From Alphaproteobacteria bacterium (GTDB lineage Bacteria; Pseudomonadota; Alphaproteobacteria; Reyranellales; Reyranellaceae): a stretch of 47,521 nt of DNA. The number at the start of each line of letters is the position of its first letter. Position 1 is the stretch's first letter. The position numbers and the translations under genes are program-made. The stretch is from the NCBI GenBank assembly GCA_016870115.1, contig VGCH01000022.1, forward strand, positions 1-47,521, written 5' to 3'. The notes beneath the pieces are model-generated. The model did no database searches, was not told where the DNA came from, and worked only from the letters and a program-made list of their open reading frames with translations. Shown here in pieces: positions 1-47,521 of the stretch.

Positions 1-33
1 GATCTCTTCAGGCTTGTGCCTCTTCTTCGGCAT
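1..33 (-). CDS. IS3-family transposase OrfA, N-terminal fragment (partial)
   Basis: The minus strand from 33 reads MPKKRHKPEEI before the window ends. This basic start is typical of the helix-turn-helix OrfA protein of IS3-family elements, which binds the element's ends and is made with OrfB by programmed frameshifting. The AAGGAGG site just upstream of the ATG supports the start. The rest of the gene is outside the window, so completeness is unknown. With eleven residues the family call rests on the motif plus the adjacent terminus-like repeat. Confidence 0.65.
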   Translation of the reverse strand, partial: MPKKRHKPEEI

Positions 34-96
34 TGCAGTCCTCCTTCTTGTCAAAAGACATAGTTCAGGGCGGACCACTTTTCAGGGGGAGGACCA
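1..96 (-). mobile_element. IS3-family insertion sequence, terminal part (cut by window edge)
   Basis: On the minus strand the segment begins near 96 with TGGTCCTCCCCCTGAAAAGT, the look of an IS3-family terminal inverted repeat. About 63 nt later comes an ATG (position 33) behind a strong AAGGAGG ribosome site. That spacing between end and orfA is usual for the family. Only this end lies in the window, so the second terminal repeat and any target duplication cannot be seen. The exact outer boundary (about 96) is inferred from the repeat-like sequence. Confidence 0.7.
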
Positions 97-508
97 GGCG
101 CGCGTCGCGTCACTGCGCTGCGGGAAAATCTGGTCGAGCGGACGGGGCTGCGTCACGGCAGCTCCATTCGGCACAAAGACTGAAATGCGGGCCGGCCCCC
201 AAGCTGCCGGTCCTCGCCGCTGGCGGCGGTCATCGAACTATCCGCTTCTGAAAATCGACCCCAATGTTTCCGGCACCGACGAATATGCGTCGGCGTCCCT
301 CCGGTCACGCGCTCAGTCTACAAGCCGATGTGGGAAAGACCACCGTCGGTCACTGCAAAAACCCTGAGCCACGGCAAAGAGGAAACAGATTCAATGGGTT
401 TGCGATGGCGGCGAATGTTCCACACGAGTTCACGCTTGAGTTCATCCGGTCCGCCTGTATGGTCGCGCGCCCGCCGCGCGGCCCGCGCGGCATAGATCGG
501 GGGACGAG
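97..508. other. gene-free stretch between the IS end and the cyclophilin gene
   Basis: I see no convincing gene here. Short open frames exist on both strands but lack good ribosome sites, family motifs or reasonable composition. The stretch is less GC-biased than its surroundings in places. It probably holds the promoter of the cyclophilin gene at 509, but no clear -35/-10 pair was found. Confidence 0.5.
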
Positions 509-1054
509 ATGCGCCTCAGCCTGATTGCGGCGATCGCCGCCACGCTCCTCGCCTCAAACGTGGGAGCCCAGACGGCCATGGACAAGGAAAACACCCTCTT
601 TATCGACCTCAAGGACGGCCGGGTGACGATCGCCATGCGTCCGGACCTCGCACCGAACCACGTGGCGCAGATCAAGAAGATCGCGCGCGAGGGCAAGTAC
701 GACGGCGTCGTCTTCCATCGCGTGATCGAGGGCTTCATGGCCCAGACCGGCGATCCGACCGGAACCGGCAGCGGCGGCATGGGCGAGCTTCTGAAGGCGG
801 AGTTCTCGCGCGAGCCTCACGTGCGCGGCGCGGTCTCGATGGCGCGCACCAGCGACCCCAACAGCGCGCGCAGCCAGTTCTTCATTGTCTTCAAGGACAG
901 CAACTTCCTCGATGGCCAGTACACCGTGTGGGGCAAGGTCACGTCGGGCATGGAGCACGTCGACAAGATCAAGCGCGGCGCCCCGGGCTCCGGCGCCGTC
1001 ACCGGCCCGGACAAGATGGTCCGTGTCCGCGTCGCCGCCGACGTGAAGGAATAG
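509..1054 (+). CDS. exported cyclophilin-type peptidyl-prolyl cis-trans isomerase
   Basis: This enzyme isomerises X-Pro bonds during protein folding. Residues 1-20 form a signal peptide (a hydrophobic run ending NVGA-Q), so it should act in the periplasm. The cyclophilin domain fills roughly 25-175: FHRVIEGFM at 69-77 with the active-site arginine at 71, QTGDPTGTG at 79-87 and MARTSDPNSARSQFFI at 111-126. The length of 181 aa fits small bacterial cyclophilins of the PpiA/PpiB type. The start has a GGGGACGA-like ribosome site. It stands alone, facing a convergent minus-strand gene at 1181. Family assignment is secure; PpiA against PpiB naming is not. Confidence 0.93.
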   Translation: MRLSLIAAIAATLLASNVGAQTAMDKENTLFIDLKDGRVTIAMRPDLAPNHVAQIKKIAREGKYDGVVFHRVIEGFMAQTGDPTGTGSGGMGELLKAEFSREPHVRGAVSMARTSDPNSARSQFFIVFKDSNFLDGQYTVWGKVTSGMEHVDKIKRGAPGSGAVTGPDKMVRVRVAADVKE

Positions 1055-1075
1055 GGCCTGGCGTGTTTTCGGCGC

Positions 1076-1103
1076 AGATGAAACCGCTCACGCGGTTCCA
1101 TCT
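1076..1103. repeat. imperfect inverted repeat (hairpin) downstream of the cyclophilin gene
   Basis: Two 12-nt arms at 1076-1087 and 1092-1103 around the loop TCAC pair at 11 of 12 positions. No T-run follows on either strand, so it is not a textbook terminator. It sits between convergent genes with a second, perfect hairpin 43 nt further on. It may be an intergenic palindromic repeat of this genome. Confidence 0.6.
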
Positions 1104-1145
1104 GAACGGAAACGCGCCCTTCGCAGTGCCTCGCGAGTCGGCTTT

Positions 1146-1173
1146 CCGACCCGGCTGATTCTAGCCGGGTCGG
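1146..1173. repeat. perfect 11-bp hairpin, copy 1 of a small dispersed repeat
   Basis: CGACCCGGCT (1147-1156) and AGCCGGGTCG (1163-1172) are exact reverse complements around GATTCT, and the pair 1146/1173 extends the stem. It lies between the convergent genes ending at 1054 and 1181 and could end transcription from either side without a U-tract. A related block, sharing GCTGATTC and GCCGGGTC, lies at 16040-16067, also in a 3' intergenic position. Confidence 0.65.
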
Positions 1174-1180
1174 GCAGAAC

Positions 1181-1561
1181 CTACCCCTCGCGAGTGACCG
1201 TGAGGAAGGTCTTGGAAATGACCTTCCACTCCCCCTCGGCCTTCATCAGCGTCAGATAGTCCGTGAAGTAGCGCGGCGGCAGCTGACACTCGACCTTCGC
1301 GATGGCGGTCGCCGGCCCCGAGAAGTCGATCGAGACGATCCGGTCCGCGCGGGCCAGATTCCGCGCCTTACCCGAGGGACGGCTCTCCACCAGCTTGAAC
1401 CACTCGCCGCGCGGCAAGTCCGCGGCCTTGCCGTCGGGCCCGACGCTGTAGAGGTGCGATGCCGGGTGGAACGCCCCCGCCAGCTTTTTCGTGTCGCCCT
1501 CATAGAGGCCGTCGAAGTAGAGCCGCAGCACGCGCTCGACATCGGCAACATCGGAACTCAT
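1181..1561 (-). CDS. NTF2-like protein (lumazine-binding / SnoaL-type fold)
   Basis: A 126-aa single-domain protein. The N-terminal helix DVADVERVLRLYFDGLYEGD, then KLAGAFHPASHLYSV, and the C-terminal strands around YLTLMKAEGEWKVISKTFL have the pattern of the NTF2 superfamily, closest to the putative lumazine-binding group. Such proteins form a cone-shaped pocket and may be enzymes or binding proteins; the substrate cannot be read here. It starts 12 nt after the MECR-like reductase gene (stop at 1574) on the same strand, so the two are probably co-transcribed. No signal peptide. Fold fairly sure, function unknown. Confidence 0.75.
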   Translation of the reverse strand: MSSDVADVERVLRLYFDGLYEGDTKKLAGAFHPASHLYSVGPDGKAADLPRGEWFKLVESRPSGKARNLARADRIVSIDFSGPATAIAKVECQLPPRYFTDYLTLMKAEGEWKVISKTFLTVTREG

Positions 1562-1573
1562 CGCACCCTCCTG

Positions 1574-2563
1574 TCAGATCGGCCCGTTGGGGGTCACCAG
1601 AATCTTGCCGTTGCGCCCGCCTTGGTCCGCGTGGCGCAGCGCCTCGCCGATGCGCTCGATCGGGTAGACGCTGTCGATCGGCGCGGAGATCGTACCGCCC
1701 ACCAGCTGTGCCGCAAGTCCGGCGTAGATTTCGCGCACCTCGGCGGTCGTCCGCTTCGCCAGCCCGCGGCCCAGCATGAACCCTTCGAGGCTGAGCCCCC
1801 GATAGATCAGCGCGCTGCGCGGAAAGACCGGCTCCTCGCCACTCATCGACCCGTAGTGGACGACGGTGCCGCTATCGGCGATGCAGTCCGACAGGCGCTG
1901 GGTCGCCGCACCCCCCACGGCATCGAGGGCGAGCCGGATGCGCGCGTCACCGGTCGACCGCTTCACCCGATCGCCAAGATCGGGGCCATCGACCAGCACA
2001 TGGTCTGCGCCGAGCGCCGCGAGCTCGTCTGCAAGCTCGGGACGTCGCACCACATTCACCGTCCGGATGCCACGCTGCCGGGCGAGCACGATCAGGATGC
2101 GGCCGACCGCCGAGTTGGCGACGTTCTGGACCACCCAGTCCCCGGCCGCGAGATGCTCGAAATCCGTCAACATCAGGAGCGCCGTCGGCGGGTTGATCCG
2201 CAGCATCGCCGCCTGGCGCAGGGCGATCCCGGCCGGCAGGGGCACGGCGTCCTCCGCCTTGACGCGCCGACGCTGCGCCCAGTTCTCGCGCTGCAGGTTG
2301 ATCACGAGGTCGCCCGGTCGAAGGTCGGTCACGCCGGCGCCCACAGCCGCGATCCTCCCGACACACTCCGCGCCGGGGGTGGCCGGCAGCAGCGGCCGCA
2401 AACGATAGGCGCCCCGGCAGAACCACATGTCGGCGGGGTTTATCGGAAAGGCGAGCACATCGAACACCACCTCGCCCGGTCGGGGCGCCCCGACGTCCGC
2501 CACCTCGGCACAGCGCGCGACCTCCCACGGTGTGCCGTAGCGATCGATCTGAACCTGTTTCAT
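1574..2563 (-). CDS. MDR-family NADPH-dependent reductase, MECR/quinone reductase-like
   Basis: A 329-aa zinc-independent medium-chain dehydrogenase/reductase. Residues 1-115 form the GroES-like domain; NPADMWFCRGAY at 42-53 matches the enoyl reductase motif NPxD...GxY, whose tyrosine (Tyr53 here) is catalytic in MECR/Etr1. The Rossmann domain carries NVANSAVGRILIVLA at about 147-161, the nucleotide-binding loop. No zinc-ligand cysteine set is seen. It likely reduces an enoyl-thioester or quinone with NADPH; the substrate is inferred. It leads a two-gene unit with the NTF2-like gene and diverges from the ATP-grasp gene at 2641. A GGGGGAAG ribosome site precedes the ATG. Confidence 0.82.
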   Translation of the reverse strand: MKQVQIDRYGTPWEVARCAEVADVGAPRPGEVVFDVLAFPINPADMWFCRGAYRLRPLLPATPGAECVGRIAAVGAGVTDLRPGDLVINLQRENWAQRRRVKAEDAVPLPAGIALRQAAMLRINPPTALLMLTDFEHLAAGDWVVQNVANSAVGRILIVLARQRGIRTVNVVRRPELADELAALGADHVLVDGPDLGDRVKRSTGDARIRLALDAVGGAATQRLSDCIADSGTVVHYGSMSGEEPVFPRSALIYRGLSLEGFMLGRGLAKRTTAEVREIYAGLAAQLVGGTISAPIDSVYPIERIGEALRHADQGGRNGKILVTPNGPI

Positions 2564-2584
2564 GCGCGCTTCCCCCGCATACCA

Positions 2585-2613
2585 TTGGCCCGGCGCTTGC
2601 TTCTGCCTATATA
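2585..2613 (+). promoter_or_regulatory. sigma70-type promoter for the ATP-grasp gene
   Basis: TTGGCC (2585-2590) and TATATA (2608-2613) are separated by exactly 17 nt, predicting a start near 2620 and a short leader with GAGGAGG at 2623-2629. TATATA is self-complementary, so it could also serve as a -10 for the divergent reductase gene, but no good -35 was seen on that side. Confidence 0.6.
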
Positions 2614-2640
2614 GGTTTCGAAGAGGAGGCGAACCGCCGG

Positions 2641-4155
2641 ATGGCCGTCAAGGCGTTTGATGAAATGACCCTGGCCGATGGCGGTGTGCGCGGGCCCTAT
2701 CGCGACGTCGCCGAATGGCTTCGCCGCATGCCGGCCGAACGTGTCGCCGCCGCGCGACACGAAGTCAACCAATTCTATCGCCGTCACGGCATCACGTTCG
2801 GTGCCTACGGAGCGGCCGAGGGTCACGAGACCACCATCCCGTTCGACATCATCCCGCGTGTCATCGACTGGTCGGAGTGGCAATTCCTGCACGACGGGCT
2901 GGTGCAGCGTGTGAAGGCGCTCAACGCGTTCCTGGCCGACGCCTACAGCACACGCGAGATCTGTCGCGCCGGCGTCGTGCCGGAGGAGCAGATCCTGCGC
3001 AACGCGGAGTTCGTGCCGATGGCGCAGGGGCTCACCCTGCCCGGCGGCATCCACACCCAGATCGCCGGTATCGATCTGGTGCGCGTGGGTGAGCGGCAGT
3101 TCCACGTGCTTGAGGACAATGTGCGCACGCCGTCCGGCGTCTCGTACGTGCTCGAGAACCGCGAGATGATGATGCGGCTGGCGCCCGACCTGTTCTCAGG
3201 GATGGGGATCCTTCCGGTCGCCAACTACACCGAGGAGCTTCTGGCGACTCTGCGATCGGTGTCCTTTTCGGACGACGCCGAACCCAATGTCGTGCTGCTG
3301 ACACCCGGCCACTACAACAGCGCCTATTTCGAGCATGCCTTCCTCGCCGACGAGATGGGCATCGAGCTGGTGAAGGGTTCCGACCTGTTCGTCGACGAGG
3401 GGCGCGTCTTTATGCGCACACCGCGCGGTCCGCAGCGCGTCGACGTGATCTATCGGCGTATCGACGATGCCTTCCTCGATCCGCTGGCAATGCGGCCGGA
3501 CTCGATGCTGGGCGTGGCGGGCCTGGTGGGCGCGGTGCGGGCCCGCAAGGTCAATGTCGTCAACGCTCTGGGCAATGGGGTGGCCGACGACAAGTCGACC
3601 TACACCTTTGTGCCGGACATGATCGAGTTCTACCTGGGCGAGAAGCCTATTCTCGACAACGTGCCGACCTGGCGCGGCGATCGGCCGGACGACCTCAAGT
3701 ACATGCTCGCCCACCTGCCCGAGATCGTGGTCAAGGAAATCCACGGCGCCGGCGGCAAGGGAATGCTGGTAGGACCGACCTCAAGCCGCGCCGAGGTTGA
3801 GGAGTTCCGCGCGCTGCTGCTGGCGCGCCCCGACAACTACATCGCCCAGCCGACGCTGGCGCTTTCCACCTGCCCGACCTTCGTGCAGTCCGGCGTCGCC
3901 CCGCGCCACGTCGATCTGCGGCCCTATGTGCTGTCGGGCCGAAAGACCACCATCGTGCCCGGCGGGCTGACGCGCGTCGCGCTGAAGGAGGGCTCGCTGG
4001 TCGTCAATTCGAGCCAGGGCGGCGGCACCAAGGACACCTGGGTCTGGGCCCGCCCGAGGGCGAGAACGGCGCGCCATGCTGAGCAGCACCGCCAAGAACC
4101 TGTTCTGGCTGGGGCGCTACCTGCAGCGCGCCAAGTCGGCGGCGCGCCTGCTTGA
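2641..4155 (+). CDS. circularly permuted ATP-grasp protein (DUF404/DUF407), C-terminus probably frameshifted
   Basis: An ATP-dependent carboxylate-amine ligase-like protein of the type found with alpha-E and transglutaminase genes; the family is predicted, not shown, to make a peptide or amide product. The ATG at 2641 is chosen over upstream in-frame starts because GAGGAGG sits 12 nt before it. Family landmarks include VVKEIHGAGGKGM (about 363-375) and the C-terminal SSQGGGTKDTW. After that tryptophan the frame runs on for about 40 Arg/Ala/Pro-rich residues that are the shadow of the next gene. One extra C near 4043 would give TWVL and a stop at 4080-4082, overlapping the next start in the usual way. 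So a one-base deletion or sequencing error is likely; the core is intact. Confidence 0.88.
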   Translation: MAVKAFDEMTLADGGVRGPYRDVAEWLRRMPAERVAAARHEVNQFYRRHGITFGAYGAAEGHETTIPFDIIPRVIDWSEWQFLHDGLVQRVKALNAFLADAYSTREICRAGVVPEEQILRNAEFVPMAQGLTLPGGIHTQIAGIDLVRVGERQFHVLEDNVRTPSGVSYVLENREMMMRLAPDLFSGMGILPVANYTEELLATLRSVSFSDDAEPNVVLLTPGHYNSAYFEHAFLADEMGIELVKGSDLFVDEGRVFMRTPRGPQRVDVIYRRIDDAFLDPLAMRPDSMLGVAGLVGAVRARKVNVVNALGNGVADDKSTYTFVPDMIEFYLGEKPILDNVPTWRGDRPDDLKYMLAHLPEIVVKEIHGAGGKGMLVGPTSSRAEVEEFRALLLARPDNYIAQPTLALSTCPTFVQSGVAPRHVDLRPYVLSGRKTTIVPGGLTRVALKEGSLVVNSSQGGGTKDTWVWARPRARTARHAEQHRQEPVLAGALPAARQVGGAPA

Positions 4156-5005
4156 GGCGACCCAGCGTCTGGTGCTGCAATCCGGCACCGAGGAAGTGCT
4201 CGCGGTCGCCCGCATCTTCGGCACCGAGCGCGAGTTTCGCGAGCGCTATCCCGAAGGACGGCTGGTCGATCTCATCGACTACATCGCGCTCGACGAGCAG
4301 AACTTCTCCTCGATCGTCTGCTCGATCGAGGCGGCGCGCCGCAACGCCCGCGAGGAACGCAACAACATCACGGTCGATCTCTGGGAGAGTCTCAACGGCC
4401 TTTGGCTGGAGCTGGGGGCGCGCCGTCGCGGCCCGCGCGCGGTGCTGGATCGCGGCGCACTGGTCGAGTTCGTGAAGAAGCAGTCGGTGATGGCATTCGG
4501 CGCGGCGCAAGTCACGCTATTGCGCGATGAGGCGTACGATTTCCTGCAGGCCGGCGCGTTTCTCGAACGCGCGGACAACACGGCCGCAATGCTCGACGTT
4601 AAGTTCCACCACTTGCGGCCGGACGGCGAACCGCACGCCCGCGAGCTCGACTACTACGCCTGGGCGGAGGTGCTGGACTGCATCGGCGCGTTCCGCACCT
4701 ATCGGCGGATCTACCGCACCGCGCTCGATCCCATGAAGGTCGTGGAGTTGATGCTGCTGCGCCGCGACGTACCGCGCTCGGTCCACCACGCGCTCTCCGT
4801 CGTCGATGCGAGTCTCGCCTCGCTCACCGCCGCCTACGGCGCGCGCGGCGAGGCCGACCGGCTGGCGGGAGAGCTTCATGCCCGGCTGCGCTTCGCGCGC
4901 ATCGACCAAGTGTTCACGATCGGGCTCGCCAAGTTCCTCGCCGACGCACGGCGCGACATCGCGCTTCTGTCGGACGAGATCGGCCGCCAGTATCTGTTCG
5001 ACTGA
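4076..5005 (+). CDS. alpha-E domain protein (DUF403)
   Basis: A 309-aa all-helical protein beginning MLSSTAKNLFWLGRYLQRAK, the standard opening of the alpha-E (DUF403) family. It is the usual partner of the circularly permuted ATP-grasp protein encoded just upstream and overlaps that gene's end, consistent with translational coupling. The family is proposed to assist a peptide-ligase-like reaction; no catalytic residue has been defined. The sequence is helix-rich without signal peptide or membrane segment, so it is cytoplasmic. Length and ends match the family. It is followed after 8 nt by the transglutaminase-like gene. Confidence 0.92.
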   Translation: MLSSTAKNLFWLGRYLQRAKSAARLLEATQRLVLQSGTEEVLAVARIFGTEREFRERYPEGRLVDLIDYIALDEQNFSSIVCSIEAARRNAREERNNITVDLWESLNGLWLELGARRRGPRAVLDRGALVEFVKKQSVMAFGAAQVTLLRDEAYDFLQAGAFLERADNTAAMLDVKFHHLRPDGEPHARELDYYAWAEVLDCIGAFRTYRRIYRTALDPMKVVELMLLRRDVPRSVHHALSVVDASLASLTAAYGARGEADRLAGELHARLRFARIDQVFTIGLAKFLADARRDIALLSDEIGRQYLFD

Positions 5006-5013
5006 GCCCGTCC

Positions 5014-5829
5014 ATGCGCCTCGCCGTCTCCCATCGCACCGTCTTCGAGTTCGATCAGCCGTCGGGCTACTCGATCCACGACGTGCGGCTGACGCCCAAG
5101 CCGGCCAACGGCCAGCGCGTACTGGCTTGGCGCATCGATGGACCCGGCAATCGCGCCGACTGGACCGACGGTCACGGCAACGCCGTCACGACGTTCAGCA
5201 CGACGCGCCCACATGCCCGCGTCGAAATCGTCGTCGAGGGCGTCTACGAGGTCAGCGACGCCGGCGCGTGGCTGCAATACGCCGAAGCGCCCACGCTTCC
5301 GCCCAGCTTTTGGCTCCGCAACTTCGGCCAGGCCCGTCACGACGCCAGTTTCGATCCGCTGGTGGCGACGCTCGGTAAGGAGACGCCGGCGTCGGGTCAG
5401 GTCGCCGCGCTCCACGCCTTGATGCGCCGCGTCTGCGAGGCGGTGAGCTATCGTCGCGACGTCTCGACGGTCGACACGTCGGCCATCGAGGCACTCCGCC
5501 TCGGCGCCGGAGTCGCCCAGGATCAGGCGCACGTCTTCATCGCGGCCTGCCGGCGCGCGGGCGTGCCGGCGCGCTACGTCAGCGGATATCTGCGCAATGA
5601 CGACGCGTCGCTGCATGTGGGGCGGACCAGCCATTCCTGGGCGGAAGCCTGGATCGGCGAACTCGGCTGGGTGGGTTTCGATCCGGCCAATGAAATCAGC
5701 CCGCGCGGCGATCACCTGAAGGTCGCCATCGGCACCGACTACCGCGACGCCTCGCCGGTCGCTGGCCGGCGCATCGGTTTCGGTGAGGCGAAGATGAGCG
5801 TGGACGCCGAGGTCCGGCGCATCGACTGA
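5014..5829 (+). CDS. transglutaminase-like protein lacking the catalytic cysteine
   Basis: A 271-aa protein with the bacterial transglutaminase N-terminal beta domain (about 1-85) and a transglutaminase-like core (about 130-235). The family motif G-V-C-Q-D-x-A-H reads GVAQDQAH here: the cysteine position is Ala168 (GCC at 5515-5517). The other two triad parts look intact, His in HSWAEAW (about 209) and Asp in GFDPAN (about 224). The usual PARYVSGYL follows the helix. It is the third gene of the ATP-grasp/alpha-E set. As read, it should lack cysteine-peptidase or transglutaminase activity and could be a binding protein, unless the codon is a sequencing error. No signal peptide. Confidence 0.88.
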   Translation: MRLAVSHRTVFEFDQPSGYSIHDVRLTPKPANGQRVLAWRIDGPGNRADWTDGHGNAVTTFSTTRPHARVEIVVEGVYEVSDAGAWLQYAEAPTLPPSFWLRNFGQARHDASFDPLVATLGKETPASGQVAALHALMRRVCEAVSYRRDVSTVDTSAIEALRLGAGVAQDQAHVFIAACRRAGVPARYVSGYLRNDDASLHVGRTSHSWAEAWIGELGWVGFDPANEISPRGDHLKVAIGTDYRDASPVAGRRIGFGEAKMSVDAEVRRID

Positions 5830-7158
<1,329 letters not shown>

Positions 7159-7244
7159 CCGGGTTTCCCCCGTCCAGCGCGGTTGACTCGCGCGGGACGG
7201 GGTGGAACGATTTTCTCGACAGGGCATCGCCCCGATCGCGGCGC

Positions 7245-7264
7245 CGCGGGAGGAGACTCCCGCG
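7245..7264. repeat. 7-bp hairpin in the leader of the EF-G-like gene
   Basis: CGCGGGA (7245-7251) and TCCCGCG (7258-7264) are exact reverse complements around GGAGAC. It is the first of several inverted repeats packed between 7245 and 7342. No T-run follows, so simple termination of the aminotransferase transcript is not clearly indicated. Confidence 0.5.
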
Positions 7265-7323
7265 TTCGCGCCGCGGCCGCAGGGTAGCGTAGCGACCGCG
7301 CACGAACGCGGGGGCCTGCCCGC

Positions 7324-7342
7324 CGGACCCACCAAGGGTCCG
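7324..7342. repeat. 7-bp hairpin CGGACCC...GGGTCCG upstream of the EF-G-like gene
   Basis: Arms at 7324-7330 and 7336-7342 pair perfectly around ACCAA. The same CGGACCC/GGGTCCG core recurs as a hairpin at 36873-36891, suggesting a small genome-specific palindrome. It lies 67 nt before the ATG at 7410. Confidence 0.5.
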
Positions 7343-7409
7343 TCCCGCCCGGAGACGCCGTCCGGGGTTCCACGCCGCGCGATCGCGCGGCAATGCGGGA
7401 GGTCGAGTC

Positions 7410-9485
7410 ATGGCGGACATCAAGGGAGTATCAATCCCCGGCGGCAGACCAGGCAGCGGCGCGCATCGCGTCGTGGCGCTTTGCGGGCCGTATCTGTCCG
7501 GCAAGACGAGTCTTCTCGAGAGCCTGCTCTACGCCACCGGCGCGATCGGCCGGCGCGGCTCGACGCGGGCGGGCACCACGATCGGCGACACCGCGCCGGA
7601 AGCCCGCAAGCGCAGCATGAGCACCGAGTTGAACGTCGCGTCGGTCGACTACATGGGCGACCAGTGGACATTCCTCGACTGCCCCGGCTCCAACGAGTTC
7701 CAGCATGATTCCTTCGCGGCCCTGTCGGTGTGCGACGCCGCGGTCGTGGTTTGCGAGCCGCTGCCCGAGCGCGCGGTGACCCTGGCTCCCTTGCTGAAGT
7801 TCCTCGAGGACCGGCGCATCCCGCACGTGATCTTCATCAACAAGATCGATTCCGCGCAGGTGCGCGTGCGCGACATGCTGGCCGCGCTGCAGACCGTGTC
7901 GAACCGCAAGCTGGTGCTGCGCCAGGTGCCGATCCGCCGAACCGCCGCCAACGGCGCCGAGGAGACAGTGGGTTACGTCGATCTCGTGAGCGAGCGCGCC
8001 TATCGCTACAAGTCGAGTGGCGCATCGGACCTGATTGAAATGCCCGCCGAGGTTCTGCCGCGGGAGAGCGAGGCGCGGCGCGAAATGCTGGAGGTCCTCT
8101 CGGAGTTCGACGACACGCTGCTGGAGCAGCTGATCGAGGACGTGGCGCCGGAAAAATCGCTGATCTATCGCGATCTCCAGGAAGAGTTCGGCTCCGACCT
8201 GATCGCGCCGGTGCTGCTGGGCGCCGGCGACCGCGAGAACGGCGTACGCCGCCTGCTCAAAGCGTTGCGCCACGACACGCCCTTTGTCGGCTCGACCGCG
8301 CGCCGACGCGAGATGCTCGGCGCCGACGGTACGATCGCGGAGTGCTTCAAGGTCGTCCATCAGGCTCACGCGGGCAAGCTCTCCCTCTGCCGTGTCTGGT
8401 CGGGCACGCTGGAGGAAGGCCAGACGCTAGGCGGCCAGCGGGTCGGCGCCCTCTTCCACGTCCTTGGTCAACGACTGGAGAAGGTCGCCGAGGCCCGCGC
8501 CGGCGAGATCGTCGCGCTGGCGAAGGCCGACGGGATCAATGCCGGCCAGACCCTGTCGTCAGCAGGGACAGCCGCGACACCCGACCATCCGCCGCCCGAA
8601 GCACCGGTCTCCCAGCTCGCCGTCGCCGCTCGAAACCGCAACGACGAGGTGAAGCTCTCGAGCGCGCTTCACAAGATCGTCGAGGAAGACCCGTCTCTTT
8701 CCTACGAGGCGCGCGCCGAGACCCGCGAACTCCTGCTGCGCGGACAGGGCGAGGTGCACCTCAAGGTCGCGGTCGACAAGCTTTCGGGGCGCTACAACGT
8801 CGCGGTCGATACTGCGCCGCCACGCGTCGCCTACCGCGAAACCATCCAGGTCGGCACGCAGCAACATGCGCGCTACAAGCGGCAGACCGGCGGACACGGG
8901 CAATTCGCCGACATCAAAGTGGAGATCAAGCCCCTGCCCCGCGGCGCGGGCTTCCGGTTCGTGGATCGGGTCGTGGGGGGTGTCGTACCGCGCAACTTCA
9001 TCCCGGCGGTCGAGGACGGCATCGTGGACTGCCTCAAGCAGGGACCGCTCGGCTCGCCCGTCGTCGATCTGGAGGTCACCCTGTTCGACGGCCAGTACCA
9101 CGCGGTCGACAGCTCCGAGATGTCGTTCAAGATGGCGGCGCGCATCGCCATGACGGAAGGGCTGGCGAAGTGCCGGCCAGTCCTTCTGGAACCAATCCTG
9201 CGGGTGACCGTCGCCGCACCGAGCGAGGCGACGCCGCGCATCCAGCGGCTGATCTCGGGGCGACGTGGTCAGTTGCTGGGCTTCGATGCTCGCGCCGGAT
9301 GGCAGGGTTGGGACGAGGTTTCGGCGCTGATACCTGCGTCTGAAATCGGCGACATGATCGTCGAGATCAGATCCGTGACGCAGGGGGTCGGTACCTACCG
9401 GCAGGAATTCGATCATCTGCAGGAGCTGACCGGACGGGCGGCCGACCGGGTCGTCGAGGAAGCCCGGCAGCGTGCCGCCGGATGA
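7410..9485 (+). CDS. elongation factor G-like translational GTPase
   Basis: A 691-aa EF-G paralogue with the full domain length. GTPase motifs: P-loop GPYLSGKT at 26-33, DCPG at 90-93 and NKID at 144-147. Domains II to V follow; GQGEVHLKVAVDKL and QTGGHGQFADIKV are recognisable EF-G domain III/IV segments. The switch II sequence is DCPGS rather than DTPGH, so the histidine that assists GTP hydrolysis in EF-Tu/EF-G is absent. This points to a secondary EF-G-like factor rather than the main translocase encoded in str operons; its ribosomal role is unknown. The leader of about 250 nt holds several hairpins. A hairpin at 9529-9555 follows the gene. Confidence 0.88.
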   Translation: MADIKGVSIPGGRPGSGAHRVVALCGPYLSGKTSLLESLLYATGAIGRRGSTRAGTTIGDTAPEARKRSMSTELNVASVDYMGDQWTFLDCPGSNEFQHDSFAALSVCDAAVVVCEPLPERAVTLAPLLKFLEDRRIPHVIFINKIDSAQVRVRDMLAALQTVSNRKLVLRQVPIRRTAANGAEETVGYVDLVSERAYRYKSSGASDLIEMPAEVLPRESEARREMLEVLSEFDDTLLEQLIEDVAPEKSLIYRDLQEEFGSDLIAPVLLGAGDRENGVRRLLKALRHDTPFVGSTARRREMLGADGTIAECFKVVHQAHAGKLSLCRVWSGTLEEGQTLGGQRVGALFHVLGQRLEKVAEARAGEIVALAKADGINAGQTLSSAGTAATPDHPPPEAPVSQLAVAARNRNDEVKLSSALHKIVEEDPSLSYEARAETRELLLRGQGEVHLKVAVDKLSGRYNVAVDTAPPRVAYRETIQVGTQQHARYKRQTGGHGQFADIKVEIKPLPRGAGFRFVDRVVGGVVPRNFIPAVEDGIVDCLKQGPLGSPVVDLEVTLFDGQYHAVDSSEMSFKMAARIAMTEGLAKCRPVLLEPILRVTVAAPSEATPRIQRLISGRRGQLLGFDARAGWQGWDEVSALIPASEIGDMIVEIRSVTQGVGTYRQEFDHLQELTGRAADRVVEEARQRAAG

Positions 9486-9528
9486 ATTCAGGGCAACCGC
9501 GCAGCCCTGTCACAAGACGGTGATCCGG

Positions 9529-9555
9529 GCGCCGGCGCTTTGCATGCGCCGGCGC
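9529..9555 (+). terminator. strong GC hairpin after the EF-G-like gene
   Basis: Two copies of the self-complementary GCGCCGGCGC, at 9529-9538 and 9546-9555, flank TTTGCAT and form a perfect 10-bp stem 44 nt after the stop codon. No U-tract follows, so it is a likely transcript-end or stability structure rather than a classic intrinsic terminator. Confidence 0.5.
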
Positions 9556-9597
9556 GATCCCGCATAATCCATCATCAATCTCCTGGAGTGCATTTCG

Positions 9598-10025
9598 ATG
9601 CTGAACAGGCGTCTCATTCTGGCGGGGGGGGGCTCGCGGTCGCGGGTTGGCCGGCCAGCCTGTCCGCGCAGGGCGGCAAGATCGATCTCGTGTTCGCCGG
9701 CAACGAACTTTGCGGTCAGTGCAAGATCTGGCGGGCGCAGTCGGAGCCCGGCTTCAAGTCGTCGCCCGCGTTCAAGAAGCTGACCTATCATGTCGTGCAC
9801 CCGGCCAACGCCACTCTCATGCTGAAGGAAGAGAATTGGCCGGCGGGCATTCGCTGGATTCTCACCGACTTCCAGATGAGTGACGAGGGCGCGCAGCGTG
9901 GCGGCATCACGCCACGCTTCATTCTCGCCCAGAACTAGAAGATCGTACTGGCGGTGGTCGGAAACCGTGCCTGGACCGAGCGTATGGTCCCCAAGATCAA
10001 GGAGTTGACGGGCGCGGCTGCCTGA
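9598..10025 (+). pseudogene. exported thioredoxin-like CxxC protein, broken by a frameshift and an amber codon
   Basis: The ATG at 9598 (after a CTGGAG site) opens MLNRRLILAGGG and then leaves frame in a run of nine G (9624-9632). With one more G the frame continues LAVAGWPASLSAQ, a signal peptide, then VFAGNELCGQCKIWR, a CxxC thioredoxin-like active site, and WPAGIRWILTDFQ. A TAG at 9936-9938 stops this frame, yet beyond it the same frame still reads KIVLAVVGNRAWTERM to a TGA at 10023. The coding signal on both sides of both lesions points to recent decay or two sequencing errors. The product would have been a small periplasmic thiol-redox protein. Confidence 0.75.
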
Positions 10026-10054
10026 TCGTCGCGCGCCCCAGGGAGGTTCCGGTC

Positions 10055-10558
10055 ATGGCCAATGACCTCTTCCGTCGGCAATTCGCGAGTTACGCTGCCG
10101 TGCATCGGGATCCGCGCAACAAGACGACTCACTTCATTGGCATTCCCGCCATCGTGTTCTCGCTTGTGCTGCTGCTCACGCTGTGGCGGGTCCCCGGCCT
10201 CGGGATTTCCTGGGCACTGGCGCTGGGCGTGCTGGCCGTGGCGGGGTGGATCCTCCTCGACGCCGGTATCGGCGTCGTGCTCGGAGTTCTGATGGCGGCC
10301 GGATGGGTCGCCGCCGAGGCTCTGGGCGCGCAGCTGGGTGGCACGGGCGTGTGGATCGCGTTTGCGATCCTGTTCGTCGGTGGCTGGATTGTGCAATTCC
10401 TCGGGCATCACTACGAGGGCAAGCGACCGGCTCTGCTGGACAACATCTTCCAGGGATTCATCGGGCCGATGTTCCTAGTCGGCGAGACGCTGGTGGCGAT
10501 GGGCCATCGGCGCGATCTCGCCGCGTTGATGGGTGACCACCCGGTCACGTCTCAGTGA
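10055..10558 (+). CDS. Mpo1-like membrane protein (DUF962)
   Basis: A 167-aa membrane protein of the DUF962/Mpo1 family, whose yeast member is an iron-dependent dioxygenase in 2-hydroxy fatty acid breakdown. Conserved polar residues flank the membrane helices: H17, N22 and H26 in HRDPRNKTTHFIGIP and H118-H119 in GHHYEGKRPAL. Four hydrophobic segments lie at about 30-45, 52-68, 72-90 and 98-117. A GGGAGG site precedes the ATG. The stop overlaps the GTG of the longest possible msrP frame, so the two may be expressed together. Enzyme activity in bacteria is inferred from the family only. Confidence 0.85.
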   Translation: MANDLFRRQFASYAAVHRDPRNKTTHFIGIPAIVFSLVLLLTLWRVPGLGISWALALGVLAVAGWILLDAGIGVVLGVLMAAGWVAAEALGAQLGGTGVWIAFAILFVGGWIVQFLGHHYEGKRPALLDNIFQGFIGPMFLVGETLVAMGHRRDLAALMGDHPVTSQ

Positions 10559-10626
10559 ACTCCAGTGACTTGCGCCGCTCGCGCGCGCAGGCAACAAAGT
10601 CCGACCCTCAAGCCACGGAGCCAAGC

Positions 10627-11586
10627 GTGCTGATCAAGCGGACACGAGGATGGGAACTGCCGGAGCGGCTTGTGACACCCGAGAGCGTCGCGCTGGGCCG
10701 GCGCGCGGCGATGGCAGGCGGCGGCGCGATCCTGGCCGGCACACTCGCGCCTTCAGCCGCGCGGGCCCAGGCCGACGCCGACCCGACCGCCAAGTTCTAT
10801 CCGGCGCGGCGCAACGACACCTACGGCGTGCCGACGCCAATGACCACCGAGAAACTCGCCACGACCTACAACAACTTCTACGAATTCGGCAGCCACAAGA
10901 ACATCTGGCGCGAAGCGCAGAAGCTGCCGATCCGACCGTGGACGATCAAGATCGGCGGCCTGGTCGAGAAACCGATCGAGATCAGCTTTGACGAGCTGAT
11001 CGCAAAGATGCCGCTGGAAGAGCGGGTGCACCGGTTCCGCTGCGTCGAGACATGGTCGATGATCGTGCCGTGGTCCGGCTTCCCGATGAAGGCACTGGTG
11101 GAGTTCGCCAAGCCGCTGGGGTCGGCGAAGTTCGTCGAGATGAAGACGCTGTCGCGCCCAAGCATCATGCCGGGCCAGCGCGAGTTCTGGTATCCGTGGC
11201 CCTACACCGACGGTCTCGCCATCGACGAGGCGACCCACGACCTTGCGTTTATCGCCACCGGCCTCTACGGCAAGCCGATCCCGCGCCAGAACGGCGCGCC
11301 GCTGCGGCTGGTGACGCCGTGGAAGTATGGCTTCAAGCAGGTGAAGTCGATCGTGAGCATCGATTTCACCGACAAACGCCCGGTTTCCTTTTGGGAGAAG
11401 CTGCTGCCGACCGAGTATGGCTTCTGGGCCAACGTGAACCCGCAGGTTGGCCATCCGCGCTGGAGCCAGGCCACCGAGAAGTTGCTGGGCAGCGACGCGC
11501 GCATCCCCACTCTCCTCTACAACGGCTATGCCGAGTGGGTGGCGGGACTGTACGAGGGTCGCAAGAGCGAAAAACTCTTCATGTAG
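10627..11586 (+). CDS. msrP: periplasmic methionine sulfoxide reductase catalytic subunit MsrP (YedY)
   Basis: A molybdopterin enzyme that repairs oxidised methionines in periplasmic proteins. The GTG at 10627 is preferred to the GTG at 10555: GGAG lies 6 nt upstream of it and the product then opens VLIKRTRGWELPE, like other family members. A twin-arginine signal follows (LGRRAAMAGGG ... SAARAQ, about 20-45). The sulfite oxidase-type core holds FRCVETWSM with the Mo-ligand cysteine at about 139, and TPWKYGFKQVKSI. The length of 319 aa fits. The haem membrane partner MsrQ usually sits next door, but a solute receptor gene follows instead, so electrons must come from elsewhere in the genome or another donor. 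Confidence 0.92.
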   Translation: MLIKRTRGWELPERLVTPESVALGRRAAMAGGGAILAGTLAPSAARAQADADPTAKFYPARRNDTYGVPTPMTTEKLATTYNNFYEFGSHKNIWREAQKLPIRPWTIKIGGLVEKPIEISFDELIAKMPLEERVHRFRCVETWSMIVPWSGFPMKALVEFAKPLGSAKFVEMKTLSRPSIMPGQREFWYPWPYTDGLAIDEATHDLAFIATGLYGKPIPRQNGAPLRLVTPWKYGFKQVKSIVSIDFTDKRPVSFWEKLLPTEYGFWANVNPQVGHPRWSQATEKLLGSDARIPTLLYNGYAEWVAGLYEGRKSEKLFM

Positions 11587-11647
11587 CGGCTTTGCGGATG
11601 GCGACCCGCCGGCTAAAACGGCGGCGAAACCATCCGAGGAGCCCGCG

Positions 11648-12610
11648 ATGTCGATTTCCCGCCGTTCCGCGATCGCCGGACTGGGCGCCGTCGCCGCTGC
11701 GCCGCACGCCCGGGCGCAGGATTTCCCGAACAAGCCGATCCGCCTGGTCGTTCCGTTCGCCGCCGGCAGCGCGACCGACATCGCTGCGCGCGGCCTCGGC
11801 CAGAAGCTGGGCGATATCCTGAAGCAAGGTGTGGTGATCGAGAACAAGCCCGGCGCCGGCGGCCAGCTTGGCGCGCAAGCGGTCGCGACCGCAGCGCCCG
11901 ACGGCTACACGCTCCTGATGGGCACCAATTCGACCAACGCCGCGATCAAGTCGCTCTACAAGAAGCCGCTCTATGATCAGGACAAGGATTTCGCCGCCAT
12001 CGCGCGGGTGGTGTTGGGTGTGAACACGCTGGTGGTGAACCCGCAGATCCCGGTGAACAACGTCGCCGAACTGGTGGAGTACGCCAAGAAGAACCCCGGC
12101 AAGATCAACTATGCCGAAGCGAGCTCAAGCCAGCGGCTGACGGCGGAGATGTTCAACCAACTCTCCGGCGCGAAGCTCGAGCGCGTGCCCTATCGGGCAA
12201 GCCCGCAGGCGCTGCAGGACGTGATCTCGGGCCAGGTCCAGGTGATGTTCCCCGATCTGCCCAATGCCCTGCCGCAAATCGAGGCGGGACGCGTGAAGGG
12301 GCTGGGTGTGAGCAGCGCCAAGCGCACGAGCGTGGCGCCCAACCTGCCAGCCATTGCCGAAACGCTTCCCGGCTACGAGCTGGTGTGGTGGCTGGCCGTG
12401 TTCGCACCGGCCGCGACCCCGCGACCGATCCTCCAGCGGCTCGCTGCGGCGGTCCAGGAAGGCACTGCTGACGCCGCAACCGGCCGAACCATGACGGGAG
12501 GGCGCGCCGAGGTGTCGGTGATCGTGCTCGACGAGTTCCAGCGATTCGTCACGCGCGAGACCGACGTGTGGGCCAAGGCGATCAAGGCCGCCGGCATCGA
12601 GCCGGAGTGA
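11648..12610 (+). CDS. tripartite tricarboxylate transporter (Bug/TctC-type) substrate-binding protein
   Basis: A 320-aa periplasmic receptor. The ATG at 11648 has GAGGAG ahead and opens MSISRRSAIAGLGAVAAAPH, a twin-arginine-like signal ending near residue 24 (ARAQ-DFP). NKPIRLVVPFAAGSATDIAA and NKPGAGGQLGAQAVATAAPDGYT are hallmark segments of the Bug family, which binds carboxylates. The TctA/TctB membrane subunits are absent from the window. The next gene starts 4 nt after its stop, so it leads an operon with enoyl-CoA hydratase, acyl-CoA dehydrogenase and CoA-transferase genes. This suggests a CoA-activated carboxylate as ligand, which is inference. Confidence 0.92.
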   Translation: MSISRRSAIAGLGAVAAAPHARAQDFPNKPIRLVVPFAAGSATDIAARGLGQKLGDILKQGVVIENKPGAGGQLGAQAVATAAPDGYTLLMGTNSTNAAIKSLYKKPLYDQDKDFAAIARVVLGVNTLVVNPQIPVNNVAELVEYAKKNPGKINYAEASSSQRLTAEMFNQLSGAKLERVPYRASPQALQDVISGQVQVMFPDLPNALPQIEAGRVKGLGVSSAKRTSVAPNLPAIAETLPGYELVWWLAVFAPAATPRPILQRLAAAVQEGTADAATGRTMTGGRAEVSVIVLDEFQRFVTRETDVWAKAIKAAGIEPE

Positions 12611-12614
12611 CCCC

Positions 12615-13376
12615 ATGGCCTCGCTCGAAATCGACCGCGCCGGTCCCATCCGTACCCTCTGGCTGAACCGGCCCGAAAAGAAGAACGCACTGGACAGCGG
12701 CTTGCTCGAAGCGCTGGGTGCGGCGCTGCGCTCACCGGTGGATCCGGCCGACCGCGTGGTCGTGATCCGCGGTCGAGGCACGGTGTTCTGCAGCGGTCTC
12801 GACATGGCCGAACGCCGCGAGACCATCGGCGGCGGCGGTGCCAGCGGCATCGAGGCGATGTTGCGGGCGATCGAGCTTTGCCCGCTGCCCGTCGTGGCGG
12901 TGGTGCACGGCGATGCCATCGCCGGCGGCAACGAGTTGGCGCTGCATTGCGATCTCGTGATCGCGAGCGACAAGGCACGCTTCGGCATGTCGCTCGCCCA
13001 GGTGGGGCTCGCGCCGAACTGGTTCCTCGCCAAGAAGCTGATGGAAGTGCTGGGTCCGGTCGTCACCCGCGAAATGCTGCTGCTGGGCGATCCGCTACCC
13101 GCGCCCCGCCTGCACGCGCTCGGTCTGATCGCACGCTGCGTGCCCGCCGACCGCCTCGAAGCCGAGGCCTCGGCCGTCATCGGGCGCATCGCCGCCAACG
13201 CCCCGCTGTCATTGCGGGCGATGAAGGCGACCACCGTCCGCCAGCTTGAGTTCCGCGACAGCATCCCGCACGCCGACGTCGACGCGCTGGTCCGCGCCGC
13301 GCTCGCCAGCACCGACGCGCAGGAAGGCATGAAGGCGCGGCTGGAAAAACGCGTCGCCCGCTTCGAGGGTCGCTAA
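12615..13376 (+). CDS. enoyl-CoA hydratase/isomerase family protein
   Basis: A 253-aa crotonase-fold protein. NRPEKKNALDS near 17-27 and FCSGLDMAE near 58-66 form the CoA-binding and oxyanion-hole region; GDAIAGGNELALHCDLVIAS near 98-117 supplies the second oxyanion glycine and a Glu at the first catalytic position. Where hydratases have a second catalytic glutamate (PE in the next loop) this protein reads SLAQVGLAP, so it may be an isomerase or hydrolase rather than a hydratase. It sits 4 nt after the receptor gene and 4 nt before the small GIY-YIG-like gene. Cytoplasmic. Confidence 0.88.
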   Translation: MASLEIDRAGPIRTLWLNRPEKKNALDSGLLEALGAALRSPVDPADRVVVIRGRGTVFCSGLDMAERRETIGGGGASGIEAMLRAIELCPLPVVAVVHGDAIAGGNELALHCDLVIASDKARFGMSLAQVGLAPNWFLAKKLMEVLGPVVTREMLLLGDPLPAPRLHALGLIARCVPADRLEAEASAVIGRIAANAPLSLRAMKATTVRQLEFRDSIPHADVDALVRAALASTDAQEGMKARLEKRVARFEGR

Positions 13377-13380
13377 TCCG

Positions 13381-13719
13381 ATGGCGATGCGGCTGCGGCT
13401 GGACGGTCCGTGGCGACCTCTCGACGCCGCCGAGGTCGCGCGTCTCCCCGGCCAACTCGGCGTTTACCAGATCGCGGATGGTGAGGGTCGGATCGCCAAG
13501 ATCGGAGAGGCCGGCGCGCGCGCGCCCTTCGGTCTGCGAACGGCGCTGGAGCGGGAACTCGCCGCGCGCGGACCGGGCTGGCGCTTCCGCGTCGAAGTGA
13601 ACATGCAGTACCGCACGCGATGGTTCGAGCTCCTGATGGTCCACCGTGCCGACCACGGTGCGCTGCCCCCTGACAACGCCGCCGATTCGCCCGCTCTCGG
13701 GCGGCTCAGCCCGGCCTAA
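13381..13719 (+). CDS. small GIY-YIG-like protein of unknown function
   Basis: A 112-aa protein I cannot assign with certainty. GQLGVYQIADGEGRIAKIGE (about 27-46) resembles the first strands of the GIY-YIG fold, with GVY for GIY and AKIGEAG for the YIG strand; FGLRTALERELAARGPGWRF could be the following helix. RTRWFELLMVHRADHG resembles the segment that carries the metal-binding glutamate in nucleases. The arginine and tyrosine pattern is not full, so nuclease activity is uncertain. It is embedded tightly between enoyl-CoA hydratase and acyl-CoA dehydrogenase genes (gaps 4 and 15 nt), where a nuclease would be unexpected. Confidence 0.7.
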   Translation: MAMRLRLDGPWRPLDAAEVARLPGQLGVYQIADGEGRIAKIGEAGARAPFGLRTALERELAARGPGWRFRVEVNMQYRTRWFELLMVHRADHGALPPDNAADSPALGRLSPA

Positions 13720-13734
13720 CCGGCAGAACCGCCC

Positions 13735-14901
13735 ATGGATTTTGAACCCACCACCGAGCAACGACTGTTGATCGAACAGGTCCGCCGCTTCGTGCGCGAA
13801 GAGATCCTCCCCCTCGAGGAAACGCTCGACCCCGACGCGTCGGAGCTCCCGGCCACCGACCTCGCGCGGCTGGTCGGCAAGACCAAGGCGATGGGCCTCT
13901 ATGGCATCGACATTCCGCGCGAGTTCGGCGGACCCGACATCGACATCGTCACGCGCACCTATCTGGCGATCGAGATGGCGCAGCACCGCGCCGGCCTCTA
14001 TGTGCCCTGCTACGGCGCCTTCGGCGGCGCGGGCCTCGCCCAGCTTTTCGAGGCCAACGACGACCAGAAGGAGCGCTATCTTTTTCCCACCTTGCGGGGC
14101 GAGAAGAAGGCCTTTTTCGGTCTTACAGAGCCCTCGGGCGGCAGCGATCCGGCACGCGCCATCCGCACGCGCGCCGAGCGGCGCGACAACGGCTGGGTCA
14201 TCAACGGCAGCAAGATCTACATATCCGGCGCCGACCGCGCGCAGTACGGCATCGTCTTCGCCCGCACCGATGCAGCAAAGGGCCGGGGTGGCATCACCTG
14301 TTTCATCGTCGACGCCGGCACGCCCGGCTTCCACGTGCGACGCGTCGTGCACACGCTGCGCTCGTCGAGCTACGCCACCGAGCTCGAGTTCACCGAGTGC
14401 TGGGTGTCGGACCACCAGGTGCTGGGTGAGGTGAACAAGGGGTTCGCGATCGCCAATGACCGGCTCAGCCGGCAGCGCATTCCCTATGCTGCCGGCTGCA
14501 TCGGTGTCGCGATCAAGGCGCAGGAGATGGCGCTGGAATGGTCGAAGATCCGCGAGACCTTTGGCGAGAAGCTGGCCAATCGCCAGGCCATCCAGTGGAT
14601 GCTGGTCGACAATGAGCTGGAGATCCGCACCGCGACCTACTTCACGCTGGTCGCGGCCGAGAAGGCGCGACGCGGCGAGCCGTTCCGGACTGAGGCCGCG
14701 ATGGCAAAGCTGCTGGCGAGCGAGAATGGCGGCAAGGTCGTCGATCGCGCGATGCAGATCTTCGGCGGAATGGGCATGACAAAGGACCTGCCACTGGAGC
14801 GCTGGTATCGCGAGATGCGCATCCGGCGGGTGGGCGAGGGTCCGAGCGAGGTCCAGCGCATGGTGATCGCGCGCGATCTGCTCGGAAGCAAGCTGCGATG
14901 A
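13735..14901 (+). CDS. acyl-CoA dehydrogenase
   Basis: A 388-aa FAD enzyme that forms the alpha-beta double bond in an acyl-CoA and passes electrons to ETF. The N-terminal helical domain (1-120), the beta domain with FFGLTEPSGGSDPARAIRTR (about 124-143) and YISGADRAQYGIVFA, and the C-terminal four-helix domain are all present. Near the end GEGPSEVQRM holds the Glu at the position of the usual catalytic base, followed by IARDLLG. Full length for the family. The gene overlaps the downstream CoA-transferase gene by 4 nt (ATGA). The substrate is unknown; the neighbours suggest a carboxylic acid activated by CoA transfer. Confidence 0.93.
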   Translation: MDFEPTTEQRLLIEQVRRFVREEILPLEETLDPDASELPATDLARLVGKTKAMGLYGIDIPREFGGPDIDIVTRTYLAIEMAQHRAGLYVPCYGAFGGAGLAQLFEANDDQKERYLFPTLRGEKKAFFGLTEPSGGSDPARAIRTRAERRDNGWVINGSKIYISGADRAQYGIVFARTDAAKGRGGITCFIVDAGTPGFHVRRVVHTLRSSSYATELEFTECWVSDHQVLGEVNKGFAIANDRLSRQRIPYAAGCIGVAIKAQEMALEWSKIRETFGEKLANRQAIQWMLVDNELEIRTATYFTLVAAEKARRGEPFRTEAAMAKLLASENGGKVVDRAMQIFGGMGMTKDLPLERWYREMRIRRVGEGPSEVQRMVIARDLLGSKLR

Positions 14902-16019
14902 GCGCCGGTCCCCTCGCCGGCCTGTCGGTGGTGGAGTTCGGTCAAAACCTGGCCGGACCCTATTGCGGCCAGATCCTCGCCTTCCTCGGCGCCGACGTGG
15001 TAAAGGTGGAGCGACCCGAGGGCGACGATGCGCGCAAATGGGGGCCTCCCTTCATCGACGGCGACGCGGTAGGCTTCATCGCCCTCAATCGCGGCAAGAA
15101 GTCCATCACCTGCGACTTGGCGCAGACCGCCGACCGGGACGCCCTCATCGAACGCATCGGCCGAGCAGACATCTTCATCCACAATCTCCGCGCCGACGTG
15201 CCCGCCAAGTTCGGTATCGATGGGCCCACACTCACGGCGCGCTTCCCGCGCCTCATCTACGCCGACCTCGGCGCCTTCGGGCATCTCGGTCCGTGGCGGG
15301 AACGGCCGGGATACGAGCCGATCATTCAGGCGGTCGCCGGCCTGATCTCCCTGAACGGGGACCCGGCGGGCGCGCAGGCGCGGATCGGCGTGTCGATCAT
15401 CGACCTGTCGACCGGCATGTGGACCGCGATCGGTGTGCTGGCAGCGCTCGCCCGCCGGCAGACGACCGGTCACGGCGCGCTGGTGAACACCTCGCTGTTC
15501 GAGACCGGCCTGATGTGGGCGTCGAACCACGCTGCGTCCTTCACTGCGACCGGCAAGGTCCCACCGCGCCAGGGCACAGGCCACCCGTCACTCGCGCCGT
15601 ACCAGGCCTTCGCCTGCGCGGACGGTCCGCTGATGGTCTGCCCCGGCAGCGATCGACTGTGGCGGAAGTTCGCCGAGGCGCTGGGTCATCCTGAATGGCC
15701 GAACGATCCGCGCTACCGCACCAACGCCGACCGGATGCGCCACCGCGACGGGCTGTTGGCCGACATCGCCGTGATCATGGCGAGTGAGTCTCGCTCGACC
15801 TGGTCGGAGCGGCTCGACGCGCGCGGCGTGCCGAATGGTCCCTTGAACAGCGTTCCGGAAGTGATGCAGCTCGCGCAGGTCGCGGCGCTCGGCATCTTCG
15901 CGCGCCCCTATCCGGACTCGCCGGCGGCGTTCCACGGGTTGCCGGTCAGCATCGATGGCCAGCGCGCAGGCGACGAGGCCCGTGCCCCGCGCATCGGCGA
16001 GCACAACGGCCAAGTCTAG
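14898..16019 (+). CDS. CaiB/BaiF-type (class III) CoA-transferase
   Basis: It moves CoA between carboxylic acids through an aspartyl-anhydride intermediate. The 373-aa protein opens with GLSVVEFGQNLAGPYCGQIL, then FLGADVVKVERPEGDDAR, typical of the family. GVSIIDLSTGMWTAIGVLAA (about 164-183) carries the expected catalytic aspartate in SIIDLS. The start overlaps the dehydrogenase stop by 4 nt, giving translational coupling, and it is the last gene of the operon that begins at 11648. A dispersed-repeat hairpin follows at 16040-16067. It is likely to activate or exchange CoA for the acid imported through the receptor at 11648 (inference). Confidence 0.92.
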   Translation: MSAGPLAGLSVVEFGQNLAGPYCGQILAFLGADVVKVERPEGDDARKWGPPFIDGDAVGFIALNRGKKSITCDLAQTADRDALIERIGRADIFIHNLRADVPAKFGIDGPTLTARFPRLIYADLGAFGHLGPWRERPGYEPIIQAVAGLISLNGDPAGAQARIGVSIIDLSTGMWTAIGVLAALARRQTTGHGALVNTSLFETGLMWASNHAASFTATGKVPPRQGTGHPSLAPYQAFACADGPLMVCPGSDRLWRKFAEALGHPEWPNDPRYRTNADRMRHRDGLLADIAVIMASESRSTWSERLDARGVPNGPLNSVPEVMQLAQVAALGIFARPYPDSPAAFHGLPVSIDGQRAGDEARAPRIGEHNGQV

Positions 16020-16039
16020 TCTTGTGTCGGCTCTGAAGA

Positions 16040-16067
16040 TCCGCTGATTCCGGCCGGGTCAGAATCA
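16040..16067. repeat. copy 2 of the small dispersed repeat, with a 6-bp stem
   Basis: The block at 16040-16062 matches 1151-1173 at 18 of 23 positions, including GCTGATTC and GCCGGGTC, with GTCGGCT at similar spacing upstream. Its own stem is TGATTC (16045-16050) with GAATCA (16062-16067). It lies between the convergent genes ending at 16019 and 16083. Confidence 0.5.
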
Positions 16068-16082
16068 CCCCAAGGCGGCGGC

Positions 16083-16958
16083 TCAGCCCGCGAACGCGAG
16101 GCAGTAGTCGCGCACGCGCTGGATCGGAATCCGGGCGTGGCTTTGAACGATGATGAACTTGCCGCCGGGATCACCACCGGGCGACACCGACATCCGCTCG
16201 AACTCCTCGGCGCCCCAAACGCAAGAGCGCTCTGAGAAGAGATGGACCTTGTCGCGATAGCACTCGTCCCAATGGACGTGATAGTCGAGCAAGTTGCCGC
16301 GCTTCTCCGCCACGCAAGTGTAGAGCGAGTACTCCGTCCACGTGACGTTCGTCATCTTGCGCATCACCGTCAGGGCGAGCACTCGGGCCGGATCCGACCC
16401 GCCCTCTGCAAGATGCTCCAAAACCTGGCGCGTCAGATCGCCATGCAGGATGTTGGGGGTCACCGAAAGCCCGTGAGCGCCAGCGTCGTAGGCGGTGCCG
16501 ACATAGTTGGCCGCGTTCTCCCACCAGCCGTGCCAGTATTTCGGCTCCCAGCGCGAGAGCGCGCGTCCGCGGCGCACGAAGGTCGCCTCGTCGAAGTCGC
16601 CGACGCAGACCACATCGGAATCGAGCGTCAGAAAGCCCGCGAAGCCGAGCTGCGTCGGCACCATGAGCTTGATCAGCTGCTGACGATACCAACCGGGCAT
16701 CAGGTAGAAGGCGCTGAGCCTCGAGAAGAACTCGCTCTCGGCGCGCACCGAGACGTCTACGCGGGGAAAGCGCGGCAGCTCCTTTCCGAGCTCCGCCACG
16801 TCGCGACCAGGTGCCACGATCAGCAACTCGAACGGCTTCGAGCCCTTCCAGTGGCGGTCGACAGACTCGACCAGCAGCGCCGCCCGCTCCAGATCGCCGC
16901 GCCGCTTCAGCCGGCGCAGGGCGATGGGGAGAATGGCCTTCGAAACTTCCGTGAACAT
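16083..16958 (-). CDS. DUF6492-type glycosyltransferase-like protein
   Basis: A 291-aa protein. The ATG at 16958 (MFTEVSKAILPIALRRLKRR) is chosen because further in-frame residues upstream run back into a terminator and hairpin region and are Arg-rich without motifs. The order LLIVAPGRDV, GWYRQQLIKL, GFAGFLTLDSDVVCVGDFDE is that of the DUF6492 family, with DSD acting like the metal/nucleotide-sugar DxD of GT-A glycosyltransferases. HWDECY and VWGAEEFERM follow. The target is not known; polysaccharide or protein decoration is possible. It stands alone, convergent with the CoA-transferase gene. Confidence 0.72.
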   Translation of the reverse strand: MFTEVSKAILPIALRRLKRRGDLERAALLVESVDRHWKGSKPFELLIVAPGRDVAELGKELPRFPRVDVSVRAESEFFSRLSAFYLMPGWYRQQLIKLMVPTQLGFAGFLTLDSDVVCVGDFDEATFVRRGRALSRWEPKYWHGWWENAANYVGTAYDAGAHGLSVTPNILHGDLTRQVLEHLAEGGSDPARVLALTVMRKMTNVTWTEYSLYTCVAEKRGNLLDYHVHWDECYRDKVHLFSERSCVWGAEEFERMSVSPGGDPGGKFIIVQSHARIPIQRVRDYCLAFAG

Positions 16959-16993
16959 GAAACTCCGGGCCGGTACCGACGGGCTTGCGCGAA

Positions 16994-17045
16994 GGAAGCG
17001 TCGCGCGCGGCGGGCCAATACCACACCGCGACGCGGAACGCTTCC
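16994..17045. repeat. 8-bp inverted repeat upstream of the DUF6492-type gene
   Basis: GGAAGCGT (16994-17001) and ACGCTTCC (17038-17045) are exact reverse complements enclosing a very GC-rich 36-nt loop that can fold further. The gene-free stretch 16959-17114 holds this repeat and presumably the promoter of the minus-strand gene starting at 16958; no clear -10/-35 was seen. Confidence 0.4.
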
Positions 17046-17114
17046 CTCGCGACTGCGTCGGAGTCTCGCACATTTCCATGCCTGGAAAGCGGCCATTCCG
17101 CCGGATCGCCGGTC

Positions 17115-17144
17115 AAAAAAACGCCGGGCCTGGAGGGCCCGGCG
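17115..17144 (-). terminator. intrinsic terminator at the end of the lsrB transcript
   Basis: On the minus strand a perfect 9-bp stem, CGCCGGGCC (17122-17130) with GGCCCGGCG (17136-17144), is followed directly by seven T (17121 down to 17115). This is the clearest intrinsic terminator in the window. It closes the hairpin-rich 3' region of lsrB. Confidence 0.88.
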
Positions 17145-17311
17145 AGTCAAACAGGGAGGCTTCACGTCTGGGAGACGTGGGACCAAGATGATCCCGGTTC
17201 GCCTTCGGACCACCGAAGCAATCACGAGGATGAACTGGTAAGAGCTTACTCCCAGTTGCGTTGCCACCGATGACTGAAGTTCGGGCAACTGGCATGCGGC
17301 ACAAGCATGCC
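17115..17311 (-). ncRNA. candidate structured RNA in the 3' region of lsrB
   Basis: In minus-strand order the region holds these stems: 17311-17305/17297-17291 (7 bp), 17292-17285/17259-17252 (8 bp, alternative to the first at its edge), 17249-17245/17242-17238, 17218-17213/17208-17203 (6 bp), 17195-17190/17184-17179 (6 bp), 17178-17173/17169-17164 (6 bp), then the terminator. The stem at 17179-17195 needs a G-U pair that only works in the minus-strand RNA. Just before the terminator the unpaired segment reads GCCTCCCTG, an anti-Shine-Dalgarno-like tract. No separate promoter was recognised, so it may be processed from the lsrB mRNA. It does not match any tRNA, tmRNA or SRP RNA that I can recognise. 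Confidence 0.5.
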
Positions 17312-17322
17312 TCGGGCGCCGC

Positions 17323-18216
17323 TCAGAAGCGGGTCTCCGCGACCTTGCGCAGCAGAAAGTCCCGGAAAACGGCGATCCGCTTGGAGTGGCGCAATTCTTC
17401 CGGGTACGTGAAGTAGACGTCGGTCGTTCGCACGTTGAGATCGGGCAGCACCGCCTCGAGCTTGGTCGACTCGCGCGCGAGATAGTCAGGGAGCGAAGCG
17501 ATGCCCAACCCCGATTCGACAGCGCGGAAGATGCCGTAGACGTTGTTCACGCGCAGCACCACTGTGCGCGGCAGGTTGTCCGGATTGCCCTCATGGAGAA
17601 GCCAGTTCACGTCCTGGACGGGCGCCCTCGCATCCTCACCGAAAATGATGAGGCGGTGCTTGTCGAGTTCGTCGACCGACTTCGGCCGACCGTACTTCTG
17701 GATGTAGCTATGGCCGGCATAGACATGACTACGCACCGTTAGAAGGTGCCGCTGAATCAGTCCGGGTTGTCGCGGCATCACCATGCGGATCGCGACATCG
17801 GCCTCGCGCATGCCGAGATCGAGCTCGTTGTCGGACAGCACCAGGCTGACATCGACCTCGGGATACATGGTGATGAATTCGTGCATCTGCGCGGTGAGCC
17901 AGGTCGAGCCGAAGCCCACCGTCGCCGTCACCTTGAGCCGGCCGGCGGGCTTGTCCTGGTTGGCCCGCAGCAGCGCCTCGGCCGTATTCACCTTGCCGGC
18001 CATGTCGCGCGCGGTGCGATAGAGCAGCTCCCCCTGCTCGGTCAGGATCAGGCCGCGGGCATGACGATGGAACAGCATCACGCCCAGCTGCTCCTCCAGC
18101 GCGCCGATCTGGCGCGAGATCGCCGATTGGCTGAGCTTCAGCCCTTCACCGGCGTGGGTGAAGCTGCCGGCGTCCGCGACCGCCTGGAAGATCCGCAGCT
18201 TGTCCCAGTCGACCAT
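17323..18216 (-). CDS. lsrB: LysR-family regulator, LsrB/VtlR-like
   Basis: A 297-aa LysR-type regulator. The winged HTH is at about 1-65 (DWDKLRIFQAVADAGSFTHA, LSQSAISRQIGALEEQLGV), followed by the effector domain. The N-terminus and HRHARGLILTEQGELLYRTA resemble Sinorhizobium LsrB / Brucella VtlR, regulators linked to oxidative stress, cell envelope and, for VtlR, activation of a small RNA (established for those species). In Sinorhizobium lsrB also lies beside trxB, as here (15 nt downstream of trxB). The gene is followed by a hairpin-rich 3' region and terminator. The orthology is my reading of sequence and context; targets here are unknown. Confidence 0.85.
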   Translation of the reverse strand: MVDWDKLRIFQAVADAGSFTHAGEGLKLSQSAISRQIGALEEQLGVMLFHRHARGLILTEQGELLYRTARDMAGKVNTAEALLRANQDKPAGRLKVTATVGFGSTWLTAQMHEFITMYPEVDVSLVLSDNELDLGMREADVAIRMVMPRQPGLIQRHLLTVRSHVYAGHSYIQKYGRPKSVDELDKHRLIIFGEDARAPVQDVNWLLHEGNPDNLPRTVVLRVNNVYGIFRAVESGLGIASLPDYLARESTKLEAVLPDLNVRTTDVYFTYPEELRHSKRIAVFRDFLLRKVAETRF

Positions 18217-18231
18217 CTCCCCGCGTCCCCG

Positions 18232-19203
18232 CTATTCCGCCGCCTGCGCGAGCCCGGCCTCCCGACCGGCCAGCCACTTCTCCGCCTCCAGCGCCGCCAT
18301 GCAGCCGGTGCCCGCGGCGGTCACAGCCTGGCGGAAGACCTTGTCCTGCACGTCGCCGGCCGCAAACACTCCCTCGATATCGGTCGCGGTCGAGTCCGGC
18401 CGGGTGAGCAGATAGCCTTCGCCGTCCATGGCGAGCTTGCCCTTGAAGAGCTCGGTGTTGGGAGAGTGGCCGATCGCCACGAACACCCCATCGGTCGGCA
18501 GCGTCGTCTCCGCCCCGGTGCGCGCATGGCGGAGTCTCACGCCCTGCACCAGGGGCGCAGGCGCGCGCTCCCCCACGATCTCTGCCACGGTCTGGTCCCA
18601 TAGCACCGTCACCTTGGGATTCCGGAAGAGCCGTTGCTGAAGGATCTTCTCGGCACGCAGCGAGTCGCGGCGATGCACGAGCGTCACCTTCGACGCGTGG
18701 TGGGTCAGATAGAGCGCCTCTTCCACCGCGGTGTTGCCGCCGCCGACCACCACGACTTCCTTGCCGCGGAAGAAAAATCCATCGCAGGTCGCACAGGCTG
18801 AGACGCCGCCGCCGCGGAAGGTCTCTTCCGACGGCAGGCCGAGCCACTTCGCCGTCGCGCCGGTGCAGATGATGAGCGAGTCAGCCTCGTAGCGATCGCC
18901 GGAGTCGCCGAGGCAGACGAACGGACGCCGCGAGAGGTCGACCTCGACGATGGTGTCCGAGACCAGCCGCGTGCCGACATGCTCGGCCTGCTTCTGCATC
19001 TGCTCCATCAACCAAGGGCCCTGAATCACATCGGCGAAACCCGGATAGTTCTCCACGTCAGTGGTGATGGTGAGCTGCCCACCCGGCTGGATGCCCTGCA
19101 CCAGGATCGGCTGGAGGCTTGCACGGGCAGCATAGATCGCGGCGGTGTAGCCGGCGGGGCCCGACCCCAAGATCAACACTTTGCTTTGATGAAGGTTCGC
19201 CAT
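18232..19203 (-). CDS. trxB: thioredoxin-disulfide reductase
   Basis: An FAD flavoenzyme that reduces thioredoxin with NADPH in the cytoplasm. The ATG at 19203 gives 323 aa, the usual length; upstream in-frame residues lack motifs. VLILGSGPAGYTAAIYAAR (about 8-26) binds FAD, the redox pair is in SACATCDGFFF (CATC, about 137-140), VVVVGGGNTAVEEALYL binds NADPH, and GVFAAGDVQDKVFRQAVTAA near the C-terminus is the second FAD motif. It is the first gene of a trxB-lsrB unit and diverges from the lrp-type gene at 19380 across 176 nt. Confidence 0.95.
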   Translation of the reverse strand: MANLHQSKVLILGSGPAGYTAAIYAARASLQPILVQGIQPGGQLTITTDVENYPGFADVIQGPWLMEQMQKQAEHVGTRLVSDTIVEVDLSRRPFVCLGDSGDRYEADSLIICTGATAKWLGLPSEETFRGGGVSACATCDGFFFRGKEVVVVGGGNTAVEEALYLTHHASKVTLVHRRDSLRAEKILQQRLFRNPKVTVLWDQTVAEIVGERAPAPLVQGVRLRHARTGAETTLPTDGVFVAIGHSPNTELFKGKLAMDGEGYLLTRPDSTATDIEGVFAAGDVQDKVFRQAVTAAGTGCMAALEAEKWLAGREAGLAQAAE

Positions 19204-19328
19204 GTCCGCTCCGCTTCCCGCCAACTGCATATCTACGCCATCTGTGCAGCCCTCGGGCAGTTTCCAGAGCAGCCTTATCAACAATTTTGCGGGATGCGCC
19301 CCATCCCCATGCCGTTTGGGCAACTTTA

Positions 19329-19357
19329 TTGCGCCAATGGCACGGTTCTGGCATAGA
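19329..19357 (+). promoter_or_regulatory. possible sigma70 promoter of the Lrp-type gene
   Basis: TTGCGC (19329-19334) and CATAGA (19352-19357) are 17 nt apart and lie 22 nt before the ATG, with GGAGG between. The boxes are moderate matches only. Lrp proteins often bind their own promoter; no clear operator was recognised. Confidence 0.4.
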
Positions 19358-19379
19358 GCCGGCGGACGGAGGAAACAAA

Positions 19380-19856
19380 ATGGCGCGCGCAAAGCTCGAT
19401 CGAATCGACCGGCGCATCCTGAACGATCTGCAGGCCAGCGGCCGCATGACCAACGTCGAACTCGCCGAGCGGGCGGGCATCTCGGCGCCCCCCTGCCTGC
19501 GCCGGGTGCGGGCGCTGGAGCGGACCGGCATCATCAAGGGCTATCACGCCGACCTTAGCGCCGAGGCGCTGGGCTACAGCGTTTCCGTCTTCGCGCTGGT
19601 CGGCCTCAACAGTCAGGCGGAGAGCGATCTCAAGGCCTTCGAGGAGCTGATGGCGGGTTGGCCCGAGGTACGCGAGTGCCACATGCTGGCCGGCGAGGCG
19701 GACTTCCTCGTGAAGATCGTGGCAGAGACCTGGGACGAATATCAGCGTTTCCTCACCACGCGGCTCACCTCGGCGCCCAACGTCAGCCATGTGAAGTCGA
19801 TGATGGTCTTCCGGACCGCCAAGGACGTTCCGGGCGTCCCGATCTCCACCGACTGA
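19380..19856 (+). CDS. Lrp/AsnC-family transcriptional regulator
   Basis: A 158-aa feast/famine regulator. The HTH is at about 1-60 (KLDRIDRRILNDLQASGRMT, NVELAERAGISAPPCLRRVR), followed by the alpha-beta RAM ligand domain (GYSVSVFALVGLN, VRECHMLAGEADFLVKIVAE). The ATG at 19380 follows a good GGAGGAAA site and gives the standard length, so the longer frame upstream is rejected. It diverges from trxB. Amino acids are the usual effectors of the family; which one applies is not visible. DNA-binding, cytoplasmic, probably oligomeric. Confidence 0.93.
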   Translation: MARAKLDRIDRRILNDLQASGRMTNVELAERAGISAPPCLRRVRALERTGIIKGYHADLSAEALGYSVSVFALVGLNSQAESDLKAFEELMAGWPEVRECHMLAGEADFLVKIVAETWDEYQRFLTTRLTSAPNVSHVKSMMVFRTAKDVPGVPISTD

Positions 19857-19871
19857 TCTCGGTCGAAGCTC

Positions 19872-19913
19872 TTGCAGGAAACGCTGTGTATCTATAGGCT
19901 GCAAAAATACACA
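19872..19913 (+). promoter_or_regulatory. promoter-operator candidate upstream of the YciB/IspZ-like gene
   Basis: TGTGTAT (19885-19891) and ATACACA (19907-19913) are exact reverse complements 15 nt apart. They bracket a -10-like TATAGG (19893-19898), with TTGCAG (19872-19877) as a weak -35 at 15 nt. A palindrome placed this way is the usual layout of a repressor site. It begins 37 nt before the ATG at 19922. Confidence 0.4.
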
Positions 19914-19921
19914 CTGTTGTC

Positions 19922-20506
19922 ATGAAGGCTGCCCCAATGAGACAGTTCCTCGACGCGTCGCGCGTTCTGGCGATGGACCTCGCCTCCACCCTCCTCTTCC
20001 TTGCCATCCTGGCCACCACCGGCAGCCTGATCGCCGCCGTCGCCTCGGGTATGGCACTCGGGATTGCGCAAATCGGCCATGACCTCTGGCGGGGCAAACG
20101 CATCGAGGCGCTCCAGTGGCTGAGCTTGATCATCATCGTGGTCTCCGGGTCGGCGACGTTCGTGACCGACGATCCGCTGTTCGTGATGCTGAAGCCCACG
20201 GTCATCTATGCGGTCGTGGGCTGCGTGATGCTGCGACGCGGCTGGATGACGCGATACCTGCCGCCGATCGCGCAGCACCTGGTGCCCGACCTCGGCGTGC
20301 TGTTCGGCTACATCTGGGCCGGCCTGATGTTCGGCTCGGCTGTGCTCAACATCGTGCTGGCGCTGCTGCTGGAACCCGCGGCCTGGGCCGCGTGGAAGTC
20401 GGCCTGGGCGATCGGCAGCAAAGTGGCGCTGTTTCTGATCCAGTACGCCATCATGAAGACCGTCGGCATCCGGCGCGCGCGGCGCGCCATGGCGGCGTCT
20501 ACTTGA
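19922..20506 (+). CDS. YciB/IspZ-family inner membrane protein (septation protein A-like)
   Basis: A 194-aa polytopic membrane protein. Hydrophobic segments lie at about 15-48, 66-80, 90-104, 120-150 and 160-178. [20 protein letters not shown] corresponds to the family's conserved K-PT-IY segment, and the C-terminal half keeps the W-x-x-W/K pattern of YciB. The family is tied to cell-envelope synthesis and septation. A second in-frame ATG at 19937 has AAGG 8 nt upstream and may be the true start; the ATG at 19922 has no visible ribosome site. The 3' end overlaps the convergent greA end by 8 nt. Confidence 0.82.
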
Positions 20507-20972
20507 ACTGGACACCGACCACTTCGTAGGACTTGGCACCGCGCGGGGTCTGCACCTCGACAGTGTCGCCCACCGTCTTGCCGATCAGCGCCCGCCCGAT
20601 CGGCGAGGTGATCGAAATGCGCCCCTTCGAGAGGTCCGCCTCGTACGGGCCCACGATCTGGTACTTCACCTTCTCGTCGGTATCCTCGTCGGCAAGCCGC
20701 ACGGTGGCGCCGAACTTCACGACCTTGCCCGAGAGCTTGCTGAGGTCGATCACATCGGCACGCGAGATGATGTCCTCCAATTCGCCGATCCGGCCCTCGA
20801 TGAAGCTCTGCTTCTCGCGCGCCGACGTGTACTCGGCGTTCTCCGACAGGTCTCCGTGCGAACGCGCCTCCGCGATCGCCTTGATGATCGCCGGTCGCTC
20901 GACACCCTTGAGCTGCTTCAGCTCGTCCTCGAGGCTACGCAGCCCCGGCCCTGTCATCGGCACCTTGTCCAT
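20499..20972 (-). CDS. greA: transcription elongation factor GreA
   Basis: It rescues backtracked RNA polymerase by stimulating transcript cleavage. The 157-aa length is the norm once the ATG at 20972 ([18 protein letters not shown]) is used. The N-terminal coiled coil (about 8-78) contains [20 protein letters not shown], whose acidic tip residues DLSENAEY enter the polymerase secondary channel. The C-terminal FKBP-like domain includes [20 protein letters not shown] and ALIGKTVGD. It lies 77 nt downstream of carB on the same strand, an arrangement common in alphaproteobacteria. Confidence 0.96.
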
Positions 20973-21049
20973 GTCCGGATCGTCCCTTGTCGCGCAACGG
21001 CCGTCAACGGCGTTCGCCGCCACCGCGCGAGCCGCGCCGATGCAAGCTC

Positions 21050-24295
<3,246 letters not shown>

Positions 24296-24299
24296 CGCC

Positions 24300-25487
<1,188 letters not shown>

Positions 25488-25664
25488 GTGTTCGGTTCCG
25501 TTCGCCAGGCCCGCCTGCAGGACCGTCAATCGGTCGCCCGCGAACCGGGCGGGTTGTAATGAAGCGACGGGGCACCGTCAAGCCAGCGTCGGCGGCGATT
25601 TGTTCATACAATTCAATGGCTTAATTGCTTTGCCAACAGAGCTGCGCGGCTTTAGGGTGCGGCC

Positions 25665-26126
25665 ATGCTGCGACAGACCCTGAACGACGCGATGAAGGAG
25701 GCGATGAAGAGCCGCGACCAGGCCACGCTGGGCACGGTCCGCCTCATCCTGGCCAAGCTCAAGGATGTGGATATCGCCGCCCGCACGGCCGACAGCCGCG
25801 AGGGCGTCTCGGATGAACGAATCCTCTCAATGCTGCAGGGCATGATCAAACAGCGGAACGAAGCGATCACGCTCTACCGCCAGGGCGGCCGCGCCGAGCT
25901 TGCCGACAAGGAACAGGCCGAAATCGCGGTCATCGAACGGTTCCTGCCTCGTCAGATGGACGATGCCGCCGTGGCGGCGGCGATCGCGGAGGCCGTGAAG
26001 GCGACTGGGGCCGCCTCCATCAAGGACATGGGCGGCGTGATCGCCGCGCTCAAGGCTAAGTACACCGGCCAAATGGATTTCGCCAAAGCGTCAGGAGCGG
26101 TGAAAAAGGCGCTGACCGGCGGCTGA
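25665..26126 (+). CDS. GatB/YqeY domain protein
   Basis: A 153-aa protein with the YqeY fold, a helical bundle related to the tail of the amidotransferase subunit GatB. MLRQTLNDAMKEAMKSRD, LGTVRLILAKLKDVDI, LPRQMDDAAVAAAIAEAV and the final GQMDFAKASGAVKKAL are the conserved segments. The family is thought to touch tRNA-linked metabolism, but the exact role is unknown. It precedes dnaG by 72 nt on the same strand, the usual yqeY-dnaG-rpoD order. Divergent from carA. Confidence 0.93.
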   Translation: MLRQTLNDAMKEAMKSRDQATLGTVRLILAKLKDVDIAARTADSREGVSDERILSMLQGMIKQRNEAITLYRQGGRAELADKEQAEIAVIERFLPRQMDDAAVAAAIAEAVKATGAASIKDMGGVIAALKAKYTGQMDFAKASGAVKKALTGG

Positions 26127-26171
26127 GTGCCGCCCCGCGCTCAAGCAGTCCCCACTATTCGCCATCGCCAA

Positions 26172-26188
26172 GCCGTCCGCCGGACGGC
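26172..26188 (+). promoter_or_regulatory. hairpin just before dnaG
   Basis: GCCGTCC (26172-26178) and GGACGGC (26182-26188) form a perfect 7-bp stem with a 3-nt loop, ending 10 nt before the dnaG ATG and next to its weak ribosome site. It could damp primase translation or part the yqeY and dnaG messages; no U-tract is present. Confidence 0.45.
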
Positions 26189-26198
26189 ATCGTAGGGC

Positions 26199-28073
26199 AT
26201 GGCCTTCCCGCCGGGATTCCTGGACGAGCTGCGCGCGCGCACGACGCTGTCGGATGTGGTGGGCCGCAAGGTCACGCTGAAGCGCGCCGGGCGAGAGTTC
26301 TCCGGGCTCTGCCCCTTCCACAACGAAAAGACACCGTCCTTCACCGTCAACGATCGGAAGGGGTTTTTCCATTGCTTCGGCTGCGGTGAACACGGCGATG
26401 CCATCGGCTTCGTGATGAAGACCGAGGGACTTTCGTTCCCGGAATCGGTGGAGAAGCTGGCGCGTGAGGTCGGCCTTGAGGTGCCGCGCGCCACGCCGCA
26501 GGAGCGCGAGCGCGCCGAGCGCGCGTCGAGCCTGCAGGAGGTGGTCGAACTGGCCGCCCGCTGGTTCGAACGCCAGCTCCGCCTGCCTGTGGGCCGCGCC
26601 GGACTCGACTATCTGCGGGGGCGCGGGCTCTCGGAGGAGACCATCGAGGGTTTTCGTCTTGGCTTCGCCCCGGACTCGCGGGATGGACTGCTCGCCACTC
26701 TGAAGCGCGAGGGGGCGACCGAGGACAGAATCGTCGAGGCGGGCCTTGCCATCCGGCCGGACGACGGGCGCGGCGCCTACGACCGCTTCCGCGGACGTGT
26801 GATGTTCCCGATCAATGATCGTCGCGGCCGGGTCATCGCCTTTGGAGGCCGCGTCATCGGCCCGGGTGAGCCCAAGTATCTCAACTCGCCGGAGACGCCA
26901 CTCTTCCACAAGGGCAACAATCTCTACTGTCTCGACCGCGCCCGCGCGGCCTCGGCCAGGGACCAGCCAGTGATCGTGGCGGAAGGCTACATGGACGTGA
27001 TCGCGCTGCAGGTCGCGGGTTTCGCTGGCGCCGTGGCACCACTCGGCACCGCGCTCACCGAGGCGCAGCTCCAGGAGACGTGGAAGCTCGCGGACGAGCC
27101 GGTGCTGTCGTTCGATGGTGACAACGCCGGGCGCCGCGCCGCGTCGCGGGCAGCGGAGCGCGCGTTGCCGCTGCTGCGACCGGGCAAGAGTCTGCGCTTC
27201 GCGCTCCTGCCCCAGGGCGAGGACCCCGACAGCCTGATCCGCAATCGTGGCGCCGCGGCGATCTCGGGGCTGCTCGAGCGCGCGCGACCGCTCGCCGACA
27301 TCGTTTGGGAGATGGAGACCGAGGGTCGCCCGACTGACACGCCGGAGCGGCGCGCGCGCTTGCAGCACGCCATCGAACGGCGCGTCGAGGAGATCGCTGA
27401 CCTGACGGTGCGGGACTACTACCGCACTGACATGCGCGATCGGCTCGCGCGACTGCGCGCCGCCACCCGACCGGCTTGGACTCCGGGCGCACGCCGCACG
27501 GCCCCGGGCTGGCGCGGTCAGCCGCCGCCCGGTCCCTTCGCACCGGGCGCCGCAGCACGACGTGTGGCGGTCGACTCCGCGACCCACCTGCAGGAACGCG
27601 CGCTGCTCGGCGCATTGGTCGAGCGCCCCGCCCTGCTCCACCGGCTGGCCGAGGATCTTGCGGCTCTGCCCATCGACCACGCGGACCTGTCGCGCCTACG
27701 GGCCTCGCTCCTGGATGCCGCCGCGTCGCTCGGCTCGGGCCTCGATCCCGCGATCGAGGACGGCCGGGGCGACGAGCCACCGCTTGAGACCAGCCTGGTT
27801 CTCGACCACCTCGCGCGTGAGGGGCTCGCCCGACTTGCCTCCACCGTCGCGGAGCAAGCCCGCGCGCAGTTCCGCGACACGCTCGCCGACACCGACCTCG
27901 CGGTCGAGCAGTGGCGCCGGATGGCCCGTCACATCGCCCAGCTGAGCGGCGACCCGGAAGAATTGGCCCGTGCCGAACAGGCACTCGCGGATGACCCCAG
28001 CGAAGAGAACCTCGGTCGCCTGCAGGCGGTGCTGGAGCGTATCCGTCGCGAGCGTGCCGACATCGGGCCATGA
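26199..28073 (+). CDS. dnaG: DNA primase
   Basis: It makes RNA primers at the replication fork. In 624 aa: CHC2 zinc finger at about 38-70 (CPFHNEKTPSFT, FFHCFGCGEHGDAIGF); catalytic core with LGFAPDSRDGL and GRVMFPINDRRGRVIAFGGR; TOPRIM at about 262-330 with VIVAEGYMDVIAL and FDGDNAGRRAA, which bind the catalytic metals. A Pro/Arg-rich linker near 425-450 leads to the DnaB-binding C-terminal domain (QERALLGALVERPALL). Complete. A short hairpin sits at its ribosome site. It lies upstream of rpoD with one nuclease gene between. Confidence 0.97.
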   Translation: MAFPPGFLDELRARTTLSDVVGRKVTLKRAGREFSGLCPFHNEKTPSFTVNDRKGFFHCFGCGEHGDAIGFVMKTEGLSFPESVEKLAREVGLEVPRATPQERERAERASSLQEVVELAARWFERQLRLPVGRAGLDYLRGRGLSEETIEGFRLGFAPDSRDGLLATLKREGATEDRIVEAGLAIRPDDGRGAYDRFRGRVMFPINDRRGRVIAFGGRVIGPGEPKYLNSPETPLFHKGNNLYCLDRARAASARDQPVIVAEGYMDVIALQVAGFAGAVAPLGTALTEAQLQETWKLADEPVLSFDGDNAGRRAASRAAERALPLLRPGKSLRFALLPQGEDPDSLIRNRGAAAISGLLERARPLADIVWEMETEGRPTDTPERRARLQHAIERRVEEIADLTVRDYYRTDMRDRLARLRAATRPAWTPGARRTAPGWRGQPPPGPFAPGAAARRVAVDSATHLQERALLGALVERPALLHRLAEDLAALPIDHADLSRLRASLLDAAASLGSGLDPAIEDGRGDEPPLETSLVLDHLAREGLARLASTVAEQARAQFRDTLADTDLAVEQWRRMARHIAQLSGDPEELARAEQALADDPSEENLGRLQAVLERIRRERADIGP

Positions 28074-28161
28074 GACAAACACACCTTTTACGTGTGTGCA
28101 TATCCTGATTTTCACCGCAAACTGGACGCCTTCGCGTCACGAAGGAAGTCGAGGATGCGGC

Positions 28162-28686
28162 ATGAAGTTTCTGTACCTCTCGCTCGCCCTCGCGCTGGCC
28201 GCCCTCCCAACATCGGCCGGTCCGCGAGAGGCCAGCGCGTGCCGAGAGGGTGGCCTGCCGCCGGTGTTCGAAGGGCTCGCTTTCGCGGGTGATGGCGACA
28301 CGATCTATGGCGTGGGCCAGACGGCCGCGATCAGGCTCTGGGGAATGGATACACCGGAGTTGCGCAGCGGCGGCAAGACGGAAACCACAAGCGGCATGCG
28401 CGCCCACGCCTACGTGGCCGACCTGCTGGCCGAGGCCGGCCACCGCGTGAGTTGCATTCCGCTGCAGCGAGACCGGTACTGCCGCGTGGTGTCCACCTGC
28501 CTCACCGCCCACGGCAAGGATATCGTGCTGGAGACGCTGAGGGCGGGCTTCGCGTATGGCTTTTTCCTGTCGGCGGCCACCCCGGATCGGATCGCCACGA
28601 GCCTTGCCTACGCCGAGGCCGAGGGGGAGGCCCGGCGCGGGCGCCGAGGGCTCTGGCCGGTTTGGCTGGGCGAGTCCCTGCGCTAG
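28162..28686 (+). CDS. exported thermonuclease-family (SNase-like) protein
   Basis: A 174-aa protein with signal peptide 1-23 (KFLYLSLALALAALPTSA) and one staphylococcal nuclease-like domain. The OB-fold signature IRLWGMDTPELR carries Arg58, Asp63 and Glu66 in the places of the catalytic Arg35, Asp40 and Glu43, and DRYCRVV supplies Arg108 for Arg87. So it could be an active calcium-dependent nuclease in the periplasm or outside. Four cysteines (CREGG, CIPLQ, YCRVVSTC) could form disulfides. It is inserted between dnaG and rpoD, which are usually neighbours. The ATG at 28162 is set by the signal peptide. Confidence 0.85.
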   Translation: MKFLYLSLALALAALPTSAGPREASACREGGLPPVFEGLAFAGDGDTIYGVGQTAAIRLWGMDTPELRSGGKTETTSGMRAHAYVADLLAEAGHRVSCIPLQRDRYCRVVSTCLTAHGKDIVLETLRAGFAYGFFLSAATPDRIATSLAYAEAEGEARRGRRGLWPVWLGESLR

Positions 28687-28703
28687 GGAGCCGCGACCGG
28701 GTA

Positions 28704-28733
28704 TTGGCCCCTTGAATCCAGCCCCCATATAGT
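28704..28733 (+). promoter_or_regulatory. rpoD promoter
   Basis: TTGGCC (28704-28709) is followed 17 nt on by ATATAG (28727-28732); TATAGT at 28728-28733 is an alternative -10 with 18-nt spacing. The leader to the ATG at 28838 would be about 100 nt. CTTGAA and CCCCAT, which recall heat-shock boxes, also occur here but only 6 nt apart, too close for a sigma32 promoter. Confidence 0.55.
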
Positions 28734-28837
28734 AGAAGGAGTGTTCGCGGGCCGCCCTCCCGCCACCCCTTCCGAGCAGCCACCCACGGCCGGTGTTCCC
28801 GGCCGCGATTTCGATTTGTCGCACCCAAGGACCAAGA

Positions 28838-30832
<1,995 letters not shown>

Positions 30833-30845
30833 TCGCAAGCCGGCC

Positions 30846-31298
30846 ATGCACCCCCGCCGTCGCGCGACGCTCTCGCTCCTCGCCTGTGCCGCGGTCGCGC
30901 CTTCGACCGCTCGCGCGCAGGGCGCCAGCGACCCGATCGTGCAGCCGGGCGAGCCGACGCCAGCCGCGTTCCTGAAACGCGCTTTCGAGATGCGCGACTT
31001 GGCCTTGCGCAACGGCGACCAGGGCTACGGGGCCGTGGTGGTGAGGGATGGCCGAATCGTGGGACAGGCGCCCAGCCGAACGGTGACCGCGACCGATCCG
31101 ACCGCCCATGCCGAGATCGAGGCGATCCGCGACGCCGCGCGGCGACTGCGCACCCGCGACCTGTCCGGGGCCATTCTCTACAGCTCGTTCCGGCCCTGCT
31201 CGATATGCGAGACCGCGGCACACTGGGCGAACGTCGCCCGGCTGGTCCACGGCGAGGCGGGCACCGACGCCGGCGCGCCACGCACGCCGCGTTACTGA
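30846..31298 (+). CDS. exported nucleoside/cytidine deaminase-like protein
   Basis: A 150-aa zinc deaminase. HAE at 88-90 and PCSIC at 117-121 are the zinc ligands and catalytic glutamate of the CDA/TadA/guanine deaminase superfamily, and [15 protein letters not shown] precedes them as usual. Unusually it starts with a signal peptide, [16 protein letters not shown] ending ARAQ near residue 25, so it should be exported, perhaps by Tat given the arginines. Most relatives are cytoplasmic. It follows rpoD by 13 nt on the same strand, and its 3' end overlaps the convergent amidohydrolase by 7 nt. The substrate is unknown. Confidence 0.85.
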
Positions 31299-32407
31299 AC
31301 CCGCGCGCCGTCCAGACCATACAGCTCGGCGACATTGTCCCGCAGGACGCGCTTGCGGAGCTCGGGATCGAGCGCGGACGCTTGCTGGGCGATCACATCC
31401 TGGCTCCAGGGCCAAGTCGAGTCGCTGTGCGGGAAGTCGTTGGCCCACATCAGCTGGTTCGGCCCCATGCGGTCGGCGAACTCGAACGCGGTCCAGTCAT
31501 CCTGGAAGGTGAGCGAGATGTGATCGCGGAAATACTCCGACGGCAGGCGCTGGAGATCCCGGCCCTTCATCCAAAAGCGATGACGCTTGTAGGCGTGGTC
31601 CATGCGATAGGTGAAGTGAGGCACCCAGCCGGCGTCAGCCTCAACACACACGATCCTGAGCTTGGGGTGGCGCTCGAACACGCCGCTGAACACCAGCATG
31701 CCCATGATGTCCTGGCAGCCGCGGATGATCGACAGAAATCCATTGAGCTTTGGGCCCCGTGGCTTGCTCAGTGAATTGTCGCCGCTGCTGGTCAGGATGT
31801 GGAACGACAGCGGCAGGTCGAGCGCGATGGCGGCTTCCCAGAACGGATCGTAGACCGGGTCGTCGTAATCGCTTTCGCCGGGATTGCCCGGCATCATGAC
31901 ACCGCGGAATCCCATCGCCTTGATGCGTTCGAGATCGGCGATGCCTTCCTTCACCGTGCGCATCGCCGTCTGGCCGACGCCGATCAGCCGGTCGGGCGCG
32001 GCGCTGCAATAGCCCTGCATCCACCTGTTGTAGGCGTCGAAGCAGGCCTTCTTGTACGCGAAGTCGGGATGGTTGCAGATCAGCATGCCAACCGTGGGAT
32101 AGATCACCTCGGCCGCCACACCATCGCGATCCTGGTCGGCGATCCGGGCCGTGCCGTCCCAACCGCTGCGGTGCAGATCTTCGAAGCGCGCGCCGCCGGT
32201 GCGGATATCCTTCGGCGCGACGCCGGCTGCGGCGACCAGCCCCATCGGAACTGGAGTCTTCATGCCGTCGACCACATAGGTGTCGCCGGTCCCCTCCCGC
32301 CGCTCGATTCGGGGCGCGCGATCCCGCCACGCCGGCTCGATATGGTCGATGTAGCAGTTGGGCGGTTCTGTGACGTGGCTGTCGGCAGAAATCGGACGCC
32401 AATCCAT
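31292..32407 (-). CDS. amidohydrolase-2 family metal-dependent hydrolase
   Basis: A 371-aa TIM-barrel hydrolase or decarboxylase of the ACMSD-like amidohydrolase-2 family. [11 protein letters not shown] near the N-terminus is the first metal-binding strand (D-x-H variant), [14 protein letters not shown] supplies a later histidine, and [18 protein letters not shown] carries the conserved aspartate near the end. The ATG at 32407 ([12 protein letters not shown]) is chosen; the upstream in-frame residues are Arg-rich and unlikely. No signal peptide. It stands alone on the minus strand; a ring-cleavage or carboxylate substrate is possible, but nothing nearby decides. Confidence 0.9.
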
Positions 32408-32493
32408 CGCGTGCCTCCGGCGTTGCCTCGCGATGCTACGGCGAGCTTGCCGCATCAGGCAATGCCGGCATGGGACGTGCTACACTCCCATTG

Positions 32494-34962
32494 ATGGCAC
32501 GTCTCGCAGAGCAAACAGCGACGTCGGCGGGCGCGGCGCGCCTCCCGACGGTGCCTCTCTTCCTCGTCGCTGGCGCAGCACTTGGTGTCGAGGTGGCTCT
32601 CGCCCGCTACTTCGCGATCGCGAGCTGGTCGGAGTACGGATACTGGGTGATCTCGATCGCCATGGCAGGCTTCGCCGCCAGCGGCGTCGTGCTTTCGCTC
32701 TTCCGCGACGGCTTCCTCGCGCGCGCGGGACTCCTGCTCAGCGCCGCCCCGGCGTCGCTCGCCCTGCTGGCGGCGGCGGGCTTCATCGCGGTGACCCGAA
32801 TCCCCTTCAATCCGCTGGAGCTGCAGAACCCGCAGCTGCTGAGCGGCCAGCTCGCCAGCATCGCGGGCTTCTATGTCGTTCTGTTCCCCTACTTCTTCGC
32901 GACCGGCCTCTATATCGGCCTGTGTTTCCTCGCCCACCAGAAGTCGATCCCTGCGCTCTATGGCGCGGATCTGTTGGGGGCGGGTCTCGGCGCGCTCTAC
33001 GTGCTCGGCGCGATGTATCTCCTGCATCCCTTCGATCTCGTGCTCGCACTGATGCCGGTGTTTGCTCTCGCAACGCTGGCAGCCGCGCGCGACGCGGAAC
33101 GGTCCCGCCTCGTGCACGCCGCGGTCGGGGTCGTCATCGTTGTCGTGGCGTCGGCCGGAGTCTGGCGGCTGCACCGCGCCGACTACACGCCGTACAAGGC
33201 GATCTATCCGCCGTTGCATGTGCCGGAGTCGCGGATCGTGGCGGAGGTGCGCTCGCCCCGCGGCCTCTACACGGTGCTGGAGAATTTCACCGAGCGCCTC
33301 GACACCGACTTCTCGAACAATTTCGCCGCGCTGTCCGCGGTGGCGCCGCCCGGCGCGCTGGGCGTCTACGTGGACGGCAACCGCGTCGCGGCGTTGCCGC
33401 GCGGCGGCGAGGTCGACTATCGCTATCTCGATGCCGCCCTCGACGCGCTACCCTACCGCCTGCGGCAGCGTCCCTGGGTCCTGCTTGTGGGCACGCGCGG
33501 CGGCTTTCGGATCGCCGAGGCGGTCGCGCTGGGCGCGGGCTTCGTCGATGCCATCGAGCCCGATCCGGTGCTGTTCGATCTCGTCTCGGAGCGGCTGCCC
33601 GACGCGGCCGAGGTTCGCCCCGGCGGGCGATCCACGCTGTTGCAGACCTCGCCGCGCGCGCACCTTCGCGCCGCCTACGGCCGCTACGATCTGATCGACA
33701 TCGCCTCCGACTTTCCCGGTCAGGCGGACGTCAACAAGTACGCGCTGACGGTCCAGGGACTGCGCACCGCGCTGCTTGCGCTGTCGGGGGATGGGATCCT
33801 CTCGGTGCCGGCCGGAATCCGCGAGTTCACGGTCTACGCCACCAAGACGGCGGAAACCGTGCGGCGGGCGCTCGCCTCGATCGGCGTCGAACATCCGGAC
33901 CGGCACGTGATCGTCTATCGATCGGCGTGGAACGTGCGCTTCCTGGTGTCGCGGCGCCCCTTCGCGCCGGCCGACGTCGCCGCCGCCCTCGCCTTCGCCG
34001 AGGCGCGGTCGTTCGATGTCCCGTTCCCACCGCCGGCGCACGGCGAACGCCGGGTCTGGAACCAGCTTCCGGTCATGTCGTTTCAGCCCGACATCAAGCC
34101 GACCGACGACGCGGTTCGTGACGATGTGCGCCAGCTCCTCAGCCCCGGCCATGCGGCCTTCCGGCAGCGCCAGTTCTTCGATCTCACGGCGCCAACCGAC
34201 AATCGCCCGTTGCTTCACGCCGCCCTGCGCGCGGCGAGCCTTCCGACGGCGATCCAGCACCTGGGTTCGGTACCGCGCGAGGAGCTGGGACTGTTGATCA
34301 ACATCGCGGTGCTGGGCCAAGCGGTCCTGTTCGCCGTCCTGATTCTCGGCTTGCCTCTGGTGCGCTGGCGGCACGAGCTGCCGCCGCCCGGAGCGGTGCT
34401 GTGCGCGGTGTTCTACTTCGCCGGCCTCGGCCTCGGCTATCTCGCTGTCCAGATGTGGTTGATCGAGAAGGCTTCGGTCCTGCTGGGCGACCGCACGGCG
34501 GGCTTCGCGACGGTACTGGCCGCCATGCTGGTGTGCTCCGGCCTCGGCAGCCTGTGGAGCGCGAGCGCGGGTGAGCGCGCCCGCAGCTATGTTGTGATGG
34601 CGGGCTGCACCATCGCTCTGTGGGCGGCCGCCCTGTTCCTGACCGCAGATCTCGGCATCGCCCATGTTCTGGAATGGCCGGCGCCCGCGCGCGTCGCGGT
34701 CCTGCTGCTGACGCTGGCACCGGTCGCGGTCGCGCTGGGCGTTCCCTTTCCGCTTGGCATGGCCGAGTTCGAAGGCAAGCGAAGCGCCTTCCTGCCCTGG
34801 GCCTGGGCCCTGAACGGCGCCTTCTCGGTGATCGCGACGCCGCTGGCCAACCTGCTCGCCCAGTTCTCAGGCCTGCGCGCGCTGCTGGTCACCGCCCTGG
34901 TGCTCTATGTTATCGTGCTGCTGACGTTCCCGGCGCGTCGGCGCTGGTCACGGGTCAAATAG
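32494..34962 (+). CDS. polytopic membrane protein with spermidine synthase-like SAM domain
   Basis: An 822-aa protein in three parts. Residues about 15-235 hold six or so membrane helices; 250-530 hold a SAM-binding Rossmann domain like spermidine synthases, with WVLLVGTRGGFRIAEAVALG and the acidic end of strand two in VDAIEPDPV (near 325-355); 590-815 hold another set of helices. The position of the synthase catalytic aspartate reads YDLIDIASDFPGQ, not the usual D-S/T-D, so aminopropyl transfer is doubtful. The start at 32494 is uncertain; an in-frame ATG lies at 32470. A TGCTACACT box 8 nt upstream of the start would make the message almost leaderless. An exported methyltransferase-like gene follows after 17 nt. 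Confidence 0.8.
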   Translation: MARLAEQTATSAGAARLPTVPLFLVAGAALGVEVALARYFAIASWSEYGYWVISIAMAGFAASGVVLSLFRDGFLARAGLLLSAAPASLALLAAAGFIAVTRIPFNPLELQNPQLLSGQLASIAGFYVVLFPYFFATGLYIGLCFLAHQKSIPALYGADLLGAGLGALYVLGAMYLLHPFDLVLALMPVFALATLAAARDAERSRLVHAAVGVVIVVVASAGVWRLHRADYTPYKAIYPPLHVPESRIVAEVRSPRGLYTVLENFTERLDTDFSNNFAALSAVAPPGALGVYVDGNRVAALPRGGEVDYRYLDAALDALPYRLRQRPWVLLVGTRGGFRIAEAVALGAGFVDAIEPDPVLFDLVSERLPDAAEVRPGGRSTLLQTSPRAHLRAAYGRYDLIDIASDFPGQADVNKYALTVQGLRTALLALSGDGILSVPAGIREFTVYATKTAETVRRALASIGVEHPDRHVIVYRSAWNVRFLVSRRPFAPADVAAALAFAEARSFDVPFPPPAHGERRVWNQLPVMSFQPDIKPTDDAVRDDVRQLLSPGHAAFRQRQFFDLTAPTDNRPLLHAALRAASLPTAIQHLGSVPREELGLLINIAVLGQAVLFAVLILGLPLVRWRHELPPPGAVLCAVFYFAGLGLGYLAVQMWLIEKASVLLGDRTAGFATVLAAMLVCSGLGSLWSASAGERARSYVVMAGCTIALWAAALFLTADLGIAHVLEWPAPARVAVLLLTLAPVAVALGVPFPLGMAEFEGKRSAFLPWAWALNGAFSVIATPLANLLAQFSGLRALLVTALVLYVIVLLTFPARRRWSRVK

Positions 34963-34979
34963 CCAACGGGGGAAAACGC

Positions 34980-36005
34980 GTGTTGTCTCGCTTCTGGTTG
35001 CTGGGTCTCGCCCTGTTCGTGTTCTCCGGCCCTGCCTCGGCGCATCCGCTGACCGACCGGCCCGCGGAGGTGCCAACCTGGGGCGCCGCCTGGACGTTCG
35101 AGCGCTACCGCGACGCCATGCGGGCGAGCAATCGCAAGGTCAACATCGACGCCGCCGGCTTCGCCGCCATCCAGCAGCGCCGCGGCATGGTGCAGACCGC
35201 ACTGGAACGCTACCTGGTGTGGCGGTTCGGCAAGGCGGACCCGGCCGTGCTGCGCGCGTTCCAGGAGATGCCGCGGGAGTATTTCCACTACCATTACCAG
35301 AACGATGCCTCCTTCGCGGCGGCGGCGTACGAGGCCACTGCGCGGCCCTGGGCCATCGGCTACGGCTCGGCGCTGTCCGACTATCTTGGCCAGTCCTACA
35401 TGACCCAGCTCGCCCAGGTGACGCCTGACAGCACGGTGCTCGAAATCGGAACGGGCAGCGGCTACCAGATCGGCTACCTCGCGCGGCTCGCCAAGCGCGC
35501 CTACTCCATCGAGATCATCGAGCCGCTGGGCAAGGCCACCGCCGGAATGTTTGAGCCCATCGGCTTCACCAACGTTGCCACGCGGGTCAGCGACGGTTTT
35601 TACGGCTGGCCGGAGGTCGAGGGCGGCTTCGACGTGATCATGGTGACCTGCGTTGCGCAGTACGTGCCGCCCGCCCTGTTCGAGCAGCTGAAGCCCGGCG
35701 GACGGCTCATCATCCCGATCGGCCAGCCCTTCCGGCAGGGCCAGATTCTCTACGTCTACACCAAGGAAGCCGACGGCCGGATCACCTCGCGCCGAGATGT
35801 CGGTGTCTACTTCATCCCGATGACCGGCCGCATGTTCACGCCGCCGGCCGTGCGTCCCGCGGCGCCGGCACCAGCACCCGCCCCTGCCCCGGCGGCCGCG
35901 CCACCGCCCGTCGCGGCACCCGCGCCGGCGGCGCCGAGCGAGCCGACGCCGGCCACGCTGCGACTGCCGCCCGCCCGGCCCGGTGCCACAATGGAACCCC
36001 GCTGA
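34980..36005 (+). CDS. exported protein-L-isoaspartate O-methyltransferase-like protein
   Basis: A 341-aa protein. The GTG at 34980 has GGGGGA upstream and opens a signal peptide (LSRFWLLGLALFVFSGPASA). The PCMT-like domain (about 60-285) shows LGQSYMTQLAQVTPDSTVLE and EIGTGSGYQIG at 155-165, the SAM-binding loop, then a conserved GGRLIIPIG. The tail from about 289 is almost only Pro and Ala, like a periplasmic spacer. Isoaspartyl repair normally needs cytoplasmic SAM, so export is puzzling; the first helix could instead be a membrane anchor. It lies 17 nt after the membrane SAM-domain gene. Confidence 0.82.
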   Translation: MLSRFWLLGLALFVFSGPASAHPLTDRPAEVPTWGAAWTFERYRDAMRASNRKVNIDAAGFAAIQQRRGMVQTALERYLVWRFGKADPAVLRAFQEMPREYFHYHYQNDASFAAAAYEATARPWAIGYGSALSDYLGQSYMTQLAQVTPDSTVLEIGTGSGYQIGYLARLAKRAYSIEIIEPLGKATAGMFEPIGFTNVATRVSDGFYGWPEVEGGFDVIMVTCVAQYVPPALFEQLKPGGRLIIPIGQPFRQGQILYVYTKEADGRITSRRDVGVYFIPMTGRMFTPPAVRPAAPAPAPAPAPAAAPPPVAAPAPAAPSEPTPATLRLPPARPGATMEPR

Positions 36006-36006
36006 T

Positions 36007-36864
36007 ATGCGAATCCTGATCTTCGACGGCGCGCCGCAGGCCGCGCAGGACAGGATCGTCGCCCATGGCGGGGCGCGGAATGGAAAACTCTTCACCGACG
36101 CCCTGGCCCGCCACACGGCCGAACTCGAGGCCGTGACGGTGAACGTCGCCGACGGGGAGCGCCTGCCGCAGGGGTTGAGCGTCGGTGACTTCGATGGCGT
36201 GACGGTCAGCGGCTCGCCGCTCAACATCTACGACCGCACCCCCGCCGTGACCCGCCAGCTGGACCTCGCTCGCGAGATTTTCGACGCCGGCGTCCCCGTC
36301 TGGGGAAGCTGCTGGGGGCTCCAGCTCATGAGCACGGTTCTGGGGGGCCATGTCCGGCTGAACCCACGCGGTCGTGAGCTCGGTTTCGCCCGCAATATCG
36401 CGCGCACCGACGCCGGTCGCGGCCATTGGCTGCTGGACGGCAAGGCGCTCGCGTTCGATGCGCTCTGCTCGCACATCGACGAGGTGGATCGCATTCCTGA
36501 CGGCGCCCGCGTGCTCGCGAGCAACGGGCGAAGCGAAGTGCAGGCCCTTGAGTTCGAACGCGACGGCGGGTCGTTCGTGGGTGTGCAGTACCACCCCGAG
36601 CACGGCTTCGCCCATACCGCCGCCATCATCGACGCGCGGCGGGATGTGCTGGTCCGCGAGGGTGCGGCCCGCGCCGAGGCCGATCTCGATCCGGTTCTCG
36701 CCGACATGCGCGCGCTCGACGCGGACCCCGGCCGGACCGACGCGGCCTGGCGGCTGGGTCTCGACGAGCAGGTACTCGACCCCGCGCTGCGCACCGCCGA
36801 GTTCGGCAACTGGCTGCGCCGCCACGTGGCCCCGCGGCGTAGCCGGCGGAGCGCCGCAACCTAG
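36007..36864 (+). CDS. class I glutamine amidotransferase (GMP synthase-like)
   Basis: A 285-aa protein with a type 1 GATase fold. The nucleophile is Cys102 in WGSCWGLQL, and the His/Glu pair is His196 and Glu198 in QYHPEHGFAH. The family without a synthetase partner includes gamma-glutamyl hydrolases and GMP synthase-like domains; the ammonia acceptor is unknown. The ATG at 36007 (MRILIFDGAPQ) is the fitting start, right after the stop of the methyltransferase-like gene (36005), so the two are probably co-transcribed. The C-terminal 60 residues, rich in Arg and Asp, follow the core domain. Confidence 0.88.
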   Translation: MRILIFDGAPQAAQDRIVAHGGARNGKLFTDALARHTAELEAVTVNVADGERLPQGLSVGDFDGVTVSGSPLNIYDRTPAVTRQLDLAREIFDAGVPVWGSCWGLQLMSTVLGGHVRLNPRGRELGFARNIARTDAGRGHWLLDGKALAFDALCSHIDEVDRIPDGARVLASNGRSEVQALEFERDGGSFVGVQYHPEHGFAHTAAIIDARRDVLVREGAARAEADLDPVLADMRALDADPGRTDAAWRLGLDEQVLDPALRTAEFGNWLRRHVAPRRSRRSAAT

Positions 36865-36872
36865 AGCGTTGC

Positions 36873-36891
36873 GCGGACCCGCTGGGTCCGC
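36873..36891. terminator. 8-bp hairpin between the amidotransferase and the unknown gene
   Basis: GCGGACCC (36873-36880) and GGGTCCGC (36884-36891) pair perfectly around GCT, 9 nt after the amidotransferase stop. No T-run follows. The CGGACCC/GGGTCCG core is shared with the hairpin at 7324-7342. Confidence 0.45.
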
Positions 36892-36904
36892 TACCACGCG
36901 CGCC

Positions 36905-37963
36905 ATGCAATGGCTGCGCCGACTTCTGACCCCCCAAGGCCCATCCCGCCCGGGACGCCGGCTCCCCGTCTTGATCTGGGGCGACGCGTTCCCCGATGGC
37001 GGCCGCCCGCAGGTCCGGCGCGCATTGGCCGGCGCCGATGCGCACGAATGCATGTATTCCTGGGTCTATCTCACCGAATTGCTTGCGGTTCGCGAGATGC
37101 TGGGGCAGGGCCCGCAGACCGGCTCGCCGCATGAGCGTTTCGAGAAGCTGCGGGCACACTCGCCGGATCCCAACAACCAGATGTCGCGCGAGCTTCCCGA
37201 CGTGTTTGTTCCCGCGGCCCGGCTGATGGACGAAAGCTGGGAGTTCGTCGAGCTGGGTTCGACGTTTTTCGCGTCGATCGAAAAGATCGTGCTGGCGGCG
37301 CGGCTGCTCGACAAGCCCCTCGACAGCGGCAAGCTGCTGTTCTCGGGCATCGAGTATTCGCCCTACATGCACCAGGCGGCGCGCTCGCTCCACCCGGGGC
37401 ACGACATCCGGCTCGTAAAGGAGCCGCACCAATGGTCCCGCTCGCGCGAGCGCGTGTTCCACGTCTCGCGCTTCGTCGGCAGTTACGCCTTCCGCTCGAC
37501 TGAAGCGTTCGCCGCCGAAGTCGCCCGCGCCGACGCGTTCCACATCATCGATGCGTTCTCGATCGACAGTGAGTTCCAGAGCTGGGACCTCGGCCTACCC
37601 ATCACCTTCTTCGACGTCGAAAAGCTGGTGAGCGCGCTGCCGGACCACGACATCTATCTGGGCAGCGCCACGGCCGAGTATCACTGGACGCTCCAGCGCA
37701 AAGCCATGGTTCTGCGGCTGTTCGGCATCAAGCGCGGCCTCGGAACCCACGACGAGCCCCTCTACCAGCCTGGTGTCGGCGCCCGGATCGACGCTTCGCT
37801 GTCCGACGCGCAGTGGCGAGCCTTCGCGACGCAGAAGCGGCACTTTCCGATCTGGGGAGGACCGTCGGTGACGACCCAGTTGCCCCGCCGCCTCGGGATC
37901 GACCTGCATTTCAGCGACGAGGAACTGGCCGAGGCAGTCGCCCGCGCGCGCTGGCTGGAGTAG
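36905..37963 (+). CDS. protein of unknown function, possibly methyltransferase-like
   Basis: I do not recognise this 352-aa protein. The ATG at 36905 (MQWLRRLLTPQG) begins a coherent sequence. DESWEFVELGSTFFASIEKI near 113-132 and LLFSGIEYSPYMHQAARSLH near 144-163 recall the first two strands of a SAM-type Rossmann fold, with the acidic end of strand two (GIEYSP), but the glycine loop is poor. Later segments IIDAFSIDSEFQSWDLGLPI and HYHW-like aromatic stretches are distinctive. No signal peptide or membrane helix. It is separated from the amidotransferase gene by a hairpin. Function open. Confidence 0.8.
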   Translation: MQWLRRLLTPQGPSRPGRRLPVLIWGDAFPDGGRPQVRRALAGADAHECMYSWVYLTELLAVREMLGQGPQTGSPHERFEKLRAHSPDPNNQMSRELPDVFVPAARLMDESWEFVELGSTFFASIEKIVLAARLLDKPLDSGKLLFSGIEYSPYMHQAARSLHPGHDIRLVKEPHQWSRSRERVFHVSRFVGSYAFRSTEAFAAEVARADAFHIIDAFSIDSEFQSWDLGLPITFFDVEKLVSALPDHDIYLGSATAEYHWTLQRKAMVLRLFGIKRGLGTHDEPLYQPGVGARIDASLSDAQWRAFATQKRHFPIWGGPSVTTQLPRRLGIDLHFSDEELAEAVARARWLE

Positions 37964-38026
37964 CGTGGAGCAGGGTCCGGTTGAACCGCCCGACCCGCTA
38001 TGGCATATCCGCGCCGCGTCCGGCGG

Positions 38027-38079
<53 letters not shown>

Positions 38080-38101
<22 letters not shown>

Positions 38102-38850
38102 GCCCGGCCGACGAGCGCGAACGCCGCCGTCGTCGCGATCAGCGCCAGTACAATGCAGGGCCCGGTCGGCCAATCGCCCCAGACTGAGGCTGAAACGCCC
38201 GCGAGATAGCCCGCGATGCCGCTCGTGATCGCCATGGGCGCGGCGCGACGTTCGGTGAAGGCGCTGGCGGCGAGGGCAGGCGCGATCAGGGTCGCGAACA
38301 CCACATAGACGCCGATCACCTGCACCGACGCCGTCACCGCGAGAGCGAACGCCACATAGAAGCCGATCCCGCCACGTGCAAGCCAGCCCCGCGCCAAGGC
38401 GAACGCGACGAGCAGAGCCGCCGCGACCAGCGGCACGAGATCGGCCGGACCAGCGAAGAGAATCTGTCCGACCAGAAGATCACGCAGATGACCCGCCCCA
38501 TGAGCGTCCGTCGCGATCAGCAACAATGCCAAACTGGCGGTACCGACAAAGAGCGTTCCAATCAGTGCCTCCTGCAAGCGCGGCACCCGCCGATCAGTCC
38601 AAGCCAGTGCGAGTGCGGCGGCGAGGGCGAACGAAACGGCGCAGAGCTGCGTCGCCCCACGCACCGAGTCGACACCGGCCATATGCCCCACCAGCGCACC
38701 GAACCCCGCGACCTGCGCGATCGCGAGGTCGACGAAAACGATGCCGCGCGCGAGCACCACGCGGCCGAGCGGAACGTGCGAGGCGAGTGCCGCCACGCCG
38801 GCCAGCAGCGGCCAGAGCAGGAATGCCGCGAGATCCGCGCCCGCGCTCAA
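38080..38850 (-). CDS. zinc/manganese-type ABC transporter permease (ZnuB-like)
   Basis: A 256-aa membrane subunit of the ABC-3 family, which moves metal ions into the cytoplasm. About eight hydrophobic helices; ARGIVFVDLAIAQVAGFGAL (about 34-53) and VIGVYVVFATLIAPALAA (about 178-195) are family signatures. It overlaps the binding-protein gene by 4 nt (38847-38850). The last seven residues and the stop codon are read from the complement of the tRNA-Thr 3' end, so the tail is probably not conserved. No ATPase gene lies nearby in the window. Confidence 0.88.
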
Positions 38851-39785
38851 CGCGTCGGCCGCAACGATTCCAGAAGCCGGTCGATCGTGTCGTCGAACAG
38901 CCCGAACAGGTCCGCCGCCTTACCGCTCCCGCGGACCGTGTATGGCAACAAGATCAACGGAAGGGAGGTCCGTTCGGCGACGAATCGCGCGGCGCGATCG
39001 TTCTCGAAAGCGGCGTGAACCACCCCTTCGACCCCCAGCCTCGGAAGCGACGTCACGAGAGCAGCGAGCTGCCCCGCCCCCGGCGGGACGCCCGGCAGCG
39101 GTTCGAGTGTTGCGACCTCGGACATGCCCAGCCAGCGCCAGAGATAGCTGAAGTTCTTGTGGTGGGAGGCCACACGCGCGCCGATCAGCGGTGCGCTGCG
39201 ACGTTCCCAGTTGGCAAGCGCGATGTCCCACCTCGCCTCGAATCGCGCGAGACCGGCGCGGTAAGCCTCGGAACGCTCCGGGTCGACAGCCATCATCCGT
39301 TGCGCGACCAGCCCCGCCGCGACCCGTATCACCCGCGGGTCGAGGTGGAGATGCGGGTTGCCCGCGGCATGGACATCGCCCATCGCCCTGTCGAGCCGCG
39401 CCGGTTTGTCGACCAGCTCGAAGTAGTCGGCCACATCGATATGCCCAGATTGGCCCGGCTGGACAGCCGCATTGTTGGCCTGCCGCAGCAACACCGGCAT
39501 CCAGCCGACTTCGAGCTCGGCGCCGGTGCACACGACGAGTTGCGCGGTCCGCAGTCGCGCGACCAGTGCCGGCCGTGCCTCGATATGGTGGGGATCCTGG
39601 CGCGCATGTGTGGCGGAGAACGCGACCACGCCCCCGCCCCCCACCTCGCGCACCAACGCCGCCCACTCGGGCTCGCACGCAAACACTTGCCGCGGCGCCC
39701 GGGCGGCGACGGACGCTGGCCAGAGCGCGGCGACGAGCGCCGCCGCGATCCAGGGCCACCTGCGCTCAGTACTTGTGCGCGCCAT
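38847..39785 (-). CDS. metal ABC transporter substrate-binding protein (ZnuA-like)
   Basis: A 312-aa periplasmic receptor of the cluster 9 family. Signal peptide at about 1-29 (PWIAAALVAALWPASVA). Metal ligands of the usual kind: HH at 66-67 in DPHHIEARP, H145 and H147 in GNPHLHLDP, HH at 207-208 in ASHHKNFSYL. No long His-rich loop is present. The start overlaps the end of the barrel gene by 20 nt and its end overlaps the permease gene, so the three read as one operon. Zinc is the likely ion, by analogy; manganese is possible. Confidence 0.88.
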   Translation of the reverse strand: MARTSTERRWPWIAAALVAALWPASVAARAPRQVFACEPEWAALVREVGGGGVVAFSATHARQDPHHIEARPALVARLRTAQLVVCTGAELEVGWMPVLLRQANNAAVQPGQSGHIDVADYFELVDKPARLDRAMGDVHAAGNPHLHLDPRVIRVAAGLVAQRMMAVDPERSEAYRAGLARFEARWDIALANWERRSAPLIGARVASHHKNFSYLWRWLGMSEVATLEPLPGVPPGAGQLAALVTSLPRLGVEGVVHAAFENDRAARFVAERTSLPLILLPYTVRGSGKAADLFGLFDDTIDRLLESLRPTR

Positions 39786-40707
39786 GGGCCCCCAGGCTCA
39801 CCGTGTACTGGAGCAGAAGCTGGTGATCGAGCCGGCCGCTCGACCAGTCGCGGTTGCCCTGGACCCGGAAGCGGCCGAACTCGCTCGTGTAATAGGTGAG
39901 CGCGAGACTCTGGCGCCCGCGTGTCTGGCCCCAACCCTGCAGCGTGGTGCCGTCGGTCACGGCTGTGCCCCAATTATCGACGTAGACCGAGTCGGCCCGA
40001 ACGCCAACCTCCCAACTCGGCAGGAAGCGCCACACGGCCTGCCCGCACCAGCCCCAGCCGACGCTTTCGTGGTCGACGCCGTTGATGCCACCGAAATCGT
40101 GGCGGAGCATCAGCTCGCCCGGAAGTCGTACATGCTGCTCGGCGGGCTTGCCCGTCGGTGCCCACTTGAAGACGCCGTCGAGCACCGACACCGACGAGAG
40201 GCCCGCGAAGTTCATCGTGCCGTTGTCGACGGAGCGCGCAAGCGACCGGCCGCGCAGGTGCGACGCGCCGATGCGGTACGACATGTTCTGCGCGATGTCG
40301 TCGCCGACCCGCAGGAAGCCGCCGCCGCTGCCAACGAAGGTGTGGCCACCGTTGAACGGATAGTTGCGGCCGCCGAAGACTTCCGCCCCGGCCTCAAGCA
40401 GGAACCCCAGCGGGGCCACCCACCGCACCTGCACGCCGTCGTCGCGGTACTGGTTGGACAGGAACGCGCGATAGGGCAGCGCGGCATCGGCGAAATCCCA
40501 CGAGTGGCGATGATGCTGGTTCAGATACCCGATGCCGGAGAAGAAGCGGCCACCCTTCAGCGCAAAGCCGTATGGTAGGGAGAGCGTTTCGAGGTAGGCT
40601 TCCTCGACGGATACCGCGTTGGCGTTGTCGATGGCGAGAATGAAGGTGCCGAAGAGCGTGTTGTCGATGTTGGCCGAGACAGACAGCTCGCCCTCGCCCA
40701 GACGCAC
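39766..40707 (-). pseudogene. zinc-cluster outer-membrane beta-barrel protein, 5' end missing
   Basis: The minus-strand frame from 40707 (GTG) encodes about 313 residues of alternating, aromatic-ended strands such as RFFSGIGYLNQHH, YRAFLSNQYRDDGVQVRW and RQSLALTYYTSEFGRFRVQG, ending LLLQYTVSLG, all typical of an outer-membrane barrel found beside zinc uptake genes. No signal peptide is present: the frame simply opens at VRLGEGELSVSANID, which looks like the first strand of the barrel, and the TRAP permease gene ends 22 nt upstream. So the signal and N-terminal part seem to be lost. As it stands the product could not reach the outer membrane. Confidence 0.7.
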
Positions 40708-40729
40708 CCAAACGATCGGGCGGCCAGGC

Positions 40730-42742
40730 TCAGGCCGGCGCGGCTTTTCTCCGCCAGTGCAGCACGAACACGCCGACCAAGAGGGCGAGCCCGATAGCCC
40801 GCGCGGCCCAGGTTCCGCCGACCCACTGATCGACCAGGTCCGGGAACGTGAGCGCGAGCCCCGCCGCCAGGCAAACCAGACGCTCGCCGACGCCGAGCCG
40901 CACCCGCGCGAAGCCCTGCGCCGCCAGCGCCAGCGCGAGGATGCCCGCGGCGGTGCCGAGCGTCACCCAAACGATCGAGAGCCAGCCCTCGCCCTTGGGC
41001 GTCTGGAGCAGGAGCCCGATGCCGATCGGGTCGAGCACGAAGACGAACGGCACGAAGAACGCCGGCAGCGCGTACTTCCAGCTCTGCAGCGTCGTGATGT
41101 AGGGATCCGCCCGCGTCAGCGTCGCGGCGGCGAAGGGCGAGAGCGCCGTCGGCGGCGACACCTCGGAGAGCACCGCATAGTAGAAGATGAACATGTGCGC
41201 GGCGTAATCCGGCACACCGAGCTTGATCAGCGCCGGCGCCGCGATCACCGCGCACATGATGTAGGAGGCGGTCACCGGCACCGCGAGGCCCACGATCCAG
41301 ACGATCAGCGAGGTATAGAGCGCGGTGAGAAACAGCGACCCGCCGGCGAGATCGATCACGATGCCCGAGAACTTGAGCGCGAGGCCGGTCTTGGTGATCA
41401 CGCCCACGATGATGCCGGCGCAAGCGCAGGTCGCCGCCACGCCCAGCGCCTGGATCGAGCCGGCGGCCAGCGCGTTCAGCAGCTTTGGCGGAAACAGCGC
41501 GGTATCGGAGCGCAGGTAGCTGACCGCGATCGCCAGAAGGATCGACCAGAACACCGCGTAGGTCGCCGAGAAGCCCCAGATCATCAGGGCGACGACCGAG
41601 ATCAGCGACGTGAAATGGAAGCCATAGCGGGTCAGCAGATAGCGGACGCCCTGGTCGCCACCGGTGTCGACCGGTTTCAGATCGTAGCGCCGCGCGTCGA
41701 TCTCGGTCATGACGAGGAGACCGAAGTAGTAGAGACACGTCGGGATCAGCGCCATGCGCACGATCTCTAGGTAGGACATCTTGAGGTACTCGGCGATCAG
41801 GAACGCCGCCGCGCCCAGCACCGGCGGCGACAGGATCGCGCCGAGACCGCCGGCCGCCAGCAAGCCGCCCGCCGCCGAGGGCCCGTAACCGGCGCGCTTC
41901 ATGATCGGCCAGGCGACGGTGCCGATGGTCACCGTGGTCGCCACGCCCGACCCCGAGGGGCCGCCCAGCAGGAACGACGACAGCACGACCGCGCGGCCGG
42001 TGGCGTTGCGCTGCCCCTTCATCGCGCGCATCGAGAAGTCGATGAAGAACTTGCCCGCACCCGAGGCCTGGAGCACGGCGCCGAAGATGGTGAAGAGCAC
42101 GATCACCGTCGCCGACACGTCGATCGCCGAACCGAAGATGCCGTTCAGCGTCATGTAGAGCTCGGCCACCATGTCGGAGGCGGGATAGCCCTTGTGCGTC
42201 CACGGTGCCGGCAGATGGTTGCCGAAAAGGGCGTAGATCCAGAACAGCAGCGCCAGCACCGGCATGATCAGCCCGGTGGTCCGTCGCGTGGCTTCCAGCA
42301 CGAGCAGGATCAGCACCGCGCCCACGACCAGGTCCATGCGCTCGGGCGAAACGTAGCGGTCGAGAAAGTCGTCCTTGCCCGCGAGATTGGTCCAGGTGCC
42401 GCCGGTGGTCATGTACCAGATCACAACCAGCACAAGCGCCGCGGCGCCGACGTCCCAAGGCGCGATGCGGTTGCGCCAGGCGCGGGTCGCGGGAAACAGC
42501 AGGAAGACCAGCGACAGCGCGAAGGCGACATGGACCTCGCGCATGGTCTGCTGGTCGATCGTGCTCGCCGCGGCATAGAGATGGAACAGCGTCATGGCGA
42601 CCGCGATGCCGGTCAGCACAGCGCCCCAGAGACCGACAAGGCGATGGGTGACGCCCTCTTCCTGCTCGATCAGCGCCTCGACGCGGCGGCGTTCGTCATC
42701 GCCGACCTCGGGCGTCGCCGCCATCGCACTACGCTCCGCCAT
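40730..42742 (-). CDS. TRAP transporter permease, fused 4TM/12TM type
   Basis: A 670-aa fusion of the small DctQ-like (N-terminal, about 30-170) and large DctM-like (about 190-640) membrane subunits, which drive uptake with the ion gradient. It contains many hydrophobic helices; GGPSGSGVATTVTIGTVAWP and SPPVLGAAAFLIAEYL are characteristic of the fused family that pairs with TAXI receptors. The ATG at 42742 begins MAERSAMAATPEVGDDE, a soluble N-tail. It follows the TAXI receptor gene after 62 nt that hold a terminator-like hairpin. It ends beside the truncated barrel gene. Confidence 0.93.
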   Translation of the reverse strand: MAERSAMAATPEVGDDERRRVEALIEQEEGVTHRLVGLWGAVLTGIAVAMTLFHLYAAASTIDQQTMREVHVAFALSLVFLLFPATRAWRNRIAPWDVGAAALVLVVIWYMTTGGTWTNLAGKDDFLDRYVSPERMDLVVGAVLILLVLEATRRTTGLIMPVLALLFWIYALFGNHLPAPWTHKGYPASDMVAELYMTLNGIFGSAIDVSATVIVLFTIFGAVLQASGAGKFFIDFSMRAMKGQRNATGRAVVLSSFLLGGPSGSGVATTVTIGTVAWPIMKRAGYGPSAAGGLLAAGGLGAILSPPVLGAAAFLIAEYLKMSYLEIVRMALIPTCLYYFGLLVMTEIDARRYDLKPVDTGGDQGVRYLLTRYGFHFTSLISVVALMIWGFSATYAVFWSILLAIAVSYLRSDTALFPPKLLNALAAGSIQALGVAATCACAGIIVGVITKTGLALKFSGIVIDLAGGSLFLTALYTSLIVWIVGLAVPVTASYIMCAVIAAPALIKLGVPDYAAHMFIFYYAVLSEVSPPTALSPFAAATLTRADPYITTLQSWKYALPAFFVPFVFVLDPIGIGLLLQTPKGEGWLSIVWVTLGTAAGILALALAAQGFARVRLGVGERLVCLAAGLALTFPDLVDQWVGGTWAARAIGLALLVGVFVLHWRRKAAPA

Positions 42743-42753
42743 CCCCGTCCCCC

Positions 42754-42786
42754 AAAAAGAAACGGGGCCCCCGCGGGAGCCCCGTT
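42754..42786 (-). terminator. terminator/attenuator between the TAXI receptor and the TRAP permease
   Basis: On the minus strand AACGGGGC and GCCCCGTT (arms 42786-42779 and 42768-42761) form an 8-bp stem with a GC-rich loop that can extend it, followed by TTTCTTTTT (down to 42754). It lies 18 nt after the receptor stop and before the permease, fitting partial termination that leaves more receptor than permease. Confidence 0.75.
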
Positions 42787-42804
42787 CAACAACCGCCTTG
42801 GCGG

Positions 42805-43767
42805 CTATTGTAGCTTGATGCCCTTCTCGGTGAAGAACTTAATCGCACCGGAGTGGAAGGGAACCGAGGAATTGGCCTGCTTCTGGTTCTCCGCCGTCAT
42901 GTCGGTGGCGGCCTTGTGGGTCGCGACCAGATCGCCGTGGTTCTCCCACAGGGTCTTGATGATGGTGTAGGCCTGCTGGTCGGACATCGAGGCCGGCACG
43001 ACCAGGATGTTCCAGATCGCCATCACATTCGCGTCGTTGTCCTGGCCGGGATAGGACTTCGCCTTGATCTTCCCGTGGGCGTAGACCGGCCCGTGCGCCT
43101 TGATCATGCCGTCGACCAGATCGCGATGATCCACGAGCTTCATCTTGACGCCCTGGCTGGCCGCGAGATCGGTGATCGCCGCGACCGGCGGCCCGCCGGC
43201 GAAGAAGTAGCCGTCGAGCTTGCCGTCCTTCATGGCGTTGGTTGACTCGGCCGGCGCCAGACGCTCGCGCTTGATGTCGCTGTTCTTGAGACCGATCAGG
43301 TCCATCATGCGCTGGGCCATCACCTCGGAACCGCTGACCGGCGCGCCGGTCGAGAAACGTTTGCCCTTGATGTCGGCGAACTTGTTGATGCCCGTGCCTT
43401 CCATCGTGACGATGTGCACGAGGTTCGGATAGATGATGGCCAGGGCGCGGGTCTGTGAGACCTTGTCCTTGAACTTGTCCTCGCCCCGGATCGCGTCATA
43501 GGCCGTGTCGGCCTGGGTAAGCGCGACATGGGCCTTGCCGTCGCGCAGCATGTGCAGGTTGGCGACCGAGCCGGCGGTCGCTTCCGCGGTCACCGACCAG
43601 CCCTGCACCTTCTTGCTCAGGAGATTGGCCATTGCGCCGCCCAGCGGATAGTAGACGCCGCCGGTCGTCCCGGTGGCGATCGAGAACTGGTTCTGGGCAA
43701 GTGCGGGCGCCGCAACGAGGGCACCGACCGCGAGCGCGGCGGCGCCGATAATCTGACGACGGATCAT
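42805..43767 (-). CDS. TRAP transporter TAXI-family solute-binding protein
   Basis: A 320-aa periplasmic receptor. The ATG at 43767 has GGAGG upstream and gives MIRRQIIGAAALAVGALVAA, a signal peptide ending ALAQ near residue 25. FSIATGTTGGVYYPLGGAMA is the family signature; FSTGAPVSGSEVMAQRMMD and LDGYFFAGGPPVAAITDLA follow in order. Family members bind carboxylates such as glutamate or 2-oxoacids; the ligand here cannot be read. It is followed by a terminator-like hairpin and the fused TRAP permease. Confidence 0.93.
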   Translation of the reverse strand: MIRRQIIGAAALAVGALVAAPALAQNQFSIATGTTGGVYYPLGGAMANLLSKKVQGWSVTAEATAGSVANLHMLRDGKAHVALTQADTAYDAIRGEDKFKDKVSQTRALAIIYPNLVHIVTMEGTGINKFADIKGKRFSTGAPVSGSEVMAQRMMDLIGLKNSDIKRERLAPAESTNAMKDGKLDGYFFAGGPPVAAITDLAASQGVKMKLVDHRDLVDGMIKAHGPVYAHGKIKAKSYPGQDNDANVMAIWNILVVPASMSDQQAYTIIKTLWENHGDLVATHKAATDMTAENQKQANSSVPFHSGAIKFFTEKGIKLQ

Positions 43768-43889
43768 TTCTGGAAGCCTCCCAAGCGCCGGCACCGGCCG
43801 GCCGCCGCACATGTGGCGGTTCCTGCGAAAACCGCAAGGGAGAAATGCGATTCCCGAAACGACAAAAGGGCGGTGTGGAAAGGCTTTCT

Positions 43890-44351
43890 CTATAGCCCCG
43901 CGACCCACATTTCCCGCTCGGCCGCCCGCCGCCGCACCAGCCCCGGCAGGATGCCGGCCGGCGACTGGACCCAGCGGCCGAACTGGTCTGCGGCCGCCCG
44001 CAGCTCGCCGCGATTGACCAGCCGCCGCAGGGTCGAGGCCGCCAAGGCGCCCTCGCCCAAGTTGTAGGTGAAGCTCACCAGCGCGGCGTAGCAGGGATCC
44101 GTGAGCGGCACCTCGATCAGGCGGCACACCGCCCGCTCGTAGCGGGCCATGTCGCGCCGCAACAGCGCCTCGCCCTGCTCGGTCGTGAGCGGGGTGGGCC
44201 AGCTTTCGCCGGCCGTCACCACATGCCCGTAACCGATCGTCGGATAGCCCGCCGGACAGACATAGACCGTGGCGCTGAACCCCTCGAAATGCCGGATCAG
44301 CGCCAGGCCGTCGTCGTCGATCGCGCGCGGCGAGCGCGGGAGCGCGCTCAT
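43890..44351 (-). CDS. GH24 endolysin (phage-type lysozyme)
   Basis: A 153-aa muramidase that cuts the glycan strands of peptidoglycan. HFEGFSATVY and GYPTIGYGHV give the catalytic triad in the E-8aa-C-5aa-T form: Glu23, Cys32, Thr38; several phage endolysins use Cys in place of Asp. There is no signal peptide or SAR helix (start MSALPRSPRA at 44351), so release would need a holin, and the gene just upstream, overlapping by 4 nt (ATGA), encodes one. The remaining residues (YAALVSFTYNLGEGALAAST) match the helical lobe. Part of a two-gene lysis cassette without other phage genes nearby. Confidence 0.92.
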   Translation of the reverse strand: MSALPRSPRAIDDDGLALIRHFEGFSATVYVCPAGYPTIGYGHVVTAGESWPTPLTTEQGEALLRRDMARYERAVCRLIEVPLTDPCYAALVSFTYNLGEGALAASTLRRLVNRGELRAAADQFGRWVQSPAGILPGLVRRRAAEREMWVAGL

Positions 44352-45034
44352 GCGCGCGCCCGTTCCTTGTTGAAGGTCCGGTTGCCGAACCAGAAGGTGA
44401 TGATGGCCGACCAGATCGCCCAATCCTCGTTGCCCCACATGGTGACGACGACGGACGCGAAGCCGATCGCGCCGACCGCTTCGGCCGACAGAAGGATGAA
44501 CTGCGCCAGCTTCAACGCCGCGTAGAGCAGGAAGAACATCAGCGTCAGCGACGGGCGGATCATGGCGGCGAAGGCATCCACCCAGGTCACGCCGGACGGC
44601 TTCGACGCCGCCCCGAAGGCCAGCGCGTCGTGCTGCACATCGGCGAGCGCGTTGATCTCCGCCATCTTGGCGGCGTGACCCAGCTCGACCAGCCGGGCAT
44701 GGATCGCCGCCTGTTCGCGCATGAACTCGAGCTGATGCTTGTGATCCTGTTTGCGCTCGAAGAAGGCGAGGATGCGGGGAAGGCCGGACCCGAACAGGCC
44801 GATCAGCGAACCGAGTAGCGCGAGCATGTGTTCCTCCTGCGCCCAGTGTTGCATCAGCATGCGAAACGCGACCTCGAGCAGCCGGGTTTCGAGCGCGATC
44901 AATGCCGCCAGCGCGGCCCAGATGACGCGCTTGATGGTGCGCAGATCGTCCCGGATGCCGGCGTAGCGTTCGGCACAGACAGCTTCGTGGGCGGTGAGCC
45001 GCAGGTCGATATCGTGAATGGTCGTCTCGGTCAC
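44348..45034 (-). CDS. GTA-type 3TM holin with N-terminal extension (possible dual start)
   Basis: The full frame from the GTG at 45034 (AAAGGAGAG site) codes for 228 aa. An internal ATG at 44827 has an even better site, GCAGGAGGAACAC, and gives a 159-aa protein starting MLALLGSLIGLFGSGLPRIL. This shorter form matches the GTA_holin_3TM pattern: a first helix, a charged middle segment (FERKQDHKHQLEFMREQ), then helices at IRPSLTLMFFLLYAALKLAQ and the end IITFWFGNRTF. The extension (VTETTIHDIDLRLTAHEAVC) adds a helix near VIWAALAALIALETRLL. Both starts may be used, or two ancestral genes are fused in frame. It overlaps the endolysin gene by 4 nt and diverges from the DapA-family gene. Confidence 0.8.
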   Translation of the reverse strand: MTETTIHDIDLRLTAHEAVCAERYAGIRDDLRTIKRVIWAALAALIALETRLLEVAFRMLMQHWAQEEHMLALLGSLIGLFGSGLPRILAFFERKQDHKHQLEFMREQAAIHARLVELGHAAKMAEINALADVQHDALAFGAASKPSGVTWVDAFAAMIRPSLTLMFFLLYAALKLAQFILLSAEAVGAIGFASVVVTMWGNEDWAIWSAIITFWFGNRTFNKERARA

Positions 45035-45109
45035 TTTTCTCTCCTTTACGAGGTGACAGGGGCCCGTCCCTGTTTCACGATTGCGCGAGAAACTTCGGGA
45101 GGACGGACG

Positions 45110-46015
45110 ATGGCGAACAAACTGCAGGGCGTGATCCCGCCGATGACGACACCCTTCGCTGCCAATGGCGACGTGGTGCTTTCGGCAGTGAAGCCACAGG
45201 TCGACTGGATCGTCGGAGCCGGCGCACACGGGCTGGCCGCGGGCGGTTCGACCGGTGAAGGCCACACGCTCGATCCGGCGGAGTATCGCGACCTCGTCGC
45301 CGCGACGGTCGAAGCCGCCGCCGGTCGCGTACCCGTGGTCGCAGGCATCATTGTCGATTCGACGCGCGACGCGGTGCGGCGCGGCCGGGCGGTGCGCGAT
45401 CTCGGGGTGGCGGCGCTACAGGTGACGCCGGTGCACTATCTCTTCCGGCCCGACGACGAGGCGATGGTCCGCCACTTCCGCACCATGGCCGACGAGGCGG
45501 GCGTGCCGATCATCATCTACAACGTGGTGCCCTGGAGCTACCTCTCGCCGGCGCTGCTGGTGCGGATCATGAAAGAGGTGCCGCTGGTCGTGGGCGTGAA
45601 GCAGAGCGCGGGCGACCTCAAGCTCTTCGCCGACCTGATGCTGGCGGTGCCGCCGGGCAAGTCGATCTTCTCGGCCGTCGATGCGCTCATGTATCCTTCC
45701 TACACCTTGGGCGCCCACGGCTCGATCGCCGCCATCCTGTCGGCGGCGCCCCATGCCTCGGTGGCACTGTGGAACGCGGTCAAGGCGGGCGATCACGCGC
45801 GCGCGCTCGACCTCCACGGCAAGCTGCTCGCGCTGTGGAATGCGATGATCGCCGACAATCTGCCGGCTTGCACCAAGTTCGCCCAGAGCCTGCAGGGAGT
45901 CGACGCGATGGAGCCGCGCGCGCCCATGCCGGCGGCGACAGCGGCCCAACGCGCCGCGATCGAGCCCGCGCTCAAGGCGCTGGGGGCGATTCCGGCCACG
46001 CGCCGGTCGGCCTGA
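45110..46015 (+). CDS. dihydrodipicolinate synthase (DapA) family aldolase/lyase
   Basis: A 301-aa class I aldolase of the DapA/NAL superfamily. GVIPPMTTPFAANGDV opens the TIM barrel, GGSTGEGHTLDPAEYRDLV is the substrate-carboxylate loop (here GSTGEG), Tyr137 in IIYNVVPW and Lys164 in VVGVKQSAGD are the catalytic tyrosine and the Schiff-base lysine. The ATG at 45110 follows GGGAGGACGG and is preferred over the longer frame. The family includes enzymes for pyruvate-derived carbon chains other than lysine synthesis, and the lack of lysine-pathway neighbours leaves the substrate open. It diverges from the lysis cassette and ends just before a convergent reductase gene. Confidence 0.9.
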   Translation: MANKLQGVIPPMTTPFAANGDVVLSAVKPQVDWIVGAGAHGLAAGGSTGEGHTLDPAEYRDLVAATVEAAAGRVPVVAGIIVDSTRDAVRRGRAVRDLGVAALQVTPVHYLFRPDDEAMVRHFRTMADEAGVPIIIYNVVPWSYLSPALLVRIMKEVPLVVGVKQSAGDLKLFADLMLAVPPGKSIFSAVDALMYPSYTLGAHGSIAAILSAAPHASVALWNAVKAGDHARALDLHGKLLALWNAMIADNLPACTKFAQSLQGVDAMEPRAPMPAATAAQRAAIEPALKALGAIPATRRSA

Positions 46016-46024
46016 GGCCCGGAG

Positions 46025-46762
46025 TCAGCCGTTGGACAGACGATAACGCAGCCAGACCGCGCCGCCCTCCAGGACGGTGTGGCTGGCCAGCGTCATGCGC
46101 TCGACCGGGGCCGGACCGAGATCGGTGTCGCCCGAATTGAAGACGATCGGACCGCCCGTGCTGCCATCGACGACCGGCGCGACCACGAGGCTGATCTCGT
46201 CGACTAGGCCCGCGCGCAGCAGCGCACCGTTGGCGCCACCCCCGCCTTCCAGCAGCAGGCGCGTGATGCCGAGGTCGCGGTTGAGCGTTTCCAACGCGTC
46301 CGCGAGATCGATCGCCTCAGCGCCCGCGAAGATGTAGGAGACGCCGTCGCGGCGCAGGCCCGCGAGATGGCTGTCGGGCACCCGCGCGGTCAGGATCACC
46401 AGGATCGGATCGCCGCCGACATCACCGCGCTCCCAGCAGGCCCGCCCCTGCGCATCGAGGAAGATGCCCCAGGCCTTGACCGCGCGGCGTTTGGCCTCGG
46501 GCATCGCGTACCAGTTCTCGCGCGCGAACCGCTCCGAGGTCGGCGGATAGACCTTGCCCTTGCCGCGCGCGAACTCCTGGGCAGTGACGCGGCCGCACAG
46601 CCACGAGCCACCGGCGCCGGGCGCGCCGCCCGCCTCGGCGACCAGCCGGTCGTGCAGGGTCTCAAACAGGTTTGGCACCACATTGGCGCGCGGCCGCCAG
46701 CGGCTGCCCCAGATACGGCCGTCGATGCTGCTGACCATGTGGCAGAGGACATAGGGTTTCAT
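46025..46762 (-). CDS. RibD C-terminal-type reductase (dihydrofolate reductase family)
   Basis: A 245-aa NADPH-dependent reductase related to the RibD C-terminal and DHFR folds. MKPYVLCHMVSSIDGRIWG is the first strand and helix with the conserved S-x-D-G-R/K, GITRLLLEGGGGANGALLRA near 165-184 is the nucleotide-binding loop, and LVDEISLVVAPVVDGS follows. Family members act in riboflavin synthesis or on unrelated small molecules; the single-domain form without the deaminase half suggests the latter. Convergent with the DapA-family gene, 9 nt between stops. No signal peptide. Confidence 0.88.
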   Translation of the reverse strand: MKPYVLCHMVSSIDGRIWGSRWRPRANVVPNLFETLHDRLVAEAGGAPGAGGSWLCGRVTAQEFARGKGKVYPPTSERFARENWYAMPEAKRRAVKAWGIFLDAQGRACWERGDVGGDPILVILTARVPDSHLAGLRRDGVSYIFAGAEAIDLADALETLNRDLGITRLLLEGGGGANGALLRAGLVDEISLVVAPVVDGSTGGPIVFNSGDTDLGPAPVERMTLASHTVLEGGAVWLRYRLSNG

Positions 46763-46832
46763 GCCGCGAGCTTACGGCATGATGGTTCGGGCCGGAACGT
46801 CCCGTCCGTCGACTCACACGTTCCCGAGACCG

Positions 46833-47513
46833 TCAACGCTGCGACCGATCCAGCCGCAACACCTCTTCCCTGAAAGGGCCGGGGAGCAGGAACTCCTTCA
46901 ACTCGCGGTAGGGCACGATGATGGGGTTGTAGGGGTCGTAGATCAGGTTCTCGAGTTTATTGAAGCGCGCAGTGTGTTCGTGAACATGCAGCGCTATACC
47001 CCGCTCGGTCGGGAAGGCGTACAGAACGGAGGCCGGGCCTCCCCAGATCGCACGACTTTCATCCAGTGGCGGCAACGCCGAAGTCTGCCGCGCGAGATGT
47101 GCCCGGGCGATCGCTGACAGTCGTTCGACGCTGCGGTCGTCGCAAGCCTCCATCAACCCGGCGATGCGAACTGACATGTCTCCCGTTCTCTCGATCGGCT
47201 GGGTCCGGCGCCGACACGGGAGGGCACGAAGCTCAACGCCGCGTTCCAAATCCAGAATAGGCGCGCCGACTCGGGCGTAGAACGGAGAGGCGGAGTCAAC
47301 CCCCGTCCAGATGTCCGCCAGGAACAAGGAAACGAATCGCCGCGACGCGTAGACAACACGGGTCTCGTGCGGTTCGGCGAACTTGAGCAAGTCCGGCGGC
47401 AGATGTTGATCGGCCCCCATCGAGTGGTCCAGATGGAATGCTAGTTCAGAGTTGGCCGTTGCGCTAGTTGGAGCGTGGCCGGCGAAGCCGATCGGCGTAG
47501 CGCAGCCGGCCAT
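46833..47513 (-). CDS. protein of unknown function
   Basis: I do not recognise this protein of up to 226 aa. Two starts are possible: the ATG at 47513, or the ATG at 47420, which drops a low-complexity N-terminal part (MAGCATPIGFAG...). Neither has a strong ribosome site, and the upstream region lies outside the window. The middle (RFVSLFLADIWTG; PILDLERGVELRAL) and the end (NLIYDPYNPIIVPYRELKEF) look like real protein with balanced composition. Cysteines are few. No signal peptide, membrane helix or nucleotide-binding motif is clear. It stands apart from its neighbours. Confidence 0.55.
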   Translation of the reverse strand: MAGCATPIGFAGHAPTSATANSELAFHLDHSMGADQHLPPDLLKFAEPHETRVVYASRRFVSLFLADIWTGVDSASPFYARVGAPILDLERGVELRALPCRRRTQPIERTGDMSVRIAGLMEACDDRSVERLSAIARAHLARQTSALPPLDESRAIWGGPASVLYAFPTERGIALHVHEHTARFNKLENLIYDPYNPIIVPYRELKEFLLPGPFREEVLRLDRSQR

Positions 47514-47521
47514 GCGGCGAA

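Follow-up and report, generated by a model that had tools for sequence, protein, structure and literature searches.

A probable uncatalogued, conserved alphaproteobacterial small RNA with a putative LysR operator behind an LsrB/VtlR-type regulator gene

We analyzed a 47,521-nt stretch of DNA (hereafter, the window; contig VGCH01000022.1 of assembly GCA_016870115.1, from an alphaproteobacterium of the Reyranellaceae) and found that a hairpin-rich segment on its minus strand, directly behind a lysR gene, appears to be an uncatalogued member of a conserved group of alphaproteobacterial small RNAs with a putative LysR operator and without an Rfam family. Judged from sequence comparison, the segment is probably an ancient conserved regulatory RNA and not a plain 3' UTR. 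The segment is likely to be a small RNA gene in its own right, under the control of the neighbouring LsrB/VtlR-type regulator, and its RNA would repress targets by anti-Shine-Dalgarno (anti-SD) pairing. A sequence-only reading of the same DNA had proposed a small RNA linked to the regulator, and this proposal is strongly supported by class-wide conservation, compensatory change in every base pair, and an operator and promoter in fixed phase.

Along the minus strand, trxB comes first, followed by lysR, the hairpin-rich segment, and a DUF6492 gene; among named organisms, Reyranella species are the nearest relatives. The stop codon of lysR is at 17325-17323. The encoded protein is 51% identical over 292 residues (E 2e-94) to A. 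tumefaciens LsrB (PDB 9hh1), an entry discussed in a paper on that regulator (PMC11975290), while the next-best PDB entry reaches E 1e-30. Together with the upstream trxB gene, these values support the LsrB/VtlR identity first assigned from the sequence alone. Orthologues of lysR (cutoff E<=1e-75) were found in 214 of 385 sampled alphaproteobacterial genomes, and nearly all of the related loci that were fetched have trxB immediately upstream, in the same orientation as lysR. Three loci bear the title 'MAG: Rhizobium sp. Q54', which is probably wrong; the LysR protein of one of them (L126) is 93% identical to the Reyranella-type protein of the window. Four other loci, from several families, share a similar convergent gene, putatively msrP/YedY, about 0.5-1 kb downstream.

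The downstream gene raises the idea that the segment is a leader or attenuator of DUF6492, as the DUF6492 gene is on the same strand and a terminator precedes it. We regard this as extremely unlikely, because the DUF6492 gene is found downstream only in close relatives (Reyranella-like loci), whereas the upstream trxB-lysR pair is constant. For the RNA family as a whole, a DUF6492 leader is refuted by gene order.

Table 1 Features of the trxB-lysR-small RNA locus in the window.
Feature	Coordinates	Strand	Basis
trxB, thioredoxin reductase	18232..19203	-	NCBIfam TIGR01292 above cutoff; start codon chosen at MANLHQ
LysR-family regulator, LsrB/VtlR type, no cysteine	17323..18216	-	Pfam HTH_1 and LysR_substrate; best PDB entry 9hh1
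Putative LysR operator GGCATGCTTGTGCCGCATGCC, ATGC-N7-GCAT, T-N11-A form	17291..17311	-	8/8 core conservation; fixed phase with promoter
Predicted core promoter: -35 TCGGTG (17270-17265), 16 nt, -10 TAAGCT (17248-17243)	17243..17270	-	class-wide phase
Small RNA, predicted, about 122 nt	17115..17236	-	R1 match 17114-17225, 83.5 bits; 5' end from operator/-10 phase
P1 hairpin CUUCGG-UGGU-CCGAAG	17203..17218	-	fold; helix 1 covariation in 6/6 pairs
P2 hairpin GGGAUC-AUCUU-GGUCCC	17179..17195	-	helices 2-3 covariation in 6/6 pairs
P3 hairpin ACGUC-UCCCA-GACGU	17164..17178	-	near-invariant across families; helix 4 compensatory change in 5/5 pairs
Anti-SD motif 1 CUCCCA, exposed in P3 loop	17174-17169	-	
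Linker GCCUCCCUGUU, anti-SD motif 2	17150..17160	-	most conserved stretch of the RNA; common to the SorX and SorY models
Intrinsic terminator, 9 GC pairs then U7	17115..17144	-	helices 5-6 covariation in 9/9 pairs

The dense hairpins and the GC terminator with seven U that had been read from the sequence are indeed present. The terminator stem (17144-17122) is a perfect 9-bp helix, all GC, and is followed by seven U. Folding of the minus strand from 17105 to 17311 gave -87.8 kcal/mol, compared with a mean of -70.5 for shuffled sequences (z -3.7), and none of 200 shuffles was as good; the predicted RNA itself (17115-17236) has a fold of -52 (z -3.95). The stem at 17179-17195 works only on the minus strand because of one U-G pair (17191-17183), as had been noted. 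The linker GCCUCCCUG had been described as unpaired. When this one sequence is folded to minimum energy, part of the linker is paired; it is free only in the comparative structure, which gives strong support to the competing stem P2.

To compare the segment across the class, we built a covariance model, R1, from 44 loci, which found 95 copies in 100 sources. The sequence-only reading had suggested a covariance search of relatives, and the resulting alignment contains conserved stems with two-sided compensatory changes in 26 of 26 base pairs. The paired cells amount to 94.0% in this alignment, against 69% with the letters shuffled and 30-49% with the partners slid; because the sequences were aligned to the structure, the first figure is biased in its favour, yet the slid controls lie far below. 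The core ACGUCUCCCAGACGUGAAGCCUCCCUGUU is nearly invariant across about 50 families and a GC terminator comes after it; the stems that flank the core differ in sequence among relatives yet keep their pairing. Among close relatives, the strongest sequence conservation is confined to the last 80 nt. The C-rich seed is conserved and unpaired in the comparative structure, and together with a Rho-independent terminator carrying a U tail it gives the RNA features typical of Hfq-dependent, trans-acting anti-SD sRNAs.

R1 matches 190 of the 385 sampled alphaproteobacterial genomes, and its sole copy in the window's own genome is the window segment. We checked the position of the best match in 93 genomes. 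In 73 it is on the lysR strand and no more than 600 nt downstream of that gene, and in 11 more the distance is up to 6 kb (84 of 93 downstream on the same strand in total); in the remaining 9 it is located elsewhere. In five genomes, the best match and the LysR gene are far apart or on different contigs. Tandem copies (at least two each) of related C-rich hairpin RNAs are found behind lysR at six loci, two of which, L130 and L138, belong to Thalassospira; such tandem copies recall the AbcR1/AbcR2 pair.

These data bear on the alternative raised in the sequence-only reading, namely that the segment is a plain 3' UTR. In that case its structure and terminator would serve only to end and stabilise the trxB-lysR mRNA. 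Its position directly behind the trxB-lysR operon fits this explanation, and terminators are always structured. Against it, conservation in the RNA is highest in the unpaired motifs, for which termination has no need, tandem copies exist in some lineages, the best R1 match can lie away from lysR as counted above, and the operator and promoter described below are conserved. We consider a plain 3' UTR very improbable.

Upstream of the predicted RNA lies the palindrome at 17311-17291, which has no second exact copy in the window. The sequence-only reading had taken it as the first stem of the RNA. It is best read as a DNA operator, since it is phased with the promoter across loci. The eight-letter operator core is complete in 71 of 97 non-redundant loci (0.1 in base shuffles), and at least 7 of the 8 letters are kept in 92 of 97 (3.1 in base shuffles). 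With the A of ATGC as the point of reference, 64 of 109 non-redundant loci have T.G at +37 and 59 have TA at +60, whereas most neighbouring offsets give single-digit counts. From its sequence and phase, this recurrent combination is a putative -35/-10 pair with 17 nt spacing. The phase leads to a predicted start at about +71 to +72, which in the window is 17236, and the RNA is accordingly predicted to span about 17236-17115 in place of the bounds 17311-17115 given first. In one further locus, a long run of N follows shortly after the palindrome downstream of lysR.

A comparable arrangement has been described in S. meliloti, where the abcR1 promoter contains an LsrB box (GCAT-N3-TG-N3-T) from -61 to -49, and both binding and activation were demonstrated (PMC8844928). 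In 73 of the 109 loci, the right half of the palindrome and its flank agree with the published VtlR/LsrB box in 6 or all 7 of its specified letters. The distance from this box-like part to the predicted start is 60-61 nt, in line with the published position at PabcR1. The phase-correct box of the window has 5 of the 7 letters. The window's core promoter is a weak match to consensus, and a sigma-70 scan gave no consensus promoter at the predicted site. The argument from operator and promoter is therefore stronger for the family than for the window.

The conserved phase also has to be weighed against a 3'-UTR-derived small RNA, in which transcription of the lysR mRNA would run to the terminator and RNase E would free the conserved 3' part, as for SorX, with the palindrome being an RNA hairpin or an operator of something else. 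Such processing is possible because lysR and the RNA are not separated by a terminator, and a single terminator follows lysR. The confinement of the strongest conservation in close relatives to the 3' part also favours processing, as does the nearest Rfam model to the window RNA, SorX (RF02784; 38.1 bits, E 9.1e-8, cutoff 46.6), which is processed by RNase E from the 3' UTR of ompR-1 (PMC6238624). On the other hand, the phase of operator, -35, and -10 is fixed across the 109 loci and would be needless for a processed RNA, and SorY, the best Rfam match at the like place in Rhodobacter-type genomes, has its own promoter (PMC6238624). We consider processing unlikely, though clearly less so than a plain 3' UTR.

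For an autonomous small RNA gene, from the conservation, the structure, the operator/promoter phase, and the regulator linkage we infer the following course of regulation. The regulator would bind the palindrome and activate a promoter with a start near 17236, and the terminator near 17115 would stop transcription, so that the RNA would measure about 122 nt. This RNA, presumably dependent on Hfq, would display two single-stranded C-rich motifs: the P3 loop exposes CUCCCA, and the stretch ahead of the terminator is GCCUCCCUGUU. Both would pair with the Shine-Dalgarno regions of targets, thereby blocking translation in the manner of AbcR. Analogy with AbcR, SorX, and SorY makes repression by pairing with Shine-Dalgarno sequences the most likely mode of action.

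We then looked for candidate target sites. In the window's own genome, ACAGGGAG precedes the ATG of three solute-binding protein genes (SBP_bac_5, SBP_bac_8, and Peripla_BP_6), and other candidate sites belong to a thiolase gene and an Hpt protein gene. Across 23 family genomes, AACAGGGAG was found at 151 starts compared with 98 for a permuted control. An AbcR-like transporter regulon was not borne out: in relatives, solute-binding proteins made up about 16 of 49 genes at AACAGGGAG sites and about 16 of 49 at sites of the control motif ACAAGGGAG. Because the share is the same in both sets, the transporter idea is unsupported beyond the group's richness in such genes.

Agrobacterium LsrB has been described as a thiol redox switch. 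The LysR protein of the window has no cysteine, and neither do 109 of 178 orthologues; the four LsrB cysteine positions are mostly V, V, A/S, and V in these 178 proteins. The position of C273, which is required for LsrB function in Agrobacterium (PMC11975290), is a cysteine in 1 of the 178. Most regulators of the LsrB type here are thus without the LsrB redox cysteines. It follows that the regulator-RNA unit has a much broader distribution than the cysteine pairs, and the scarcity of cysteines raises the question of the regulator's signal.

AbcR, SorX, and SorY have so far been treated as separate RNAs of separate groups, and the heading of one paper section calls LsrB unique to Rhizobiales (PMC11975290). 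We found the regulator type, the operator phase, and the RNA design recurring in roughly half of the Alphaproteobacteria sampled, among them Azospirillum, Thalassospira, Kiloniella, Magnetovibrio, and Reyranella. Common descent of AbcR, SorY, SorX, and the window RNA from one ancestral unit is plausible. The chances appear about even for the fuller proposal that an LsrB/VtlR regulator and a neighbouring anti-SD small RNA formed a unit in an early alphaproteobacterial ancestor, with AbcR, SorY (and SorX by duplication), and the window-type RNA as descendants, and with an ancestral regulator that did not sense redox state through the cysteines of Agrobacterium/Sinorhizobium LsrB. If true, one regulator-RNA circuit would be a core feature of Alphaproteobacteria and accessible to study in laboratory strains that are not pathogens.

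Searches against known RNAs place the window RNA outside the catalogued families. The Rfam scan of the window gave no sRNA family at gathering score, the sole family above it being a tRNA gene at 38027-38098 (+), and literature searches on the core sequence found nothing relevant. Weaker matches on the window were anti-hemB, a betaproteobacterial RNA, SorY (RF02651; 25.8 bits, cutoff 111), and suhB. The AbcR model ar15 (alpha-r15, RF02345), which the sequence-only reading had named for comparison, does not match the window, neither at gathering score nor with the limit relaxed to E<=10; an ar15 search of the class gave no match anywhere, controls included, and is hence silent on the rest of the class. 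A search of the window's own genome with ar14 gave no match. In a divergent family (L235, 1060-1400 (+)), a different C-rich RNA with a UUCCUCC loop and the linker GUUUCCUCCCCC lies behind lysR, with a palindrome, TTATGCAGTATTGCATAA, related to the window type. This RNA has weak matches to suhB and ar14, a possible link to the AbcR/ar14 types, and a class search with the divergent LysR yielded no recognisable AbcR loci. Two further alphaproteobacterial RNAs, mmgR/suhB (RF00519) and ar14/NfeR1 (RF02344), share C-rich motifs and a GC terminator with the window RNA, but suhB scores only 23.7 bits on the window and ar14 does not match it.

In place, the window RNA resembles AbcR. In A. tumefaciens, AbcR1/AbcR2 are directly downstream of vtlR, behind trxB (PMC7486931); the AbcR motifs in Brucella are M1 CUCCCA and M2 GUUCCC (PMC5461406), and in S. 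meliloti AbcR acts through aSD1/aSD2 (PMC8844928). Like these Rhizobiales RNAs, the window RNA lies directly downstream of trxB-lsrB/vtlR, most loci of its family have a close match to the LsrB box at a like distance from the predicted start, and it has two C-rich anti-SD motifs, CUCCCA in a hairpin loop and one in the linker. The order of the hairpins differs, and the second AbcR motif, GUUCCC/UUCCCCUC, is absent, its place being taken by GCCUCCCUGUU. An AbcR-type RNA, as proposed in the sequence-only reading, is thus borne out in position, operator phase, and loop motif, but not in family membership; by its sequence, the window RNA appears AbcR-like in design.

In four loci from Rhodobacter-type genomes other than R. 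sphaeroides, the palindrome and a SorX/SorY-type RNA lie directly behind the lysR orthologue. This RNA scores 62.1, 54.6, and 52.8 bits with SorY in three genomes and exceeds the SorX cutoff in three; the strong SorX copies (65-77 bits) lie at places other than behind lysR. This suggests that SorY belongs to the locus of the LsrB-type regulator in these genomes. SorX of Rhodobacter sphaeroides shares with the window RNA the succession of a hairpin, a CUCCCUGUU linker, and a terminator, but derives from ompR-1 by RNase E processing, whereas the window RNA neighbours an LsrB-type lysR. SorY of the same species has a linker, ACCUCCCUGUUGGACUU, and a terminator closely similar to those of the window RNA, whereas the 5' hairpins differ.

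Follow-up and report, generated by a model that had tools for sequence, protein, structure and literature searches.

A probable orphan phage lysis cassette in an alphaproteobacterium, with an accessory gene apparently fused in frame to a holin-like gene

Background

Class I holins have three helices, with the N-terminus out and the C-terminus in, according to an excerpt of PMC9636201. Lysis may also require additional small proteins: in PBSX of Bacillus subtilis the small protein XhlA, the holin and the endolysin are all needed for lysis or vesicles (PMC5589764, in excerpt), and efficient lysis by the mycobacteriophages Girr and NBJ requires two holin-like proteins (PMC13056207, abstract). Since these systems need two or three lysis proteins, a small protein that cooperates with the holin would, by analogy, be at least as natural as an antiholin.

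Here we describe a lysis locus from a member of the Reyranellaceae (assembly GCA_016870115.1, contig VGCH01000022.1); "the window" denotes the whole stretch of DNA analysed, 47,521 nucleotides. We consider it likely that the locus is an orphan phage lysis cassette in which the accessory and holin genes have become fused in frame, the internal start surviving, and that it is the final remnant of a prophage that inserted upstream of a TRAP-receptor gene. This explanation is based on homology, on the occurrence of the two parts as separate genes elsewhere, on a shared neighbourhood and on the absence of portal and terminase matches; that both products are made, how they lie in the membrane and that they act in lysis is what we infer beyond this.

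Results

One frame with two starts

The open frame at 45034-44348 (reverse strand) runs from a GTG to a TGA and encodes 228 amino acids, which we read as a small accessory lysis protein (residues 1-69) followed by a three-helix holin-like protein (residues 70-228). An in-frame ATG at 44827 begins a short form of 159 amino acids (44348..44827, reverse strand), to which the GTG start adds an extension of 69 codons (44828..45034, reverse strand). As originally predicted, each start has a good ribosome site: AAAGGAG lies ahead of the GTG, where the Shine-Dalgarno stretch is AAAGGAGA (45040..45047, reverse strand, position approximate), and GCAGGAGG lies ahead of the internal ATG, where the Shine-Dalgarno stretch GCAGGAGGA (44832..44840, reverse strand) is probably inherited from the start that the second gene had before the fusion. 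Base-pairing to the end of the 16S rRNA amounts to -8.7 kcal/mol at the GTG and -10.3 kcal/mol at the ATG; among 685 ATG/GTG sites drawn at random from the window, about 8% and about 4%, respectively, pair as strongly. A promoter scan, of little informative value, gave no sigma-70-like site and two terminator-like sites, against 1.2 expected. The structure model of the fused protein is weak (mean pLDDT 67, pTM 0.37) and depicts the extension as one long helix over residues 3-63; a fold search among viral models returned no match at E 0.001 or better, and a PDB sequence search no match.

The short form

The short form matches phrog_6637, a family of unknown function, at E 1.1e-26 over residues 2-156 (155 residues), i.e. 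over most of its length, and can be assigned to it. It shares with that family a conserved RP..T and W..FWFG stretch and the frequent proximity of a lysozyme; among the matches listed, no phage member is fused to the extension. Similarly, the matches in 15 phage records (22-36% identity) are confined to residues 86-228 of the fused protein, and none of the 15 covers the extension. Several of them have a lysozyme annotated at the match or next to it, and in AcaML1, MW202825 and MW202481 it lies directly 3' of the match; in a Bradyrhizobium phage (H1) the listed features have no lysozyme directly after the match and a peptidoglycan-binding protein two genes upstream. It is because of these neighbours that we infer the short form to be a holin.

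The original prediction called it a GTA-type holin, which stands only as a distant resemblance. No Pfam family scored above its cut-off, and PF11351 (GTA_holin_3TM, cut-off 24.8 bits) gave no match up to E 1, so that membership of this Pfam family is ruled out. The three predicted hydrophobic helices and the C-terminal half of RP...FWFG-R-K type do resemble GTA_holin_3TM, whose profile is matched at E 4.5e-23 by the holin of another locus (L059), unlike the short form. When the short-form family profile was compared by hhalign with an alignment built from four viral-contig holins of GTA type, of which one is a confirmed PF11351 match, a probability of 92.8 over 57 columns was obtained. The family thus appears to be a remote relative of the GTA holins at most.

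The extension

The extension is truly coding: over its first 46 residues it matches proteins that relatives encode separately, at E about 1e-11 and 52-57% identity. The conserved homology is with a small stand-alone phage gene and spans residues 1-47, including the motif HEAVCAERY; residues 48-69 are not conserved. In viral contigs, all of the best 80 among at least 255 confirmed loci encode the accessory protein as a stand-alone product of 45-95 residues with a C-terminal hydrophobic helix. Over residues 37-55 the extension reaches its hydropathy maximum of 1.7, against 1.6-1.8 in the relatives, and its hydrophobic stretch bears E, R and E. Compared with this nameless family, the window protein thus shares the first 47 residues and the motif, whereas the stand-alone relatives end in a clean hydrophobic helix and the window helix is charged (ETR...E) and continues into the holin. 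A phage search with the window extension alone found no match, a Pfam search with the extension and five relatives found no XhlA family, and a literature search for the motif found nothing.

About 28 residues are common to the HEAVCAERY family (44828-45034 of the window and loci L023, L059, L061 and L041) and NF048001, the NCBIfam family of Rcc01685 from the gene transfer agent of Rhodobacter capsulatus. This profile matches 12 of 16 aligned HEAVCAERY members at E 0.1 or better (best 7e-7); the members viewed individually score at most 24 bits, the membership threshold being 50 bits, and the window extension has no match. Rcc01685 is a hypothetical protein of unknown function whose knock-out still forms oblate heads, according to an excerpt of PMC7296036. 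Its kinship may lie with a protein of the lysis module and not with a head protein.

Two genes in the relatives, one frame in the window

A search of genome contigs found nothing with the single short form and 10 loci with an alignment. In the Reyranella family, 14 of 75 genomes match (including G025 and G055, with weak matches of E about 1e-4 only), and the records of several matching contigs name Reyranella sp.; both parts lie in one frame only in the window's genome. In five relatives (G017, G033, G024, G032 and G111) the accessory gene is closed by a TGA of its own, and an intact holin gene in another frame begins just after it. The alignment of homologues suggested as a check on the original prediction thus found a stop between the parts in five relatives, and together with the 80 stand-alone viral proteins (the best of at least 255) this supports its second alternative, in which two small phage genes have been fused in frame. 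Other members are more degraded or differently built: the holin of G038 is frameshifted and in two pieces, G042 has a stop inside the accessory gene and a holin cut short, and in G110 the accessory-gene match is absent and another frame reaches the holin start. The slot before the holin is occupied by a DUF6127-type protein in G052 and G053 (Pfam match on G052, 94% identity between both) and by a third kind, rich in glycine and asparagine, in G047. Across loci L001, L024, L027, L030 and L036, the proteins that precede the holin are small, have one hydrophobic stretch each and fall into at least three kinds (HEAVCAERY, DUF6127 and glycine/asparagine-rich).

The distance from start to start is 215 nt in four relatives (L022, L023, L025 and L026), 214 in G038 and 207 in the window, and therefore only the window has both parts in frame. 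Relative to the other loci, the window has a net loss of 8 bases at the junction; homology at the DNA level is continuous through it, and in the alignment 4 bases are gained and 12 lost close to it, their exact placement being uncertain. A difference of a few bases, seen in a single genome of 59 contigs, could reflect an assembly or sequencing error joining two genes that the real genome keeps apart. Yet in the ancestral frame a TGA is met after diverged residues, by eye, without restoring a normal accessory protein, and GC by codon position in codons 48-69 (0.77/0.27/0.82) fits the fused frame, albeit in a small sample of 22 codons; we regard such an error as very improbable.

The same comparison bears on the idea, raised in the original prediction, of a dual-start pair like lambda S. 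In such a pair the long form would bar the first helix from the membrane and so delay lysis until depolarisation. The idea draws its support from the presence, within one frame, of two similarly strong ribosome sites, and a soluble, charged N-terminus would be expected to hinder N-out insertion of the first holin helix, judging from the class I topology given in the excerpt of PMC9636201. However, the pair is absent in all relatives examined. These already start the two parts separately, which accounts for the start signals without any switch, and in the window the long form exceeds the short one by 69 residues. We therefore consider a lambda S-type pair quite unlikely. The internal start did outlive the fusion, which leaves some room for a holin/antiholin reading. 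A literature search for holins that combine an internal start with an N-terminal extension listed a single paper.

The lysozyme and the host genome

The fused frame directly adjoins an endolysin gene, as in phage holin-endolysin cassettes: its stop overlaps the start of a phage lysozyme of 153 amino acids (43890..44351, reverse strand; overlap ATGA, 44351-44348) with no apparent N-terminal membrane or signal segment. The Phage_lysozyme domain is matched at E 4e-39, the only PF00959 match in this genome, and the alignment shows that the E-8-C-5-T spacing, which we take to be the phage lysozyme motif, is kept. Elsewhere in the genome, searches for portal, terminase and GTA_TIM (PF04860, PF03237 and PF13547), each with a positive control, gave no matches; those with PF11351 and PF12236 were also empty, although they carry little weight since their positive controls were silent too. 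Among the window's called genes, we saw by eye no phage-like gene outside the cassette; the divergent gene upstream, beginning near 45111, reads like what we presume to be dapA. A gene transfer agent was considered for this genome and rejected, no GTA or phage structural genes having been found. A plasmid search for relatives found no match. Because no portal or terminase was found in the genome, the lysis cassette is an orphan, and probably a prophage remnant.

Downstream of the cassette lies a gene (42805..43767, reverse strand) that we take to encode a TAXI-type TRAP transporter receptor. The same receptor (E 1e-120 or better) is present in 27 of 75 family genomes, and in 5 of these 27 loci the holin and lysozyme lie just upstream of it (G000, G032, G024, G053 and G038), i.e. 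in the window and four relatives; in another of the 27, G047, the contig ends about 300 bases upstream. Still further upstream, G032 carries phage genes, among them one for a head-tail connector (PF12236, E 7e-142). When G032 is compared with G053, the holin shows a synonymous distance of 1.29 and the receptor one of 0.44, a hint that the cassettes reached this site separately. Related prophages seem to have inserted repeatedly upstream of the receptor gene, and at L024, L025, L026 and L028 they are found at different stages of decay. At L134-L159 a TGTTGCCT...TGGTTTNTTCCGC element precedes the receptor gene, even with the cassette present; by eye, positions 43773-43889 of the window are without it. 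Among the four papers listed for Reyranella and prophages, no title pointed to such a cassette.

Kept or decaying

Third-position GC of the window cassette (0.90-0.92) is close to that of its neighbours (0.89-0.91), whereas in L024, L025 and L026 the cassette (0.72-0.80) lags behind them (0.81-0.92). For holin and lysozyme dN is 0.27-0.36 and dS, near saturation, 0.71-1.44. The composition and the excess of dS over dN fit either long residence under constraint or a phage of similar composition, and the neighbour-like codon usage and intact frames fit a working, selected cassette rather than simple decay.

One may accordingly consider a domesticated two-domain holin, where the host uses only the fused protein and the lysozyme, for vesicle release or controlled lysis, with the internal start idle. 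Composition equal to that of the neighbours and dN below dS would agree with this, as would the vesicles made by xhlA-xhlB-xlyA of PBSX in B. subtilis with all three genes required (excerpt of PMC5589764). On the other hand, the internal ribosome site equals in quality that of the relatives with two genes, unbroken frames also fit a recent remnant of a compositionally similar phage (third-position GC of the L023 holin is 0.865), and the holin at the same site in G038 is frameshifted, so that domestication of this kind seems unlikely to us. A bolder proposal, that a kept and adapted phage cassette gained, through the fusion and the surviving internal start, a novel holin/antiholin pair whose regulatory domain spans 69 residues and which serves the host in vesicle release or programmed lysis, is decidedly improbable.

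Discussion

The fused orphan cassette thus stays our preferred explanation, and what counts against it is that the fusion is seen in a single genome and that the codon usage and unbroken frames would suit a working, selected cassette better than simple decay. We propose that a single-helix accessory gene and a three-helix holin gene were joined by small indels at the junction (net -8 bases), which removed the stop, and that the second gene has kept its ribosome site and its ATG within the fused frame. Judging from that ribosome site, internal initiation would still yield the 159-amino-acid holin, which would gather in the membrane and let the cytoplasmic lysozyme pass; with no evident membrane anchor or signal, the lysozyme would need a holin. 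The GTG start would yield a 228-amino-acid form with a long cytoplasmic helix, probably a by-product of the fusion that may slow or tune the holin. Its soluble start of 69 residues would presumably hinder N-out insertion, unless the helix of the extension itself crosses the membrane. By analogy with systems in which small lysis proteins cooperate, joining an accessory protein to a holin need not destroy function.

Should both products be made, the locus would show that losing a stop is enough to create a two-form holin, with no second start having to evolve; if there is only decay, the locus is an ordinary prophage leftover. The natural fusion also indicates which small protein pairs with which holin, in a slot that relatives fill with at least three kinds.

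Among known systems, lambda S and phage 21 S also have two starts in a single frame, both of which have a usable ribosome site in the window, but their forms (S107/S105 and S71/S68, respectively) differ by few residues, according to the excerpt of PMC9636201, whereas in the window the difference is 69 residues and constitutes a separate domain. The resemblance to XhlA-XhlB-XlyA of B. subtilis PBSX lies in the order of a small coil-plus-helix protein, a holin and an endolysin; the window differs in that its first two members form one frame and that the small protein has no Pfam XhlA match.
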